A stretch of 64,000 nt of DNA from Phenylobacterium deserti (GTDB taxonomy: Bacteria; Pseudomonadota; Alphaproteobacteria; Caulobacterales; Caulobacteraceae): NCBI RefSeq assembly GCF_003254705.1, contig NZ_QFYR01000006.1, forward strand, positions 62,001 to 126,000. Reading direction: 5' to 3'. The notes under the pieces were generated by a model. It did no database searches. It was not told the origin of the DNA and saw nothing but the letters and a program-made list of their open reading frames with translations. Position 1 is the first letter of the stretch. Every line of letters begins with the position of its first letter. The position numbers and the translations under genes are program-made. Positions 1 through 64,000 of the stretch are shown here, in pieces.

Positions 1-2136
1 GAGGTCTGGGTGACGATGGGCATCTCCCTGGTGCTCGTGGCCCTGGTGAACCTGATCTTCCTCGGCAGCTGGCGGGCGGCCCTGGTGCCCTCCATCGTGG
101 CGCCGATCTGCATTCTCTCCAGCTTCATCGTCCTGGCGCCGCTCGGCTTCTCGCTGAACCTGCTGACCCTGCTGGCCCTGGTGCTCGCCATCGGTCTTGT
201 GGTCGACGACGCCATCGTGGTGGTCGAGAACATCCAGCGCCGGGTGGACGAGGGCGAGCCGACGCTGGTCGCCGCCGAACGTGGGGCCCGGCAGGTGTTC
301 TTCGCCGTCGTGGCGACCACCATCGTGCTGATCTCGGTCTTCGCGCCGCTGATGTTCATGCCGGGCTACAACGGTCGCCTGTTCGTGGAGCTGGCCGTGG
401 CCATCGCCGCCGCCGTCGCCTTCTCGGCCCTGCTGGCGCTCAGCCTGTCCCCCATGCTGGCGTCCAAGCTGCTGAAGCCAGCCCACGGCGAAGGCTTCAT
501 CGCCCGCCAGGTGAACCGGGCCATGGACGGTCTCAAGAACTCCTACGAGACCTCCCTGATGGACATGCTCGGCCGGCGGGTCATCACCGCCGTGTCGGTG
601 GTGCTCGTGGTCGTGCTGGGCGGACTGGCCGTCTTCCTCTTCACCACCATGCCCAAGGAGCTGGTGCCCAACGAGGATCGTGGTCGGGTCGACATCAACA
701 TCCAGGCCCCCGAAGGCGCCGGCTACGACTACACCCTGACCGCCGCCAAGCAGGTGGAGGCGCGTCTGCAGCAGCTGGTGCGCGACGGCGTGGCCGAACG
801 CTACACCATCTCCCTGCCGGGCTTCGGCGGCTCGCAGTACAACACCGGCGGCGGCAACGTCGTGCTGCCGCACGAGCGGAAGGACGGGGTCACCTCCCAG
901 TCGCTGGCGGCCCAGCTGAACCGGGAGTTCGGCTCGATCACCTCCGCGCGCGTCATCGCTTCGGTTCGCCCGCCGCTTCAGCGGGGCGGCGGCGGCGGCG
1001 GAGCTGGCGTCGAGATCATCCTGCTCGGCGACGAGTACCCGCAGATCAATGCGGCGGCCCAAAGCCTCATGGCGGCGGCGGAGCAGAACCCCGGCATGAG
1101 CCGTCCGCGTCTGGACTACGAGCCCAGCAGCCCGCGGGTGCTCGTCGACATCGACCGCGAGAAGGCCGCCTCGCTCGGCGTCTCGGCCCAGTCTGTCGGC
1201 CGCGCCCTGCAGGCCCTGTTCGGGTCCGAGCAGGTGACCACCTACATCCGCTCCGGCCAGGAGTACGACGTCATCCTGCAGACCGACCGCCCGCAGCGGC
1301 AGGCGCAGGAAGACCTCAACAACGTTTATGTGCGGACCACCTCCGGCCAGACGGTGCCGCTGTCGGCGGTGACCACGCTCGAGGTGCGGGGCGACACCCC
1401 GAACCGGGCTCGGGTCGACCGGCTGCGCGCCATCTCCCTCTCGGCTCAGCTGAACCCCGGCTACTCGGTGGGCGAGGCGATCCAGTTCTTCGAGACCGAG
1501 ATCGAGCGCCAGGGCCTCAACGTGAACCACTCCTGGGGCGGCACGGCCCGCGACTTCCTGGAAGGGCAGGGGTCCGTGACGGTGGCCTTCGGCTTGGCGC
1601 TGCTGTTGGTGTTCCTGGTGCTGGCGGCCCAGTTCGAAAGCTGGATCCACCCGGCGGTGATCATGCTGACGGTGCCCGTCGCGGCGCTTGGCGGCCTGTT
1701 CGGGCTGCTGATGGCCGGCTCCACCATCAACACCTACAGCCAGATCGGATTGATCATCCTTGTCGGCATCGCCGCCAAGAACGGCATCCTGATCGTCGAG
1801 TTCGCCAACCAGCTGCGCGACGAAGGCCGCTCGGTGCGGGACGCGGTGATCGAAAGCGCGGCCCTGCGCCTGCGTCCGATCATCATGACCTCCATCGCCG
1901 CCGCTGCAGGCGCCATCCCGCTGATCCTGTGGGGCGGCGCGGGCGGTGAAAGCCGCAAGAGCATCGGCGTCACCATCTTCTATGGGGCGATCTTCTCGAC
2001 CCTGGTGACCCTGTTCATCGTGCCGGTCTTCTACAACCTGCTGGCGCGCTTCACGAAGTCGCCCATGGCCACCGCCCGCCGGATCGAGCAGTTCGAGGAA
2101 GACGAGAAGGCCCGCGTGGCCAACGCCGCCGAGTGA
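1..2136 (+). CDS. RND efflux transporter permease, C-terminal part (5' truncated by window edge)
   Basis: The reading frame is open from base 1, so the gene starts outside the window; the visible part is about 711 residues, roughly the last two thirds of an AcrB/MexB-type HAE1 pump of about 1040 residues. The visible part begins in the first membrane domain (VVDDAIVVVENIQ, the region of the proton-relay acidic residues in TM4), continues through the second large periplasmic loop (PKELVPNEDRG onward) and ends with the second set of membrane helices (VGIAAKNGILIVEFANQLR). Inner-membrane proton antiporter that works with a periplasmic adaptor and an outer-membrane channel, neither of which is downstream, so they would lie upstream. 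The tail is followed at once by a strong stem-loop, so this is the last gene of its operon. Substrate cannot be told. Family certain, specificity unknown. Confidence 0.95.
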   Translation, partial: EVWVTMGISLVLVALVNLIFLGSWRAALVPSIVAPICILSSFIVLAPLGFSLNLLTLLALVLAIGLVVDDAIVVVENIQRRVDEGEPTLVAAERGARQVFFAVVATTIVLISVFAPLMFMPGYNGRLFVELAVAIAAAVAFSALLALSLSPMLASKLLKPAHGEGFIARQVNRAMDGLKNSYETSLMDMLGRRVITAVSVVLVVVLGGLAVFLFTTMPKELVPNEDRGRVDINIQAPEGAGYDYTLTAAKQVEARLQQLVRDGVAERYTISLPGFGGSQYNTGGGNVVLPHERKDGVTSQSLAAQLNREFGSITSARVIASVRPPLQRGGGGGGAGVEIILLGDEYPQINAAAQSLMAAAEQNPGMSRPRLDYEPSSPRVLVDIDREKAASLGVSAQSVGRALQALFGSEQVTTYIRSGQEYDVILQTDRPQRQAQEDLNNVYVRTTSGQTVPLSAVTTLEVRGDTPNRARVDRLRAISLSAQLNPGYSVGEAIQFFETEIERQGLNVNHSWGGTARDFLEGQGSVTVAFGLALLLVFLVLAAQFESWIHPAVIMLTVPVAALGGLFGLLMAGSTINTYSQIGLIILVGIAAKNGILIVEFANQLRDEGRSVRDAVIESAALRLRPIIMTSIAAAAGAIPLILWGGAGGESRKSIGVTIFYGAIFSTLVTLFIVPVFYNLLARFTKSPMATARRIEQFEEDEKARVANAAE

Positions 2137-2144
2137 CATGAAAA

Positions 2145-2172
2145 AGGCCTCCTCCGTCGCCGGAGGAGGCCT
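2145..2172. terminator. Bidirectional intrinsic terminator
   Basis: Perfect 12-bp inverted repeat (aggcctcctccg / cggaggaggcct) with a TCGC loop, between the stop of the RND gene and the convergent cytochrome c gene. On the minus strand it is followed by TTTTT, so it is a canonical terminator for the cytochrome gene; it can also end the RND transcript. Confidence 0.85.
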
Positions 2173-2345
2173 AGTCATCGAGAACTGGATGGCTGTCGGC
2201 GGGGGTCACCGTCAGCTTCTCGGCGCCGCCTCAGGAAGACGGCTGGAGGGGATGTCGATCAGATGCAATGTCGACGACCCGAAGCATGCGCCCGGCAATC
2301 CATCGCGTCAAGGTTGTCCTTGCAATCTCTCGCGCAGAACGTGCA

Positions 2346-2876
2346 TCACTGCGGCTTGGTCCCGCCCTCCACGGCCAGATAGGCGATCAGGTCCGCGCGG
2401 TCCTTGGGATCCTTGATCCCCACGAAGGTCATCTTGTTGCCCGGGACCAGGGTCCTCGGGTTCTCGATCCAGCGGTCCAGAGTGGCCGGATCCCAGGTCA
2501 GGTTCGCCGACTTCAGGGCCTCCGAGTAGTTGTACTTCGGATGCACGGCCGCCTTCTGCCCGACCACCCCATGCAGGTTGGGTCCCGTCATGTTCGGCCC
2601 GCCCTGTGCGATCGTATGGCAGGACCGGCAAAGGGCGAACCGCCGCTGGCCGTTCTGCAGGTCGGCGGCGTTGTAGGGCGCCGGTAGGCTGGCCAGGATC
2701 GTCTGCTTGTCCGCCTCGGTCAGCTCCGCGGCCGCCGTGGCTCCGGGCGTTGCGGGCTGTTCGGAAGAGGCGGCCTGTCCCCGCTGCTCGTCCGCCGCGG
2801 TCGGCGATTTCCCGCAGGCTGCAAGCGCCGCTCCCAGGAGTACGAGGCTGACGAGGGGCAGGGCGTGACGACGCAT
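2346..2876 (-). CDS. Lipoprotein c-type cytochrome, class I (cytochrome c-550/c2-like)
   Basis: 176 residues. The N-terminus is a lipoprotein signal with lipobox L18-A19-A20-C21, then a low-complexity Ala/Glu/Thr linker, then one class I cytochrome c domain: heme-binding C83-R-S-C86-H87 and a likely axial Met149 in GNKMTF. The order GQRRFALCRSCHT...GPNLHGVVGQKAA...KMTFVGIKD...ADLIAYL is the signature of mitochondrial/cytochrome c2-like electron carriers. Expected to be membrane-anchored in the periplasm and to shuttle electrons to a terminal oxidase. The ATG at 2876 is preceded by AAGGAGA at good spacing; a much longer upstream-open frame is antisense to the TPR gene and was ignored. Divergent from the TPR gene with a 123-bp shared promoter region. 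Confidence 0.93.
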   Translation of the reverse strand: MRRHALPLVSLVLLGAALAACGKSPTAADEQRGQAASSEQPATPGATAAAELTEADKQTILASLPAPYNAADLQNGQRRFALCRSCHTIAQGGPNMTGPNLHGVVGQKAAVHPKYNYSEALKSANLTWDPATLDRWIENPRTLVPGNKMTFVGIKDPKDRADLIAYLAVEGGTKPQ

Positions 2877-2999
2877 GAGGCAGGCTCTCCTTGAAGCGGC
2901 CGGCAAGCTAGCGCAGCGGGCAGGCGATGCAACGTCGCCGCGCCGCTTGTCCCGCCGACGATTCTCGTTGCATTCACGGCCGAGGAGGCGAGGCGCCCT

Positions 3000-4553
3000 G
3001 TGCCACCCAACAAGCCTGTAGAGGGATCGCCAGCCGCAAAGGCCGCCCGCCTGAAGGCTGTGCGACTGGAGCGGGAAGGCGACCTGGCGGGCGCCTTCGA
3101 CGCCTACCAGCAGGCCGTCGCCTTGGCGCCTAGCGACCCCGAGCTGCTGATGGCGCTCGCGGATTTGGCCAGCCGGCTTGAGATGCACGAGCAGGCGGTG
3201 GGGCTCTGGGCCCATCTCAGTCTGTCCGACCCGGACGGCTCGGCCACCGCCCTGGGCCACGCTCGCGCCCTCGTCGCCGCGGGTCGCTTCGCCGAAGCCA
3301 TGGATGTGCTGCAGGGCGCGCTTCAGCTTCATCCGCAGGAGCCGCGGCTCTGGACGACCCTCGGCCTTGCGCTGACCTACGCCGGCCGGGCGCGCGAAGC
3401 GCTGACCTTCTTCGACGAAGCCGTGCGGCTGGGCCCGAGCTTGCCGGGCGGGCTGTACAACCGAGGCCTCGCGCACTGCGATCTCGCCGAACTCGCCGAG
3501 GCTCAGGCCGATTTCGCTGCGGCCGCGCAGGTGGCGCGGAAGGGCCCCGAGCGGGCCACCATCGAGTTCTCCCAGGCCACCGTGGCTCTGGCCCGCGGCG
3601 ACCTCGCCGCCGGCTGGACGCTTTACGAGAAGCGCCTGTCTCCCGACTGGCCCCGCTCGGTCACCTTCCAGGCGCCGGGCCGTCGGCTCGGCCCCAGCGA
3701 TCCGCTCGCCGGGCGCACTCTGCTCGTTCTCGCCGAACAGGGGATCGGCGACGAGATCATGTTCGCCAACCTCCTGCCGGACCTGACCGGCGAACTCGGT
3801 CCGAGCGGACGGCTCATTCTGGCTGTCGAGCCCCGTCTCGTGGAGCTCTTCCGACGTAGCTTCCCGACGGCCGAAGTGGCGGCTCACGCCACCCAGCGCG
3901 TCGGCGGCCGCGCGCGGCGGCAGGTCGCGACCCCAATCTCCGGCCGCGTCGATCTCTGGACGCCGCTGGCCTCTCTCGCCCAACGCCTGCGCCCGACCCT
4001 GCAGGCCTTCCCGCGCAGGCCCTTCCTCCAGGCTGATCCGACGCGTGTGGAGCACTGGAAACGCTGGCTAGGCGAGGGGGCCTCGGTGGGCCTCACCTGG
4101 CGCAGCGGCAAGCTCACCGGGGAGCGCCAGCGCTTCTACCCCGCACTTGAGGACTGGGCAGGCCTGCTGCGAACGCCCGGCGCCCAATGGGTGAACCTGC
4201 AGTACGGCGACTGCGAGGACGAGCTGGACGCTCTCGGCGGCCTGGCCGGCGTGGAGATCCGTCGCCCGCCCGGCCTCAACATCAAGGACGACATCGACGA
4301 CCTCGCCGCCCTCTGCACAGCGCTGGACCTCGTGGTCTCCGTGCAGAACGCCACCGGTGCGCTGGCCGGCGCTTGCGGCGCCTCCACCATCTTCGTCGCG
4401 GGCCCCGGCTCCTGGACCCAGCTCGGCCAAGCCTACATGCCCTGGTACGCAGACGCCGTGGTCTGCGCCACCGACACCTTCGCCGACTGGACTCCTGCGC
4501 TAACAGCCGCGGCCGCCGAACTGCGCAACAAGCTTGGCCCTAGGCCTGTATAA
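3000..4553 (+). CDS. TPR-repeat protein with GT9-like C-terminal glycosyltransferase fold
   Basis: 517 residues, GTG start preceded by GAGGAGG. Residues about 15-210 are tetratricopeptide repeats (for example LYNRGLAHCDLAELAEAQADFAAAA). The C-terminal half resembles heptosyltransferase/GT9-type proteins: LLVLAEQGIGDEIMFANLLPDL, then VGLTWRSGKLTGERQRFY, and a late segment (LDLVVSVQNATGALAGACGASTIFV) that resembles the sugar-nucleotide binding region. Such TPR-glycosyltransferase-like proteins in alphaproteobacteria are often found with surface polysaccharide or flagellin-modification genes, which is inference here. It runs convergently into a CgeB-like glycosyltransferase and the two coding regions overlap by 14 bp, which supports a shared role. 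Acceptor and donor unknown; catalytic activity is not proven from sequence. Confidence 0.85.
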   Translation: MPPNKPVEGSPAAKAARLKAVRLEREGDLAGAFDAYQQAVALAPSDPELLMALADLASRLEMHEQAVGLWAHLSLSDPDGSATALGHARALVAAGRFAEAMDVLQGALQLHPQEPRLWTTLGLALTYAGRAREALTFFDEAVRLGPSLPGGLYNRGLAHCDLAELAEAQADFAAAAQVARKGPERATIEFSQATVALARGDLAAGWTLYEKRLSPDWPRSVTFQAPGRRLGPSDPLAGRTLLVLAEQGIGDEIMFANLLPDLTGELGPSGRLILAVEPRLVELFRRSFPTAEVAAHATQRVGGRARRQVATPISGRVDLWTPLASLAQRLRPTLQAFPRRPFLQADPTRVEHWKRWLGEGASVGLTWRSGKLTGERQRFYPALEDWAGLLRTPGAQWVNLQYGDCEDELDALGGLAGVEIRRPPGLNIKDDIDDLAALCTALDLVVSVQNATGALAGACGASTIFVAGPGSWTQLGQAYMPWYADAVVCATDTFADWTPALTAAAAELRNKLGPRPV

Positions 4554-5709
4554 GCGCCGCCAGCTGCGCTGCCCGGTGCCTCCATAGACCCGACTGCAGC
4601 ACCTTCTGCCGGGCCCGCGCGCCCATCCGCTCCGCCTCGCCCCCCAGCAGCCGGCTCACCACATGCGCCGCCGTGGCCGGCTTGGTCCGGTTGAAGAAGG
4701 CCACCCCGTCTCCGCCCCCCAGCAACTGGTCCAGCGAGCTGCTCTGGTCCGACACCACAGCCGCTCCCGCCGCCGCCCCCTGGATCGCCCGCTCGCAAGC
4801 CCCGTTCGCCCCGTTCAGGTTCAGGACGACCCTGGCGTTTCCATACAGTTCTGGCAGCTCGGAGAACTGTACACTGCCGACATAGGTGACGTTCTCGCGT
4901 CGTCCCAAGACATCCTCCCACCCATCGCCGCAGATCGTCAGCCGCGCGCCGGACTCCGCAACGGCCCGGATCGTTCGCAGGCGATCCAGGTGCCGGACGT
5001 AGGTCAGGGCCTCGCAGAAGAATTTGCGGAGCACCTCGTCCAGCTCCGCGCTCCTGCCGAGCCTCATGTCCAGCTTCAGTCGCGCCACGGCCTCCTCGAA
5101 GGCGGAGATCACCGACGGCTCACGAGCATCCATCAGGCGAGCAAGGGTCTCGCGCAGCAGCCGCTTGGTCGGCCCGTCCTCGAAGTCCTCCCACGGCAGG
5201 CGCGGCTCGCCGTTGAACGTCGCGGCGACAAAGACTGGCCACTCCCGCTCGGCATGCGGACGGGGCTCGTGCGTCGGCTGGTCCGCGCCAGGCAACATCA
5301 CGACCGCCTTGCCCGTCACTCCCGCCGCGGCGGCGTAGCGCATGTGGGACGGCTGGGCATAGATCGCACAGCGCTCTTGGAGCGGCGGCGCCAGGCTCTG
5401 GCGGGCATAGATCGGGTGGTCCAGCTGCCAGCCCACGAACTTCACGCCGAGCGCGTCGAAGAGCAGGCCGCCATCGGGCAGGCTGGCCGCTGAATAGAAC
5501 GAGCTGAACGACACCGCCGCGTCGAACACCGTGCGTTCCATCTCGGCCGCTAGCTTGACGGGCGCCGCCGCGGGATCACTCGCGTAGCCGGACAGGTCGC
5601 AGATCACGGCCTCGTGGCCGAGTTCGGTAAGCTCGCGCTGCAGCGCCAGACCGAACCGGCTGTAGATGTGACCGGCGGCAAGCGTCTGGAGCAGGAGGAT
5701 CCTGAGCAT
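4540..5709 (-). CDS. CgeB-like glycosyltransferase (GT-B fold)
   Basis: 389 residues, ATG start. Opens with a Rossmann-type strand-loop (MLRILLLQTLAAGHIYSRFG) and has FVGWQLDHPIYAR typical of the DUF3880/CgeB N-terminal domain. The C-terminal domain carries GARLTICGDGWED, NVTYVGSVQFSELPELYGNARVVLNLNGANGACERAIQGAAAGAAVVSDQ, which is the donor-binding half of GT4-like enzymes including the conserved E-R acidic region. Probably transfers a sugar to a protein or surface glycan in the cytoplasm; substrate not identifiable. Convergent with the TPR/GT9-like gene, overlapping its 3' end by 14 bp. Upstream lies tRNA-Thr on the same strand. Confidence 0.85.
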   Translation of the reverse strand: MLRILLLQTLAAGHIYSRFGLALQRELTELGHEAVICDLSGYASDPAAAPVKLAAEMERTVFDAAVSFSSFYSAASLPDGGLLFDALGVKFVGWQLDHPIYARQSLAPPLQERCAIYAQPSHMRYAAAAGVTGKAVVMLPGADQPTHEPRPHAEREWPVFVAATFNGEPRLPWEDFEDGPTKRLLRETLARLMDAREPSVISAFEEAVARLKLDMRLGRSAELDEVLRKFFCEALTYVRHLDRLRTIRAVAESGARLTICGDGWEDVLGRRENVTYVGSVQFSELPELYGNARVVLNLNGANGACERAIQGAAAGAAVVSDQSSSLDQLLGGGDGVAFFNRTKPATAAHVVSRLLGGEAERMGARARQKVLQSGLWRHRAAQLAALIQA

Positions 5710-5769
5710 GGACGCAAAAGCCTAGTGTGAATCGGAGGCCTGGAGGAGCCGTGGAGAAGGCTCACCAGA

Positions 5770-5845
5770 TGGTGCCGGATGCAGGACTCGAACCCGCGAC
5801 CTTCGGTTTACAAAACCGCTGCTCTACCAGCTGAGCTAATCCGGC
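5770..5845 (-). tRNA. tRNA-Thr (anticodon TGT)
   Basis: 76 nt including an encoded 3' CCA. Acceptor stem GCCGGAT/ATCCGGC, D stem GCTC/GAGC, anticodon loop TTTGTAA giving TGT, T-arm GCGGG-TTCGAGT-CCTGC. The first anticodon-stem pair (G27-A43) is mismatched, everything else pairs well. Reads ACA and, by wobble, other Thr codons. Confidence 0.97.
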
Positions 5846-5931
5846 AGCTGTGCGGCGAGCCGCACGATCTCGAACGCCGCTGGGCTTCTCATAGGCGCCG
5901 ATGAGGTCCGACGCAATGCGTCGGCGCGCAT

Positions 5932-6579
5932 CTAGAACCGGTAGGAGACGCCGGCGTTGGCGACGAGCGGGTCGATGGTGACATCCGCCCGGACGGGCGC
6001 CCCGCCCAGAGTGCCCTTGGCGACGGTGCTGACGTAGGCCTTCTTCAAATCGACGAAGAGACCCCAGCGCTCATTCAGCATGAAGTCGGCCCCGACCTGC
6101 ACCATAGGGCCCACGCTGCTTTCGGCCTTCAGGTTCTGCAGCGCGCCGTCCTTGGTGTCGAAGACCACCAGCACAGCCACGCCAGCGCCGACATAGGGCC
6201 TCACAGCACCGATGCGGTCGAAGTGGTACTGGGCCATGACCCCAGCCGGTCCGCCCACCATCTCGCCGGCGGCGCCGAGCCCCGACAGCGTACCCGCGGC
6301 GTCCACCCGGAACGTCGGCGGCAAGCCAGCGGCCGCCGCGATAGCGACATTGGGAGTCACGAAGTAGCCGATCTCGCCTTCAACGGTCCAACGTGCGTCC
6401 ACGGATACGTCGGCGCCTGGAACAGGCGCGCCGCCCGCAAGCATGTCGGCACTCTCATCCGGGATAACCTGCGCCGGGCCGACGTGAACAAACCAGCGGC
6501 TCTCGTCTTGGGCTTGGGCGCTCGTGGCGACGGCGGCGAGCGCCATCCCGGCCGCAACGGCGTATCGGAGGGTGGACAT
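5932..6579 (-). CDS. OmpW-family outer membrane beta-barrel protein
   Basis: 215 residues from the ATG at 6579, which directly precedes a clean Sec signal peptide (MSTLRYAVAAGMALAAVATSAQAQ); a 16-codon upstream extension is open but would bury the signal. The mature part alternates short amphipathic strands with turns (WFVHVGPAQVIPDES, VEGEIGYFVTPNVAIAAAAGLPPT, VRPYVGAGVAVLVVFD, PLVANAGVSYRF) in the order typical of eight-stranded OmpW/AlkL barrels, and ends in the C-terminal Phe recognised by the BAM complex. OmpW-type barrels form narrow hydrophobic channels for small lipophilic molecules. Monocistronic, between tRNA-Thr and a divergent signalling gene. Family fairly sure; ligand unknown. 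Confidence 0.85.
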   Translation of the reverse strand: MSTLRYAVAAGMALAAVATSAQAQDESRWFVHVGPAQVIPDESADMLAGGAPVPGADVSVDARWTVEGEIGYFVTPNVAIAAAAGLPPTFRVDAAGTLSGLGAAGEMVGGPAGVMAQYHFDRIGAVRPYVGAGVAVLVVFDTKDGALQNLKAESSVGPMVQVGADFMLNERWGLFVDLKKAYVSTVAKGTLGGAPVRADVTIDPLVANAGVSYRF

Positions 6580-6813
6580 TTTCAGACGACCTTTTGGAGG
6601 AGGCTCCAATCTCGTCGCCGGATACACCCGTAAACCTTAAGATAAGCTGAGCACTTAAGGCCGTCGCCTTCTTGTGAGCCGGCTATCGACGCCCTGTCTC
6701 AAGTTACTGTGCCTGTCACTCATTCTGGGGTTTTGTCGGTCTTAAAAGATGGGCGTCCACCCTTGTTTAATAGGCCGCTGTTATCTCGGCTCAAGCAGAG
6801 GGGGTGCTGTAAG

Positions 6814-8055
6814 TTGTCCATCGGTGCAAGCATTGACGAGCCGCCGCCGAGGATCCTCATTGTCGACGACATCGCAGACAACAGGGCGATCCTAGGACGC
6901 CGGTTCCAGCGCCGGGGCTTTGACATCGTCGAAGCCGAGAGCGGCGCCGCCGCACTGGCGATGATCGAGCAACAGGCCGTGGACATCGTCTTGCTCGACG
7001 TGATGATGCCCGACATGAACGGCCTCGAGGTGCTGCGGCGCATACGCGCGCGCTTCAGCCTTGTTGAGCTCCCGGTGATCATGGTCACCGGTAAGACCGA
7101 GAGCCAAGATATCGTCGAGGCGCTGACTGCCGGCGCCAACGACTACATCACCAAGCCGGTCGACTTCGCCGTGGCCCTCCTTCGGGTCACCACGCAGGTG
7201 GACCGCCGACGCGCCGAACAGAAAGTCCAAGAGGCTCACCGCGCGCTTAGCTCCGCCAACGAAGATCTGGAGCGACGGATCGCCGAGCGGACAGCGGAGC
7301 TGGTGCATACCAACGCTCAGCTTCGCGTGGCCATGGCCGAGGCCCAGGCCGCGAACCGCGCCAAGGATGAGTTCCTGGTGATCGTTAGCCATGAACTGCG
7401 TACGCCGCTGAACGGCATGATCCCGATGGGCCAGCTGTTGGCCCGAAGCTCCCTGGATGACGCGCAGCGACGGATGATCGACATCATCAATACGTCGGCC
7501 GATCAGTTGGGCGGCGTCGTAAGCGACCTGCTGGATACGTTGGATCTTACTTCAGGCGGACTGCAGCTGCACGCCGCACCCGTCAATCTAGGGTCTATCG
7601 TGCGAGGCGCCGCTGAGCCGGCGGGCCAGCGGGCCATCGGGAAAGGGCTAGGCTTCCGGGTCGACATCGAGCCGGGGGCGGAGGGTGTCTTCGACGCAGA
7701 CGCTCAGCGGCTCCAGCAGATTGTGAGCAAGCTGCTCGACAACGCGGTGAAGTTCACAGAGGCGGGCGAGGTCGTCCTGACAGTCCGGCGGGCCGCCGAC
7801 GGCGGGCACATGATCGAAGTCCGCGACACAGGCGTGGGCTTTGATGAGGCCACGCGAGCACGGCTGTTCCGCACGTTCGAGCAAGCCGATGGCTCTTTGA
7901 CCCGCCGCTTCGGTGGTCTGGGGCTGGGGTTGGCGATCTGCCGCGGGCTCGTCGAGCTCATGGGCGGAGCCATCAGCGCCGAAGGCCGAATCGGTCAAGG
8001 CGCGGTGTTCAGGGTCGACCTGCCTCTGCAGCGAAGCGCCGCCAAGGCCGCCTGA
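6814..8055 (+). CDS. Receiver-histidine kinase protein (REC-coiled coil-HisKA-HATPase), soluble
   Basis: 413 residues from a TTG at 6814, chosen because AGAGGGGG lies 9 bp upstream; a GTG at 6709 is open in frame but has no ribosome site. Order: receiver domain (acidic D18/D19, phospho-acceptor D62 in VLLDVMMPDMNG, Lys114 in ITKP), a coiled-coil linker (about 125-185), HisKA with His193 in VSHELRTPLNG, and HATPase_c with N box KLLDNAVKF, D-box DTGVGF and GGLGLGLAI. No membrane segment and no output domain. The receiver probably gates the attached kinase in a phosphorelay. The receiver is strikingly similar to that of the kinase at 15208-16878 (shared ANDYxTKP and RRRGF/QRRGF contexts), so the two are recent or conserved paralogs. 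Confidence 0.92.
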   Translation: MSIGASIDEPPPRILIVDDIADNRAILGRRFQRRGFDIVEAESGAAALAMIEQQAVDIVLLDVMMPDMNGLEVLRRIRARFSLVELPVIMVTGKTESQDIVEALTAGANDYITKPVDFAVALLRVTTQVDRRRAEQKVQEAHRALSSANEDLERRIAERTAELVHTNAQLRVAMAEAQAANRAKDEFLVIVSHELRTPLNGMIPMGQLLARSSLDDAQRRMIDIINTSADQLGGVVSDLLDTLDLTSGGLQLHAAPVNLGSIVRGAAEPAGQRAIGKGLGFRVDIEPGAEGVFDADAQRLQQIVSKLLDNAVKFTEAGEVVLTVRRAADGGHMIEVRDTGVGFDEATRARLFRTFEQADGSLTRRFGGLGLGLAICRGLVELMGGAISAEGRIGQGAVFRVDLPLQRSAAKAA

Positions 8056-8127
8056 GAGCGGGCGCCCACAGCAGCGGGTAGGTCACAAGGAGCCTTCGGC
8101 CGCATTACGGGATGCCGGATCCAAAAA

Positions 8128-8158
8128 AAGGGGGCAGGCGCGCGGCGCCTGCCCCCTT
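8128..8158 (-). terminator. Intrinsic terminator of the oxoamine synthase gene
   Basis: Perfect 14-bp stem (aagggggcaggcgc / gcgcctgcccccTT) with a 3-base GCG loop, followed on the minus strand by a run of T residues. Lies 20 bp past the stop of the minus-strand gene and also faces the end of the kinase gene. Confidence 0.9.
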
Positions 8159-8178
8159 GTCTTTGGCTGTTCAGCAGA

Positions 8179-9528
8179 TCAGGCGGCGACCTGCTTGGCG
8201 GCGTCGCTGCCGAAGTCGGCCTGACGCTCTTCGAACTCGGCGCGTCCAGCGCCATAGGCGCTGCGAAGCGCGCTCACGGCGTCACGGATGTTGGCTTCGG
8301 TGTGCTCGGCCATCACTTGCATGCGGAAGCGAGCCTGCCCCTTCGGCACAGCCGGGAACTCGACCAGGTTGGCGATGAGGCCGGCGTCGGGCAGGCGGCG
8401 GCTCACCAGGCGAGCAAGGCCTTCGGAGCCCATCTTGACGCACACGATGGCGGAGGGATCGCCGTAGACCTCGAAGCCAGCTTCAACCAGTTGGCTCCGC
8501 AGGCTGAGGATGTTGGTCATCAGCTTGTCGCGCAGCTGCTGGCCTTCAGCGCTCTCGATGATCTCGAACGCCTTCATCACGGTCGCGGCCTGGGAGGGCG
8601 ACAGCGCGTTGGAGAAGGTGCAGGGCGGGCTGTAGAACCGAAGGTACTCCTTGATCTCGCGGCTGCGGCACGCGACGAAGCCGCCGTTCGAGCCGAAGGT
8701 CTTGGAAAAGCTGCCCATGACCAGGTCGATCTTCCCGAGCATGCCCTGGTCGCCGATGAAGCCCTTGCCGTCCCGGCCGAGGTTGCCGAGGTCGTGGGCC
8801 ACGTCGACCATCAGGGTGGCGTCGAACTCGTGGCAGAGAGCCTGCAGCGCCGGCAGGTCCGGCGTGTCGCTGTCCATCGAGAACAGGCCTTCGGTCACCA
8901 CCATGATCCCGTTGGTGGTGTCGGTGCTGCGGATCTTCTCCAGCCAGCGGCGGCACTCGTCCACGCGGTTGTGGCGGAAGAGGTAGATGTTGCGGGTGGC
9001 GGCGTTGGCGCCTTCCTGCAGGCAGGTGTGGGCGAGGGCGTCCATGACAACGTGGTCGGTGGAGCGAACAAGGCCCTTTATCACGCCGTAGCCGGCGGCC
9101 CAGCCGGTGGGGAACAGGATCGCTTCTTCCGTTCCGAGGAAGTCTGCGATCTTGCGCTCAAGCTTGACAGAGTGGGAGGTGTTGCCGAGCAGGGCGGCCG
9201 AGCCGGCGCTGTGCACGCCGAACTCGTGGATGACGTCCAGCGCGACCTGCTTGATGGCCGGGTGGACCGAAAGGCTCAGGTAGTCCTGGCTGGCGAAATT
9301 GACGCCGCGGAACTTGCCGCCGGCGTCGTTACGCGCAGCCGTCACGGTCGACGGGCTTTCCTCCGTCGAACGCGAGAACGGCCACATACCGTGGCTGCGG
9401 CGCAGATCCTGCCACTTGTAGAAGCCACCCACGCGATCCTGCAGGTCGGCGCCGCGCGGATAGCGGTAGTCGCGCATGCTGCCGCCGAGAGCTTCGTCGG
9501 GCACGTATTCTGAATATGCATTCGGCAT
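8179..9528 (-). CDS. Alpha-oxoamine synthase family PLP enzyme (serine palmitoyltransferase/KBL/AONS-like)
   Basis: 449 residues, longer than the usual 390-400 because of a roughly 45-residue N-terminal extension. Fold-type I PLP enzyme that would condense an amino acid with an acyl-CoA or acyl-ACP with decarboxylation. Motifs: NFASQDYLSLSVHP (substrate entry), GxHSAGSAALLGNTSHSVKLE, cofactor-stacking H166 region, D242 to the PLP nitrogen, and Schiff-base Lys276 in GSFSKTFGSNGG. The usual DEAHSxG block reads D242-V-A-H245-D-L-G, so the Glu is Val. Caulobacterales make sphingolipids, so serine palmitoyltransferase is one candidate, but no other sphingolipid gene is adjacent and the variant motif argues for caution. 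Monocistronic with its own terminator. Confidence 0.8.
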   Translation of the reverse strand: MPNAYSEYVPDEALGGSMRDYRYPRGADLQDRVGGFYKWQDLRRSHGMWPFSRSTEESPSTVTAARNDAGGKFRGVNFASQDYLSLSVHPAIKQVALDVIHEFGVHSAGSAALLGNTSHSVKLERKIADFLGTEEAILFPTGWAAGYGVIKGLVRSTDHVVMDALAHTCLQEGANAATRNIYLFRHNRVDECRRWLEKIRSTDTTNGIMVVTEGLFSMDSDTPDLPALQALCHEFDATLMVDVAHDLGNLGRDGKGFIGDQGMLGKIDLVMGSFSKTFGSNGGFVACRSREIKEYLRFYSPPCTFSNALSPSQAATVMKAFEIIESAEGQQLRDKLMTNILSLRSQLVEAGFEVYGDPSAIVCVKMGSEGLARLVSRRLPDAGLIANLVEFPAVPKGQARFRMQVMAEHTEANIRDAVSALRSAYGAGRAEFEERQADFGSDAAKQVAA

Positions 9529-9743
9529 CTTTAGTCCCCACCGTGTTCTATGGTTGGGTACATCCTATCGATGATCAGTTATCGTCGAGTGTATAGATTT
9601 GCACGTCTTAGGTGTGCATCATGTTTAACCGTCAATAACCCTTCCCGTATGGGGTGGTATTCGCGCTTGAATGCTTTCCGGCGCATTCACCCTGTTCGGA
9701 GTGATCGGCGTTTTCCGGCGCGGAATTCATGGGCCGCAGACAA

Positions 9744-9783
9744 CAACGGCCGCGACCCTTGTGACAGGTCGCGGCCGTCGTTG
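9744..9783 (-). terminator. Intrinsic terminator of the kinase-receiver operon
   Basis: acggccgcgacc / ggtcgcggccgt, 12 bp perfect, extended by further pairing around one mismatch, loop of about 9 bases. Lies 24 bp beyond the stop of the minus-strand response regulator. Confidence 0.75.
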
Positions 9784-9806
9784 GTGCTGCTGAAACGTTC
9801 GGCGAG

Positions 9807-10178
9807 CTAGGCGACCGGCGTCAGGCAGGCGTTGATCTTGCCGAGCAGGCGCGGCAGGTCGACAGGCTTGGTGTCGAAGTCCGCACAGCCGACCTCGACG
9901 CTGCGTTGGCGGTCGCTGGCCAGCGCGTGGGCGGTAAGAGCGATGATCGGGATGTGCGCCGTCGAGGCCCGTCCCTTGATGAGAGTGGTGGCCTCCCAGC
10001 CGTCCATCTCCCCTAGAGCGACGTCCATCAGGATGAGCGCCGGGCTGTCCTCTTCGGCGAGACGCACGCCGGTCGGCCCGTCGGGCGCGCAGCGCACCTC
10101 AAACCCGTGACGGCTGAGCCGCCGGGTCAGCATGTCGCGGTTCATCTCGTTGTCTTCGACGAGGAGGATGCGGGTCAT
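9807..10178 (-). CDS. Single-domain response regulator, DivK-like
   Basis: 123 residues, a lone receiver domain: acidic E8/D9, phospho-acceptor D52 in LILMDVALGEMDGWE, Thr82 and Lys104 in DTKPVD. It resembles DivK/CheY-type shuttle regulators in pattern (VEDNEMNRDML, HIPIIALTAHA) but is not DivK itself. It has no output domain and must act by binding a partner or passing phosphate on. Starts at the ATG at 10178, 35 bp after the stop of the membrane histidine kinase on the same strand, so kinase and receiver form a two-gene operon and a likely cognate pair. No clear Shine-Dalgarno, suggesting translational coupling or leader-poor initiation. Confidence 0.9.
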   Translation of the reverse strand: MTRILLVEDNEMNRDMLTRRLSRHGFEVRCAPDGPTGVRLAEEDSPALILMDVALGEMDGWEATTLIKGRASTAHIPIIALTAHALASDRQRSVEVGCADFDTKPVDLPRLLGKINACLTPVA

Positions 10179-10213
10179 GGGGAGGGTCCGGGAAGAGCGT
10201 CTCGAGGGAATTA

Positions 10214-11641
10214 TCAGGCGGCCTGACGTTCGGCGTCGGCTTCCGCGGTTCTCGCCAGCGGCGCCCGAACGGGAAGCGCCAGGCGGAAGCGGCTGCCCTG
10301 GCCGAGCTGGCTTTCGGCGGATATGTCGCCACCCATCAGGCGGCACAGCGCCATGGCAAGGGCGAGGCCCAGGCCAGCGTCGCCGTACTTGCTGGCGCTC
10401 GCGTCCTCGGCGACCGTGAACTTCTCGAACAGGCGCGGCAGCATTTCGGCCGGCATGCCCGCGCCCGTGTCACACACCGTAATGACGACGGTTTCCTCGT
10501 CCGGATCGCCAGTGCGGACGGCCGAGACGTCGATCTCGCCTGCATCGGTGAACTTCACGGCGTTCTCGATGATTTGCCCAAGCGCCTGGGTGACGCGATC
10601 GGCATCCCAGAACACGAAGCCGAGGCTGGGGGGTAGGTCTAGCCGTAGCGTCAGGCTCTTGGCCTCGGCAGGGGCCCGATGGCGTTCGGCCGCCAAGGCC
10701 AGGAATTCCGACGCCGACAGCTCCTGCGGCGCCAACTCCATTTTACCGGCTTCGATTTTCGACAGGTCGAGGACTTCGTTGACGAGGCGCAGGAGGTGCT
10801 GGCCGGCGCCGTGGATCTTGTGCAGGTCCGTCGCCGAAGCCTCGTCGTTGGTGTCCTCGGCCTCTTCAAGCAGCATCTGAGAATAGCCGATCACCGCGTT
10901 GAGCGGCGTGCGGAGCTCATGGCTCATGCTGGCCACGAACTCGGCCTTGGCGGCGCTCGCGCGTTCGGCCTCGGCCGTCGAGCGGCGGAGTTGTGCGGCG
11001 GTGGCCATGTGCCCACGCATCTCGGCTTCCAGCTCTACGCCGGAGTCGAGGATGCGCCGGTAGTACAGCGCCATCATCGCCACGTAGGCCAGGCACGCGA
11101 GGGTCGAGACGATGCCCAACCCCTGCAGGGCTTCCCGCGGCGTGTCGTCCAGCGGGGTCTTGAACAGGTGATAGATGCCGACGAACGCCAGCGCGTTCAG
11201 GCCGAACTGCGCAAAGGCCAGCAGGCGCAGCTTGGGCGAGGGGCCGAGATAGCAGAAGGTGAGAAGTGGGATCGTCAGCACCCAGGGCAGGGTGGGTGAG
11301 GTCACGCCCCCATAGTAGTAGCAGCTCCAAAGGATGCAGAAGATCAGGTTCTGCACCGAGATGAAGGACAGCAGGTTGTAGCGGCCGAAGGCCTTCAGCA
11401 GGAATGGGAACACCCAAAAGCCCGTGATGGACGTGGCCAGCACCGCCACCGGATAGCCTGGCGTCGGATCGAGGAAGTAGAGGGCGCCCGGCACCACGTT
11501 GCCGAGGAACGGCCCGAGCACGTGGCTGATCAGGAACATGCGGGCCAGTTGGCGCTTCTCGCGCTCCGCTTTCAGCTCGGGCGGGATGAACCAATCGATC
11601 ACGCGATCGATCAGGCTCCCACGTTGCTTGGTCGCCGCCAT
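10214..11641 (-). CDS. Membrane histidine kinase, six-helix N-terminal sensor domain (paralog of the divergent neighbour)
   Basis: 475 residues from the ATG at 11641 (MAATKQRG...); TTG at 11683 and ATG at 11674 upstream are also open but the neighbour paralog begins at the equivalent place. Begins with an amphipathic IDWFIPPELKAEREKRQLAR segment, then about six transmembrane helices (45-195) containing the conserved loop YYGGVTSPTLPW, then a coiled coil, HisKA with His241 in MSHELRTPLNAVIGYSQMLLEE and HATPase_c with IENAVKF, DTGAGM and GDAGLGLALAMALCRLMGG. The signal sensed is unknown; no extracytoplasmic domain of any size exists, so it likely senses a membrane or intramembrane cue. Followed by the single-domain receiver, its probable partner. 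Confidence 0.9.
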   Translation of the reverse strand: MAATKQRGSLIDRVIDWFIPPELKAEREKRQLARMFLISHVLGPFLGNVVPGALYFLDPTPGYPVAVLATSITGFWVFPFLLKAFGRYNLLSFISVQNLIFCILWSCYYYGGVTSPTLPWVLTIPLLTFCYLGPSPKLRLLAFAQFGLNALAFVGIYHLFKTPLDDTPREALQGLGIVSTLACLAYVAMMALYYRRILDSGVELEAEMRGHMATAAQLRRSTAEAERASAAKAEFVASMSHELRTPLNAVIGYSQMLLEEAEDTNDEASATDLHKIHGAGQHLLRLVNEVLDLSKIEAGKMELAPQELSASEFLALAAERHRAPAEAKSLTLRLDLPPSLGFVFWDADRVTQALGQIIENAVKFTDAGEIDVSAVRTGDPDEETVVITVCDTGAGMPAEMLPRLFEKFTVAEDASASKYGDAGLGLALAMALCRLMGGDISAESQLGQGSRFRLALPVRAPLARTAEADAERQAA

Positions 11642-11838
11642 GTTCTCTGCCCCGACTAGCCCAAGGATCCGCATAGAGTTCAAAGCGGATCGACTGATAC
11701 AACCAAAAGTAATGGCCGGAGGAAGTCTGCCCGGAGGCTGCTTAAAATCGGGTTATCCTGCGCCACCTAGAGCTGTGCACCAGTTCTTAAGGCCTCGCTT
11801 GCCAGATGCACTGATGAAAGTCGGAGTGCGGAGGGCGC

Positions 11839-13245
11839 ATGTGGGCGGCGGTCCTTAGACTGATCGACTGGTTCGTACCGGAAGCCGCCAAGCAGGAGCG
11901 CTCGGAGCGCGGCTTGGCGCGCAACTTCGTGTTTACGCACCTGGCTGGGCCGCTGATGGCGCAGTCCATCTGCCTGTTCCTTTACCTGACTGACCCGCAG
12001 CCGGGGCCTGTCGTCTGGACGATGATCCTGGCCATCTGTTCGTTCTGGCTGCTGCCGTTCGTGCTGAAGTTCACCGGCAATCTGCAGCTTGTCGCCCTGC
12101 TGTCGGTGCAGGTGCTCGCCTTTGCGTCCCTGTTCGGCTCCTTCCACTACGGCGGCGTGAGTTCGCCGCTGCTGCCGTGGCTGGTGGTGGCGCTGCTGCT
12201 TGGCTTCTTTTACCTCGGCGATCGGCCGTTGCTGGTGCTCGGGATGTTCGCGGGCGACGTGGCCGCCTTCTACGCCGCCTATGCGGTGAATGGGCGGTTC
12301 GCCGAGCGCGTGGCCATCGAGCAGCTGACCACCGTCGGCTGGATCTCCATCTTCTCGGCCACCGTCTACATGTCCTGGATGGCCATCTACTACGTGGGCA
12401 CCATCTCCCTGCGCTCCGAACTGGAGCAGGAGGCGGAGCGCCACCGCCTGACAGCCGAGCGCGTGCGCCAGGCCAAGGAGCACGCCGATCAGGCCAACCT
12501 TTCACGCTCCATTTTCCTGGCCAAGATGAGCCACGAGTTCCGCACGCCGCTGAACGCGGTGATCGGCTACAGCGAGCTGCTGCTGGAGACTGGCGAGGAC
12601 GAGGGCGCGGACGAGCAGAAGCTGGCGGATCTGCGCCGGATCAACGCGGCGGGCCAACACCTGCTGGCGCTCGTGACCGACGTGCTCGACCTGTCCCGGA
12701 TCGAAGCCAACGCGGTGGAACTGAGCACCGAAACCTTTGGGTTGGCCGCCTTCATCGAAGGCGTGGTGGCCACCGCTCGTCCGCTCACCGACCAGAAGGG
12801 CAACGAGCTCGTCATCCGCACGAGCGGCGAACTCGGCGAAGTCATCACCGACCAGACCAAGCTGCGTCAGGTGGTGCTGAACCTGCTCAGCAATGCCGCC
12901 AAGTTCACTTCCGCCGGGCGTATCACTCTGACGGTCCGCCGGGATCGCACGCCGGCCGGTGACTGGGTGGAGATCCGAGTGGATGACACGGGGATCGGTA
13001 TCGCCGAGAAGGACCTTCCGAAGCTTTTCCAGGACTTCGCCCAGATCAGCGCCAAGACCGCGGGCCAGTACGGCGGCACCGGTCTCGGCCTGGCTGTGAG
13101 CCAGAAGCTCTGCGCTCTGATGGGCGGCGCGATCTCGGTCACCAGCGAGGCCGGGCGGGGCTCCTCCTTCACGCTCCGCATCCCAGCCGTGCTGGCGCTG
13201 GAAGAAGTTCGGAACGAGGCCGCCGCGCCCGCCGAGGCTGCGTAA
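11839..13245 (+). CDS. Membrane histidine kinase, six-helix N-terminal sensor domain
   Basis: 468 residues, ATG preceded by GGAGGG. Same architecture as the divergent kinase: LRLIDWFVPEAAKQERSERGLAR, about six transmembrane helices with the shared loop HYGGVSSPLLPW, coiled coil, HisKA with His232 in MSHEFRTPLNAVIGYSELLLET, and HATPase_c (LLSNAAKF, DDTGIGI, GGTGLGLAVSQKLCALMGG). The side-by-side divergent arrangement with residue-level similarity across the sensor region indicates a local duplication. No response regulator follows; the porin gene begins 79 bp downstream. May share the receiver encoded beyond its paralog. Confidence 0.9.
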   Translation: MWAAVLRLIDWFVPEAAKQERSERGLARNFVFTHLAGPLMAQSICLFLYLTDPQPGPVVWTMILAICSFWLLPFVLKFTGNLQLVALLSVQVLAFASLFGSFHYGGVSSPLLPWLVVALLLGFFYLGDRPLLVLGMFAGDVAAFYAAYAVNGRFAERVAIEQLTTVGWISIFSATVYMSWMAIYYVGTISLRSELEQEAERHRLTAERVRQAKEHADQANLSRSIFLAKMSHEFRTPLNAVIGYSELLLETGEDEGADEQKLADLRRINAAGQHLLALVTDVLDLSRIEANAVELSTETFGLAAFIEGVVATARPLTDQKGNELVIRTSGELGEVITDQTKLRQVVLNLLSNAAKFTSAGRITLTVRRDRTPAGDWVEIRVDDTGIGIAEKDLPKLFQDFAQISAKTAGQYGGTGLGLAVSQKLCALMGGAISVTSEAGRGSSFTLRIPAVLALEEVRNEAAAPAEAA

Positions 13246-13324
13246 GGCTGTGGTTAACCGCAGCCGCCTTAGATGCTGCGATCCTGCGCCGGCTGCGTCC
13301 GGCATAAGAACTTCTGGAGTTGAC

Positions 13325-14638
13325 GTGTCTGTCGAGATCTCCCCCCGCCGGCTTTCTCTGGCTCTGATGCTGGGCGGCGCCGCTGTTGCGCTGGCGCAGC
13401 CCGCGCTCGCCAACGGCTTTGCTGTTCCGGTGATCTCTGTCGAGGGGGCGGGCCGCGCGAACGCCGGTGAAGCCGCGCGCATGGGTGTCGGGGCGCTCTG
13501 GTCCAATCCGGCCGCCATCGCTCGCGAGAGCGGCGGCGTCAGCCTGGGCGCTCACTATCAGAGCCTGTCCACCGAGTTCACCGACCAGGGCAGCACGGTC
13601 GTGCGCCCAATCCCGCCGAGCGGCCTGACCACCCCGGTTGGCGGGCGCAGCCGCGTCTCCGACGCTGCAGGCGACTACGTCGGCTTCTTCGGTGCGGCGG
13701 CGACCCGGATCAACGATCGCTTCGCCGTCGGCCTGTCGGTCACTCGTCCGTTCCACATCGAGACCGACTTCGGCTCCGACGCCTGGACGCGTTACGACAC
13801 GATCAGCAACAAGATCGACGCCATCGACGTGCAGGTCACCGGCGCGGTGCAGGTGAACCCCTGGCTGGACGTCGGTGTCGGGGTCAGCGCACAGCGTGTC
13901 GACGCCTTCCTGGACAGCGCCTATCCGAACCTCGACCCGTCGGCGCCGGACGGCCACTCGCACCTCAATGCGAAGGATTGGGCTTACGGCTGGACCGTTG
14001 GTGCGCAGTCGCACGTCAATGAAGTCACCTTCGGCGTCAGCTACCGCTCCGCAATCGAGCACGAGATGGACGGCGACCTGCGCGTCAGCGGCCTTCTTGG
14101 GCCGCTGGAAAGCGCCAACTTCCAGGCGCCCTCGGTCACCAGCTTCACCCTGCCTTGGAACCTGACGGCGGCCGCCCGCTGGCAAGCCACCCCCCAGCTG
14201 ACGCTGAGCACCCAGCTGGTCCGGACGGGTTGGAGCAAGTACGACGCCATCCACGTGGCCTTCGCCGGCCAAGTGGCTGAGATCGAGCAGAATTTCCGGG
14301 ACACCACCTCGATCAGCTTCGGCGCGGACTACACCCTGGACGACGTTTGGACCGTCCGCGCGGGCGTGGGTTTCGAGCCGACCCCGACGCGCAACACGCT
14401 GCGCGAGTCCGGCGTGTTCGACGCCGATCGCCGCGTCGTCGCGGTGGGCGCCAGCGGCGTTCTGACGTCCGTGCTGACAGTGCACGGGGCGCTGACCTAC
14501 ACCGACTTCGCGTCGGCCCCGATCGTTGATCTGAACGGCTTCTACCAAGGCACGCCCGCCAGCACCGTCTCGCCGGCGTTCGGCGAGTTCGACGGGCACG
14601 GCCTCGCGGCCTCGGTCGGAATGGACTGGCGGTTCTAA
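13325..14638 (+). CDS. FadL/OmpP1-family outer membrane hydrophobic-compound transporter
   Basis: 437 residues from a GTG at 13325 with GGAG 6 bp upstream; this start gives a signal peptide ending ALA before N-G-F, the conserved start of mature FadL proteins. Mature N-terminus has NGFAVPVISVEGAGRANAGEAARMGVGALWSNPAAIARES, the plug/hatch region, then long alternating beta strands and a final WRF. Such 14-strand barrels pass long-chain fatty acids or aromatic hydrocarbons laterally into the outer membrane. The gene follows the kinase gene by 79 bp on the same strand; co-transcription is possible. Substrate not determinable. Confidence 0.88.
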   Translation: MSVEISPRRLSLALMLGGAAVALAQPALANGFAVPVISVEGAGRANAGEAARMGVGALWSNPAAIARESGGVSLGAHYQSLSTEFTDQGSTVVRPIPPSGLTTPVGGRSRVSDAAGDYVGFFGAAATRINDRFAVGLSVTRPFHIETDFGSDAWTRYDTISNKIDAIDVQVTGAVQVNPWLDVGVGVSAQRVDAFLDSAYPNLDPSAPDGHSHLNAKDWAYGWTVGAQSHVNEVTFGVSYRSAIEHEMDGDLRVSGLLGPLESANFQAPSVTSFTLPWNLTAAARWQATPQLTLSTQLVRTGWSKYDAIHVAFAGQVAEIEQNFRDTTSISFGADYTLDDVWTVRAGVGFEPTPTRNTLRESGVFDADRRVVAVGASGVLTSVLTVHGALTYTDFASAPIVDLNGFYQGTPASTVSPAFGEFDGHGLAASVGMDWRF

Positions 14639-14652
14639 GGGAGAAGGGGGAG

Positions 14653-14673
14653 GGCGCCCGTTCGACGGGCGCC
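14653..14673. terminator. Stem-loop between convergent porin and receiver genes
   Basis: ggcgcccgt / acgggcgcc, 9-bp perfect stem with TCG loop, 14 bp after the porin stop and 2 bp from the convergent receiver stop. No strong T-run on either side. Confidence 0.6.
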
Positions 14674-14675
14674 TC

Positions 14676-15113
14676 TCAGAGCGCGTGGGCCCTGAGGTCC
14701 ACGCCTGAGGCTTCGGCCTCGGCGACAGCCCGCGAGATCGCATCCAGCAGGGCTTCCGGCACAACCGGCTTGGCGATGTGACGGTCGGCGCCAGCTTCCA
14801 AAGCGGCGGCCACATGTTCGCTCATTGCATTGGCGCTCACGGCGAGGACCGGCGTGCGGCCGCGCAGCGCTTCCTGTTCGAAGTTGCGAATGCCTCGAAT
14901 GGCGGTCAGCCCGTCCATGACCGGCATCTGAAGATCCATCAGAACGACGTCGAAGGCGCCTCGCTTGAAGGCTTCGAGCGCTTGCGCACCGTCCTCAACG
15001 GCCATCAGGTCGGCGTCGATCAGGCTCAGTATGACCTCGATCACCGCACGGTTCGTCGGATGATCGTCGGCCATAAGCACGCGGAGCGGCCGATCTGTCG
15101 GGCGGTCGTACAC
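14676..15113 (-). CDS. Free-standing receiver-domain protein
   Basis: 145 residues from a GTG at 15113 with GAGG 7 bp upstream; longer in-frame starts exist but lead into antisense sequence. Pure receiver: acidic D16/D17 in [11 protein letters not shown], phospho-acceptor D60 in [18 protein letters not shown], Ser/Ala switch VSANAMSEH, Lys in HIAKPV. It closely matches the C-terminal receiver of the divergent hybrid kinase (DRPLRxLxADDHxTNRxV, EDGAQALEA versus GDGAQALEA, LMDxQMPVxDGLxAIR). The two genes are back to back with about 95 bp between them, suggesting the receiver was copied from the kinase or the reverse, and that the kinase core phosphorylates both. Confidence 0.88.
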
Positions 15114-15207
15114 CTGGGGACCTCGGTTACCTGAGCGCGCAAGCTGCCATCGATGGGTAACCAAGTCGTTCACTTCAAATGCACCGGCAATTAACGGCTG
15201 CGGGCGT

Positions 15208-16878
<1,671 letters not shown>

Positions 16879-16920
16879 ACCACTAGGAGACGCAGGATCG
16901 CGGCGCCCCGACAGCTGGTC

Positions 16921-17445
16921 TCAGTCGCCTGCGGCAGGCGCGAGGGAGATGTCGACCATGATCTCGCCGGAGATGTCTTCCAGCGCCGCCTGAACGGCGG
17001 CGGCGTCCAATGCCGACGGCAGACGCAGCCGCGCGTCCATATGGAAGAGCGGCCCGCCTGAATGCGGCTCGACGCTCAAGCGAGTCTCGAAAGCTTCGAT
17101 ATTCGCGCCGAGCCGGCTCAACGCGGCCGTGACCTGATGCACGATGCCAGGCTGATCCTGGCCGACGACGCTGAAGCGGACAGCGTCCCCGGTCAGTTGG
17201 GGGCCTTCCTGGGCTGGCGCGATCCGCACCTCAAGTCCCTGGGCGTCGACCTCCCGCACCGCTGCGCGCAGCGTTTCGACGCCCTCCGCGTCGAGCTCGA
17301 CCAGCACCGAACCGACGTACAGACCGCCGAGTTGGCTGAGATGGCTCTCGAGCCAGTTGCCGCCGGCGGACAGGACAGCCGAAGCCAGGGCTTGGGTCAG
17401 GCCTGGCCGATCGCTGCCGATGACGCTGAGGATCAAGGTGCTCAT
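16921..17445 (-). CDS. Tandem ACT-domain protein, GcvR-like
   Basis: 174 residues from the ATG at 17445 (a GTG three codons upstream is possible). Two ACT domains: residues 1-80 (STLILSVIGSDRPGLTQALASAVLSAGGNWLESHLSQLGG) and 85-170 (VRFSVVGQDQPGIVHQVTAALSRLGANIEAFETRL). Each has the DRPGL/DQPGI turn that binds amino acids at ACT dimer interfaces. Family members include GcvR, the glycine-cleavage repressor accessory protein. No glycine-cleavage gene is near, so the ligand is unknown. Small soluble regulator. It lies 41 bp upstream, in transcription order, of nothing obvious and appears monocistronic. Confidence 0.85.
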   Translation of the reverse strand: MSTLILSVIGSDRPGLTQALASAVLSAGGNWLESHLSQLGGLYVGSVLVELDAEGVETLRAAVREVDAQGLEVRIAPAQEGPQLTGDAVRFSVVGQDQPGIVHQVTAALSRLGANIEAFETRLSVEPHSGGPLFHMDARLRLPSALDAAAVQAALEDISGEIMVDISLAPAAGD

Positions 17446-17486
17446 AGCCGACACTCGCTGAAGGACGGGGCAGCGACTTTAGCGCC

Positions 17487-18383
17487 CTAGAGCTTTCGAA
17501 CGTACTCGTAGCTGATGGCCAGGGACTCGAAAGGCGGGCGGCGGTAGGGCGCTTCCTGCTCGACGAACCAGCTGCGCACGCCGGTGGCGCGGGCGGCGGC
17601 GAACACGGCCGGCCAGTCCACGACGCCGCGGCCGACTTCGGTTGAAGCCGGCTCCGGCCCGGTGGCGTTCGGACGAGTCGCGATGTCCTTGACGTGCAGA
17701 AGGTCGACCTTGCCCGCGTGCTTGCGCAGGAAGGCCACCGGATCAGCGCCGGCCACAGCCGCCCAACCCACATCCAGCTCCGCCCGCACGCCGGCCTTGA
17801 TGATCTCCTCCATGGGGATGATCCCGCCGGCTTCGGCGAATTCCATGGCGTGGTTGTGGTAGGCCAGCTGCAGACCGGCTGCGCGGACCTTTGGCGCCGC
17901 CTCGGCCAGGAAGGCGATGTTCCGCTTCCAGTCGTCGGCGCTCATAGCCCGTCCCATGGCGCGGTTCCAGCTGCCGTCCGCACCGACCTTGGGTGGCGTG
18001 GTCGGATTGGGGGACGAGCAGACCAGCCAGCTGGCCCCCATCGCCTGGGCCGCGGCGATCTTGCCCGGCAGGTCGGCCATCAGGTCGCCCGCGTTGTGGT
18101 GGACGCTGTCACAGACGAGGCCTGCGGCTTTGACCGCGGCTGCGAACTCCGCCGGGGTGCGGCCGGCGTAGCCCGCCGTCTCCACCCGTTCGTAGCCGAT
18201 CTGGCGGATCCGCTTCAACGTGCCCTCGACATCCTTCTGTATCTCGGCGTTGACGGTCCACAGCTGGACCCCAGCCCGTCGCTCGAAGCTGTTCGCCTGA
18301 GCGCGGGCTGCGCTGGCCCCGAGAAGAAGCGCGCCAGCTCCCAGCAGGGCGCCGCGCCGGCTCATCGCAAGGTTGGCGTCCAT
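17487..18383 (-). CDS. Tat-exported sugar phosphate isomerase/epimerase-family TIM-barrel protein
   Basis: 298 residues from the ATG at 18383, which has AAGGAAAG upstream and begins 2 bp after the stop of the GMC dehydrogenase gene. Signal MSRRGALLGAGALLLGASAARAQA looks like a twin-arginine leader, so the enzyme works in the periplasm. The TIM-barrel (xylose-isomerase-like, AP endonuclease family 2) shows metal-site strands VETAGYAG, LQLAYHNHAMEF, AELDVGWAAVAGADPVAFL and VDLLHVKDI. Members isomerise, epimerise or eliminate sugars; several cleave or isomerise 3-keto-glycosides. Its operon position behind a GMC sugar dehydrogenase supports action on the oxidised (3-keto) product. Exact reaction not determinable. 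Confidence 0.85.
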   Translation of the reverse strand: MDANLAMSRRGALLGAGALLLGASAARAQANSFERRAGVQLWTVNAEIQKDVEGTLKRIRQIGYERVETAGYAGRTPAEFAAAVKAAGLVCDSVHHNAGDLMADLPGKIAAAQAMGASWLVCSSPNPTTPPKVGADGSWNRAMGRAMSADDWKRNIAFLAEAAPKVRAAGLQLAYHNHAMEFAEAGGIIPMEEIIKAGVRAELDVGWAAVAGADPVAFLRKHAGKVDLLHVKDIATRPNATGPEPASTEVGRGVVDWPAVFAAARATGVRSWFVEQEAPYRRPPFESLAISYEYVRKL

Positions 18384-18385
18384 GG

Positions 18386-20077
18386 TCAGATCTTTCCTTC
18401 TTTCAGGAACGAGGCGGCGTAATGCGCCCCGCGCGCGGACATCGCCATGTAGCTCAGCGACGGGTTCTGGCAGCCGCCGGAGGCCATGCACGCGCCGTCC
18501 GTGACGAACAGGTTCGGCACGTCGTGCGCCTGGTTGTACTTGTTCAGCACCGAGGTGTTCGGATCGCGACCCATATGGGCGGTGCCCAGCTCATGGATGC
18601 CCAACCCGACGCCGCCGTAGTGCTTGAACACCTGGACGTCCTCGCAGCCTGCGGCTTCCAGGATCGCACGTGCGTCCGTGCCGATCTGCTCGATCATCTT
18701 CTGTTCGTTGGGCCCAAGGCCGCAGTCGATGTGCACCACCGGGATGCCCCACTGATCGACCTTGTTCTTGTGCAGGGTCACCCGGTTTTCCGGGCGCGGC
18801 AGCATTTCGCCGAAGCCGCTGATGCTCAGCTCCCAGTCGCCGGGTGAACGCAGGCTCTGCTTGAACTCGGCGCCCACGCCGGGGCTGTTCATGCCCCGCC
18901 GCCAGTTCGCCCGCTGCCCGCGACCCTGGAAGCCGAAGCCCCGAGTATAGCCGTCGCCCGGTTCGGTGACGTTGCGGTAGCGCGGGATGTAGAAGCCGTT
19001 CGGACGGCGACCGCGATGGTAGCGGTCATGGTGCCCCGGCACCCGGCCCCAGCCGCCCAGCCCGCTGAGGTGGTCCATCAGGTAGCGGCCGACCGCGTCG
19101 GAGCGATTGGCGATCCCGTTGGGGAAGGCCTCCGACTTGGAGTTCAGCATGATCTGCGCCGTGCCGATGGCCGAAGCGCAGAGGAAGATCACCTTGCCCT
19201 CATAGACCCGGCCTTGCTTGGTGACCGCATCGATCACCCGCACGCCGGACGCCTTCCCGGTCTTCGGATCGTAGATCACGCTGTGGGCGATGGCGTTGGT
19301 GACCACCGTCAGGTTCCCCGTGCGCTCGGCCGCCGGGAGCGTGGCGCTGAGGCTGGAGAAGTAGGCGCCGTACGAGCACCCGCGGTCGCACAGCGAGCGG
19401 TACTGGCACTGGCCGCGGCCGAGTTCCTGGTGGTGCGGCTTGGCTTCGGTGAGGTGGGCGCAGCGGCCGGTGATCAGGCGCCGAGTCGGCCAGCGGGCCT
19501 CCAGCTTGCTCTTGAACTCCTTCTCGACGCCGGTGAGTTCCATGGGCGGCAGGTATTCGTCGCCGTCGGGCAGCTGTTCCAGGCCATCCTTGGCGCCGGA
19601 AATGCCGGCGAACCGCTCCACATGGTCGTACCAGGGGGCCATGTCCTCGTAGCGGATCGGCCAGTCCGAGCCGTAGCCGTCCTTTTTGTTGGACTCGAAG
19701 TCCATCGGGCTGAGGCGATACGACTGCCGCGCCCACATGATGGAGCGCCCGCCCAGATGATAGCCGCGGATCCACATGAACGGCTTGTCTGGCGGGGTGG
19801 TGTAAGGGTGGTCGGAATCCTTGACCCACAGGTGCTTGGTGGCCGTGGTGAAGGCATAGCACTGGCTCTGGACCGGATAGTCGGCGTGGCTCTCGGCTTC
19901 GGAGACCATGCCGTAGTTCTGCAGCTCCCAGGGCTGCACGAAGTCGGTGTAGTCCGCCTGATGCTGCAGCGGCCTGCCGCGCTCGATCACCAGGGTCTTC
20001 AGGCCCTTCTCGGCGAGCTCCTTGGCGGCCCAGCCGCCGCTCATGCCGGAGCCCACAACAATCGCGTCAAAACTCAT
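18386..20077 (-). CDS. GMC oxidoreductase, large FAD subunit (glucoside 3-dehydrogenase-like)
   Basis: 563 residues from the ATG at 20077. FAD Rossmann motif near the start (VVGSGMSGGWAAKELAEKGLKTLVIERG) and the GMC C-terminal active site: H501 in HELGTAHMG and N538 in GCQNPSLSYMAMSARG. The long RxxxGGRSIMWARQSYR segment and a CxYRSLCDRGCSYGAYFS cluster fit the gluconate/sorbitol/glucoside 3-dehydrogenase branch that works with a small Tat-signalled subunit, which is encoded immediately upstream. The pair is exported together by hitch-hiking and oxidises sugars at C3 or C2, passing electrons to cytochrome c or quinone. In Caulobacter a similar GMC plus small subunit (Lac) oxidises lactose. 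Substrate inferred from context only. Confidence 0.9.
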   Translation of the reverse strand: MSFDAIVVGSGMSGGWAAKELAEKGLKTLVIERGRPLQHQADYTDFVQPWELQNYGMVSEAESHADYPVQSQCYAFTTATKHLWVKDSDHPYTTPPDKPFMWIRGYHLGGRSIMWARQSYRLSPMDFESNKKDGYGSDWPIRYEDMAPWYDHVERFAGISGAKDGLEQLPDGDEYLPPMELTGVEKEFKSKLEARWPTRRLITGRCAHLTEAKPHHQELGRGQCQYRSLCDRGCSYGAYFSSLSATLPAAERTGNLTVVTNAIAHSVIYDPKTGKASGVRVIDAVTKQGRVYEGKVIFLCASAIGTAQIMLNSKSEAFPNGIANRSDAVGRYLMDHLSGLGGWGRVPGHHDRYHRGRRPNGFYIPRYRNVTEPGDGYTRGFGFQGRGQRANWRRGMNSPGVGAEFKQSLRSPGDWELSISGFGEMLPRPENRVTLHKNKVDQWGIPVVHIDCGLGPNEQKMIEQIGTDARAILEAAGCEDVQVFKHYGGVGLGIHELGTAHMGRDPNTSVLNKYNQAHDVPNLFVTDGACMASGGCQNPSLSYMAMSARGAHYAASFLKEGKI

Positions 20078-20087
20078 TACGGTACCC

Positions 20088-20627
20088 TCAGACGGCCCAG
20101 GCGCGGGTGTCCGGCCCAGCCGGGATCCACGGCTCCCACACGCCGGGAACATGCTCGTAGCGGAGCTCTTCGGTCGCGCCGGGCTCCGACAGGTAGTAGG
20201 TCATCATCACCAGCTGCTTGAGCTGCATGTAGCCGCGGTCCTGGCGGGCGATGGCGGCGGCGTCGTAGTCGCGCAGGAAGGCCAGCCGACCGGCCGCGGG
20301 CGCGGCGGGCAGGGGCGCGCCGAGCTTGGCTCGCGATTCGGCATCGAGGGCGTCGAGCGAGGCGACCAGCCGCTGCTGGGTTTCAGCAGACGCCCAGTCG
20401 GCGAGCAGGCTGTCGATGGCGTTCGGGACGCCCGCTTCGCGCGCGCCTGGCGTATCCGTTTTTGGGATGATGAGGGCGCTGACTTCATCAAGCAGCGCGA
20501 AACGCGGGGCACTGAGGAAGCGAGGCGCAGCGCCTTGAGCGAACGCCAGATCTGGCGCGCCCACCGCAGCTGCGCCGACCAGCACCAGCACGCTCTTCAG
20601 CAGAGCGCGCCGATCTAACGGCGACAT
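20088..20627 (-). CDS. Gluconate 2-dehydrogenase subunit 3-family protein (small subunit of the GMC enzyme)
   Basis: 179 residues; ATG at 20627 with GGGAGG 5 bp upstream. Tat signal MSPLDRRALLKSVLVLVGAAAVGA followed by the helical family pattern FLSAPRFALLDEVSALIIPKTDTPGAREAGVPNAIDSLLAD and a C-terminal GYMQLKQLVMMTYYLSEPGATEELRYEHVPG. This subunit carries the export signal for the FAD subunit and stabilises it. First gene of the operon small subunit - GMC - TIM barrel, with 10-bp spacing to the GMC gene. Divergent from the ThuA-like gene; a LacI-type palindrome lies between them. Confidence 0.9.
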   Translation of the reverse strand: MSPLDRRALLKSVLVLVGAAAVGAPDLAFAQGAAPRFLSAPRFALLDEVSALIIPKTDTPGAREAGVPNAIDSLLADWASAETQQRLVASLDALDAESRAKLGAPLPAAPAAGRLAFLRDYDAAAIARQDRGYMQLKQLVMMTYYLSEPGATEELRYEHVPGVWEPWIPAGPDTRAWAV

Positions 20628-20685
20628 GGAACCTCCCTTAAGCCGGCTTGTGCTGCCGACTATTTCGAGCATTCTTCCGATCGAT

Positions 20686-20699
20686 TGACAGCGTTGTCC
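20686..20699. promoter_or_regulatory. LacI/GalR-type operator-like palindrome
   Basis: TGACAGCGTTGTCC, close to the TGACAGCGCTGTCA form common for LacI-family repressors in proteobacteria. In the 122-bp divergent region between the small-subunit gene and the ThuA-like gene, so it could control both. It overlaps another inverted repeat, gcgttg-N8-caacgc (20691-20710). No LacI-family gene is in the window. Confidence 0.45.
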
Positions 20700-20749
20700 A
20701 TAGGCAACGCCCGCCTCTATAGGCGCAAGAATAACCGGAGGAGACAAGG

Positions 20750-21505
20750 ATGAAGGGGTTGGGCGGCCTGGCGCTCGCACTGAGCGCGCTGTTCTGGTTG
20801 GGGTTCGCTGGCCCGGCGCCCGCCGCAAGCGGGCCGATCCGGGTGCTGGTCTTCTCCCACTCGACCGGCTACCGCCACGCATCGATCGGACCCGGCGTCG
20901 AAGCTATCAAGGCCATGGCGGGCAGCAGCGGCTTCACCGTCACCACAAGCGAAGATCCAGCCGTGTTCTCGGACGCGAGCCTGCGTAACGTCGATGTCCT
21001 GCTCCTGCTCAGCACCAGCACCAACCCGAAGGACCCGGCTTCCGAGTGGTTCGTGGGCGAGCGCCGCACGGCGCTGCAGAACTTCGTCCATCGCGGCGGT
21101 GGCGTCGTCGGCATCCACGCGGCTTCGGATTCGCACTACCACTGGCCGTGGTACGGCCAGCTGATCGGCGGCTATTTCGTGAGCCACCCGAAAGGTACGC
21201 CGGAGGGCGAGGTCCGGGTGATCGACGGCAAGCACCCCAGCACGACCGGCCTGCCGAGCGTCATGCGCCGGACGGACGAGTGGTACTATTTCAACGACTA
21301 TGATCCCCGGAGCCACCTGCTGGCGACCCTGGACCCGGCGTCCATCGGCGAAAAGGACGTCAATCCCAACCCGGTCTCCTGGACCCGGGAATTCGAGGGG
21401 GGGCGGGTCTTCTATACGGCGATGGGGCACACGCCCGAGTCGTTCCGGGACGCCAACTTCATGAAGCATCTGGCCGGCGGGATCCGCTGGGCTGCCAAAC
21501 GTTGA
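20750..21505 (+). CDS. Secreted ThuA-like domain protein
   Basis: 251 residues, ATG with GGAGGAG upstream. Sec signal peptide (about 1-26, ending PAAS) then a ThuA-like class I glutamine-amidotransferase-like fold: IRVLVFSHSTGYRHASIGPGVEAI, VDVLLLLSTST, ALQNFVHRGGGVVGIHAASDSHYHWPWYGQLIGGYFVSHP, TDEWYYFNDYDPRSHLLATLD, GRVFYTAMGHTPESF. ThuA-family proteins accompany 3-keto-disaccharide use (trehalose utilisation thuA/thuB) and are common in sugar-oxidation clusters; catalytic role is uncertain. Here it is predicted periplasmic, like the GMC enzyme encoded divergently. Confidence 0.88.
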   Translation: MKGLGGLALALSALFWLGFAGPAPAASGPIRVLVFSHSTGYRHASIGPGVEAIKAMAGSSGFTVTTSEDPAVFSDASLRNVDVLLLLSTSTNPKDPASEWFVGERRTALQNFVHRGGGVVGIHAASDSHYHWPWYGQLIGGYFVSHPKGTPEGEVRVIDGKHPSTTGLPSVMRRTDEWYYFNDYDPRSHLLATLDPASIGEKDVNPNPVSWTREFEGGRVFYTAMGHTPESFRDANFMKHLAGGIRWAAKR

Positions 21506-21525
21506 GCGCGCGGCGAGGGCTGGCA

Positions 21526-21539
21526 TGACAGCGTTGCCA
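21526..21539. promoter_or_regulatory. Second LacI/GalR-type operator-like palindrome
   Basis: TGACAGCGTTGCCA, sharing the first 11 bases with the site at 20686. Located between the ThuA-like gene and the MFS gene, about 104 bp before the MFS start. Confidence 0.4.
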
Positions 21540-21642
21540 GCTTCGCATTCTTCGGTTCTGCTGGGATGAGACGGGGCCGCCACGAAGCCCCCAGGGAGGA
21601 AGATGTGACGTTGGAACACCGCTCGATTGCGGGAGCTTCGGC

Positions 21643-22920
21643 ATGAGCTCGCGCAATCGTCTTTTCCTGATGATGGTGCTGCAGCTCGCCATCTGGGGCG
21701 CCTGGGCGCCCAAGCTGTTCCCGTACATGACAATGCTCGGCTTCGGGGCAGGGCAGCAGGCGCTGGTCGGCAGCTCCTGGGGCATCGCCTCCATCGTCGG
21801 CATCTTCTTCTCGAACCAGTTCGCCGACCGCAACTTCGCGTCGGAGAAGTTCCTGGCGGTGAGTCACCTGCTGAGCGGCCTGTGCCTGGTCGGTACGGCC
21901 TTCTCCACCAGCTTCTGGCCCTTCTTCGCCTGCTACCTCGCCTACAGCCTGATCTATGTGCCGACGCTTTCCGTGACCAACACGGTGGCCTTCGCCAACC
22001 TGGCCAACCCCGCGCGGGACTTTGGCGCCGTGCGGATGGGCGGCACCGTCGGCTGGGTGCTGGCGAGCTGGCCCTTCGTGTTCCTGCTCAGCGCTCAGGC
22101 GACGGTGGAACAGGTCCGTTGGATCTTCCTGGTCGCTGCGATCATCTCCTTCGCCATGGCGGCCTATTCCCTGACGCTGCCGCACACGCCCCCGCGAGCG
22201 GAGGGCGCGGTGGACAAGCTCGCCTGGCGTCGCGCCATCGGCCTGCTGCGCAAGCCCTATGTGCTGGTGCTGTTCCTCGTCACCTTCATCGATAGCGTCG
22301 TGCACAACGGCTACTTCGTCATGAGCGACGTCTTCCTCACCTCGCGAGTGGGGATCGCGGGCAACCTGTCGATGCTGGTGCTGAGCCTCGGCCAGATCGC
22401 CGAGATCCTGACCATGTTCGTGCTGGGCGCGGTGCTGGCGCGGCTGGGCTGGCGTTGGACCATGATCATCGGGATTCTCGGCCACGGCGCGCGCTTCCTG
22501 GTGTTCGCCTTCGCGGCCGACAGCGTGCCGACGATCATCTTCGTCCAGCTGCTGCACGGCGTTTGCTACGCCTTCTTCTTCGCCACCGTGTACATCTTCG
22601 TGGACGACGTCTTCCCGAAGGACGTTCGCGTCAGCGCCCAGGGTCTGTTCAACCTGCTGATCCTCGGCGTCGGCATGGTGGTGGCGAGCTTCCTGTTCCC
22701 CAGCCTGATGAAGAGCATGACGGAGACGGTGACCACCGCCACCGGCGTACAGGAGGTCGTCGACTTCCAGAGCCTGTTCATGATCCCGACGGCGCTCACC
22801 TTCATCGGCGCCCTGATGCTGGCCTTCCTCTTCAAGCCGCCGACCCGCGGTCCGGCTTCGGCTGATGAGGAGCAGGAAAGCCCCTACCTCGCCCTCGATC
22901 CGGGAGCCGCCAAGCCATGA
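21643..22920 (+). CDS. MFS transporter, NupG/XapB-type nucleoside/sugar:H+ symporter family
   Basis: 425 residues, about 12 transmembrane helices. The start MSSRNRLFLMMVLQLAIWGAWAPKLFPYM, GIASIVGIFFSNQFADRNFASEKFLA and WVLASWPFVF are characteristic of the nucleoside:H+ symporter family, which in many genomes is used for sugars and sugar acids in oxidation clusters and not for nucleosides. Stop overlaps the next ATG (ATGA), so it is translationally coupled to the Gfo/Idh/MocA oxidoreductase. Likely brings the periplasmically oxidised sugar into the cell. Confidence 0.88.
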   Translation: MSSRNRLFLMMVLQLAIWGAWAPKLFPYMTMLGFGAGQQALVGSSWGIASIVGIFFSNQFADRNFASEKFLAVSHLLSGLCLVGTAFSTSFWPFFACYLAYSLIYVPTLSVTNTVAFANLANPARDFGAVRMGGTVGWVLASWPFVFLLSAQATVEQVRWIFLVAAIISFAMAAYSLTLPHTPPRAEGAVDKLAWRRAIGLLRKPYVLVLFLVTFIDSVVHNGYFVMSDVFLTSRVGIAGNLSMLVLSLGQIAEILTMFVLGAVLARLGWRWTMIIGILGHGARFLVFAFAADSVPTIIFVQLLHGVCYAFFFATVYIFVDDVFPKDVRVSAQGLFNLLILGVGMVVASFLFPSLMKSMTETVTTATGVQEVVDFQSLFMIPTALTFIGALMLAFLFKPPTRGPASADEEQESPYLALDPGAAKP

Positions 22921-24071
22921 GCCGCAGCAGCCATCCTCCTGTCCGCATGGCCATGGTCGGCGGCGGCCCGGGCGCCTTCATCGGCCCGGTTCACCGCATG
23001 GCTGCCGAGCTGGACGCCCGCATACAGCTCGTGGCTGGCGCCTTCAGCCGCGACACGGAGAAGTGCCGTGCGGCCGCCGCCCTTTGGGACGTCGCGCCGG
23101 ACCGCGCCTACGCCGATTACCGCGACATGATGCGGGCCGAGGCGGCGCGGCCGGACGGCGCGCAACTGGTGGCGATCGTGACGCCCAATCACCTGCACCT
23201 TCCGGTCGCCCAGGCGGCTCTGGAAGCCGGCCTGCACGTCATCAGCGACAAGCCGGCCACGGCCACGCTCGATGAGGCCCTGGAGCTTCGGCGCGTGGTG
23301 GAGGGCTCGGGCCGCCTGTTCGGCCTGACCTACACCTACACGGGCTACCCCATGGTTCGGGAAGCGCGCGAGATCGTCCGTCGTGGTGATCTCGGCCGCA
23401 TCCGCAAGGTGGTGGTGGAGTACAGCCAAGGCTGGCTTTCCGAGCCCATCGAACAAGCCGGCGACAACAAGCAGGCCGGCTGGCGCACCGATCCAACCGA
23501 GTCGGGCGCGGGCGGCTGCAGCGGCGACATCGGGGTTCACGCCTTCAACATCGCGGAGTTCGTCAGCGGCCTGCAGGTGGAGCGGGTTTGCGCAGACCTT
23601 TCCACCGTGGTGCCGGGCCGTGCGCTCGACGACGATTGCAACGTGCTGCTTCGCTTCCAGGGCGATGTGCCTGGCGTGCTGGTGGCCTCCCAGATTGCGG
23701 CCGGCGATCGCAACGGCCTGCGCCTGCGCGTTTACGGCGAGAAGGGCGGCCTCGACTGGAGTCACGAGAGCCCGAACACCCTGACGCTGAACTGGCTTTC
23801 CGCGCCCACACAGACCCTCCACGCCGGGTCCGGCTATCTGTCCGACGCCGCCGTCGCGGCCACGCGCCTGCCGACGGGCCACCCGGAAGGCTTCATCGAA
23901 GCCTTTGGCAATATCTACCGCGACTTCGCCGAAGCGATCGCGACAGGAACGCGGCCGGACACCGTGCCCGGCATCCTCGCGGGCGTGCGCGGCATGGCTT
24001 TCATCGACCGCGCCATTCTTTCGAGCCGGGAAGGCTCGACCTGGGTCAGCCTTCAGGAGTTCGCAGCGTGA
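22917..24071 (+). CDS. Gfo/Idh/MocA-family NAD(P)-dependent oxidoreductase
   Basis: 384 residues. N-terminal Rossmann domain ([21 protein letters not shown]), [37 protein letters not shown] with the DKP equivalent of the family EKP, and a C-terminal alpha/beta substrate domain with [19 protein letters not shown]. Cytoplasmic enzyme; no signal peptide. Members reduce or oxidise sugars at C2, C3 or C5 and in 3-keto-sugar pathways interconvert 3-keto-glucose and glucose. Overlaps both neighbours (ATGA upstream, GTGA downstream), giving a tight MFS-oxidoreductase-isomerase unit. Confidence 0.9.
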
Positions 24072-25126
24072 AGACCATCAAAGGACCCGGCATCTTCTTG
24101 GCCCAGTTCGTCGGCGCCGAGCCGCCGTTCGACAAGCTGGAGACCCTGGCCGACTGGGCTGCGGGCATGGGCTACGTCGGCCTGCAGCTGCCGACCGGGG
24201 TCGGCGGCCTGTTCGACGTGGAGCTGGGTGCTGAAAGCCAGACCTACTGCGACGACATCAAGGGCATGCTGGCCGACAAGGGCCTGCAGGTCACCGAGCT
24301 CTCGACGCACCTGCAGGGGCAGCTGGTAGCTGTGCACCCAGCCTACAACGAATTGTTCGATGGCTTCGCACCGCCAGAGCTGCGCGGCAATCCGAGCGCT
24401 CGGCAGGAGTGGGCGGTCCGCCAGGTCAAGGCCGCTGCGATCTCCAGCCGCCGGCTCGGGTTGAACGCCCATGCGACCTTCTCCGGGGCGCTGGCCTGGC
24501 CCTACGTTTACCCGTGGCCGCAACGGCCGGCGGGGCTGGTGGAAGAGGCGTTTGCTGAACTCGCGCGTCGCTGGAAGCCGATCCTCGACGTCTTCGACGA
24601 GAACGGCGTCGACGCCTGCTACGAGATCCACCCGGGCGAGGACATCCACGACGGCGCAACCTACGAGCGCTTCCTGGAGGCGGTCGGAAACCACCCGCGC
24701 GCCTGCATCCTCTACGATCCGAGCCACTACATCCTGCAGCAGCTCGACTACCTGGCCTTCATCGACATCTACCACTCGCGGATCCGCGCCTTCCACGTGA
24801 AGGACGCCGAGTTCCGGCCAACGGGGCGCTCGGGCGTCTATGGCGGCTACCAGGGCTGGGTCGACCGGCCGGGTCGGTTCCGCTCGCTGGGCGACGGGCA
24901 GGTCGACTTCAAGGCTATCTTCTCGAAGATGGCGGCCTACGACTACCCAGGCTGGGCCGTGCTCGAGTGGGAATGCGCGCTGAAGCATCCGGAGGACGGC
25001 GCCCGTGAAGGCGCGCCCTTTATCCGCGACCACATCATCCGGGTGACGGAGCGGGCGTTCGACGACTTCGCCGCGTCGGGCATCGACGCCAGTCTCAACC
25101 GGAAAGTGCTGCTCGGCGAAGCCTGA
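24068..25126 (+). CDS. Cytoplasmic sugar phosphate isomerase/epimerase-family TIM-barrel enzyme
   Basis: 352 residues from a GTG at 24068 that overlaps the previous stop (GTGA). TIM barrel of the xylose isomerase-like family: AAGMGYVGLQLPT, LQVTELSTHLQGQL, VDACYEIHPGEDIHD (metal Glu and His), ACILYDPSHYILQQLDYLAFID, IRAFHVKDAEF, WAVLEWECALKHPEDG. The full metal-ligand series Glu-Asp-His-Glu is visible, so it should be active. No signal peptide, in contrast to the Tat-exported relative at 17487-18383. Likely processes the sugar that the oxidoreductase produces or consumes. Confidence 0.9.
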   Translation: MKTIKGPGIFLAQFVGAEPPFDKLETLADWAAGMGYVGLQLPTGVGGLFDVELGAESQTYCDDIKGMLADKGLQVTELSTHLQGQLVAVHPAYNELFDGFAPPELRGNPSARQEWAVRQVKAAAISSRRLGLNAHATFSGALAWPYVYPWPQRPAGLVEEAFAELARRWKPILDVFDENGVDACYEIHPGEDIHDGATYERFLEAVGNHPRACILYDPSHYILQQLDYLAFIDIYHSRIRAFHVKDAEFRPTGRSGVYGGYQGWVDRPGRFRSLGDGQVDFKAIFSKMAAYDYPGWAVLEWECALKHPEDGAREGAPFIRDHIIRVTERAFDDFAASGIDASLNRKVLLGEA

Positions 25127-25166
25127 AACCCGCAAAGACGGGGACTGGCGTACAAGGGGGGATCTG

Positions 25167-27296
25167 ATGCGTAGCCGAAGCCTTCGGGCGATTGCGGCCG
25201 CTCTCGCTGCGGCGGGGCTGGCGAGCGGCGCTCCGGCGCCTGGAGGAAACGGCTTCGCGCCCGCCTCGCAGGATTGGCCCGCCTACGGCGGCAATCCGGC
25301 AGGGCAGCGCTATTCGGCGCTCGCCCAGATCACACCAGCGAACGTGGCCAGCCTTGCGCCGGCCTGGCGGTTCGACACGGGCGAGGGCGAGCTTCAGACC
25401 CACCCGCTGGCCATGGACGGCGTAGTGTTCGGCTTCACGCCCGGACTGAAGGTGGTGGCCATCGATGGCGCCTCCGGGCGCCAACTGTGGCGGTTCGATC
25501 CCGGACTTGAGGGCACTCAGCCCTCCCGGGGCTTCGCCTGGTGGACCGACGGCAAGACCAAGCGGCTGTTCGCCGGCGTCATGAACAGGCTCTATGCCCT
25601 CGATCCCGCCACCGGGCGGCCCGACCCCGCCTTTGGCAAGGGCGGCATGATCGACCTGCGCGAGGGCTTCGAAGGCGATCCGGCCCGCCAGGCGGTCTAC
25701 AACACCACCCCGGGCGTGATCTTCGGCGACCTTATCATCCTGGGCTTCCGCACTTCCGAAAGCGCGCCCGCCACGCCGGGCGATATCCGGGCCTATGACG
25801 TGAGGACCGGCGCCCTGCGTTGGACCTTCCACACTCTGCCAAAGGCCGGCGAGCCTGGGCATGAGACCTGGTCGCGCGATCCACGGACGGTGAGCGGAGC
25901 TGCGAACAACTGGGCCGGGATGGCGCTCGATCGCGCCCGCGGCATCGTCTACGTCCCCACCGGCTCAGCGGTGAACGACTTCTACGGCGCGGATCGGCTG
26001 GGCGATAACCTCTACGCCAACAGCCTCCTCGCCCTCGATGCGCGGACTGGGAAGCGCATCTGGCACTTCCAGGCTGTCCACCACGACATCCTCGACCGAG
26101 ACTTCCCTTCGCCGCCGGTGCTGCTCACCGTGCGGCAGAATGGGCGGTCCATCGATGCTGTCGCCCAGGCGACCAAGCACGGGGCGCTCTTCGTCTTCGA
26201 CCGCGTCACGGGGCATCCGCTGTTCCCCATCGAGGAGCGGCCGGTTCCGGCCAGCACCGTGCCGGGCGAGCGGGCCGCGCCGACCCAGCCGATGCCGCTG
26301 AAGCCTGCCCCCTATTCGCGTCAGCAGCTCACCGAAGACATGCTCACGCGCCGCACGCCCCAGGCGCACGCCTGGGCTGTCGAGGCGTTTCGCAAGCTGA
26401 TCAACGGCGGCCCCTTCCAGCCCCTGTCCGTGGGACGCGATTCCGTCGTCATGCCCGGCTATGACGGCGGCGCTGAGTGGGGCGGCCAAGCGGTCGATCC
26501 CAAGAGCGGCGTGCTCTTCATCAACGCCAACGACATGGCCTGGCTGGGCTCGCTGCGGGAGGCGGCGAGCGGCGGCGGGGCGGCTGGGGAGCGGACCTAT
26601 CAGGCCCAATGCGCCGTCTGTCATGGCGCCAACCGTGAAGGCGCGCCGCCCAATTTCCCAGACTTGCGCGACGTGACCCAGCGGCTCACGGAAGCGCAGA
26701 TCGACTACATCATCCGTCAGGGCCGCGGGCGTATGCCGGGCTTCCCGCAACTCAGCGACGTGCAGCGGGAGGAGGTCGTGGAGTTCCTCGCCGGCCGCAC
26801 GCCGCAAGCGGGCGAGAAGCGGGAGGTGAGCAATGGGCCGGAGCGGGCGCCCTATCGCTTCACCGGCTATCGGCGGTTCAACGACCCGGATGGCTACCCG
26901 GCCGTCGCCCCTCCGTGGGGAACTCTGAACGCCATTGATCTGAACACCGGCGAGTACCTGTGGCGGATCCCGTTCGGCTCCTATCCGGACCTTGCCGCCA
27001 AGGGTCAGCCCGACACGGGGTCCGAGAGCTACGGCGGCCCGATCGTCACCGGCAGCGGCCTTCTGTTTATCGGCGCGACCGTGCATGACCGCATGTTCCG
27101 CGCGTTCGACAGTCGCACGGGCAAGCTGCTCTGGCGCCAGGAGCTGCCGTTCGCCGGAACCGCGACGCCGATCACCTACATGGCTGGCGGGCGTCAGTAT
27201 GTGCTGATCGCCGCAAGTGGTGGGCGCAACAAGGCGGGGCCGCAAGGCAGCGCCTATGTGGCCTTCGCCCTGCCTGCCGGGCGCCGGGCCAACTGA
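25167..27296 (+). CDS. PQQ-dependent dehydrogenase with an internal cytochrome c domain (quinohemoprotein)
   Basis: 709 residues, ATG with GGGGG upstream. Signal peptide, then an eight-bladed propeller of W-motif repeats (DWPAYGGNPAGQRYSAL, ANVASLAPAWRFDTG, GRQLWRFDPG, GALRWTFHTLP). A c-type heme domain is inserted in the last third: C482-A-V-C485-H486 and a probable Met ligand in GRGRMPGFP; the propeller then resumes (INTG/IDLNTGEYLWRIPFG). Periplasmic oxidation of an alcohol or sugar with direct transfer to the built-in heme. Calcium/PQQ ligands cannot be assigned by eye, and no pqq biosynthesis genes are in the window. Last gene of the sugar cluster by position; 40 bp after the isomerase. 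Confidence 0.88.
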   Translation: MRSRSLRAIAAALAAAGLASGAPAPGGNGFAPASQDWPAYGGNPAGQRYSALAQITPANVASLAPAWRFDTGEGELQTHPLAMDGVVFGFTPGLKVVAIDGASGRQLWRFDPGLEGTQPSRGFAWWTDGKTKRLFAGVMNRLYALDPATGRPDPAFGKGGMIDLREGFEGDPARQAVYNTTPGVIFGDLIILGFRTSESAPATPGDIRAYDVRTGALRWTFHTLPKAGEPGHETWSRDPRTVSGAANNWAGMALDRARGIVYVPTGSAVNDFYGADRLGDNLYANSLLALDARTGKRIWHFQAVHHDILDRDFPSPPVLLTVRQNGRSIDAVAQATKHGALFVFDRVTGHPLFPIEERPVPASTVPGERAAPTQPMPLKPAPYSRQQLTEDMLTRRTPQAHAWAVEAFRKLINGGPFQPLSVGRDSVVMPGYDGGAEWGGQAVDPKSGVLFINANDMAWLGSLREAASGGGAAGERTYQAQCAVCHGANREGAPPNFPDLRDVTQRLTEAQIDYIIRQGRGRMPGFPQLSDVQREEVVEFLAGRTPQAGEKREVSNGPERAPYRFTGYRRFNDPDGYPAVAPPWGTLNAIDLNTGEYLWRIPFGSYPDLAAKGQPDTGSESYGGPIVTGSGLLFIGATVHDRMFRAFDSRTGKLLWRQELPFAGTATPITYMAGGRQYVLIAASGGRNKAGPQGSAYVAFALPAGRRAN

Positions 27297-27307
27297 ACCG
27301 ACCACGC

Positions 27308-27317
27308 TTGTATGCAG
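27308..27317 (+). promoter_or_regulatory. GntR/FCD-type operator, site 1
   Basis: TTGTATGCAG, 41 bp before the D-2-hydroxyacid dehydrogenase start and just after the quinohemoprotein stop. Leftmost of the 12 sites with core TGTATRCA, so it marks the left edge of the island. Confidence 0.6.
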
Positions 27318-27357
27318 GCGATGACAGCGTCGCATCCGGGCGCCAAGGTGCGCCGCC

Positions 27358-28302
27358 ATGACAAAGCCGCACCTTCTGCTGATCGCCGCCCTGCCGCCCT
27401 GGTTCCACCAAGAGCTGGAGCAGCGGTTCGAGGTGCACGGGCCGTTTGAGGGTGCGGCCGCCGAAGCCTTCTGGGCGGGGCAGGGGGCGCAGGTTCGGGC
27501 GGTGGTGACCACCGGCTCGCACGGCGTCGCCAATGCGGTGCTGGACGCCCTTCCGGGGCTGGAGATCGTGTCGGCTTATGGCGTCGGCGTCGATCAGATC
27601 GACCTGCCGCATGCCAAGGCGCGCGGCGTGACCGTGACCAACACCCCCGATGTTTTGACGGACGATGTTGCGGACCTGGCGATCGCCCTGACCCTGGCTG
27701 TTCAGCGCCGCATCGCCGCCAACGACCGGTTTGTGCGCGACGGCCGATGGGAGAGCGGAGAGCGGGTCCCACTCGGACGCAAGGTCAGCGGTTCGCGAGT
27801 GGGGATCCTAGGGCTTGGCCGGATCGGTCGGGCCATCGCTCGGCGCTTCGAAGGCTTCACGGACCAGATCCGCTACCACAGCCGCAACCCTGTGGAGGGC
27901 GCACCCTATCCCTACGAAGCCAGCGCCGAAAGCTTGGCGGCGTACGCCGACATCCTGGTCGTCGCCACGTCCGGCGGACCCGAAGCACGTCGGCTTGTGG
28001 ATGCAGAGGTGCTGGCGGCTTTGGGCGCGCAAGGCGTGCTGATCAACATCTCACGTGGCGCTGTGGTCGATCAGGATGCGCTTGTGTCAGCGCTTGCGGA
28101 AGGCAAGCTGGCGGGGGCGGGGCTCGACGTGTTCGAGGACGAGCCGAACACGCCGCACGCGCTGTGGGCCATGGAGCAGGTGGTGCTGCAGCCGCACCAG
28201 GGCAGCGCCACGGAGGAGACCCGCCGAGCCATGGGCGAGCGGGTGCTCCAGAACCTCGATGCCTGGCTTGCCGGGCGTGAGCCGCCCGACCGAGTCGTCT
28301 AG
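27358..28302 (+). CDS. D-isomer-specific 2-hydroxyacid dehydrogenase (hydroxypyruvate/glyoxylate reductase-like)
   Basis: 314 residues, ATG with AAGGTG upstream. NAD(P)-binding motif G152-x-G154-xx-G157 in VGILGLGRIGRAIARRF, catalytic Arg233 in INISRGAVVD, acidic residue in DVFEDEP (about 260-262), and His280 in LQPHQGSATEET, the complete triad of the family. Cytoplasmic reduction of 2-keto acids such as hydroxypyruvate or glyoxylate, or the reverse. First gene with a GntR-type site, so it belongs by control to the right-hand island and not to the sugar cluster. Its stop overlaps the convergent hypothetical gene by 4 bp. Confidence 0.92.
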   Translation: MTKPHLLLIAALPPWFHQELEQRFEVHGPFEGAAAEAFWAGQGAQVRAVVTTGSHGVANAVLDALPGLEIVSAYGVGVDQIDLPHAKARGVTVTNTPDVLTDDVADLAIALTLAVQRRIAANDRFVRDGRWESGERVPLGRKVSGSRVGILGLGRIGRAIARRFEGFTDQIRYHSRNPVEGAPYPYEASAESLAAYADILVVATSGGPEARRLVDAEVLAALGAQGVLINISRGAVVDQDALVSALAEGKLAGAGLDVFEDEPNTPHALWAMEQVVLQPHQGSATEETRRAMGERVLQNLDAWLAGREPPDRVV

Positions 28303-28742
28303 GCGGCGGCTTCCGGAGAGGCGCGCACGCCGCCCCAATAGGCCTGTCCGCGCCGATCCAGCACCAAGTCGCCGGCTGACAGCCGCCGATCCACGGCGCC
28401 GGCGTACGGGATATCCGTCACCGCCACGTAGTCGCCGCTGGGCAGCCGGCGCACGAGGAGAACGACAGCAGGCTTGCTGGTCTGGTGAAGGCGCACCGAG
28501 CTGCGCACGGTGTTGGGGTCCAGGCCCATGCCGTCTTCCAGCTGGGCTGCGCGTTGCAGAACCGTGCGCAAGGAGATCGGCCGCCCGATCTCGGTGACGC
28601 AGGCCAGCGCACGCGAGCGCAGCGATCCGGGTTGGCAGACGATGTCGCCGCCAGTCCAGATCACATGAAGATCGATGGGGGTGCGGACCAGCGCGCTGGT
28701 CAACACGGCGTCAGGGACCAACTCGGCTGAGCGATGCCGCAA
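28299..28742 (-). CDS. Hypothetical protein, 147 residues
   Basis: TTG start supported by a strong GGGAGG 7 bp upstream. No family recognised. Soluble, no signal or membrane segment. The N-terminal part (LVRTPIDLHVIWTGGDIVCQPGSLRSRALACVTEIG) looks like beta-strands; the middle (LRTVLQRAAQLEDGMGLDPNTVRSSVRLHQTSKPAVVLLVRRLPSGDYVAVTDIPYAG) reads like a small alpha/beta domain; the C-terminus repeats short LVLDRRGQAYWGG. Codon use is like its neighbours. A GntR-type site lies 61 bp upstream, so it may be a regulon member; the convergent overlap with the dehydrogenase gene is 4 bp. Function unknown. Confidence 0.7.
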   Translation of the reverse strand: MRHRSAELVPDAVLTSALVRTPIDLHVIWTGGDIVCQPGSLRSRALACVTEIGRPISLRTVLQRAAQLEDGMGLDPNTVRSSVRLHQTSKPAVVLLVRRLPSGDYVAVTDIPYAGAVDRRLSAGDLVLDRRGQAYWGGVRASPEAAA

Positions 28743-28763
28743 GTTACTACCTCCCTAAGCTCG

Positions 28764-28785
28764 GATCCCGTCGTTTAGCGGGATC
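28764..28785. repeat. Inverted repeat upstream of the hypothetical gene
   Basis: GATCCCG-N8-CGGGATC, perfect 7-bp arms. Lies 22-43 bp before the hypothetical gene's TTG; could be an operator or an mRNA leader hairpin. Confidence 0.4.
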
Positions 28786-28802
28786 ATCGTCGTTGTCTTA
28801 AC

Positions 28803-28812
28803 GTGTATACAA
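28803..28812. promoter_or_regulatory. GntR/FCD-type operator, site 2
   Basis: GTGTATACAA in the divergent region between the hypothetical gene (minus) and the candidate sRNA/AbrB-family gene (plus). Confidence 0.6.
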
Positions 28813-28835
28813 CTCAACGAGCCGATGCTAGGCAA

Positions 28836-28910
28836 TTCTGGTGCGGGGTTCGCCCCGAGCCTCTTTCCTCCCTTGACCAGCCGCGTTTGCGCGCGGCTGG
28901 TTTTCTTTTT
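28836..28910 (+). ncRNA. Candidate small RNA with anti-Shine-Dalgarno-like linker
   Basis: A complete intrinsic terminator occurs on the plus strand with no protein gene in front of it for over 500 bp on that strand. Preceding it are a CGGGG-UUCG-CCCCG hairpin (28844-28857) and an unpaired pyrimidine-rich stretch containing CTTTCCTCCCTT (28861-28874), which can pair with GGAGG ribosome sites. This hairpin - CCUCC linker - terminator layout resembles trans-acting sRNAs of alphaproteobacteria. The 5' end is a guess (between about 28813 and 28843); no convincing -10/-35 pair was found. A GntR-type site lies just upstream, so it may belong to the regulon. Confidence 0.4.
28876..28910 (+). terminator. 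Strong intrinsic terminator
   Basis: accagccgcg / cgcggctggt, 10-bp stem, 6-base loop, followed by TTTCTTTTT on the plus strand. Confidence 0.9.
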
Positions 28911-28939
28911 CTGGCTGTCCGGCAGCCATCGCGCTCCGC

Positions 28940-28949
28940 ATGTATGCAA
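28940..28949. promoter_or_regulatory. GntR/FCD-type operator, site 3
   Basis: ATGTATGCAA, 54 bp before the preferred start of the AbrB-family gene. The most upstream in-frame ATG of that gene lies inside this site, which argues for the downstream start. Confidence 0.55.
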
Positions 28950-29002
28950 ACGGCGCCGCTTGTGCTGTTGACGCCGACTGGGTGGGGCGCCTAGGCAGCG
29001 GG

Positions 29003-30061
29003 ATGAACCAGGTCGCGCCCGACCGCACGGCTTTCCGCGCTGAACTGCGAAGGTCGTTCGAGACTGCGCTCATCGCAGCGGCCGGCGCCGGTGTTTTCGT
29101 TCTGCTCAAGGTACCGGCCGGTCCGGTGCTTGGGGCTCTGCTGTTTACGGCCGCAGCGGCGCTTGCAGGCCGCAAGCTGGGATGGTCGCGCCGCGTCCGC
29201 AATCTGCTGTTCCTGCTGACCGGGTTGGGCGCTGGGGCCAGCGTCACGCCGGCGGCTGTTATGGCCGCGAAGACGTGGCCGCTTTCGCTGGCTGCGCTGG
29301 TCGTTAGCACCGCTGCGATGTGGAGCTTGGGCGCTATTGTTTTCGCGCGCCTGTCCAGGGCTGATCGAACGACCGCCATGTTCGCGTCGGCTCCGGGGGC
29401 GCTGTCCGCCGTGATGGTGCTTGCGGAGGAGCAGCAGGCGAACGTGGTGGGCGTCGCGGTCGCGCAGACGCTTCGCATCTCCACGCTTGTCGCTATGGCG
29501 CCACTGGCGCTGAGCTTTGGACATCCCACGCCCATGGAGCCGCACGCGGCCCCGCTTCTTGGGGGAGCGGTGGGCTGGCTGGTGCTTGCCGTGTCGGTGC
29601 TCGCGGGGGTCGCCTTGGCCCACCGCCTTCGCTGGCCGGTGCCGATCTTCCTCGGCGCAATGACGGGTAGCGCGCTGGTTCATGGGACGGGCTTTGTCGC
29701 TGCGGCCTTACCGCCCCAAAGCTTTCAGGTCGCCGCGGCCGGCATCGGCGCGGTGATCGGTTCGCGTTTCAGCGGCATCCGCCTCTCCGATCTCCTGCGG
29801 CTGCTGCCGCCCAGTCTGGCGAGCTTGGTGGTCATGGCCGTGGTGGGCGCTCCCTTAGGAGCGGCTGTCGGCTGGATGGTGGGGGTCGGGCCGGCCGCTG
29901 GCCTGATGGCGTTCGCGCCGGGTAGCATGGAGATGATGGTAGCGGTATCTATCACTCTGAACGCTCATCCGGCGTATGTGGCCGCGCACCATCTCTCCCG
30001 GACGATCCTGCTGCTCGCCGCGCTGCCGTGGCTGGCGCGCAGAAGACAGCCGGAAAGCTGA
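29003..30061 (+). CDS. AbrB/AbrB-duplication family polytopic membrane protein
   Basis: 352 residues from the ATG at 29003; an ATG at 28940 is open but overlaps an operator. About ten hydrophobic helices arranged as two similar halves (GPVLGALLFTAAAALAGRKLGWSR versus VPIFLGAMTGSALVHGTG; FASAPGALSAVMVLAEEQ versus AFAPGSMEMMVAVSITL). The paired A-PG-(A/S)-x-x-(A/E)MM motifs are typical of PF05145, misnamed AbrB regulator or ammonia monooxygenase in databases; real role is unknown but a transporter of small organic anions is plausible. Inner membrane. Followed at 30080 by the operator of the next operon. Confidence 0.82.
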   Translation: MNQVAPDRTAFRAELRRSFETALIAAAGAGVFVLLKVPAGPVLGALLFTAAAALAGRKLGWSRRVRNLLFLLTGLGAGASVTPAAVMAAKTWPLSLAALVVSTAAMWSLGAIVFARLSRADRTTAMFASAPGALSAVMVLAEEQQANVVGVAVAQTLRISTLVAMAPLALSFGHPTPMEPHAAPLLGGAVGWLVLAVSVLAGVALAHRLRWPVPIFLGAMTGSALVHGTGFVAAALPPQSFQVAAAGIGAVIGSRFSGIRLSDLLRLLPPSLASLVVMAVVGAPLGAAVGWMVGVGPAAGLMAFAPGSMEMMVAVSITLNAHPAYVAAHHLSRTILLLAALPWLARRRQPES

Positions 30062-30079
30062 CCGCTCCGGCGAAAACGC

Positions 30080-30089
30080 TTGTATGCAA
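30080..30089. promoter_or_regulatory. GntR/FCD-type operator, site 4
   Basis: TTGTATGCAA, perfect consensus, 59 bp before the Ldh-family gene that opens the dehydrogenase operon. Confidence 0.65.
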
Positions 30090-30147
30090 TGTTGACTCGG
30101 AGGTCGCCGGCCTTCAGGTTAAAAGCAGATATCCTATCGGATTTTAG

Positions 30148-31176
30148 ATGTCGGTTGTTCCTGTCTCCGAGGCGGAGCGCGTTGCGCTGCAGGCTCTCCG
30201 GCGCGCTGGCGCTCCGGAGGAAGCCGCGCGGACTCAGGTCGGGCTGCTTCTCGAGGCGGAGCTGCGTGGCGTTCCGTCTCACGGACTCCTGCGCCTGCCG
30301 CGCCTGATCCGGCGGATCCACAACGGTGTCGCCAACCCCGCCGCAACCGGCCAGCATGAGTGGCGAGCGCCTGGCATGCTCTCCGTGAACGGGGAGAACG
30401 GACTTGGACCCGTGGTGGCTCTGGCGGCGCTTGAAGCTGTGAAGCCTCGGGCGCGAGAACTGGGCGTGGCGGTCGCCGCGATCTCCAACAGCAACCACCT
30501 GGGGATGCTCGCCTGGTATGCCGAGCAAGTCGCCGCCGACGGGCTGGCGCTGATCGCGCTGACGACCAGTGAGGCGCTGGTTCACCCCTGGGGCGGCCGG
30601 CGCGCCTTGGTCGGAACAAACCCGATCGCCGTCGGCGCGCCGACCGGGGGGCGCCCGTTCGTGATGGACACCGCCACCGGTGTTGTTTCGATGGGCAAGA
30701 TCCACGACCACGCCAATCGCGGCGCGCCGCTGGAGCCGGGCTGGGCGTTGGACGCGGAGGGACGACCCACCACGAACGCTGAGGCCGCCAAGGCGGGGGC
30801 GATCGCGCCGTTTGGCGGCGCCAAAGGCTATGCGCTTGGGTTGGCGTTCGAGTTGCTGGTGGCGGGTCTGACGGGTTCGGCGCTGGGCGATGCGGTCAAG
30901 GGCACGCTCGACGACGACGCGGTCTGCAACAAGGGCGACCTTTTTATTGTCCTCGACGCGGGGCTAGCGGCTGGCGAAGGGCGGCTCGCCGCCTATCTCG
31001 ATCTTATTCGCGAAAGTCCTCCTGCCGAGGGCTTCGACACTGTGCGTATTCCTGGCGATCGCGCCCACCAGGTGCGGGCCGGACGGCTCGAGAGCGGGCT
31101 GCCGATCGCCGACGAAGTTTGGTTGCAGTTACAGGCCCTCGCTGAAGGGGCCGTCCACGAGGAAACCGTTCCATGA
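30148..31176 (+). CDS. Ldh-family (malate/L-lactate/sulfolactate-type) NAD(P)-dependent oxidoreductase
   Basis: 342 residues. The family block GVPSHGLLRLPRLIRRIHNG with the catalytic His, NGENGLGPVVALAALEAV, VAVAAISNSNHLGMLAWYAEQVA, GGRRALVGTNPIAVGAPT and GGAKGYALGLAFELLVAGLTGSALG all match the Ldh_2 superfamily (malate, ureidoglycolate, sulfolactate, 2,3-diketogulonate dehydrogenases). Cytoplasmic oxidation of a 2-hydroxy acid to a 2-keto acid. Stop overlaps the next ATG (ATGA), forming an operon with an iron alcohol dehydrogenase and an aldehyde dehydrogenase. Substrate unknown. Confidence 0.92.
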   Translation: MSVVPVSEAERVALQALRRAGAPEEAARTQVGLLLEAELRGVPSHGLLRLPRLIRRIHNGVANPAATGQHEWRAPGMLSVNGENGLGPVVALAALEAVKPRARELGVAVAAISNSNHLGMLAWYAEQVAADGLALIALTTSEALVHPWGGRRALVGTNPIAVGAPTGGRPFVMDTATGVVSMGKIHDHANRGAPLEPGWALDAEGRPTTNAEAAKAGAIAPFGGAKGYALGLAFELLVAGLTGSALGDAVKGTLDDDAVCNKGDLFIVLDAGLAAGEGRLAAYLDLIRESPPAEGFDTVRIPGDRAHQVRAGRLESGLPIADEVWLQLQALAEGAVHEETVP

Positions 31177-32408
31177 CCCTTTTCGCCGCAACGCGGGCGC
31201 CCCGTCACATCCTGGTGGGCCCCGGCCAGCGCAAGGCGCTCTCGCACTACGCCGCCAAGATCGGCTCGCGCGCGCTGATTTGCACCGACGAGCGCATGGG
31301 GCAGGACCCGGCGCTCCGCGACATGGTCGACGGCCTCACCAGCGCCGGCGTCGAAGTGCGGGTCTATGACCGCACCTTGCCGGAAGTGCCGATGAGCTCC
31401 ATTCAGGAGGCGCTGGAGATCGGCCGCGCCTTTGGCCCGGACACGGTGATCGGCTTGGGCGGCGGCAGCTGCCTGGACCAGGCCAAGGTCACCGCCTTGC
31501 TGCTGACCCACGGCGGCAAGCCTTCGGATTACTACGGTGAGTTCAAGGCGCCCGGCCCCGTGATCCCGGTGATCGCCCTGCCGACCACGGCGGGCACGGG
31601 CTCGGAAGTCACGCCGGTGGCCGTTGTGGCCGATCCGGAGAAGACCCTGAAGGTCGGCATCGCCACCCCCGAGATCATTCCGCAGATCGCCATCTGCGAC
31701 CCGGAGCTGACCCTGACCTGCCCGCCCGGCCTGACCGCCGCCTCGGGCTCCGACGCCATGACCCACGCGGTCGAAGCTTTCATGGCTGCGCCGCGCGATG
31801 CGACGAGCGACATCACCTACAGCCACGTGTTCCTGGGCAAGAACGCCTTCAGCGACATGTACGCGCTCCAGGCGATCGGCCACATCGCCCGCAGCCTTGA
31901 GAAGGCGGTCAAGCAAGGGTCTGACGTCGAGGCTCGCGAGAGCATGATGTGGGCCTCGATGCTGGCTGGCCTGGCCTTCGGCACGGCGGGCACCGCCGCC
32001 GCGCACGCTCTGCAGTATCCTGTGGGCGCCCTGACCCATACCGCCCACGGCCTGGGGGTCGCCTGCCTGCTGCCCTACGTGATGGAGTACAACAGCCCCA
32101 AGTGCATCCGCGAGCTGGTTCAGATCGCCGACGCCATGGGCCTGCCGAAGGACGGGCAGGGCGACGAAGCCCGCGCCTTCGCCGCCATCGATGCTATCGA
32201 GGACCTGTTCGCCCGCGTCGGCATTCCGCGGACGATCAAGGAACTAGGCCTGGCCGAGGACCAGCTCGACTGGGCGGCCGATCAGGCGATGGGCGCCGCC
32301 CGCCTCGTCAAGAACAACCCCCGCCAGCTGGATGCGGCCGCCATGGGTCACATCCTGCGCGCCGCGCAGGACGGGACCCGTCCCGAGCTGCGCAAGCTGC
32401 CCGCGTAA
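31173..32408 (+). CDS. Iron-containing (group III) alcohol dehydrogenase
   Basis: 411 residues. N-terminal NAD-binding part with IGLGGGSCLDQAKVTALLLTHGG and LPTTAGTGSEVTPVAVV, metal-binding part with GSDAMTHAVEAFMAAPRD (Asp, His) and the two further His in AAAHALQYPVGALTHTAHGLGVACLLPYVMEYN. Oxidises or reduces a small alcohol such as a diol, lactaldehyde or 4-hydroxybutyrate type substrate. Coupled by ATGA to the Ldh gene and 15 bp before the aldehyde dehydrogenase, so an alcohol to aldehyde to acid sequence is likely. Confidence 0.93.
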   Translation: MTLFAATRAPRHILVGPGQRKALSHYAAKIGSRALICTDERMGQDPALRDMVDGLTSAGVEVRVYDRTLPEVPMSSIQEALEIGRAFGPDTVIGLGGGSCLDQAKVTALLLTHGGKPSDYYGEFKAPGPVIPVIALPTTAGTGSEVTPVAVVADPEKTLKVGIATPEIIPQIAICDPELTLTCPPGLTAASGSDAMTHAVEAFMAAPRDATSDITYSHVFLGKNAFSDMYALQAIGHIARSLEKAVKQGSDVEARESMMWASMLAGLAFGTAGTAAAHALQYPVGALTHTAHGLGVACLLPYVMEYNSPKCIRELVQIADAMGLPKDGQGDEARAFAAIDAIEDLFARVGIPRTIKELGLAEDQLDWAADQAMGAARLVKNNPRQLDAAAMGHILRAAQDGTRPELRKLPA

Positions 32409-32423
32409 GAAGGAAAGTCCAAC

Positions 32424-33890
32424 GTGTCCGTTGCTCAGAACCTCGCCGAGCCCGCCTCGGCCTACAAGACCGACCTCTACATCGACGGCGCCTGGCGCGC
32501 CGGCTCGGGCGGCAAGCGCTTTGACGTGGTCGACCCGTCGACTGGCAAGCTGATCGCCACCGTCGCTGACGGCACGGTGGAAGACGCCAAGGCCGCCGTG
32601 GACGCCGCCGCCGCGGCTGCCGCGGGCTGGGCCGCCACGCCGCCCCGCAAGCGCGCCGAGATCCTGCGCAAGGCCTTCGAGCTGATGACCGGCCGGGCGG
32701 AGGAGTTCGCCCAGCTGATCAGCCTCGAGAACGGCAAGGCGCTGCCGGACGCCCGGGGCGAGGTGGCCTACGCCGCCGAGTTCTTCCGTTGGTTCTCGGA
32801 AGAAGCCGTGCGCGTGATCGGGGAGGTGAGCACCGCCCCCAGCGGCGCCAACCGCATCTTCGTGCAGTACCAGCCGATCGGCATCGCGGTGCTGATCACG
32901 CCGTGGAACTTCCCGGCCGCCATGGCGACCCGCAAGATCGCCCCGGCGCTTGCCGCGGGCTGCACCTGCGTGCTCAAGCCCGCCGCCGAAACTCCGCTCA
33001 CCGCCTTCCTGATGGCGGACGTGCTGGAAGAGGCGGGGGTGCCCAAGGGCGTGGTCAACATCGTCACGACCACCGATCCCGGCCCGGTCGTGGACACCAT
33101 GCTCAACGATCCTCGCGTGCGGAAGCTGTCGTTCACCGGCTCGACCAAGATCGGCCGTCTGCTGCTGAGCGGGGCGTCCAAGCAGGTGCTCAGCTGCTCC
33201 ATGGAACTGGGCGGCAACGCCCCGTTCGTGGTGTTCGACGACGCCGACCTGGAGGCCGCCCTCGACGGCGCCATGCTGGCCAAGATGCGCAACGGTGGCG
33301 AGGCCTGCACCGCGGCCAACCGCTTCTACGTCCAGGCCGGCATCTACGACGCCTTTGTGAAGGGCTTCGCCGATCGCATGGCGGCGCTGAAGGTCGGTCC
33401 GGGCTACGAGGAAGCGACCCAGTGCGGCCCGGTGATCACGCCGGTGGCGCTGAACAAGATCGACAGCCTCGTGCAGGACGCGGTGTCTGCAGGCGCCAAG
33501 GCGATCGTGGGCGGCCAGCCGCTGGAGCGTGAGGGCTTCTTCTATCCGCCGACCGTGCTGACCGAAGTGCCGGCCAGCGCCAAGATCCTCCAGGAAGAGA
33601 TCTTCGGTCCCGTCGCCCCGGTGGTGAAGTTCACGGATGAATCCGAGGCGATCGAAGCGGCCAATGATACCGAATACGGCTTGATCTCCTACGTCTACAC
33701 CAAGGACCTGGCCCGCGGTCTGCGCGTGTCCGAGAAGCTCGAAGCCGGCATGATTGGCCTCAATCGCGGCATCGCCTCGGACCCGGCGGCTCCGTTCGGC
33801 GGCGTCAAGCAGAGCGGCCTCGGTCGTGAAGGCGCCCACCACGGGATCCTGGAGTTCCTGGAAGCCAAGTACATCGCCGTCACCTGGTGA
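32424..33890 (+). CDS. NAD(P)-dependent aldehyde dehydrogenase (succinate-semialdehyde dehydrogenase-like)
   Basis: 488 residues, GTG start with AGAAGGAAAG upstream. Oxyanion Asn162 in ITPWNFPAAM, coenzyme Lys in VLKPA, SFTGSTKIG, general base Glu261 in MELGGNAPFVVF and nucleophile Cys295 in GGEACTAANRFYVQ. The order and PWNFPAAMATRKIAPALAAGCTCVLKPA fit the GabD/succinate-semialdehyde branch, but substrate range in that branch is wide (glutarate, glycolaldehyde, lactaldehyde). Last gene of the Ldh-ADH-ALDH operon, followed by a strong stem-loop. Confidence 0.94.
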   Translation: MSVAQNLAEPASAYKTDLYIDGAWRAGSGGKRFDVVDPSTGKLIATVADGTVEDAKAAVDAAAAAAAGWAATPPRKRAEILRKAFELMTGRAEEFAQLISLENGKALPDARGEVAYAAEFFRWFSEEAVRVIGEVSTAPSGANRIFVQYQPIGIAVLITPWNFPAAMATRKIAPALAAGCTCVLKPAAETPLTAFLMADVLEEAGVPKGVVNIVTTTDPGPVVDTMLNDPRVRKLSFTGSTKIGRLLLSGASKQVLSCSMELGGNAPFVVFDDADLEAALDGAMLAKMRNGGEACTAANRFYVQAGIYDAFVKGFADRMAALKVGPGYEEATQCGPVITPVALNKIDSLVQDAVSAGAKAIVGGQPLEREGFFYPPTVLTEVPASAKILQEEIFGPVAPVVKFTDESEAIEAANDTEYGLISYVYTKDLARGLRVSEKLEAGMIGLNRGIASDPAAPFGGVKQSGLGREGAHHGILEFLEAKYIAVTW

Positions 33891-33896
33891 CGGAAT

Positions 33897-33926
33897 CCCC
33901 GGCCGGCGTTGGCACGCCGGCCGGGG
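33897..33926 (+). terminator. GC-rich terminator-like stem-loop after the aldehyde dehydrogenase gene
   Basis: ccccggccggcg / cgccggccgggg, 12-bp perfect stem with a 6-base loop, 7 bp after the stop; no T-run follows. Confidence 0.6.
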
Positions 33927-33929
33927 GCA

Positions 33930-33943
33930 ACTTGCGTGCAAGT
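33930..33943. promoter_or_regulatory. Variant GntR-type palindrome before the first GntR gene
   Basis: ACTTGC-GT-GCAAGT; differs from the island motif (TTGTATGCAA) only at the TA step (TTGCGTGCAA). A weaker relative, TTGCATCCAA, follows at 33995-34004. Probable autoregulatory region of the regulator starting at 34059. Confidence 0.45.
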
Positions 33944-34058
33944 ACCGGCAAACGAACTGTGCTTTCCTCTGGGAGCGGTTTGCCGGATTAAATCTTGCAT
34001 CCAAAAGTGATCAGATGCCGCTTGTTCATCCCACGTAGCGTGAGTAAATCCGCTCAGG

Positions 34059-34841
34059 ATGAGCAAGAATTCAGCGTCCGAAACAGCCGCCATCGCCGAT
34101 GCCGCTCCTTCGGACATGGTCCGGAAACCTCGCGTGCGCGAGCAAAAGGGCTGGCGACACAAGGATGCGGTCAGCCTTCTGAGGCAGATGATCCTGTCTG
34201 GCGAACTGGCGCCGGGCTACGCCCTTCGTGAAGTCGCCATCAGCGAACGGCTCGGGATGTCGCGCACGCCGGTGCGTGAAGCTTTCCGCACCTTGGCGGC
34301 CGAAGGTTTGGTCGAGCTGCTGCCGAACCGCAGCGTGGTGGTCGCCGAACTCGACGAGAACGAATCCATCGATGTCTTTTCGGTGCTAGGCACGCTGGAG
34401 TCTCTCGCCGGGCAGCAAGCCTGCCAACGCATGACCCCCGAACAGCTCGAACGTCTCGAGGCGCTGCAGCGCGAGATGGAGGAGCACTACAACAACCACG
34501 ACCGAGCCAGCTATATCCGCGCTAACCGCGCGATCCACGAGCTGATGGTCGAGGGGTCGAACAACAACGCGCTGATCCTGGCCTGGCGGCTAATCCTGCC
34601 GCGGGCGGAGCGGGCCCGCTCGGTCAACACTCTGGACCGGCACCGCTGGGCGGAAGCGCTGGAAGAACATCGCAAGATCTTCGCGGCCCTGGCGGCGAGG
34701 GACGGCCTGCGCCTGTCTTCGCTGATGCAGGACCACTTCGCGCGCGGCGTGATCGAGCGCATGACGGACACCAAGTTCAAGAACCGGGTCCGTGTGCGCG
34801 CGGGCTCCGCCGAACGGGCTGCTGAGCCCGTGGCGGACTAG
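34059..34841 (+). CDS. GntR-family transcriptional regulator, FCD (FadR-like) subfamily
   Basis: 260 residues. About 35 low-complexity N-terminal residues, then the winged helix (KDAVSLLRQMILSGELAPGYALREVAISERLGMSRTPVREAFRTLAAEGLVELLPNRSVVV) and an all-helical FCD ligand domain (residues about 120-240) with conserved acidic/His positions (LARLxxMEEHYNNHDRASYIRANRAIHELMVEGSNN; DRHRWAEALEEHRKIFAAL) that bind a metal and a carboxylate effector. Sits in the middle of the island between the dehydrogenase operon and the CoA-transferase operon. With the second GntR protein at 51539 it is a prime candidate to bind the TGTATRCA sites. Confidence 0.92.
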   Translation: MSKNSASETAAIADAAPSDMVRKPRVREQKGWRHKDAVSLLRQMILSGELAPGYALREVAISERLGMSRTPVREAFRTLAAEGLVELLPNRSVVVAELDENESIDVFSVLGTLESLAGQQACQRMTPEQLERLEALQREMEEHYNNHDRASYIRANRAIHELMVEGSNNNALILAWRLILPRAERARSVNTLDRHRWAEALEEHRKIFAALAARDGLRLSSLMQDHFARGVIERMTDTKFKNRVRVRAGSAERAAEPVAD

Positions 34842-34860
34842 GGGCGGTGGACGGCGCGCC

Positions 34861-35637
34861 TCAGGCGCCCGTCCACTCCGTCTTCTTCTTTTCCTTGAAA
34901 TTCCGCACCGCCGTGCGGAAGTCATTGCTGCCGTAGACCTGCTCAATGAGGTCTTCGATGTCCGGCATGGCGCGGTAGTTCAGGCGGCGCATGGCCTCTT
35001 TGCTCGCCTTCACGGTCAGCGGCGCCTGCGAGGCGAGCTTGTCGGCGAACGCGTCCACCGCAGCATCCAACTCCTCGCGCTCGACCACGCTGTAGAGCAG
35101 GCCAAGGTTCATCATCTCGGGCGCGGTGATCATCTCGCCCGCCAGCAGCATGCGCTTGGCCTGGGCGATGCCCACGTGACCCACGAGGCGCGCATAACCC
35201 CTGCCCGACAGGCAGTTGCCGATGGTGCGGCCGAGCGGCGAGCCGAACTTGGCGTCCGGTGTGGCGATGCGGAAATCGCAGGCGCAGGAGATGGCGACGC
35301 CGCCGCCCACGGCCCAACCCTCGACGACCGCCAGCGTCGGCTGGGGAATCGCTTCCACCGTGCCGATGTACTCGTCCATCTTGGCTTCGTAGGCGACGCC
35401 GTCCCGACCGCTCTCGAAGGAAAGGAAGCCGGTGATGTCGGTGCCCGAAATGAAGGCCTTGCCGCCGGCGCCGCGGAAGATCACGCAGCGCACGCTGCTG
35501 TCGGTGGCGACCGAGCGGCTGATCTCGCCCAGCTGGCCCCACATTTCCATGTTCAGCGCGTTGAGCGCCGGCTGCTGGTCGAAGGTCACCCGCGCGATGC
35601 GGCCGTCCTTCTCGTAGTGAACCTTGCCCTCGCTCAT
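34861..35637 (-). CDS. Enoyl-CoA hydratase/isomerase family protein
   Basis: 258 residues, ATG overlapping the stop of the CoA-transferase gene (ATGA). Crotonase fold: the oxyanion-hole segments KAFISGTDITGFLSFE and EGWAVGGGVAISCACDFRIATPDAKFGSPLGRTIGNCLSG are clear; the usual second catalytic Glu region reads NCLSGRGYARLVG, so hydratase, isomerase or lyase activity cannot be separated. Acts on a CoA thioester produced by the co-encoded transferase. No thiolase, acyl-CoA dehydrogenase or CoA ligase is adjacent. Confidence 0.9.
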   Translation of the reverse strand: MSEGKVHYEKDGRIARVTFDQQPALNALNMEMWGQLGEISRSVATDSSVRCVIFRGAGGKAFISGTDITGFLSFESGRDGVAYEAKMDEYIGTVEAIPQPTLAVVEGWAVGGGVAISCACDFRIATPDAKFGSPLGRTIGNCLSGRGYARLVGHVGIAQAKRMLLAGEMITAPEMMNLGLLYSVVEREELDAAVDAFADKLASQAPLTVKASKEAMRRLNYRAMPDIEDLIEQVYGSNDFRTAVRNFKEKKKTEWTGA

Positions 35638-36818
35638 TCCGCGGCCGCTTCCGGCTGAGCTTGCAGCAGGCCCTTCTCGACCAGCTCTTGGCGGATCTGC
35701 TGGCCGTGCTCATTGAGCAGCGGGGGCGGATAGCGGACCTGTTGCGGTGTCCCGGTCAGCTTCACCGGGAAGCCGAGCGCCTTGAAGGTGCCTTCCACCG
35801 GATGCGGAATGTCCTGCACCATGTTGCGGGCCGCGACGTGATCGCTGTTCACCGCCTGCTCGTAGTCGTTGATCGGACCGGACGGGATGCCGGCGGCCAG
35901 CAGCGCCTCGACCCATTCGTCGACGGTGCGCGTGAGGAAGGTCGGCGCGAGTTCCGCGATGAGCGCCTTATGGTTGGCCACGCGGTCGCTGTTTTTCACG
36001 AAGCGCGGATCATCCGCGAGTTCCTGGCGGTCCATGACTTCCAGCAGCGACAGCCAGAGCTTCTGGTTCGCGGCGCCGATGACGAAATAGCCGTCCTTGG
36101 CCACGACCGCTTGGTAAGGGGCCGACATCCGGTTGGCGGAGCCCAGGCGCGCCGGCGACTTGCCGGTGCCCCAGTATTCCGTGGTTTCCCAGACCGAGAG
36201 GCCGAGGGCGGCCTCGAACAGCGACGCGTCGATGAATTGACCCTTGCCGGTCTTCTCGCGCCCGATCAGGGCGCCCAGGATGCCGTAGCAGGCGAACATG
36301 CCCGCGCCGAGGTCACCCACGGGGATCACGTTCTTGACCGGCTCGCTGTCGGGGAATCCCGTGGCGCTGAGCACGCCGGACATGGCCTGGGCGATCAGGT
36401 CGAAACCCGGACGCTGCGACCAGGGCCCGGTCTGACCGAAGCCCGAGATGCTGGCGTAGATGATGCGCGGGTTGATCTCGCTGAGCTTGTCGTAGCCCAT
36501 GCCCAGCCGCTGGGCCACGCCCGGACGGCCGTTCTCGACCACCACGTCGGCGGTTTTGGCGAGGGCATAGAGCACGTCCCGGTCTTCCGGGTTCTTGAGG
36601 TCCAGCGTGATGCTGCGCTTGTTGCGGTTCAGCGCCAGGAAACCAGGGCTGTCCTCGCCCTTCAGACGAAAGCCCATCGAACGGCGGGTCGAATCGCCGA
36701 CACCCGGGGGCTCGATCTTGACCACGTCGGCGCCGAGGTCACCGAGCAGCATGCAGCAGAACGGGCCTGCCATGACCTGGGAAATATCCAGAACCCGGAT
36801 TCCGGCGAGAGGAAGCAT
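35634..36818 (-). CDS. CaiB/BaiF-family (class III) CoA-transferase
   Basis: 394 residues, ATG start. N-terminal GIRVLDISQVMAGPFCCMLLGDLGADVVKIEPPGVGDSTRR and FLALNRNKRSITLDLKNPEDRDVLYALAKTADVVVENGRPGVAQRLGMGYDKLSEINPRIIYASISGFGQTGPW are textbook for the family; the catalytic Asp lies in PVGDLGAGMFACYGILGAL. Transfers CoA from a donor acyl-CoA to a carboxylic acid, activating it without ATP. First gene of a two-gene operon with the crotonase; a GntR-type site lies 50 bp upstream. Activating step for a carboxylate made by the upstream oxidation enzymes, by inference. Confidence 0.93.
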   Translation of the reverse strand: MLPLAGIRVLDISQVMAGPFCCMLLGDLGADVVKIEPPGVGDSTRRSMGFRLKGEDSPGFLALNRNKRSITLDLKNPEDRDVLYALAKTADVVVENGRPGVAQRLGMGYDKLSEINPRIIYASISGFGQTGPWSQRPGFDLIAQAMSGVLSATGFPDSEPVKNVIPVGDLGAGMFACYGILGALIGREKTGKGQFIDASLFEAALGLSVWETTEYWGTGKSPARLGSANRMSAPYQAVVAKDGYFVIGAANQKLWLSLLEVMDRQELADDPRFVKNSDRVANHKALIAELAPTFLTRTVDEWVEALLAAGIPSGPINDYEQAVNSDHVAARNMVQDIPHPVEGTFKALGFPVKLTGTPQQVRYPPPLLNEHGQQIRQELVEKGLLQAQPEAAAE

Positions 36819-36867
36819 AAGGATACAATCTCCTGGACCGGCGAAGCGGCCTGAAATTTCGGCCAGC

Positions 36868-36877
36868 GTGTATACAA
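36868..36877. promoter_or_regulatory. GntR/FCD-type operator, site 5
   Basis: GTGTATACAA, 50 bp before the CoA-transferase start (minus strand). Confidence 0.6.
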
Positions 36878-37073
36878 GAATGAGTGGGGGTCAAGCGACT
36901 TCCCCCCATCAACTCCACTCCGAATGCCACCGCGAAAGACGTCTTCCGAAGGAAATCAGAGCCGGCGAACGCAGCAGCCTGCATTTAGCGGATTCGTCAA
37001 ATAACGCAGGTCGCCGCTGAAGGCTCCTGTTCCGTGTACGCGGCGTAGCCGTACCTGCTTGTGCGGTTTTCGG

Positions 37074-37083
37074 TTGTATGCAA
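37074..37083. promoter_or_regulatory. GntR/FCD-type operator, site 6
   Basis: TTGTATGCAA, extended by one further matched pair (G-TTGTATGCAA-C). About 190 bp before the amidohydrolase ATG, implying a long leader or a promoter further downstream. Confidence 0.65.
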
Positions 37084-37275
37084 CGCTCACCTCAAGGCCG
37101 GAACAGGTCAGTTTGGGAGGTGCGAGCGGAGTGGCCGAGGTCCGGTCCAGCCGTTTCGCCAGCGCATTCGAGCGCTGCATCGGCGTCCGCAATGACGCGC
37201 TCCACATGCTGTACGCTCATCCGGCCGCCTGTTGCAGCGGGCTGTGAAAACAAGCGTCTGGGTGGAGCCAATATC

Positions 37276-38625
37276 ATGAAGCTGAGCCGACTTCGTCACC
37301 GTCTGGCCGCGGCCGTCGCCGCCGGTGCTTGCGCCCTGGGGCTTGGCTCCGCCGCCCAGGCCGAAACCACCGTCCTGAAGAACTTCACCCTGATCGACGG
37401 AACGGGCGCAGCGCCCGCGCCCAACTCGGGCCTGATCATCCAGGACGGCCGCATCACCTGGGTCGGCCCGGCCGCCAGCCTGCGCGCTCCTGCCGGCGCA
37501 TCGACCGTCGACCTTTCCGGCAAGTACGTGATGCCGGGCCTCATCGACCTGCACGTCCACCTCGGTAACGTTGTCGGCGTCGTCCAGAACAAGAACAACT
37601 TCACCCGGGAGAATGTGGAGAAGGACCTCACCACCTTCGCCAAGTACGGGGTGACCACCGTCCAGAGCATGGGCACGGACGGGGACCTTATCTTCCCGCT
37701 TCGCGCTGAGCAGCGCGCCGGGCGCCCGAACATGGCCCGGGTCTACACGGCCGGCCAGGGCTTGGTGTTCAAGGGCGGCTACGGCGGCGTGCCCAACCTC
37801 AACAACCAAGTCTCCACCCCGGCCGAAGCCACCGCGGAAGTGAACCGCCAGGCGGACAAGGGTGTCGACTTCATCAAGATGTGGGTCGACGACGAACTCA
37901 AGACGATGCCGAAGATGCCGCCGGAGATCACCAAGGCGATCATCGATGCGGCGCACGCGCGCAAGCTTCGCGCCGTGGCCCACATCTTCTACCTGGATGA
38001 CGCCAAGACGCTGGTGAACCAGGGCGTCGACGGCTTCGCCCACAGCGTGCGCGACCAAAAGGTCGACCGGGCCCTGCTCGACAGCATGAAGCGTCGTGGG
38101 GTCTGGCAGATCGCCGAGACCCTGAGCCGCGAAGAGTACATGTTCGCCTATGGCAAGCGCGCGCCCTTCCTTGACGATCCGTTCTTCGCCAAGGGCGTGT
38201 CGCCGGACGTCATCGCGACCCTCGCCAGCCCGCAGCGTCAGCAGCAGCAGGCGTCGAACCCTCACTTCCATGAGCTGCCGCAGTTCCTGGACAACGCGAT
38301 CGCCAACCTTGCCGCGCAAAAGGCGGCGGGCGTGAAGATCGGCTTCGGCACCGACAGCGGCCCGCCGGCGCGCTTCCCCGGCTACTCTTCGCACCGCGAA
38401 CTCGAGCTAATGGTGAAGGCCGGCTACACGCCCGCCGAAGCCCTGCACATCGCCACCGGTGTGTCGGCCGAGTTTCTCGGCTCCAAGGACCTCGGCCTCG
38501 TGAAGCCGAACCGCTGGGCTGACCTGCTGGTGCTGGACGCCAATCCGACGACCGACATCCGCAACACCCGCACGATCCGCGCCGTCTACGTCGCCGGCCG
38601 CGAAGTCCCGAACATCAACCAGTAA
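37276..38625 (+). CDS. Secreted metal-dependent amidohydrolase (imidazolonepropionase-like)
   Basis: 449 residues from the ATG at 37276, preceded by GGTGGAG and opening a signal peptide (MKLSRLRHRLAAAVAAGACALGLGSAAQA). Amidohydrolase-superfamily barrel with H93-x-H95 in GLIDLHVHLGN, a carboxylate/Lys region KGVDFIKMWVDDE, His in AVAHIFYLDD and FAHSVRDQKVD, and Asp in KIGFGTDSGPPAR, a complete metal set. Typical substrates are cyclic amides, esters or peptides (prolidase/imidazolonase branch). Periplasmic. First gene of an operon with an MFS transporter, an FMN oxidase and a beta-propeller protein; may hydrolyse an ester, lactone or amide before uptake. Confidence 0.88.
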   Translation: MKLSRLRHRLAAAVAAGACALGLGSAAQAETTVLKNFTLIDGTGAAPAPNSGLIIQDGRITWVGPAASLRAPAGASTVDLSGKYVMPGLIDLHVHLGNVVGVVQNKNNFTRENVEKDLTTFAKYGVTTVQSMGTDGDLIFPLRAEQRAGRPNMARVYTAGQGLVFKGGYGGVPNLNNQVSTPAEATAEVNRQADKGVDFIKMWVDDELKTMPKMPPEITKAIIDAAHARKLRAVAHIFYLDDAKTLVNQGVDGFAHSVRDQKVDRALLDSMKRRGVWQIAETLSREEYMFAYGKRAPFLDDPFFAKGVSPDVIATLASPQRQQQQASNPHFHELPQFLDNAIANLAAQKAAGVKIGFGTDSGPPARFPGYSSHRELELMVKAGYTPAEALHIATGVSAEFLGSKDLGLVKPNRWADLLVLDANPTTDIRNTRTIRAVYVAGREVPNINQ

Positions 38626-38648
38626 GGCTGGCGCCCGCGAGCGCACCG

Positions 38649-38672
38649 GGACGCGGGCTCGATCCCGCGTCC
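38649..38672 (+). terminator. Intercistronic stem-loop (possible attenuator)
   Basis: ggacgcggg / cccgcgtcc, 9-bp stem, 6-base loop, no T-run. In the 75-bp gap between amidohydrolase and MFS genes; could tune downstream expression or stabilise processed mRNA. Confidence 0.35.
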
Positions 38673-38700
38673 TGCAAACAAGACGAGTAGGAGACGCCAG

Positions 38701-40050
38701 ATGGCGAGCGCTAGCAAAGGCCGGCCGACTGTAACTCGGCACGTAGTCCTCTGGATGACCGTGCTGATCTACATGATCACCTACATGGATCGGGTGGTGA
38801 TCTCCGCCGCCGTGCCGTCGATCCAAGAGGAGTTCGGCTTCTCGACGGTGACCATCGGGTGGATCCTGGCGGCCTTCCAGCTGAGCTACGCCCTGTTTCA
38901 GATCCCGGGCGGCTGGCTGGGCGACCGGTTCGGTCCACGAAAGGCGCTCGCGGCCATCGTGATCTGGTGGTCCAGCTTCACCGCGTTGACGGCCCTGACC
39001 TGGTCGGCCACTTCGATGATCGTCTGCCGCTTCCTCTTCGGGATGGGCGAGGCGGGGGCCTATCCGATCGCCACCCGTTCGCTGTCGCGATGGATGCTGC
39101 CGTCCGAGCGGGGTTGGGCCCAGGGCGTCACCCACGCCGGCTCGCGTCTCGGCGGCGCGCTCACGCCTGTGCTGGTGGTAGCGATCATCGGCCTCTGGGG
39201 CTGGCGCGCACCGTTCCTGATCTTCGCCCTGGTGGGGATCGCCTGGGCCATCGTCTGGTTCTTCTGGTACCGGGACGACCCCAGCGAACATAGCCAGGTC
39301 AATGAAGCCGAGCGCGAGCTGATCAAGACGGCGCTGGGCCGCAAAACTGGCGGCCCACGCAAAGCGGTGCCCTGGGGCCAGATCCTGTCCAATCCCCAGA
39401 TGTGGCTGCTGGCGGCGATGTACGCCTGCTACGGCTATTCCATCGGCATCTACCTGTCGTGGTTCCCCAAGTACCTCGTCGACGCCCACGGCTTCAGCCT
39501 GGCCAAGATGGGGCTCTACGCGAGCTTGCCTCTGGCCTGCGGCGTCGCCGGCGACATGGCCGGCGGCTGGGTGTCCGACAAGATCATGGAAAAGACGGGC
39601 AATCTGAAGATGGCCCGCCGCCTCGTCGCCATCGCCGGCTTCCTGCTGGCTGGCGCGATGATCCTGATGGCGATCACCTCTTCCGATCCGATGACCAGCG
39701 TGGGCTTCTTCTGCGCTGCCGTGTTCGGTCTGGAACTGACGGTGGGCGTGTCGTGGGCTGTGGCGCTGGACATCGGCGACGAGTTCGCCGGCTCGGTCTC
39801 GGCGGTGATGAACACGGCTGGCAACCTCGGCGCAACCGGCGCGGCGGCGGCGACGGGCTACCTCGTCACCTACTACGGTTGGAACAGCGCCTTCTCCGTT
39901 CTGGCAGGGCTCGCCGCGATCGCCGCCTTCCTGTTCCTGTGGATCGACGCCTCCCGGCGCGTCTACGCGGAGCCGGACGTCACCGGGTCCACCACGGCGG
40001 CCAAGCCGCCTGGCGACGGCCCGGGCGCGGTCGCCTCCGCCGACGTCTGA
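38701..40050 (+). CDS. MFS transporter, anion:cation symporter (ACS) family
   Basis: 449 residues, ATG with GTAGGAG upstream; 12 predicted helices. YMDRVVISAAVPSIQEEFGFSTVTIGWILAAFQLSYALFQIPGGWLGDRFGPRKAL is the ACS-family signature (hexuronate, glucarate, tartrate, phthalate porters). Central loop with PRKAVPWGQILSNPQMWLLAAMYACYGYSIGIYLSWFPKYLVDAHGFSL, also typical. Inner-membrane uptake of an organic acid anion with H+ or Na+. Second gene of the amidohydrolase operon; a second ACS transporter lies at 42510, suggesting two related acids or stages. Confidence 0.92.
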   Translation: MASASKGRPTVTRHVVLWMTVLIYMITYMDRVVISAAVPSIQEEFGFSTVTIGWILAAFQLSYALFQIPGGWLGDRFGPRKALAAIVIWWSSFTALTALTWSATSMIVCRFLFGMGEAGAYPIATRSLSRWMLPSERGWAQGVTHAGSRLGGALTPVLVVAIIGLWGWRAPFLIFALVGIAWAIVWFFWYRDDPSEHSQVNEAERELIKTALGRKTGGPRKAVPWGQILSNPQMWLLAAMYACYGYSIGIYLSWFPKYLVDAHGFSLAKMGLYASLPLACGVAGDMAGGWVSDKIMEKTGNLKMARRLVAIAGFLLAGAMILMAITSSDPMTSVGFFCAAVFGLELTVGVSWAVALDIGDEFAGSVSAVMNTAGNLGATGAAAATGYLVTYYGWNSAFSVLAGLAAIAAFLFLWIDASRRVYAEPDVTGSTTAAKPPGDGPGAVASADV

Positions 40051-40063
40051 GCCGGAGGCAGCT

Positions 40064-41221
40064 GTGAACTGCGCCGATGTTGGCGACCTCCGCCTTCTGG
40101 CGCGCCGGCGCCTGCCGAGGTTCCTGTTCGAGTACGTAGACGGCGGCGCATTCGCCGAGCAGACGATGCGCCGCAATGTCGACGACCTGCAGGGGATCGC
40201 CGTTCGCCAGCGGATCCTGAAGGACGTATCCGACATCAACCTTGGCACGGAGCTGCTGGGCGATGCGGCGGCCATGCCCGTGGCCTTGGCGCCAGTTGGT
40301 CTTGCGGGCCTCTACGCCCGGCGCGGGGAGGTTCAGGCCGCCCGGGCGGCCGAAGCGGCCGGCGCGCCGTTCTGCATGTCCACTGTGGCCGGATGCTCGA
40401 TGGAAGAGGTGCGCGGCGCGGTGCAGCGGCCTTTCTGGTTCCAGCTCTACATGATCCGCGACCGGGGGTTCATGCATGCGCTGCTGGACCGGGCCGAAGC
40501 GGCCGGCATCACCAACCTGTTCCTGACCGTCGACCTGCCGGTCAGCAGCACGCGCTATCGCGACATCCGCACCGGCCTCGCCGGCGGGCGAGGGGCCCTG
40601 GCGAGCATCGGCCGCATGCTGGAAGTGATGCGCCATCCGGCATGGGCGTTCGACGTGGGCGTCATGGGGCGGCCGCACGCCCTCGGCAACGTCGCCGGCG
40701 TGATGCCGCCCGGCACCGGCCTCTTCGGCTTCTTCGAATGGGTGGCCCGCAACTACGACCCCAGCGTCACCTGGAACGACATCGCCTGGCTCCGTGAGCG
40801 GTGGCGCGGGCGCCTCGTCCTGAAGGGCGTGCTGGAGCCGGAGGACGCGCAGGCCGCGGTCGCCGCCGGGGCCGACGGGATCGTCGTGTCCAATCACGGC
40901 GGGCGCCAGCTGGACGGCGCGCCATCGACCATCTCGGCGCTCCCGGCGGTGGCCGACGCCGTAGCCGGGCGCGCCACCGTGCTGATGGACAGCGGGATCC
41001 GATCTGGCCTCGACGTCCTGCGGGCGCTCGCGCTCGGTGCGGATGGGGTGATGGTTGGTCGGGCCTGGGCCTATGCGCTGGCGGCGCAGGGCGGACCCGG
41101 TGTCACCCGAATGCTCGAGATCCTGCGCCAGGAGATGAAGGTCGCGATGGCGCTGCTCGGCGAAACAGACGTCCGAAAACTCGGGCGCGAGATCCTGGTC
41201 AATCGAGGAACGCTGCCATGA
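40064..41221 (+). CDS. FMN-dependent alpha-hydroxy acid dehydrogenase/oxidase
   Basis: 385 residues, GTG start with GGAGG 5 bp upstream. TIM barrel of the glycolate oxidase/lactate dehydrogenase/mandelate dehydrogenase family: RRRLPRFLFEYVDGGAFAEQTMRRN, PVALAPVGLAGLYARRGEVQAARAAEAAGAPFCMST, VDLPVSSTRYRDIRTG, and the active-site His/Arg block VVSNHGGRQLDGAPSTISALP plus ATVLMDSGIRSGLDVLRALALGADGVMVGRAWAYALAAQG. Oxidises an L-2-hydroxy acid to a 2-keto acid, electrons to quinone or oxygen. Coupled by ATGA to the next gene. Consistent with hydroxy acids being imported by the preceding MFS. Confidence 0.93.
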   Translation: MNCADVGDLRLLARRRLPRFLFEYVDGGAFAEQTMRRNVDDLQGIAVRQRILKDVSDINLGTELLGDAAAMPVALAPVGLAGLYARRGEVQAARAAEAAGAPFCMSTVAGCSMEEVRGAVQRPFWFQLYMIRDRGFMHALLDRAEAAGITNLFLTVDLPVSSTRYRDIRTGLAGGRGALASIGRMLEVMRHPAWAFDVGVMGRPHALGNVAGVMPPGTGLFGFFEWVARNYDPSVTWNDIAWLRERWRGRLVLKGVLEPEDAQAAVAAGADGIVVSNHGGRQLDGAPSTISALPAVADAVAGRATVLMDSGIRSGLDVLRALALGADGVMVGRAWAYALAAQGGPGVTRMLEILRQEMKVAMALLGETDVRKLGREILVNRGTLP

Positions 41222-42384
41222 CGTGGAAGACGCTTCTGGCCGCCGGCGCTGCGCTCGGTGCGATCCTGGCCGCGCCAGCGCTCGCGGCGGACCTCGTCCT
41301 GGTGGGCGTCGACGCCAAGTTCGCGGACGTGAAAGGCGCGGCCGGTGATCCGCGTCCAGCGCCGAACGACAGCCTGGTGCTGCTGGACGCCGCGCGCAGC
41401 CCGCCGCGCGTGGTTCGCACGGTGACCGGCCTCGATCATTCGTTGATGGGCCCGCCTCAATCCGTGGCTCTGTCGCCGGACGGCAAACTGGCGGTGGCGT
41501 CGTCGCCAACCAGTTGGGACTTCGCGACCGGTCGGGAGAAGACCGAGACTTACATCACCCTGGCCGATCTGCGTCAGGCCGAGCCGCGGCTCGCGAAGGT
41601 CGAGCTCGGCGCGAACCCAAACGCGGTGATGTTCACGACGGATGGCCGTCGCCTCCTGGTGACCTGCACGGACGGCACCCTGAAGGTGCTCGCGGTTGAG
41701 AACGGGTCGGCCCGCCTGCTGCAGAGCCTGAAGCTCGGCCGTCGCCTGACTGGGCTGGCTGTGACCAGGGATGGCCGGCGCGCTCTTGCGGGCGTCGGCG
41801 GGGAGGGGCTCGCGCTGCTCGACCTGACGGGGGATGAGGTGCGGGTTCAGCCCGATCGCCTCCCGACTGGCCCGTCCTCTTACGACATGGAAGTGTCGGA
41901 CAACGGTCGTTGGTTGGCGGTGACGAGCCTGGCCGGAACACCTGGAGCCGACGGCAAGCCGCGGTCGGACATCGGCATGGTCAGCGTGGTCGATCTTGCG
42001 GCCTCGCCGCGGAAGGTCACGCACCAGGTCCAGACTCCCGCCACGCCGGAGGGCGTCGCCATCTCCAAGGATGGCCGCTGGGTAGTCGTGCTTGCCGCAG
42101 CGGGATCGAACCTGCCGGCGACCAACCCGGCCCACAGCCCCACCGGACGCATTGCGCTCTACGAGAACCGCGCCGGGCAGCTTACGGCGGTCAACGACCT
42201 GCCCGCCGGCGCCGCCGGACAGGGGGTGGTGTTCGCCGCCGATGGCCGCACGGTTCTCGCCGAGTTCAACCTGGACAACGCGGTTGCGGTGTTCCGGGTC
42301 GAGGGAGGGCGCTTGGTCGACACCGGACAACGGGTCGCCCTGTCGGCCAGCCCTGTCGCAATCGCACGGCAGCCTTCACGCTAG
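41218..42384 (+). CDS. Secreted YncE-like seven-bladed beta-propeller protein
   Basis: 388 residues from the ATG at 41218, overlapping the previous stop (ATGA). Signal peptide ending ALAAD. Blades with repeated VALSPDGKLAVASSP, NAVMFTTDGRRLLVTCTDGTLKVLAVENG, LAVTRDGRRALAGVGGEGLALLDL, MEVSDNGRWLAVTSLA, VAISKDGRWVVVLAA and VVFAADGRTVLAEFNLDNAVAVFRV: a YncE/lactonase-like propeller. No heme motif. Could bind or hydrolyse a ligand (lactonase family) or be a scaffold. Operon partner of the FMN enzyme. Function otherwise unknown. Confidence 0.82.
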   Translation: MTWKTLLAAGAALGAILAAPALAADLVLVGVDAKFADVKGAAGDPRPAPNDSLVLLDAARSPPRVVRTVTGLDHSLMGPPQSVALSPDGKLAVASSPTSWDFATGREKTETYITLADLRQAEPRLAKVELGANPNAVMFTTDGRRLLVTCTDGTLKVLAVENGSARLLQSLKLGRRLTGLAVTRDGRRALAGVGGEGLALLDLTGDEVRVQPDRLPTGPSSYDMEVSDNGRWLAVTSLAGTPGADGKPRSDIGMVSVVDLAASPRKVTHQVQTPATPEGVAISKDGRWVVVLAAAGSNLPATNPAHSPTGRIALYENRAGQLTAVNDLPAGAAGQGVVFAADGRTVLAEFNLDNAVAVFRVEGGRLVDTGQRVALSASPVAIARQPSR

Positions 42385-42416
42385 TTCAGCCCGCGCGGCA
42401 TTGACCGCCGCTGATC

Positions 42417-42426
42417 TTGTATGCAG
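42417..42426. promoter_or_regulatory. GntR/FCD-type operator, site 7
   Basis: TTGTATGCAG, 84 bp before the second MFS gene, so that gene has its own control in spite of following the preceding operon by about 125 bp. Confidence 0.6.
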
Positions 42427-42509
42427 CCTCCGTTGCAAGGGCCGGCACAGGCTCATGAGGAAGCGTCGCGGCCGTGTGTGTGCTCGGCCCGCATTCAAGG
42501 AACAAGGGC

Positions 42510-43853
42510 ATGAGCCAGACTGCCGCGATCAACGCGTCAGCGCACCGCGGAAAGGTGCGCTGGCTGCTGGTGATCCTGATCTTCGCCGCTGCTGCGGTCT
42601 CCTATCTGGATCGCAGCAACATCTCCATCGCCGCACCGCTGATGAAGAAGGACTTGGGCATCAGCGACGCCCAGCTCGGCGCCGTGTTCAGCGCCTTCGT
42701 CTTCGGCTACGCCTTCACTCAGCCGTTGGCTGGACGACTAGCCGACCGTTTCGGCCCTTACCGCATCACCGCGATCGGCATCTTCTGGTGGTCGGTGCTG
42801 ACTTCGGCCACGGCTCTGATCCCGGCAGGCTACAGCGGCGCGCTGGTCAGCCTGATCGCGGTGCGCTTCATCTTGGGCGCCGGCGAGTCCGTGATCTTCC
42901 CGGCAGGCAATCGCCTGGTCAGCGCCTGGATCCCGCCGCATGAGCGCGGTCTGGCCAACGGCCTGATCTTTGCGGGCGTCGGCGTGGGCGCCGGCATCGC
43001 GCCGCCGCTGATCACGTCGATCATGCTCTCGCACAGCTGGCGCTGGGCGTTCCACGCGAGCGCCCTGATCGGTCTGGTGTTCCTGGCTGTCTGGTTGCTG
43101 CTGGTGCGCGAAAAGCCCGCCAACCACCCGATGATGCGCAAGGCCGAACTCGACTACATCGAGAACAGCCTTCCTTCCCAAACGGTCGAGCCCGGCGCCA
43201 AGCTTGTGCCCTGGCGTACGATCATCTTCGATCGCCAGGTCGCACTTCTGACGCTGAGCTACTTCTGCTTCGGCTACGTGGCCTGGATCTTCTTCACCTG
43301 GTTCTTCACCTACCTGTCGCAGGTGCGGGGCCTCGATCTGAAGTCCAGCGGCCTCTACGGAACCTTGCCGTTCATCGCCATGGCGATCGCATCGCCCCTC
43401 GGCGGCTGGATTTCCGACCGGCTTTGCCAGCGCACCAGCAAACGGATCGGGCGTTGCTGGCCGGCCGCTATCGGCATGGCCTTCGCGGCGATCTTCGTCG
43501 CTGTCGCCATGACGGTGCAGGACGCGCGTCTCGCCGCTGTGGTGCTCGCCGCCGGATCGGGCTCGCTCTACATCTCTCAGAGCGCCTTCTGGACCCTGAG
43601 CGCTGACCTCGGGAAGGCGTCCGCCGGCTCGGTGTCCGGCGTGATGAACATGGGCTGTCAGCTGGGCGGCGCCACCGTGGCGGCGATCACGCCTCTGGTC
43701 GCCAGTCAGTTCGGTTGGTCGGGCTCGTTCCTGGTGGCGGCTGGTGCGGCCCTCGTGGGGGCCATCGGCTGGCTGTTCATCGATCCCACCGCCACCCTGG
43801 GCGGCCGCGCCTCGCGCCGCGATGCGGTGGCCGGGGCCGTGTCCGCCGCCTGA
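42510..43853 (+). CDS. MFS transporter, ACS family (second copy)
   Basis: 447 residues from the ATG at 42510 with AAGGAACAAGGG upstream; an earlier in-frame start is not supported. 12 helices, with SYLDRSNISIAAPLMKKDLGISDAQLGAVFSAFVFGYAFTQPLAGRLADRFGPYR (GudP/ExuT-type ACS signature), and SQSAFWTLSADLGKASAGSVSGVMNMGCQLGGATVAAITPLVA. Distinct from the transporter at 38701 (limited identity outside the signature), so more likely a different substrate than a fresh duplication. Followed by a good terminator. Confidence 0.92.
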   Translation: MSQTAAINASAHRGKVRWLLVILIFAAAAVSYLDRSNISIAAPLMKKDLGISDAQLGAVFSAFVFGYAFTQPLAGRLADRFGPYRITAIGIFWWSVLTSATALIPAGYSGALVSLIAVRFILGAGESVIFPAGNRLVSAWIPPHERGLANGLIFAGVGVGAGIAPPLITSIMLSHSWRWAFHASALIGLVFLAVWLLLVREKPANHPMMRKAELDYIENSLPSQTVEPGAKLVPWRTIIFDRQVALLTLSYFCFGYVAWIFFTWFFTYLSQVRGLDLKSSGLYGTLPFIAMAIASPLGGWISDRLCQRTSKRIGRCWPAAIGMAFAAIFVAVAMTVQDARLAAVVLAAGSGSLYISQSAFWTLSADLGKASAGSVSGVMNMGCQLGGATVAAITPLVASQFGWSGSFLVAAGAALVGAIGWLFIDPTATLGGRASRRDAVAGAVSAA

Positions 43854-43860
43854 TCGGCAT

Positions 43861-43890
43861 CGGCCCCGGCTTGCGCCGGGGCCGTCTTTC
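43861..43890 (+). terminator. Intrinsic terminator after the second MFS gene
   Basis: cggccccggc / gccggggccg, 10-bp stem with a TTGC loop, followed by TCTTTCT. Confidence 0.85.
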
Positions 43891-44805
43891 TCATCGCCGT
43901 TGCGGCGCCGTCGCCAGCATGTAGGCGCGCTTGGCGTCCAGATCCTTGGCGACGCCGATCACCATCAGCTCGAGCGGCTCAGTCCCGTCATTGCGGATCG
44001 CGCGCGTCTCGCCCAGCCGCACGGGAAGGGCGTCGCCAGTCGCGAGCGGCGCAGTTTGCGCGCCCACGCGTGCAGAGCCACGCCCGCCCAGCACGTAGTA
44101 GACCTCGCTCATGTCCGGCTTTGACGCCGGACCCACCGACGCGCCCGGCGCGATCACCACGTGATCGACATAGGACCAGGCCGTGCGGAACACGGCAGGC
44201 CCGAGCGCTTGTCGGCGCAGCACCTCGCCCTGGCCGCCATCGAGATTTTGAACTGGCTTCAACAGCGACCGGTCCAGCCTCATCGTCATGAAGGTCGGGA
44301 TCGGATCCAGCGGCGCGCCGACACGCGAGTCGCCCAGGTCGAAGTTGTCGTAAACCTTGGTCGTGCCGACGTTGATGTTCAGCCACTGAACCGGCTTGTC
44401 CGTCGGATTATAGATCGCGTGGGAGTGGCCCATGGTGTTGGGGGCGCCCACCGGTCCCTTCAGCTGCGACGTGCGTCCATCGATGGTGAACTGCGCTTCG
44501 CCATCGAGGATGACGAACATCTCCTCGCACGCGTTGTGGAAGTGCGCCCCGATACCGCCGCCCGGCTGTATTTCCCCGCGGTGCAGGAAGATGAAGTTGG
44601 TGTCGAGCGCATCGGTCCCGAGCAGGGATCCGAACTTCAGCTCCCCAGCGCCGCCGTGCACCGAACGAGCCGAGCGGAACTTCGCCGGATCAGTATGGGC
44701 GATCCTTTGGCTCAGAGATGCGGGCGCGGCGGGTGCGGCGGGCTGGGCCTGAGCGGCGCCGGCGAGCGGCAGGGCGAGAGCGGCGGCGAGCAGCAGCCTG
44801 GACAT
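43891..44805 (-). CDS. Secreted bicupin protein
   Basis: 304 residues, ATG with AGGAGGAAA upstream. Signal peptide MSRLLLAAALALPLAGAAQAQ. Two cupin domains: first with GGGIGAHFHNACEEMFVILDGEAQFTIDGR (His-x-His...Glu metal ligands visible) and MGHSHAIYNPTDKPVQWLNINV, second with VVIAPGASVGPASKPDMSEVYYVLGGRGSARVGAQTAPLATGDALPVRLGETRAI, where the HxH is degenerate. Possible periplasmic dioxygenase, isomerase or binding protein; resembles the bicupin at 55527 only loosely. Divergent from the barrel protein/SMP-30 pair, sharing a 218-bp control region with one GntR-type site. Confidence 0.85.
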   Translation of the reverse strand: MSRLLLAAALALPLAGAAQAQPAAPAAPASLSQRIAHTDPAKFRSARSVHGGAGELKFGSLLGTDALDTNFIFLHRGEIQPGGGIGAHFHNACEEMFVILDGEAQFTIDGRTSQLKGPVGAPNTMGHSHAIYNPTDKPVQWLNINVGTTKVYDNFDLGDSRVGAPLDPIPTFMTMRLDRSLLKPVQNLDGGQGEVLRRQALGPAVFRTAWSYVDHVVIAPGASVGPASKPDMSEVYYVLGGRGSARVGAQTAPLATGDALPVRLGETRAIRNDGTEPLELMVIGVAKDLDAKRAYMLATAPQRR

Positions 44806-44926
44806 TGGGTTTCCTCCTGGTCGGGAGACGCTTCGCTGCTGGAAGTTCTACCCGCGCGGGAGGCGCGGCGCTCCGGTCAGCTCGACGCTCCGGTTACTCC
44901 GGCTTTTTCGCTATTGTGCAGGCAAG

Positions 44927-44936
44927 TTGTATGCAA
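44927..44936. promoter_or_regulatory. GntR/FCD-type operator, site 8
   Basis: TTGTATGCAA, perfect consensus, 88 bp before the 45024 gene and about 120 bp before the divergent bicupin. Confidence 0.65.
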
Positions 44937-45023
44937 ATCTCACGCTCGGGGAAAGCTCGGATCTCGCGGCGCCCCGGCTCAACGAAGGCGGCGCTTCAGG
45001 CGCCCGCAAAAAGGGGATTGGAA

Positions 45024-45443
45024 ATGAACAGAAGGTCCTTCTTCCCGGCGCTGGCCGGGCTTCTCGGCGCCGCCGGCGCCGTCTCCACTGTCCGGGCGCA
45101 GGCCCCCGCGGCCGCTGGCGCCGGTCCCATCGTCCTGTACTGCGATCTGGCCGTGGACCCGGCGCGCGAGCAGGAGATGCTTCAAGCCTTCCGCACGGTC
45201 TTCAAGCCCACGGCCCAGCGCCACAAAGGCTACATCGACCTGAAGATGCTCAAGCTGCGGACCGTGCTTCAGGGCGGGCCCAAGCCGCCGCCGGGCGTCA
45301 ACTACCGCTTCCAGCTGACCTACGAGAACGAGGACCTGCGCCAGAACTGGGTGAAGTCGGATGATCACCAGCGGGTCTGGCCGCTGATCGAAAACACCGT
45401 CCTCAACAAGGACTACATCGTTCTGCTCACGGACAGCGTGTGA
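45024..45443 (+). CDS. Secreted dimeric alpha+beta barrel protein (antibiotic biosynthesis monooxygenase-like)
   Basis: 139 residues from the ATG at 45024 with AAAAGGGGA upstream. Probable Tat signal MNRRSFFPALAGLLGAAGAVSTVRA, then one ferredoxin-like ABM domain: IVLYCDLAVDPAREQEMLQAFRTVFKPTAQRHKGYIDLKMLKL...NYRFQLTYENEDLRQNWVKSDDHQRVWPLIENTV. ABM-type barrels act as cofactor-free monooxygenases, heme-degrading enzymes, lactone isomerases or chaperone-like dimers. Stop overlaps the SMP-30 region, forming a two-gene operon. Export next to a lactonase suggests isomerisation or binding of an oxidation product. Confidence 0.75.
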   Translation: MNRRSFFPALAGLLGAAGAVSTVRAQAPAAAGAGPIVLYCDLAVDPAREQEMLQAFRTVFKPTAQRHKGYIDLKMLKLRTVLQGGPKPPPGVNYRFQLTYENEDLRQNWVKSDDHQRVWPLIENTVLNKDYIVLLTDSV

Positions 45444-45454
45444 GGGCGCGTTCG

Positions 45455-46477
45455 ATGTCTAAGTCTCTTATCGTGACCTGCTCAGCCGTGGCGGCCCTGG
45501 CTGTCGGCTGGGCTCCCTCGGGCGCGACGCAGTCGCAGCCGCCGGCGGCGAGCACCGCCTCCGAGATCAAGCGGCTGGACCCTGCGCTGGACCGGGTGAT
45601 CGCGCCGGGCGCGCGCGTCGAAAAGGTGGCTACCGGCTTCCAGTTCACCGAAGGCCCCATGTGGCGCGACGGGCGGCTGTGGTTCTCTGACCTGGTCGGC
45701 AACCAGCTGGTGGCGGTTACACCTCAAGGGCAGACGCAGGTGCTGCTGGACAAGGCCGGCGGCCTGCAGGATCCGCCTGCTGGCTCGTACCTTGGCTCGA
45801 ACGGGCTGGTCACCGGGCCTGACGGCGCGGTTCTGATGACCCAGCACGGCGCCCGTCGCATCGTGCGGCTGGACGAGCGGTTCTCGGCCGCGCCAGTGAT
45901 CGAACGCTTCGAAGGCAAGCGCCTGAACAGCCCGAACGACCTGGTGTTCACCGCCGACGGCGCGTTGTGGTTCACCGACCCGCCGTTCGGCCTGGCCAAG
46001 GGCGACGAAGACCCCGGCAAGGAAGTGGCGTTCAACGGCGTCTATCGCTGGCACGACGGCAAGCTGACAGCGCCGATCCGTGATCTGCCGCGGCCGAACG
46101 GTCTCGCCTTTTCGCCCGACGGGCGCACGCTCTATGTCGCCAACTCTGGGCCCGAGATGTTCATCCGCGCCTATCCGGTGACGGCTGCCGGTGCGGTGGG
46201 GCAGGGGCGGCTGTTCGCCAGTTTCGCGGCCTCCGAAGGGGCCGGCGTGCCGGATGGCGTGAAGGTCGACAGCGCCGGGAACGTCTGGGCGACCGGACCA
46301 GGCGGCGTGCACGTCTTTGCGCCCAGCGGCCGCAAGCTCGGTCTCGTTGCGCTGCCGGAAGTGGCGGCGAACCTGGGTTGGGCTGATGGCGGGCGCACGC
46401 TCTACATCACCGGCTCGACCAGCATCTATCGGCTCGGCGTGGCCACGCCGGGGATCATGCCGCGCTACACGCGCTGA
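45455..46477 (+). CDS. SMP-30/gluconolactonase-family lactonase, secreted
   Basis: 340 residues from the ATG at 45455 with GAGGG upstream (a GTG at 45440 overlaps the previous stop and is an alternative). Signal peptide, then a six-bladed propeller with metal-site residues in FTEGPMWRDGRLWFSDL (Glu), RLNSPNDLVFTADGALWFTDPPFG (Asn), PNGLAFSPDGRTLYVANSG (Asn) and GVPDGVKVDSAGNVWATGPGGVHVF (Asp). Hydrolyses aldonolactones or other lactones in the periplasm, the expected next step after PQQ-dependent oxidation of a cyclic hemiacetal or a diol. Followed by an 11-bp stem-loop. Confidence 0.92.
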   Translation: MSKSLIVTCSAVAALAVGWAPSGATQSQPPAASTASEIKRLDPALDRVIAPGARVEKVATGFQFTEGPMWRDGRLWFSDLVGNQLVAVTPQGQTQVLLDKAGGLQDPPAGSYLGSNGLVTGPDGAVLMTQHGARRIVRLDERFSAAPVIERFEGKRLNSPNDLVFTADGALWFTDPPFGLAKGDEDPGKEVAFNGVYRWHDGKLTAPIRDLPRPNGLAFSPDGRTLYVANSGPEMFIRAYPVTAAGAVGQGRLFASFAASEGAGVPDGVKVDSAGNVWATGPGGVHVFAPSGRKLGLVALPEVAANLGWADGGRTLYITGSTSIYRLGVATPGIMPRYTR

Positions 46478-46483
46478 GGAGAC

Positions 46484-46510
46484 GCCGGCCCGCCATCGCG
46501 GCGGGCCGGC
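46484..46510 (+). terminator. GC-rich stem-loop after the SMP-30 gene
   Basis: gccggcccgcc / ggcgggccggc, 11-bp stem, 5-base loop; between convergent lactonase and cytochrome genes, no T-run. Confidence 0.6.
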
Positions 46511-46519
46511 GATCACATC

Positions 46520-46555
46520 CTACTTGGGGCTGTGGGGCTACTTGGGGCTGTCGGG
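46520..46555. repeat. 18-bp tandem duplication at the cytochrome c stop codon
   Basis: ctacttggggctgtgggg followed by ctacttggggctgtcggg, differing at one or two bases. On the minus strand it repeats the last codons D-S-P-K-stop as P-H-S-P-K-stop just beyond the real stop. Confidence 0.8.
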
Positions 46556-46834
46556 GCCGTAGTTCTTGGCCAGGTAGCCGACAACGGACTCGAATTCAGC
46601 GTCGCTGAGCTTGGCGCCATAACCGATCATCTTCTCGACGGTCTCGCCCCACTGCTCGGCGGTCTTGCGCTTGGCGGTCACCTGGGTGGCCACGTGGCAG
46701 GCGGTGCAGTTCTTCTGGACGAGCGGCTTCTCGGGACCAGGACGGAAGTCGCCATTGGCCGGAGTTTGCGCGAAAGCTGCGGAGGAAAGGCTAACGGCCG
46801 CCAGTAGAGTGGAGGCGGCGAGGGTACGGCGCAT
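46538..46834 (-). CDS. Small periplasmic c-type cytochrome
   Basis: 98 residues from the ATG at 46834 with AAGGGA upstream. Signal peptide MRRTLAASTLLAAVSLSSAAFAQ, then a minimal monoheme domain: C43-T-A-C46-H47 and probable axial Met69 in VEKMIGYGAKLSDAEFESVVGYLAKNYG. This form commonly accompanies PQQ dehydrogenases. Third gene of the minus-strand quinoprotein operon, 103 bp after the heme-less quinoprotein, and so its likely electron acceptor. Gene ends in a tandem-duplicated stop region. Confidence 0.9.
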   Translation of the reverse strand: MRRTLAASTLLAAVSLSSAAFAQTPANGDFRPGPEKPLVQKNCTACHVATQVTAKRKTAEQWGETVEKMIGYGAKLSDAEFESVVGYLAKNYGPDSPK

Positions 46835-46937
46835 ACAGTAGTCCCTTTTTGTCACGACACCGAAATCCGTCCCTGTCGCGCAATCTAGCAAAACCCGAGC
46901 GCTTGCGCGCCCGGATTTTTGCGCGCAGGGCAGATTC

Positions 46938-48950
46938 CTACGGCAGGGCGTAGACGACCAGCTCGCCGGGCGAGTCCGGCCCCGACGAAGCTACGGCGAT
47001 GTATTGCTTGCCGTCGAGCGCGTAGGTCATGGGCGAGCCCGACTGACGGCTCGGCATCCGCACCTGGCCCACTTCCTTGCCGGTGGCCTTGTCATAGGCC
47101 CGCAACCAGCCGCTGCGGACGCCATCGGCACCGGTGGTCGGCTGCCCATCGCCGATGATCACCAGTGTCTTGGTGGTCAGCGGACCGATCAGGGCGTTGC
47201 TGCCGGTGCGGGGGATGTTCATGCCCTTCAGCGCCGGGTGGTTCTTCACATAGTCCGGCGTCTCGCCGTGGGCGATCTGCCAGGCGATGTCGCCCTTGTT
47301 CAGGTCGATCGCCGTCACGCGCCCATAGGGCGGCTTGATCAGCGGCAGACCTTGGACGTCAATCCGGCCGCGGCGGCGCACGCCCGTGGCGTTGGGGTCG
47401 CGGGCGATGTTCAGGCCCATGCCTGCATCGCTGACTTCGGGGTCGATGGGGCCGATGCCCAGTGCGCCGATCAGGGTCTGGGAGAAGACGTAGACCGTGT
47501 TGGTTTCCGGATCAAACGAGCCGCCCGGCCAGTTGGTCCCGCCTTGGACGGCCGGCATCATCAGGGTCGCCAGCGGACCCGGCCACTTGCTGAGCACCGG
47601 CGGGGTATAGAGCGGCCCGATCTTGTAGTTGGACACGAGCTTCACCGCTTCGGCCCGCAGCTCGGGCGTGAAGTCGATCAGGTCGTCGATGGCCACGCCC
47701 TGCCGGTCGTAGGCAGGCGGCTTGCTCGGCATCGGCTGGGTCGGCGCGTACCACTCGCCGGGCACGTCGCCCTTCGGCACGGGCTTCTCGGGGATCGGCC
47801 ACACCGGCTTGCCGGTTTCGCGGTCCAGTACATAGAGCCAGGCCTGCTTAGTCGGCTGGGCGATCGCCTTGATCTTCTTACCGCGCACGGTGATGTCGGC
47901 CAGGATCGCGGCGCAGGGCACGTCACGGTCCCACAGGCCGTGGTGGATCATTTGGTAGTGCCAGCGGCGCTTGCCGGTCTTCACGTCCAGCGCGACGATG
48001 CTCTCGCTGAACAGGTTGTCGCCAGGACGATTGCCGCCGTACCAGTCGCCGGTCGGGGATTCGACGCCGATGTAGACGAGGCCGAGCTGCGGGTCGGCGC
48101 TCATCTGCGCCCAGACGCCGGTGTTGCCGGTGTACTCGTCCGAGCCGTTCAGCCAGGTGTTGTTGCCGACCTCGCCCTTGCCCGGGATGGTGTGGAAGAT
48201 CCACAGGCGCTTGCCGGTGCGCACGTCATAGCCGCGCACCGCGCCCTTCACGTTCTTCTTGTTCGGCGCATCGCCGGGCTCATGTGCGGCGCCGACCACG
48301 ATGATGTCGCCCACCACCAGCGGCGTGGCGTTCAGGCCGATCTTGGCCGTGGTCGGGTCGAGCCCTTCTTGGTCGAGCTCGGCCTTCAGGTCGACGATGC
48401 CGTTCTTGCCGAACCCGGGGATCGGCAGGCCGGTCTTCGCGTCGAGGCCGATCATCTGATAGCCAGGCGTCACGTAGATGACGCGCTCTTCCTGGCCGTC
48501 GGTCCAGTACGACAGGCCGCGGCCGCTGCCTTGGCGGGGGCCTTCGCGTCCGCGCTGGCCTTCGTTGATCGAGTACTTCCACAGAAGCTCGCCGTTGCGC
48601 GCGTCCAGCGCCACGGCGGCCCGGCGGGTGCCGGCCGTCAGGTACAGCACGCCGTTCTTCATCAGCGGCGTGGCCTGCAGGTTGGTGTCCGGCGCCGGAC
48701 CCATGTTGTCGGCCTTGAAGCGCCAGGCGATCTGCAGCTGGTTGAAGTTGTCCGCCTTCACCTGGTCCAGCGGCGAGTAGCGCCAGGCGCCCAGGTTGCC
48801 GGCGTAGGTCGGCCATTCGCCGTTCTGGACGCCGTCGCCGATGGACGGGCCGCCGGCGCTCTGCGCCTCGGCCGTGGTGGAGATGCCGTTGCCCGCCAGG
48901 AAGAGGGCCAGGCCGGCCGCGGAGATGGAGCGGCGCGTAAGCTCAGTCAT
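46938..48950 (-). CDS. PQQ-dependent dehydrogenase without heme domain
   Basis: 670 residues, ATG with GGGAGGAAA upstream. Tat-like signal (MTELTRRSISAAGLALFLAGNG). Propeller W-repeats: EWPTYAGNLGAWRYSPLDQV, FNQLQIAWRFKADNMG, NGELLWKYSINEG, GKRLWIFHTIPGKGE, GKRRWHYQMIHHGLWDRDVPCAAILAD, then IDLNKGDIAWQIAHG. No CxxCH anywhere, unlike the other two quinoproteins in the window. Oxidises an alcohol or sugar in the periplasm, passing electrons to a separate acceptor, probably the 98-residue cytochrome downstream. Encoded 40 bp after the quinohemoprotein on the same strand. Confidence 0.9.
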   Translation of the reverse strand: MTELTRRSISAAGLALFLAGNGISTTAEAQSAGGPSIGDGVQNGEWPTYAGNLGAWRYSPLDQVKADNFNQLQIAWRFKADNMGPAPDTNLQATPLMKNGVLYLTAGTRRAAVALDARNGELLWKYSINEGQRGREGPRQGSGRGLSYWTDGQEERVIYVTPGYQMIGLDAKTGLPIPGFGKNGIVDLKAELDQEGLDPTTAKIGLNATPLVVGDIIVVGAAHEPGDAPNKKNVKGAVRGYDVRTGKRLWIFHTIPGKGEVGNNTWLNGSDEYTGNTGVWAQMSADPQLGLVYIGVESPTGDWYGGNRPGDNLFSESIVALDVKTGKRRWHYQMIHHGLWDRDVPCAAILADITVRGKKIKAIAQPTKQAWLYVLDRETGKPVWPIPEKPVPKGDVPGEWYAPTQPMPSKPPAYDRQGVAIDDLIDFTPELRAEAVKLVSNYKIGPLYTPPVLSKWPGPLATLMMPAVQGGTNWPGGSFDPETNTVYVFSQTLIGALGIGPIDPEVSDAGMGLNIARDPNATGVRRRGRIDVQGLPLIKPPYGRVTAIDLNKGDIAWQIAHGETPDYVKNHPALKGMNIPRTGSNALIGPLTTKTLVIIGDGQPTTGADGVRSGWLRAYDKATGKEVGQVRMPSRQSGSPMTYALDGKQYIAVASSGPDSPGELVVYALP

Positions 48951-48990
48951 TGTTTCCTCCCGGTCCAGCGTCGTTGCGCCGGAGGGTTCA

Positions 48991-51177
48991 TCAGCGCCCT
49001 GCGGGCAGGGCGTAGGCGACGAAAGCGTTGCGGGTCGGCCCCTGGCCTGGCGCGGTGGACGGACGGCTGGAGGCCGCCGGAACCAGCAGGAACTGACGCC
49101 CGCGCACAGAGTACATGGAGGGCAGGCCGGCGGCCGCGCCCGGCAGCGGCGAGGTCCAGACAGTCTTGCCGCTGTTGGCCTCGATGGCGTGCAGGGTTTG
49201 GTCGCGGCCGGTGCCGACGAAGATCAGGCCGGAGGCCGTGATCAGGCTGCCCACGCGGGCGGGCGCGAGGCCGGTGGGCCCGTCCTTCGAGCGTGGATGC
49301 TTGGTGTCGGTGCCGATCGGCCGCTGCCAGACGATGTCGCCGGTGTTCAGGTCGTACGCGGTCAGCTGGGACCACGGCGGCTTGATCATCGGGTTGCTGG
49401 TGGTCTTCGACAGCACGTAGCCGTAGTCCGTCCGCCAGCGCCGATCCGCTTCCGCCTGCTCCGGCTTTTCCGGATAGGCGGCGGCTGCCTGTTTGACGAG
49501 GCGGCCGTCGGCGCTGCGGTCGTTGACCAAGTAGGCCAGGATGTCGGTCATAGTCGACCCGGCCACCCACGGGAAAGCGGGCATGTGACCGCGACCCTGG
49601 TTGATCACTGAAGCCATCTGCTCGGGCGTCAGACGCTCGCTGATGTTCACCAGCGACGGAGCAGTCTCGCTGCCGTTGCGGTCGAAGCCGTGACAGAGGG
49701 CGCAGTTCTTCAGGTAGATGCTGTCGCCCCGCGCGAGCGGCGTCGCCCCATAGGTAATGGTCCGAGGGTCCGCCTGCGTCAGCTTGATGATCGACGGGAT
49801 GTCCGTCGAGATCACGTAGGCCATGCCCTTCTTCGGGTTCGCGAACAGCATGCCCCAGTTGGTGGCGCCGAGGTTGCCCGGCATCTGCACCACGTCCTTG
49901 GTGTCGGGCGGGGTGAAGAGCCCTTCGTTCCGGGCCGCCTTCATCTGGGCGATCAGCGGCTCACGCTCGTCGGCCGGCAGGGTCGGATCGATGTCGTCGA
50001 TCGTAAAGGTCTGGCGCGTGAACGGCTTGAGTTTGGTGGGGAAGGGCTGGGTCGGCCAGGCCTTCTCGCCCGGCACGTGGCTCTTCGGGACCGGGCGCTC
50101 CTCGATCGGCCACAGCGGCTTACCGGTAACCCGATCGAAGGCGTAGAGGAAGCCGGTCTTCCCGGCGATCACCACCGAGTCGATCTTGCGGCCGCCGTGG
50201 TCGACGGTGAGCAGCACGGGCGGGGAGGGGATGTCCCAGTCCCACAGGTCGTGGTGCACCGTCTGGAAGTCCCAGATCAGCTTGCCGGTGCGCGCGTCGA
50301 GGGCAAGGATCGAGTTGGCGAAGCGGTTGGAGCCCTCGCGATCCACACCCCAGAAGTCGTAGGTGCTCGAGCCGGTGACCGCGTAGACGATGCCGCGCTT
50401 CTCATCGAGGGAGAAGCCGGTCCAGTCGTTGGCGCCGCCCAGCTTCTGACGTGCGTCCTTCGGCCAAGTCTCGGAACCGGGCTGACCGTTCCGCGGAATG
50501 GTGTGGAAGGTCCAGGCGTGCTTGCCGGTCTTGACGTTGTAGGCGCGGATGTCGCCCGGAGGGGCGCCGTAGTCCTCGCCAGTCACCGCCCCGATGATGA
50601 TCAGGTCGCCAAAGACGACGCCAGGCGCCGACGGCTGGATGCGGTTGATGGTGGCGGGATCACGATCATCGACGCCCTGACGCAGGTCCACGTCGAAGCC
50701 CTCGATCTGAGCGCCGGTGCGGGCGTCGAGCGCTCGCAGGTGCTCGTCACGCGCATAGATGATGCGGGTGTCCTTGCCGTCGGGGCTGGACCAGTAGGTG
50801 AGGCCGCGCAGACCGCGGCCCGCTTTGCGCGGCGCCTTCCAGATTTCCTTGCCAGTCGCCGGGTCAAGGGCGACGATCGCGCCGCCGCTGCCGATCAGGA
50901 ACACCTTCCCGTCCATCATGAGCGGGTTGGAGACCGAAATGTCGTTGCCGAGCTCGTAGGTCCAGGCGACCTGGAGCTTGTTCACGTTGGCGGGCGTGAT
51001 CTGCGTAAGCTCGGAGTAGTGTGCGAAATCGGCGCCGCCGCCGAACATCGGCCACGGCGTGTCGCGCATGGGCGCAGAGCCCGCGACGGCCAAGGCGCAG
51101 CCTGCAAGGACGGCGGCAGAGGCCAGCAGCCGCACGCGCGGCCCTTGAACGAGCTTTCTGACTGAAGCCCTCAACAT
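48991..51177 (-). CDS. PQQ-dependent dehydrogenase with internal cytochrome c domain
   Basis: 728 residues from the ATG at 51177 with GGGGAG 8 bp upstream; a GTG at 51204 is open. Signal/anchor RLLASAAVLAGCALAVAGS (contains a possible lipobox AGC). Propeller start TPWPMFGGGADFAHYSELTQITPANVNKLQVAWTYELG, inserted heme domain C492-A-L-C495-H496 with Met in GRGHMPAFPW, propeller end YDLNTGDIVWQRPIGTD and VGTGRDQTLHAIEANSGKTVWTSPL. Same architecture as 25167-27296. First gene of the quinoprotein-quinoprotein-cytochrome operon, with a GntR-type site 58 bp upstream. Confidence 0.9.
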   Translation of the reverse strand: MLRASVRKLVQGPRVRLLASAAVLAGCALAVAGSAPMRDTPWPMFGGGADFAHYSELTQITPANVNKLQVAWTYELGNDISVSNPLMMDGKVFLIGSGGAIVALDPATGKEIWKAPRKAGRGLRGLTYWSSPDGKDTRIIYARDEHLRALDARTGAQIEGFDVDLRQGVDDRDPATINRIQPSAPGVVFGDLIIIGAVTGEDYGAPPGDIRAYNVKTGKHAWTFHTIPRNGQPGSETWPKDARQKLGGANDWTGFSLDEKRGIVYAVTGSSTYDFWGVDREGSNRFANSILALDARTGKLIWDFQTVHHDLWDWDIPSPPVLLTVDHGGRKIDSVVIAGKTGFLYAFDRVTGKPLWPIEERPVPKSHVPGEKAWPTQPFPTKLKPFTRQTFTIDDIDPTLPADEREPLIAQMKAARNEGLFTPPDTKDVVQMPGNLGATNWGMLFANPKKGMAYVISTDIPSIIKLTQADPRTITYGATPLARGDSIYLKNCALCHGFDRNGSETAPSLVNISERLTPEQMASVINQGRGHMPAFPWVAGSTMTDILAYLVNDRSADGRLVKQAAAAYPEKPEQAEADRRWRTDYGYVLSKTTSNPMIKPPWSQLTAYDLNTGDIVWQRPIGTDTKHPRSKDGPTGLAPARVGSLITASGLIFVGTGRDQTLHAIEANSGKTVWTSPLPGAAAGLPSMYSVRGRQFLLVPAASSRPSTAPGQGPTRNAFVAYALPAGR

Positions 51178-51234
51178 AAGCGTTCTCCCCCGCGCGACAA
51201 TCACCGCTGCCTACGCGAACGCTACTTCAATCAG

Positions 51235-51244
51235 TTGCATACAC
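51235..51244. promoter_or_regulatory. GntR/FCD-type operator, site 9
   Basis: TTGCATACAC (GTGTATGCAA on the minus strand), 58 bp before the quinohemoprotein start. Confidence 0.6.
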
Positions 51245-51362
51245 GTTGATCAAGCCCTGATGCGCAGGTGCAGAGCGGCGCCTAGTCAGTAAACCCGTGT
51301 TCACCGACCATGGTTGATGGAGCCGCGGCTGCCCTATTCGATGGAGTTGTGGCTGGGCGAGA

Positions 51363-51372
51363 TTGCATACAG
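51363..51372. promoter_or_regulatory. GntR/FCD-type operator, site 10
   Basis: TTGCATACAG (CTGTATGCAA on the minus strand), about 170 bp before the GntR start; suggests autoregulation. Confidence 0.55.
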
Positions 51373-51538
51373 ATCGGCTGCGGAAGTCGCGAGCGGCGAC
51401 CGCTTGGCCTGGCTTCCAAGGCTTTTCCTTTGCTGTCGCAAGCAGATCGGCTGCATTGTTGCTATCAAGAGACGCGGCGTCCCCGCGACTCGCGAAAGTG
51501 CGGGGAGCGAGTGTGAGCCAGTTGAAGGGGCTTGGATC

Positions 51539-52246
51539 GTGGTGAAGGTAGACAAGGAGCTTCCTGTCGCCTTTGAGCCAGCTCAGCCGCTGCGGCGCCC
51601 CGTCAGCCTGGGCGACGAGGTCTACAACGCTCTGTTTGCGCGACTCATGTCGCTGCAGATCCCGCCCGACTCACGCATCAAGATCGATGTGCTGGCTCGC
51701 GAGTTGGGGGTCTCTCAGACTCCGATCCGCGAGGCTTTGGCGCGCCTGGAGAACGAAGGTCTCGTCGTCAAGACGCACCTGATCGGCTACCGCGCCGCCT
51801 CGCAGCTGAGCGCCAAACAGTTCGAGGATCTGTACGACCTCCGTCTCCTCCTGGAGCCCTATGCCGCCGAGAAAGCGGCGGAAAACATGACGCCTGAAGT
51901 GCTGGACGTCCTGCGCGGCCTGGAGCGTGAGATGTCGGCGGGCGAAGGCGATGAACTCGCCTACGGGCGGTTTGCGCAGTTGGACAAACGATTCCACGAC
52001 GTGATCGCCAGGACGGCCGGGAACACCTTGGTCGAGGAGGCGCTGGCGCGCCTGCACACCCACGTGCACCTCTTCCGGCTCATGTATCACGCACGTGTGA
52101 CCGGCGAGGCGATCAAGGAGCATGCAGCTCTGCTCGCTGCGTTCGAGTCTCGCGACGGCGTCGAGGCGGCGCGTCTGATGCGGACCCATATCAAGAAGGC
52201 GCGCGCCCGCTTTGCGGCTCGTTTGCGTCAGGGGGCTCAGCCCTAG
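51539..52246 (+). CDS. GntR-family transcriptional regulator, FCD subfamily (second)
   Basis: 235 residues from the GTG at 51539 (an adjacent GTG at 51542 is equivalent), with AAGGGG 8 bp upstream. Winged helix: LGDEVYNALFARLMSLQIPPDSRIKIDVLARELGVSQTPIREALARLENEGLVVKTHLIGYRAA; FCD domain: FEDLYDLRLLLEPYAAEKAAENMTPEVLDVL, FAQLDKRFHDVIARTAGNTLVEEALARLHTHVHLFRL, IKEHAALLAAFESRDGVEAARLMRTHIKKAR, with the Asp and three His positions that form the metal/effector site. Located between quinoprotein and TonB units, both with TGTATRCA sites; likely the local regulator, with an operator in its own leader. Confidence 0.9.
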   Translation: MVKVDKELPVAFEPAQPLRRPVSLGDEVYNALFARLMSLQIPPDSRIKIDVLARELGVSQTPIREALARLENEGLVVKTHLIGYRAASQLSAKQFEDLYDLRLLLEPYAAEKAAENMTPEVLDVLRGLEREMSAGEGDELAYGRFAQLDKRFHDVIARTAGNTLVEEALARLHTHVHLFRLMYHARVTGEAIKEHAALLAAFESRDGVEAARLMRTHIKKARARFAARLRQGAQP

Positions 52247-52286
52247 ACGCCTGCGCCTGCCGCGGTTTTCAGCGGCCGCGCCGAAA

Positions 52287-52296
52287 TTGTATGCAG
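52287..52296. promoter_or_regulatory. GntR/FCD-type operator, site 11
   Basis: TTGTATGCAG, 181 bp before the TonB receptor start; 53 bp upstream of site 12. Confidence 0.6.
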
Positions 52297-52339
52297 TGCG
52301 TTTGGGGTAGCGGCGCCGCGGCTGTTGCGGCGCGCTGAT

Positions 52340-52349
52340 CTGTATGCAA
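52340..52349. promoter_or_regulatory. GntR/FCD-type operator, site 12
   Basis: CTGTATGCAA, 128 bp before the TonB receptor start. Rightmost site. Spacing to site 11 is about five helical turns. Confidence 0.6.
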
Positions 52350-52476
52350 GCTTTCATTCATTACCTTGACGGCCGCAAATTTTCGGCGTCACCGTAAGAA
52401 GCGCCCGATCGAATATACGATATACCAAACAAAAAAACGGGCGTGAGGAAGCGCAAGCAAACCAGGGGAGCGCCCA

Positions 52477-55419
52477 ATGTCGCGCCATTTGAAGTCCGGG
52501 GGATCTCTGATCGCCCTGATCGCCGCCACGTCGTTTTTCGCCACGTCGGCCTACGGCCAGAGCAGCACCGGAACGCGGACCGAGACCGAGCTCGAGGCCG
52601 TGGTCGTCACAGGGACCAGCCTCCGCGGCGTGGCTCCTGTCGGCTCCACCGTTGTGACGGTGGGCCAGGAGGACATTGAGCGCACCGCTGCGATCAACGC
52701 CTCGCAACTGGTCAACACGGTGCCGGCGATCACCACCTCCGGCTCGGTCCCCCAGGGTGAGAACGCCTACTCCTACTACTCGCCGCAGATCCACAGCCTC
52801 GCGGGCAGCGCCAGTAACTCGACCCTCGTGATCGTCGACGGCCTGCGCCTGGTCGGCGGCGGCACCCAGTACTCGCAAACCGATCCGAACATCATCCCGA
52901 CCAGCGCGATTCAGCGCGTGGAAGTGCTCGCGGACGGCGCCTCGTCGGTTTACGGCTCGGACGCGGTCGCGGGCGTGGTGAACTTCATCACCCGCAGCAG
53001 CTTCGAAGGCGTGCAGGTCAACATGCGCGCCGGCTTCGCCGACAAGTACAAGAACCGGGACGCCAACTTCATCGCCGGCACCGAGTGGGAGACCGGCGGC
53101 TTCTACATCGCCGGGATGTACTCGTATCAGGACGAACTGGACAACACCGACCGTCCGTTCCTGTCCCGCGGCGACTACCGCGACATCGGCGGCACGAACA
53201 CCAACGCCTTCACCTGCGGCCCGGCGACGATCCGCACGCCGGCTTCGGGCAACAACGTGTTCCTGTCGCCCAGCGCGACCACGGCGGTGCCGAACACGCA
53301 ACCCAACGCGCCCTGCAACACGTCCATCTATGACAATGCCCTGCCGCAGCAATGGCGCGCCAACCTGATGGTCAATGTCCACCAGGACATCACCGACCGC
53401 CTGCGTTTCCGCGGCAAGATGGTCTACAACCGTCAGGCGACCGAAGAGAACTCCACGCCGGGCACGCTGGCCAACGTGGCGGTCTACGGTCCGGGCTCGG
53501 GCCGGGGCGGCCAGATCAACCCGTTCTTCATCGCGCCCGCCGGCGACCCGACCGCCACTCAGGCGACGGTCAGCTGGCTCGACAACATCACGGATGAGGA
53601 AGACTGGGGCACGGTGAACTCCCAGTCGGAGTTCTTCTACACCACCGGCGTCCTCGAGTACGACATCACGGACGAGTGGTCCGCGACCTTGAGCAACGCC
53701 TTCGGGTCCAGCCGCAGCTTCCTCGGAAACAACGACACCTTCTGCGGCGCCTGCGCCAACCTAGCCCTGAACGGCACCACTCAGGTCAGCGGCAGCACCA
53801 CGGCCAGCTCCATCGCCGGCCAGAACGTCGTCGTCCTGAACCTGCCGCTCACCACCGCCAACGCGCTGGACGTCTGGAACGGTCCAGGCAGCAACCGCAC
53901 CCGGGCTGACCTGATCCGCAGCTGGTACGTGAACGACAGCGAAAACACGAACTACAACCAGATCAACCAGACCAAGCTGGAGTTCCAGGGGCCGATCTTC
54001 AGCGTGCCCGCCGGCCAGGTCCGCCTGGCGTTCGGCGGCGAGTACATGCTGTCCCGCCTGGAGCAGAAGATCCGCGGCGCCAACAACACCGGCACCTCGG
54101 CCCTCGGCTCGAGCCAGCGGAACTACAAGTACAAGCGCAACGCTTATTCGGCCTACGCCGAAGTCAACATCCCGGTGATCTCGTCGGACATGGGCGTGCC
54201 CCTGGTCCGCCGCCTGGATCTCAACATCTCCGGCCGCTACGACCACTTCGACGACGTGGGCGACACCAAGAACCCGAAGTACGCGGTGGACTGGGAGATC
54301 TTCGAGGGCCTGAAGCTGCGGGCCAACTACTCGACCGCGTTCGTCGCTCCGCCGCTGGCGGTGATCGGCGATCCGTCCCAGGGCTACCTCTACGCCTCGG
54401 GCAGCGTCGGTGTGCAAGGCTCGCTGTTCGTGCCGGTGGCCTCCTATCCGGAAGTGCTGAACGTTCCGGGCTGCGCCAACGCCACGGTCACCTGCAATAT
54501 CGGCCTGGGCACCAATCAGGGCCTGCGTCGTCAGCTGGGCGGCGGCTTCCTGAACATCACGCCGCAGACGGGCAAGGCCTGGTCGGTGGGCGCGGACTTC
54601 CAGCCGACGTGGCTGCCGGGCTTCGTGTCCAACATCACGCTGTTCAACAACACCTTCGAAGGCGGCGTGAACTCGCCGAACCCGAACTCGATCGTGAACT
54701 CGGCGGGCCTGCGTGACCGTCTGGTGATCTGCCCGAACACCTGCTCGCAGGAACAGATCAACACCTTCGCCAACATCGCGGGTGGCGCCACCATCGGCGG
54801 CGCCGTGCCGGCCCAGGTGTGGTTCCTGCTGGACCAGAGCTCGGGCAACGTCCTGAACCTCGACGTCCAGGGCATCGATTTCATGTTCAACTATCGCTAC
54901 CAGACCGAGAACTACGGCTCGTTCCGGATCAGCGACGCGCTGACGTACTTCACCAAGTTCGACCAGAACTTCGGCGGCGGCACGAGCTTCAGCGTGCTGA
55001 ACACCTCGGGCTACAACACCACCTTCCCGTCGATCCAGTTCAAGCACCGCGCGAACATCGGCTGGGACATGGGCCCGCTGGCCGTGGACCTCTTCTGGAA
55101 CCACACCGGCAGCTACAACAACTGGAGCAACACCTCGGTGATCCCGATCACCACCGACGCCAACGGCAATCCGACCGGCGGCGGCGACAAGGTGAAGGCC
55201 CAGAACATCTTCGACTTCCACGCTTCGTGGGACTTCGGCGAAGTGGGGCCGCTGTCGGAGAGCCAGCTCTACATCGACATCCAGAACGTCTTCGACACCG
55301 AGCCGCCGTTCTACAACGGCAACACGGCGGGGATCCTGGGCGGCGCCTGGGGCTTCAACGGCTTCACCTCCAACCCGATCGGACGCCTCGTCTCGGTCGG
55401 CCTGCGGGCGGGCTTCTGA
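52477..55419 (+). CDS. TonB-dependent outer membrane receptor
   Basis: 980 residues, ATG with GGGGAG upstream. Signal peptide ending AYGQ, TonB box-like ELEAVVVTGTSL, plug domain (VGQEDIERTAAINASQLVNTVPAI, IVDGLRLVGGG, IQRVEVLADGASSVYGSDAVAGVVNFITR) and a 22-strand barrel ending in SVGLRAGF with terminal Phe. The plug and VLADGASSVYGSDAVAGV are typical of the large carbohydrate/organic-compound receptors of Caulobacterales and sphingomonads, in contrast to siderophore receptors. Imports the island's substrate across the outer membrane, by inference. Preceded by two operator sites, followed by a terminator and the bicupin gene. Confidence 0.95.
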   Translation: MSRHLKSGGSLIALIAATSFFATSAYGQSSTGTRTETELEAVVVTGTSLRGVAPVGSTVVTVGQEDIERTAAINASQLVNTVPAITTSGSVPQGENAYSYYSPQIHSLAGSASNSTLVIVDGLRLVGGGTQYSQTDPNIIPTSAIQRVEVLADGASSVYGSDAVAGVVNFITRSSFEGVQVNMRAGFADKYKNRDANFIAGTEWETGGFYIAGMYSYQDELDNTDRPFLSRGDYRDIGGTNTNAFTCGPATIRTPASGNNVFLSPSATTAVPNTQPNAPCNTSIYDNALPQQWRANLMVNVHQDITDRLRFRGKMVYNRQATEENSTPGTLANVAVYGPGSGRGGQINPFFIAPAGDPTATQATVSWLDNITDEEDWGTVNSQSEFFYTTGVLEYDITDEWSATLSNAFGSSRSFLGNNDTFCGACANLALNGTTQVSGSTTASSIAGQNVVVLNLPLTTANALDVWNGPGSNRTRADLIRSWYVNDSENTNYNQINQTKLEFQGPIFSVPAGQVRLAFGGEYMLSRLEQKIRGANNTGTSALGSSQRNYKYKRNAYSAYAEVNIPVISSDMGVPLVRRLDLNISGRYDHFDDVGDTKNPKYAVDWEIFEGLKLRANYSTAFVAPPLAVIGDPSQGYLYASGSVGVQGSLFVPVASYPEVLNVPGCANATVTCNIGLGTNQGLRRQLGGGFLNITPQTGKAWSVGADFQPTWLPGFVSNITLFNNTFEGGVNSPNPNSIVNSAGLRDRLVICPNTCSQEQINTFANIAGGATIGGAVPAQVWFLLDQSSGNVLNLDVQGIDFMFNYRYQTENYGSFRISDALTYFTKFDQNFGGGTSFSVLNTSGYNTTFPSIQFKHRANIGWDMGPLAVDLFWNHTGSYNNWSNTSVIPITTDANGNPTGGGDKVKAQNIFDFHASWDFGEVGPLSESQLYIDIQNVFDTEPPFYNGNTAGILGGAWGFNGFTSNPIGRLVSVGLRAGF

Positions 55420-55429
55420 TCCAAGGCTG

Positions 55430-55458
55430 AACCCTCCGCCTCCACGAGGCGGAGGGTT
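55430..55458 (+). terminator. Intrinsic terminator after the TonB receptor gene
   Basis: aaccctccgcct / aggcggagggtt, 12-bp stem, 5-base loop, followed by TCTCCGTTTT. Confidence 0.85.
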
Positions 55459-55526
55459 TCTCCGTTTTACGGCCGGGGCGAACCCGGCCACTTTGCGTAA
55501 ACAAGAACAATGTGAGGGAGCGTAGG

Positions 55527-56465
55527 ATGAACAGGCGGACGACCGGGATCCTGCTGGCGGCGACAGTTCTAGCGGGAAGCGCGGCCATGCTGGCCGGCGC
55601 GGCCGGGGCCCAGGTCCAGCGACCGCCGCCCAATTCCATCCTCGCCTGGTCGGCGAAGCCGACGAAAGCCACCGCCTGGGTCGCGCCGAATAAGCCGCAC
55701 ACCAAGCTCGCCGACATCCTGCGCAAGCACTCGGGCAAGAGCGACTGGAGCGAGCCGGTGGTCCGCGACAAGGACTTCCAGGCCGACTACATCGCCATGG
55801 GTCCGGGCAAGTCGACCAAGACCCACTTCTATGCCGATAACCGCGTGTTCTGGGTCGTCCAGGACGGCGCGATCCGCTTCACCATCGAAGGGCAGGAGCC
55901 GTTCGTCGCCACCAAGGGCTTCCTGGTGCAGGTGCCCTACCGCGTGCCCGTGAAGCTGGAGACCGTCGGCGACAAGCCGTCCCTGCGGTTCGAGGTGAAG
56001 CAGGCTGGCGTCGCGCCGCTTTATCCCATCACCGAGACGCCGGCTCCGATGGCCGGCAAGACCTATGTGAAGGTCGCGTTCTCCGGGAAGGGCGCCTACG
56101 ACGACGTCAACAAGCCCTTCCTCGACTTCCAGAAGGACCTGGTCCAGGGCGGCGCGCGGGGTGGCGCCTTTGTGAAGGACGACACCACCTTCGCCAACGT
56201 GATCCGCGGCCGCGGCCAGCCGGTGCCCCCGCCCACGAACCTCGGCCACTTCCACGTGGACTACAACGAGTTCTGGTTCGTGATGGAGGGCCAGATCGAC
56301 TACCAGATCGAAGGCGTGCCCTTCTTCAGCGCCCAGCAGGGCGACATCGTCTACGCACCGCAGGGCCGCTGGCACCGGGCGAGCTTCGGCGGGGAAGGAT
56401 CGGCCACGCGCCTGGCCATCAACCCGCGCCCCGAAGGCCTGCACAACTACGAAGCGCCGCACTAA
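55527..56465 (+). CDS. Secreted bicupin protein
   Basis: 312 residues from the ATG at 55527 with GAGGGAG upstream. Signal MNRRTTGILLAATVLAGSAAMLAGAAGAQ. First cupin half: IAMGPGKSTKTHFYADNRVFWVVQDGAIRFTIEGQEPFVATKGFLVQVPYRVPVKLE; second half with clear ligands NLGHFHVDYNEFWFVMEGQIDYQIEGVPFFSAQQGDIVYAPQGRWHRASF. HxH...E...H metal site is present in the second half. Role unknown; periplasmic oxygenase, isomerase or carrier are possible. Downstream of the TonB receptor past a terminator, so partly independent; may be read through. Confidence 0.85.
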   Translation: MNRRTTGILLAATVLAGSAAMLAGAAGAQVQRPPPNSILAWSAKPTKATAWVAPNKPHTKLADILRKHSGKSDWSEPVVRDKDFQADYIAMGPGKSTKTHFYADNRVFWVVQDGAIRFTIEGQEPFVATKGFLVQVPYRVPVKLETVGDKPSLRFEVKQAGVAPLYPITETPAPMAGKTYVKVAFSGKGAYDDVNKPFLDFQKDLVQGGARGGAFVKDDTTFANVIRGRGQPVPPPTNLGHFHVDYNEFWFVMEGQIDYQIEGVPFFSAQQGDIVYAPQGRWHRASFGGEGSATRLAINPRPEGLHNYEAPH

Positions 56466-56493
56466 GCCGCGCGGCCGATCGCGCCTGCTTCTG

Positions 56494-57279
56494 TCAGGCG
56501 CGGTCGGCTCGCCGTCTCTGAACGAGGTAGGCGGCCAGGACGCCCAGCGTCACGAGTCCAATCAGCAGGGTCGAGACGGCGTTGATCTCCGGGTTCACCC
56601 CCAGCCGCACCTGGCTGTAGAGCCGCATCGGCAGGGTGGTCGCGCCCGGACCCGAGGTGAAGCTGGCGATCACCAGGTCATCCAGCGACAGGGTGAAAGC
56701 CAGCATCCAGGCCGCCGCGATGGCGGGCGCGATGTTCGGCAGCGTGACCCGCAGGAAGGCTCCCGCCGGCGAGCAGCCGAGGTCTTGAGCCGCTTCTTCC
56801 AGAGCGCCATCGAAGCTCGCCAGGCGAGCCTGGACGACAACGGTGGCGTAGCAGAGCGTGACCGTGGCGTGGCTGAGGGTCACCGTCCAGAAGCCGCGCG
56901 GAAGGCCCAGGCTGACAAACAACAGCAGCAGCGACAGCCCGAGGATCACCTCCGGCATCACCAGCGGCGCATAAACCATTCCGGAGAATGCGGTGCGCCC
57001 GCGGAAGCGCCCGCCGCGCACCAGGGCCACGGCTGCAAGGGTCCCCAGCACGGTGGCGAGCGTCGCGGAGATGACGCCGACACGTAGGGTCACCCAGATC
57101 GCATCCAGCATCTGCTGGTCGCGCAGGAGCGCGGCGTACCAGCGGGTGGAAAAGCCGCCCCAGACCGTCACCAGCCGACTGGCGTTGAACGAATAGACCA
57201 CCAGCAGGACGATGGGCGCGTAGAGGAAGGCCAGGCCCGCCGCCACCGAAACCCGGTTGAAGGTCGAAGGCCGTCTCAT
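56494..57279 (-). CDS. potI: Putrescine-type ABC transporter permease (PotI-like)
   Basis: 261 residues from the ATG at 57279, overlapping the previous permease stop (ATGA). Six helices and the EAA-loop DGALEEAAQDLGCSPAGAFLRVTLPNIAPAIAAAWMLAFTLSLDDLVIASFTSGPGATTLPM, typical of the second permease of the spermidine/putrescine family. Forms the inner-membrane channel with the PotH-like subunit. Last gene of a four-gene minus-strand operon in the order binding protein, ATPase, permease, permease. Confidence 0.93.
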   Translation of the reverse strand: MRRPSTFNRVSVAAGLAFLYAPIVLLVVYSFNASRLVTVWGGFSTRWYAALLRDQQMLDAIWVTLRVGVISATLATVLGTLAAVALVRGGRFRGRTAFSGMVYAPLVMPEVILGLSLLLLFVSLGLPRGFWTVTLSHATVTLCYATVVVQARLASFDGALEEAAQDLGCSPAGAFLRVTLPNIAPAIAAAWMLAFTLSLDDLVIASFTSGPGATTLPMRLYSQVRLGVNPEINAVSTLLIGLVTLGVLAAYLVQRRRADRA

Positions 57280-58160
57280 CGCAGGACCTTCGCCTGCTGG
57301 CGCTGGAACAGCAGGATGGGCGCAAGCAGGGTCGCCAAGAGGACGATGGCCACGGCCGAGGCCGCCGGCCAGTCGCGATTGGCGAAAAACTCGGTCCACA
57401 CCGTGCGGCCCAGCATCAGCGTCTCGGACCCGCCTAGCAGGTCGGGGATCACGAACTCGCCGACCATGGGGATGAAGCAGAGCAGGGCTCCGGCCGCCAC
57501 GCCGCGCAGCGACAAGGGAAAGGTCACCTGCCAGAACGCGCCGGCCCGCGTCGCGCCGAGATCTTGGGCCGCCTCGAGCAGCGACTCGTCCTGCTTCTCC
57601 AGCACGGCGTAGAGCGGCAGGACCATGAAGGGCAGGTAGGCGTAAACCAGGCCGATGATCACGCCGGCCTCGCTGTTCAGCAGCTGCAGCGGCGGCAGGC
57701 CGACCTGCGCGAGCAGGCTGTTTAGCAGGCCTGCGGGCTTGAGAATGGCGATCCAGGCGTAGATGCGGATCAGGAAGCTCGTCCAGAACGGCAGGATCAC
57801 CGCCATCACCAGCGCTTGGCGCGCGGCGGGCCCGAAGCGGCTCATGCCATAGGCGATCGGGTAGCCGAGCACGAGCAACACCGCCGTCGCCAGGGCGGCG
57901 ATCCTCAGGCTCGAGGCATAGGCGGAGACGTAGATGCGGTCCTGCGGCAGGCGGGCGTAAGCCTCGAGGTCCAGCCCTCGCACGAACGCCATGACACCGG
58001 CCACGCCACGCGACCAGTCCAGGCGCGGCGCATAGGGCGGAATGGCCAGCGCCGTGTCGGACAGCGACAGCTTGGCGACCAGCAGAAAGGGCAGGGCGAA
58101 GAACAGCGCCAGCCACAGATACGGCGGGATGGCCGCCAGCCAGGTGCGGCCCCGTTTCAT
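57276..58160 (-). CDS. potH: Putrescine-type ABC transporter permease (PotH-like)
   Basis: 294 residues, ATG at 58160, overlapping the ATPase stop (ATGA). Six helices; first segment WLAAIPPYLWLALFFALPFLLVAKLSLSDTALAIPPY and the EAA loop ESLLEAAQDLGATRAGAFWQVTFPLSLRGVAAGALLCFIPMVGEFVIPDLLGGSETLMLG are the family pattern. Confidence 0.93.
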   Translation of the reverse strand: MKRGRTWLAAIPPYLWLALFFALPFLLVAKLSLSDTALAIPPYAPRLDWSRGVAGVMAFVRGLDLEAYARLPQDRIYVSAYASSLRIAALATAVLLVLGYPIAYGMSRFGPAARQALVMAVILPFWTSFLIRIYAWIAILKPAGLLNSLLAQVGLPPLQLLNSEAGVIIGLVYAYLPFMVLPLYAVLEKQDESLLEAAQDLGATRAGAFWQVTFPLSLRGVAAGALLCFIPMVGEFVIPDLLGGSETLMLGRTVWTEFFANRDWPAASAVAIVLLATLLAPILLFQRQQAKVLR

Positions 58161-59320
58161 CGCACCAGCACCACCGCAGAGTCGGGCGCAAAGCTCAGCC
58201 AGACCTTGTCGCCCCAGCTGACCGGTCGCTCCACCTGGCGTGAAGCATTCGCGCGGGCGACCTTCACCCGGCGTCCCGATGACAGCTCCACCACATAGGT
58301 CGTCCAGTCGCCGAGGTAGCCGATGTCGTGCACCTCGCCGGCCATCCGATTGGCGCCCTCAGGCGGCGGCTCCTGGTGCAGGCCCATCTTCTCCGGACGA
58401 ACCGCCAGCCAGGCCGAAGCGCCGGGCGCGAGCTGGGGGCCCTCCGCCGCCAACAGGCCGCCGGGGACTTCGGCGGACGCGAAGCGCAGGCCCTCGGCCC
58501 CCTGCGCCTCCATGCGGCCCTCGAACAGGTTCACATCTCCCAGAAACCCGGCCACGTAGCGATCGGCAGGCGCTTCGTAGACCTGGGCCGGACGGCCGAC
58601 CTGCACCACCTCGCCTTCGCGCATCACCGCCAGCCGGTCGGCGACCACCATGGCCTCCTCCTGGTCGTGGGTGACGATCATGAAGGTGACGCCCAGCTCG
58701 TGCTGCAGGTTCATCAGCTCGAACTGGGTCTCCTCGCGCAGCCTGCGGTCGAGGGCGGCTAACGGCTCGTCCAGCAACAGAATGCGGGGGCGAGGCGCAA
58801 TCGCGCGAGCCAGCGCCACGCGCTGCCGCTGGCCGCCGGACAGCTCATGCGGCTTGCGGCGCTGCAGCCCCTCCAGCCGGACCAGGGCCAGCATCTCCTC
58901 CACACGCGCGGCGATCTCAGCCTTGGGCAGCCGCTGCTGCTTCAGGCCAAAGGCGATGTTCTGCGCCACCGACAGGTGCGGGAACAGCGCGTAGGACTGG
59001 AACATCATGTGCACCGGCCGGGCATGCGGCGGCAGCCGGGCGATGTCGCGCCCTTCCAGCAGGATTTGGCCCTCGTCCGGCGCCTCGAACCCGGCCAGCA
59101 TGCGCATCAGGGTGGTCTTGCCGCAGCCGGAGGGCCCCAGCAGAGCGAAGAACTCCCGCTCGTAGATGTCCAGGCTCAGCCCGCGAACCGCCTGGTGATC
59201 GCCGAACCGCTTAGACACGCCCTGGAAGCTGACCAGCGGGCGCGCTGCGGGATCTTCCCAAGGTGCGAAAGTGGATCGCGCCGCGCCCACGCCGCGCCGT
59301 TCGTTTAGAGCCGCGCTCAC
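58157..59320 (-). CDS. potG: Putrescine-type ABC transporter ATPase (PotG-like)
   Basis: 387 residues from a GTG at 59320 that overlaps the stop of the binding-protein gene; an upstream GTG at 59344 is alternative. Walker A GPSGCGKTT (62-70), Q-loop MMFQSYALFPHLS, signature LSGGQRQRVALARA, Walker B RILLLDEPLAALD, H-loop IVTHD, and a C-terminal TOBE domain (LFEGRMEAQG...LAVRPEKMGL). The VGRPAQVYEAPADRYVAGFLGDVN region is as in PotA/PotG. Confidence 0.94.
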   Translation of the reverse strand: MSAALNERRGVGAARSTFAPWEDPAARPLVSFQGVSKRFGDHQAVRGLSLDIYEREFFALLGPSGCGKTTLMRMLAGFEAPDEGQILLEGRDIARLPPHARPVHMMFQSYALFPHLSVAQNIAFGLKQQRLPKAEIAARVEEMLALVRLEGLQRRKPHELSGGQRQRVALARAIAPRPRILLLDEPLAALDRRLREETQFELMNLQHELGVTFMIVTHDQEEAMVVADRLAVMREGEVVQVGRPAQVYEAPADRYVAGFLGDVNLFEGRMEAQGAEGLRFASAEVPGGLLAAEGPQLAPGASAWLAVRPEKMGLHQEPPPEGANRMAGEVHDIGYLGDWTTYVVELSSGRRVKVARANASRQVERPVSWGDKVWLSFAPDSAVVLVR

Positions 59321-60432
59321 TGGCCGGTCAGCACCCGGGTCCACTGGCGGTTCACATCCCGCAACAGGGCCTGGTCCTTTGCGGTGGTGACGAAGAAGCG
59401 GCTCGCCACCTCCTTCGGCGGATAGATGTTCGGATCGTTGCGAACCTGGGCGTCCACCAGCGGCGTCGCGGCAGAGTTTGCGTTGGCGTAGCGGGTGTAG
59501 TTCGACGCCTTGGCGATGATCTCCGGCCGCATCATGAAGCTCAGGAAGCGGTAGGCGGCGTCCTTGTTGGGCGCATCCGCCGGAATGGCGAACACGTCGA
59601 ACCAGACCTGCGTGCCTTCCCTAGGTATCGCGTAGGCCACCTTCACATTGTTCTTGGCTTCCGCCGCGCGGCCCTGTGCCTGGAGAACGTCGCCCGAGTA
59701 GCCGATGGCCACGCAGATGTCCCCGTTGGCCAGGGCGTCGATGTACTCCGACGAGTGGAACTTGCGCACGAAGGGCCGCGCCTTCAGCAGCAGGTCTGTG
59801 GCCGCCGCATAGTCCGCGGGGACCTTCGAATTCGGATCACGACCCAGGTAGTTCAGCGCAACCGCGTACATGTCCTCGGACGCATCGAGGAAATAGACGC
59901 CGCACTCCTTCAGCTTGGCCAGGTTCGCCGGGTCGAAAACCACCGCCCAGCTGTCGATCTTCTGGCCCGGGAGGCGCGCCGCGACCGCATCAGCGTTGTA
60001 GCCGATGCCGATGGTGCCCTGCATGTAGGGGACGGTGTAGGCCTGCCCGGGATCGAACGGCTCCATGTGGGCCAGCACATTCGGGGCGAGGTTGGAGAGC
60101 CCGGCGATCTTGCTCTTGTCGAGCTGCCCGATGGCGCCGGCCGCGATGTAGCGCGGCACATTATGGTTCGAGGGGACAACCAGGTCGTAGCCCGTGTTCC
60201 CCTGCAGCACCTTGGTCTCGAGCACCTCGTTGGAGTCGAAGGTGTCGTAGCGGACCTTCACCCCGGTTTCCGCGGTGAACTGCTCCAGCAGGGCCGGATC
60301 GATGTAGTCGGACCAGTTGTAGATCCGCAGCTCGCCGGCGCCCTTACCAGCGCCGCCGTTTCCACAGGCCGTCAGCGCCATGGCGACGGCCGCGGCCGCC
60401 GCCCAGCCCAGCGTTCTGACCCATCGCTGCAT
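59317..60432 (-). CDS. potF: Putrescine-type ABC transporter substrate-binding protein (PotF-like)
   Basis: 371 residues. Signal with lipobox L20-T-A-C23, so possibly a lipoprotein, unlike soluble PotF. Mature start ELRIYNWSDYIDPALLEQFTAETGVKVRYDTFDSNEVLETKVLQGNTGYDLVVPSNH is the polyamine-binding signature (PotD/PotF). Captures a polyamine in the periplasm for the permease genes that follow. First gene of the operon; no operator recognised in the 80-bp gap to the next, divergent gene. Confidence 0.94.
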   Translation of the reverse strand: MQRWVRTLGWAAAAAVAMALTACGNGGAGKGAGELRIYNWSDYIDPALLEQFTAETGVKVRYDTFDSNEVLETKVLQGNTGYDLVVPSNHNVPRYIAAGAIGQLDKSKIAGLSNLAPNVLAHMEPFDPGQAYTVPYMQGTIGIGYNADAVAARLPGQKIDSWAVVFDPANLAKLKECGVYFLDASEDMYAVALNYLGRDPNSKVPADYAAATDLLLKARPFVRKFHSSEYIDALANGDICVAIGYSGDVLQAQGRAAEAKNNVKVAYAIPREGTQVWFDVFAIPADAPNKDAAYRFLSFMMRPEIIAKASNYTRYANANSAATPLVDAQVRNDPNIYPPKEVASRFFVTTAKDQALLRDVNRQWTRVLTGQ

Positions 60433-60512
60433 GCAGCGCTCCCCTCAAGCTGGCGGAAGCTTATAGAGCCCGCTACAGCCGCGTTAAGTCTCAACTTTCG
60501 GAGTCACGGCTG

Positions 60513-60866
60513 ATGCCGTTCACCTGGACCGCGCTGGGTCCCATCGTCCTGCTGGTCGCTTCCAATGTGTTCATGACCTTCGCCTGGTACGGGCAGCTGA
60601 AGGTGGAGCACCGCCCCCTGTGGCTGATCGTCCTGATCGGCTGGGGCATCGCCTTCTTTGAGTACTGCCTGGCCGTGCCCGCCAACCGTCTGGGGCGGCT
60701 CACCTACGAGCCGGCGGAGCTCAAGGCGATGCAGGAGGTGATCACCCTGGTGGTGTTCGCCGTCTTCTCCGTCACCTGGCTGGGCGAGCGCCTGACGCTC
60801 AACCATGCGGTCGGCTTCGCCCTTATCGCCGCCGGCGCGGCGGTGGTGTTTAAGGGGCCGTTCTAG
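60513..60866 (+). CDS. DUF486 (DMT-family) small membrane protein
   Basis: 117 residues, four predicted helices: GPIVLLVASNVFMTFAWYGQLK, RPLWLIVLIGWGIAFFEYCLAVPANRLG, QEVITLVVFAVFSVTWLGE and [19 protein letters not shown]. Matches the conserved four-helix DUF486 family, related to small drug/metabolite exporters. Function unknown. Its 3' end overlaps the convergent cyclodeaminase-family gene by 17 bp. Confidence 0.88.
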   Translation: MPFTWTALGPIVLLVASNVFMTFAWYGQLKVEHRPLWLIVLIGWGIAFFEYCLAVPANRLGRLTYEPAELKAMQEVITLVVFAVFSVTWLGERLTLNHAVGFALIAAGAAVVFKGPF

Positions 60867-61335
60867 CCCGCTCGGCCTCGGCCTTGTTCGCGGCCAGGAT
60901 CTGCTGGGCCGCGCCTGTCAGAGCCCGAGCGGCCAGGAGGTCGCCGGCCACCACGGCTTCGACCCGCCCCTCCAGCCGCTCGGCAAGATCGAGCAAGGCC
61001 GCGGCGCACATAGTCAGGCCATCGGCGACTTCCAGCACCTCCTCGACCGCATGGCTTGCGGCGGCAAGCAGCGCTCGGAAGCTCTCGGCTTCCTCTTCGG
61101 CGCCGGCCAGAGCCGCGGCCGCCAGAGCGGCAGCCTCGTCCGCCAGGCGCTGAAGGTCAGGATCATCCCTGCGCTTGAGGGTGATGACCGCAGCCTTGCG
61201 CAGGCATCCGGCGGCCAAGGCCAGGGTCACGGCGGCGGCCGATCCGGATCCCGGCGTAATCGCGGTCGAGCCGAGCCGGCGGGTGAAGCTGTCGAGAGTC
61301 CGTTCAGCGAGCGGCGGGGGCGGGGCGTCGGACAT
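60850..61335 (-). CDS. Cyclodeaminase/cyclohydrolase-family protein (FTCD_C)
   Basis: 161 residues. All-helical: [56 protein letters not shown], with the PGGGS-like glycine segment that binds folate polyglutamate in formimidoyltetrahydrofolate cyclodeaminase. Somewhat shorter than FTCD_C/FchA (about 200). May act in one-carbon folate metabolism. The adjacent metG on the other strand, with a 116-bp gap, is suggestive but not proof. Confidence 0.8.
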
Positions 61336-61451
61336 GGCGCGGGAACGTGAGGCGTTCCCACCGGTTGCGCGGGTTTTCCGTTCGGGCGGCTTTGGCGTTC
61401 GGCGGCGAGCGGCCTATAAGCCGCGGTCCCAACGAACCACCGCAAAGCGTC

Positions 61452-63260
61452 ATGTCCCGCATCCTGATCACCTCGGCCCTGCCTTACATCAACGGGATCA
61501 AGCACCTGGGGACCTTGGCCGGCTCGATGCTGCCGGCCGATGTCTATGCGCGCTTCCAGCGCTCGCGTGGTCGCGAGACGCTTTATATCTGCGCCACCGA
61601 CGAGCACGGGACCCCCACCGAACTGGCGGCGGCGGAAGCCGGTCAGGACCCGGCGACCTTTTGCGCCGAGCAGCATGAGGTGCAGCACCGGCTGGGCCGC
61701 GCCTTCGGCCTGTCCTGGGACCACTTCGGCCGCTCGTCGTCGCCGCAGAACCACCGGCTGACCCAGCGGTTCGCCCAGCAACTGTGGGAGTCCGGCTTCC
61801 TGGAAGAACGGGTGACCCAGCAGGTCTACTCCAACGCCGACAAGCGCTTCCTGCCGGACCGCTACGTCATCGGCACCTGCCCGCACTGCGGCTACGAAGC
61901 GGCGCGCGGCGACCAGTGCGAGAACTGCACCCGCGTGCTCGATCCCGCCGACCTGCTGAAGCCCCGCTCGGCGGTGTCCGGCTCGCCGGACATCGAGATC
62001 CGCGGCTCCAAGCACCTGTTCCTTCGCCAGAGCCTGTTCGCCGGCAAGCTGCGCAGCTGGATCGAAAGCAAGCGCACGCAGTGGCCGAACCTCGTCACCT
62101 CCATCGCCCTGAAGTGGCTGGACGAGGGGCTGCAGGATCGCGGCATCACGCGCGATCTCGAATGGGGCGTTCCGGTGAACGCCTGGGATTGGGGTCCTAA
62201 TCCGGAGGGCAAGACGCCGGACATCGAGGGCCTTGCCGGCAAGGTCTTCTACGTCTGGTTCGATGCGCCGATCGAGTACATCGCGGCCACCTGGGAATGG
62301 GCCGAGGACCGCGCCCGCGAAGCTGGCCGCGAAGGCGCCCAGGACTATGAGTGGGAGCGGTGGTGGCGCGGCGAGGCCGCCTCGGACGTCACCTATGTGG
62401 AGTTCATGGGCAAGGACAACGTGCCCTTCCACACCGTGGGCTTCCCCTGCACCCTGATCGGCGTGAACGAGCGCCTGGATGGCGAGCGGTGGACCACCGT
62501 CAATCCGCAGCCCTGGAAGCTGGTTGACCAGCTGAAGGGCTTCAACTGGCTCGACTACTACGGCGGCAAGTTCTCCACTTCGCAGAAGCGCGGTGTCTTC
62601 ATGGACCATGCGCTGGAGCTGCTGCCGGCCGACTACTGGCGCTGGTGGGTCACCGCCAACACGCCTGAAACCTCCGACTCGACCTTCACCTGGGAGCAGT
62701 TCCGCGACCAGGTGAACGCCGACCTGGCGGACGTGCTGGGCAACTTCGTCAACCGGATCGTCAAGTTCACCGAGAACCGCTTCGACGGCGTGGTCCCCGA
62801 AGGCGGCGAGCCGGGCGAGCTCGAAGCCAAGCTCGAGGACGAGGTGCTGGGCAAGCTGCGAGAACTCACCGGCTATCTCGAGGAGCGCGAGTTCCGGAAG
62901 GCCGCCACGGCTGTCCGCCAGCTATGGGTTCTGGGCAACCAGTACCTGACCGAGGCTGCGCCCTGGACCGCGATCAAGACGGACCGCGACCGGGCGGCGG
63001 TGGCCGTGCGCTACGGCCTGAACCTGGTGGCCCTGTTCGCCAAGGTGTCGGAGCCCTTCATCCCCTTCGCGGCCGAGAAGATCGCGGTGGCGGTGGGCGA
63101 GAGCTTCCCCGGCCGCTGGCCGAGCCTGGACGGGCAGGGGGTGTTGTCCGCCCTCGAGCCCGGTCGGCGCGTGCAGGCGCCCGAGGTGCTGTTCCGCAAG
63201 GTGGAAGACGCCCAGGTCGCCGAATGGCTGGAGCGCTTCGGCGGACCCTCGGCGGCTTAA
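61452..63260 (+). CDS. metG: Methionyl-tRNA synthetase
   Basis: 602 residues from the ATG at 61452. Class I synthetase: HIGH-equivalent INGIKHLG near residue 15, zinc knuckle C-x2-C-x9-C-x2-C in [18 protein letters not shown], methionine pocket [22 protein letters not shown]-equivalent [10 protein letters not shown], then the anticodon-binding helical bundle with [14 protein letters not shown]. Four-Cys zinc type, as in E. coli MetG. No C-terminal dimerisation OB domain is obvious. Charges initiator and elongator tRNA-Met. Confidence 0.97.
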
Positions 63261-63284
63261 GCGATCGAGAAGACCGCGCCCCGA

Positions 63285-63992
63285 TCAGTGGGCGCGGTAC
63301 TCGGCGGCTTCTTTAGCGTCGATGTCGGCGAAGGCCGGGGCGGCGGCGTTGTAGCTGTCCACCCGGCCCAAATCGACGACCATCTGGCGATGGCCCTCCC
63401 ACATCATGTGCAGGGCCACGTACAGCACGATCAGCAAGCCCACGTAGCCGATCCAGCGGTAACGATGGAGCAGGCGAGCGATCCAGCTGGCCGCCACGCC
63501 CATCAGCGCGATCGACAGCAGCAGGCCGAACACCAGAATGCCGGGGTGTTCGCGGGCGGCGCCGGCCACGGCAAGCACGTTGTCCAGCGACATGGACACG
63601 TCGGCGATCAGGATCTGAGTGAACGCGCTGCGGAACGACTTGGCCGGTTTCACCTTCGGCTGGGTCGTGGGATCGGAGTCTAGCGCCGCCGCCGCTTGCT
63701 CTTCATCGTGGGCGGCGTGGTCGCGCATCTCGCGCCACATCTTCCAGCAGACCCACAGCAGCAGGATGCCGCCGGCAAAAAGCAGGCCGATGATCCCCAG
63801 CAGCTGAGCTGTGATCAGGGCGAAGCCGATGCGGATCGCGACCGCGGCGATCAGGCCGTAGAGAATCGCCTTCCGCCTCTGGTGCTCCGGCAAGCCGCCG
63901 GCCGCCAGTCCGACGGCGACGGCGTTATCCCCAGCGAGCACCAGGTCGATCATGAGCACCTGGAGGAGAGCGGCCAGGGCGCCGGCGTTCAT
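63285..63992 (-). CDS. TerC/YjbE-family integral membrane protein
   Basis: 235 residues, ATG at 63992, 9 bases from the window edge. Seven helices in the TerC pattern: MIDLVLAGDNAVAVGLAAGGL and ILIADVSMSLDNVLAVAGAA carry the paired D-x-x-L-x-x-D-N acidic motifs that probably coordinate a divalent cation. Cytoplasmic loop with a His/Asp-rich stretch (REMRDHAAHDEEQAAAALDSD). Family members export Mn2+ or support metalation of secreted proteins. Convergent with metG, with a 24-bp gap. Confidence 0.9.
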   Translation of the reverse strand: MNAGALAALLQVLMIDLVLAGDNAVAVGLAAGGLPEHQRRKAILYGLIAAVAIRIGFALITAQLLGIIGLLFAGGILLLWVCWKMWREMRDHAAHDEEQAAAALDSDPTTQPKVKPAKSFRSAFTQILIADVSMSLDNVLAVAGAAREHPGILVFGLLLSIALMGVAASWIARLLHRYRWIGYVGLLIVLYVALHMMWEGHRQMVVDLGRVDSYNAAAPAFADIDAKEAAEYRAH

Positions 63993-64000
63993 CAGACTGT

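Follow-up and report, generated by a model that had tools for sequence, protein, structure and literature searches.

The stretch from 28838 to 28911 of the window (the whole 64,000-nucleotide stretch of DNA analysed) probably encodes a free-standing small RNA (sRNA) that is controlled by a GntR-type regulator, resembles the alphaR8 RNAs and blocks translation at Shine-Dalgarno sequences. The first-pass annotation had proposed here an independent sRNA with an anti-Shine-Dalgarno linker beside a GntR-type site. That proposal is supported in part, as the linker is the alphaR8 core, a family identity absent from the annotation, and the layout recurs in a second genome (G066). Judged from its sequence, the locus is probably a real and functional sRNA locus of a divergent, alphaR8-like kind. 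According to the available text of Vogt et al. (2025), alphaR8 RNAs are marked by a terminator and by the internal sequence 5'-UUUCCUCCCU-3', which is single-stranded and comes after a weak hairpin (PMC12559287). The family includes MmgR and SisA-D, with effects on carbon storage in Sinorhizobium and on nutrient-receptor genes in Caulobacter; whether its copies are redundant or separate in action is named there as an open question (PMC12559287). According to a second source, MmgR is an alphar8 RNA that NtrC induces and AniA represses (PMC7143759).

Layout and predicted fold of the locus

The features on which the argument draws are as follows.

28299..28742, minus strand: divergent small gene, 147 aa, TTG start; genus-restricted family, possible winged helix
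28803..28812, no strand: GntR-type operator-like palindrome GTGTATACAA, one of the sites within 1 mismatch of TTGTATACAA; recurs in G066
28824..28830, plus strand: -10-like element GATGCTA, 11 nt after TGTATACAA; recurs in G066
28838..28911, plus strand: predicted sRNA of about 70-75 nt, supported by the fold z value; start inferred, end at the terminator
28840..28861, plus strand: predicted 5' hairpin GGU.CGGGG(UUCG)CCCCG.GCC; outer helix common to G066
28864..28873, plus strand: UUUCCUCCCU, exact alphaR8 core as given in PMC12559287, putative anti-Shine-Dalgarno seed
28875..28910, plus strand: intrinsic terminator from the fold and a terminator scan, 12-bp stem at 28875-28902 and U-rich tail
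28940..28949, no strand: second operator-like site ATGTATGCAA, before the likely start (29003) of an AbrB-family permease gene
34059..34841, plus strand: GntR/FCD regulator, candidate binder of the operators; 69% match to the gene after the G066 sRNA locus
48953..48961, minus strand: GGGAGGAAA, perfect 9-nt seed complement at the ribosome site of the PQQ dehydrogenase gene 46938-48950 (minus strand)

The UUCG hairpin, unpaired linker and strong terminator that had been annotated are all present in the predicted fold, at 28840-28861, 28862-28874 and 28875-28902, respectively. The segment 28813-28910 has a minimum free energy (MFE) of -41.2 kcal/mol (z -2.89), equalled by 1 of 200 dinucleotide shuffles; from 28838 onward the energy is -36.7 kcal/mol (z -4.76), which none of 200 shuffles equalled. 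The linker is made of pyrimidines and is predicted to lie unpaired between the UUCG-loop hairpin and the GC-rich terminator stem, with UUUCCUCCCU unpaired in both the MFE and the centroid folds. The 5' hairpin is strong (-12.6 kcal/mol). A UUCG loop with C-G closure is of an especially stable type, and the loop of the 5' hairpin is closed by G-C, not C-G. The terminator has a stem and a T-rich tail as annotated, the stem being predicted to contain 12 pairs instead of the 10 bp stated. It has the most base pairs among nine terminator-like sites in a scan of 22-36 kb, a number that is no excess over the shuffle mean of 7.6; it is notable for its strength, not for its presence. At gathering thresholds, an Rfam scan of the window returned tRNA only.

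The GntR-type site does adjoin the element, in the form of GTGTATACAA at 28803-28812. No sigma-70-type promoter was found by a consensus scan of 22-36 kb (1.2 expected in shuffles). A good -35 element is absent at the sRNA and the operator overlaps the -35 place, so that a GntR/FCD protein would control initiation. The GCTA of the -10-like element GATGCTA resembles what we take to be the -10 element of Caulobacter sigma-73. We infer the 5' end of the sRNA from a placement 6-10 nt past this element.

The linker and the alphaR8 family

Positions 28864-28873 are identical to the published alphaR8 core. In the 3.87-Mb genome to which the window belongs, this 10-mer occurs at five sites, four of them in Rfam-confirmed alphaR8 genes and the remaining one in the sRNA element (reversed control, 0). 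This genome has at least five alphaR8 genes above the RF00519 cut-off, with 59-72 bits, and in the fifth canonical gene listed the core ends in A instead of T. Considering that 3.7 random occurrences of the 10-mer are expected genome-wide under a first-order model, rarity alone is weak evidence, and what counts is the location of the site 1 nt before a strong terminator. By a rough estimate, such a placement would arise by chance about 0.004 times per genome, given 7 perfect stems of at least 10 pairs per 64 kb, 20 nt for each stem and the 3.7 random 10-mers. Across the genus, 98 of 101 genomes hold at least one RF00519 copy above the cut-off; only such matches were counted, because control genomes also give matches below it (10 of 14 genomes, with 1 above it).

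With RF00519, whose cut-off is 41 bits, the sRNA stretch itself scores 19.0 (E 0.073 in 221 nt), with the core aligned. By bits, this match is third among 11 weak Rfam matches, behind SorY (22.5, cut-off 111) and BjrC1505 (20.3, cut-off 50), and a scan of the full window with stricter filters listed no RF00519 match at the sRNA at E<=10. A genus alphaR8 model (R1) was built from 27 RNAs, namely 23 of 30 fetched alphaR8 loci (7 near-identical ones dropped; L083, from the window's own genome, included) and four other copies of that genome. The sRNA element is its top match within the 64-kb window (17.0 bits, E 0.014; E 0.63 for the second match), in scores that lean on sequence since the RNAalifold structure of the model pairs part of the core. 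When the same model was run on 103 kb of DNA from two relatives, the G066 element likewise came out on top, at an E of 0.6, which is noise level.

As regards the traits of the family, the single-stranded 10-nt core is found at 28864-28873 and a terminator follows it, with the stem 28875-28902 and its U-rich tail. A hairpin is present 5' of the core, but its -12.6 kcal/mol is not weak, it is unlike the canonical GCCC/GGGC hairpin, and it differs from the 5' hairpins of all 27 genus alphaR8 RNAs. Because of this hairpin and the 19 bits against 41, the sRNA has not been filed as a full alphaR8 member; leaving membership aside, we describe it as divergent and alphaR8-like, an RNA that would work as an alphaR8 RNA does. 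It should be mentioned that two canonical alphaR8 genes stand in tandem at G000:C3:1829692-1829927 (L080), adjoined by an OmpA-family gene.

The same layout in a second genome

A syntenic element lies in G066 at L044:1965-2088, beside a relative of the divergent gene (56% identity). It consists of ATGTATACAA, 11 nt, GATGCTA, a hairpin and a terminator, at the same position relative to the divergent gene as in the window and with an identical operator-to--10 spacing (11 nt). The protein family of the divergent gene has three copies in G066, and the two other relatives are without the sRNA layout. Searches for the pattern TGTATACAA-N(8-14)-GATGCTA across 101 genomes of the genus and 398 of the order each found it in 2 genomes; the two places are identical in both searches, and the reversed controls had no match. 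When two mismatches were allowed, 6 places in 5 of the 101 genomes were matched, compared to 15 for the reversed control; such matches alone therefore mean nothing. By reading, only one of the four new places, L067, has a hairpin followed by a terminator. This place (L069:4521-4650; G066:C1:2713521) carries a GntR-like CTGTATACAG, 11 nt, AATGCTA, a hairpin, GCCUCCCU and a terminator. It lies between a NIPSNAP gene and one whose product has a superoxide-dismutase C-terminal domain. It is possibly a third element of this kind, two-mismatch matches being at background level, and the main claim does not draw on it. When the intergenic region was searched against 60 relatives by BLASTN, short matches only were obtained (best E 0.0036), and 12 relatives' loci from this search were rejected as other UUCG hairpins or apparent coding DNA.

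The alignment of the window and G066 elements (A4) has 14 common pairs, with 2 changed on both sides, both in the terminator stem, 3 changed on one side and 9 unchanged; as only pairs present in both predicted folds were taken, the comparison leans towards pairing. The two compensatory changes in the terminator helix are suggestive, coming from two sequences and no covariation test. The two elements have in common the operator, the 11-nt spacing, GATGCTA, the outer helix of the 5' hairpin, the linker length, the terminator and the neighbouring divergent gene. They differ in the inner helix, which is replaced in G066 by a longer hairpin that is still predicted to be paired and has a C/U-rich loop (CUCAUCCCUC), in the seed, and in the next gene. 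At the position of the core, G066 reads ACCAAGGCCT; the alphaR8 core is absent, so that the docking sequence is not conserved, and no RF00519 match was found at the G066 element at E<=10.

The change of seed in G066, together with the low RF00519 score and the different 5' hairpin, is what would be expected if the sRNA were real and GntR-controlled but its likeness to alphaR8 convergent or incidental, the shell of operator, promoter and terminator being the conserved part. The restriction of the exact 10-mer elsewhere in its own genome to alphaR8 genes, and its low-chance placement 1 nt before the strong terminator, argue against convergence, which we consider possible but on the whole unlikely. 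This reading overlaps the preferred one, as a convergent seed could still act like alphaR8, and the probabilities behind our wording do not sum to one. It is rather doubtful that the locus is a GntR-controlled sRNA cassette of the catabolic island with an exchangeable seed. Such a cassette would keep the operator, -10 element, outer helix, linker length and terminator, and would carry as seed the alphaR8 core in one of the two species and a different sequence in the other. If this were true, the island would plug its own substrate signal into the carbon-control sRNA network of the host, in competition with the canonical alphaR8 RNAs for targets and any sponge.

The gene after the G066 element encodes a GntR regulator, 69% identical to the 34059 regulator, whereas in the window it is the AbrB-family permease gene. 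The difference in the downstream gene favours a free-standing sRNA over a 5' leader, for which one kind of downstream gene would be expected, although two genomes only could be compared. A leader with a constitutive or conditional terminator (an attenuator) for the permease gene at 29003 would fit the common strand of the two and the short distances, the terminator ending about 30 nt before the operator-like site of the permease and about 92 nt before its likely start. However, this operator-like site past the terminator would give the permease a control of its own, and the terminator is formed in the two folds compared, the minimum-energy and the centroid fold; taken together, we find a leader improbable. 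A strong terminator downstream of a 2-hydroxyacid dehydrogenase gene on the same strand could also be only an insulator, which makes no functional RNA and stops stray transcription between two units or read-through from the dehydrogenase, but this is very improbable, as the recurring GATGCTA, the 5' hairpin and the alphaR8 core would be superfluous for an insulator and no relative of the dehydrogenase was found in the fetched G066 stretch. The possibility raised in the first-pass annotation that the RNA is just the 3' end of the dehydrogenase mRNA was likewise rejected as unlikely. Some 540 nt, with a minus-strand gene among them, separate the end of the dehydrogenase gene at 28302 from the hairpin, and no dehydrogenase relative was found near the G066 copy.

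Regulators, candidate targets and related systems

The catabolic island in the window contains PQQ dehydrogenases, MFS transporters, a TonB receptor, other dehydrogenases and two GntR/FCD regulators; for the regulator at 34059..34841, the better of its matches in the G066 stretch that was fetched is the gene that follows the sRNA locus. Allowing for one mismatch at most, TTGTATACAA is matched at 5 places in the window compared to 0.07 expected, and 0 of 100 shuffles reach 5. TTGTATGCAA with at most two mismatches has 28 matches compared to 12.2 expected, near-palindromic sites being scored on both strands, and again 0 of 100 shuffles reach 28. By eye, the operator-like sites are often near island gene starts, which suggests one or two GntR/FCD regulons, and GntR control of the sRNA is plausible. 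Sites of the TTGTATGCAA/GTGTATACAA type are seen at 27308, 28940, 30080, 36868, 37074 and 42417, and further ones at 44927, 51235, 51363, 52287 and 52340.

The divergent gene adjoins the same intergenic region and operator as the sRNA and has AGGGAGG at its ribosome site, which makes it a candidate target. Relatives are found in 5 further genomes among 101 genus genomes searched. Counting the window's own genome, the protein is present in 6 of 390 family genomes, with none outside the genus, and in 1 of 385 genomes in the class-wide search, so that there are few comparison loci. It has no Pfam or convincing NCBIfam match. Its AlphaFold2 model (pLDDT 84.5) gives weak matches to Fur/Zur-like winged helices, none of the matches in the fold search being at E<=0.001. 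A relative of the permease (29003-30061, plus strand) is present in only one other of the 101 genus genomes, at 41% identity, which is consistent with lateral acquisition. No relatives of the permease or the divergent protein were found in contigs of named organisms by a search that required exact peptide seeds, so that near genomes may escape it, and none in a plasmid search.

The statement that many island genes start with GGAGG was too strong, as GGAGG is found within 30 nt upstream in 3 of 26 start sites. Target prediction on island ribosome sites, as the annotation had suggested, yielded a perfect match but no excess of favourable energies. The match, GGGAGGAAA, has no other occurrence in the window apart from the sRNA (0.37 expected for such a 9-mer in 64 kb), and among local candidate targets it puts the PQQ dehydrogenase 46938-48950 in the lead. 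Judged by duplex energy, 2 start sites among the 26 go beyond the value that marks the 5% level in random 42-mers (-20.3) compared to 1.3 expected, and the number of passing targets is thus about as by chance; the two are the PQQ dehydrogenases at 25167 (-24.4) and 46938-48950 (-21.6). The 26 sites are predicted ones, with AbrB entered at two alternative starts and a TIM-barrel site, 24086, that is not a start codon. On both strands of the window's own genome, AGGGAGGAAA, the exact partner of the core, was not found outside alphaR8-type loci; a CrfA-type sponge with a full-length match was thus not found.

For the alphaR8-like sRNA that we favour, the following mechanism may be proposed. The sRNA promoter would overlap the GntR/FCD operator, with initiation at about 28838 under a GntR/FCD protein. 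A catabolic regulator of the island, probably that at 34059 or 51314, would repress the sRNA, or less likely activate it, according to substrate. In the resulting RNA of roughly 73 nt, UUUCCUCCCU would be exposed as an unpaired seed flanked by two hairpins; the RNA would probably be Hfq-dependent, with Hfq binding its 3' end. Like MmgR/SisA, it would pair with Shine-Dalgarno sequences of the GGGAGGA type and block translation, and it would have targets in common with the canonical alphaR8 RNAs, plus a CrfA-type sponge if one is present. Were a copy of alphaR8-like kind tied to a catabolic operator, it would give a concrete example of how an island pathway recruits the alphaR8 network. On sequence alone, a catabolic island that carries a relative or mimic of a host carbon-control RNA has a modest standing. 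No alphaR8 RNA under GntR control was found in a literature search by titles and abstract openings, most subscription journals being outside its scope.

Compared to alphaR8/MmgR/SisA-D (RF00519 suhB), the sRNA has the same order of a hairpin, single-stranded UUUCCUCCCU and a Rho-independent terminator in about 75 nt. It differs in its stronger 5' hairpin and its 19.0 bits against 41, in the UGACC that follows the core, where most canonical copies have a AAUGACUU-type sequence, and in being located in a catabolic island and under a GntR-type site. One alphaR8 copy has been described as linked to an N-formylglutamate amidohydrolase gene; among the neighbours of the sRNA locus, this linkage is not seen. 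SorY of Rhodobacter sphaeroides (RF02651) has the best Rfam score here and shares the hairpin, a CCUCCCU linker and a GC-rich terminator; with its 22.5 bits, where the gathering score is 111, the agreement is limited to the general layout. With GntR/FCD catabolic regulons, the locus has in common the palindromic sites in the island and the two FCD regulators. The difference is that an sRNA is apparently part of the regulon here.
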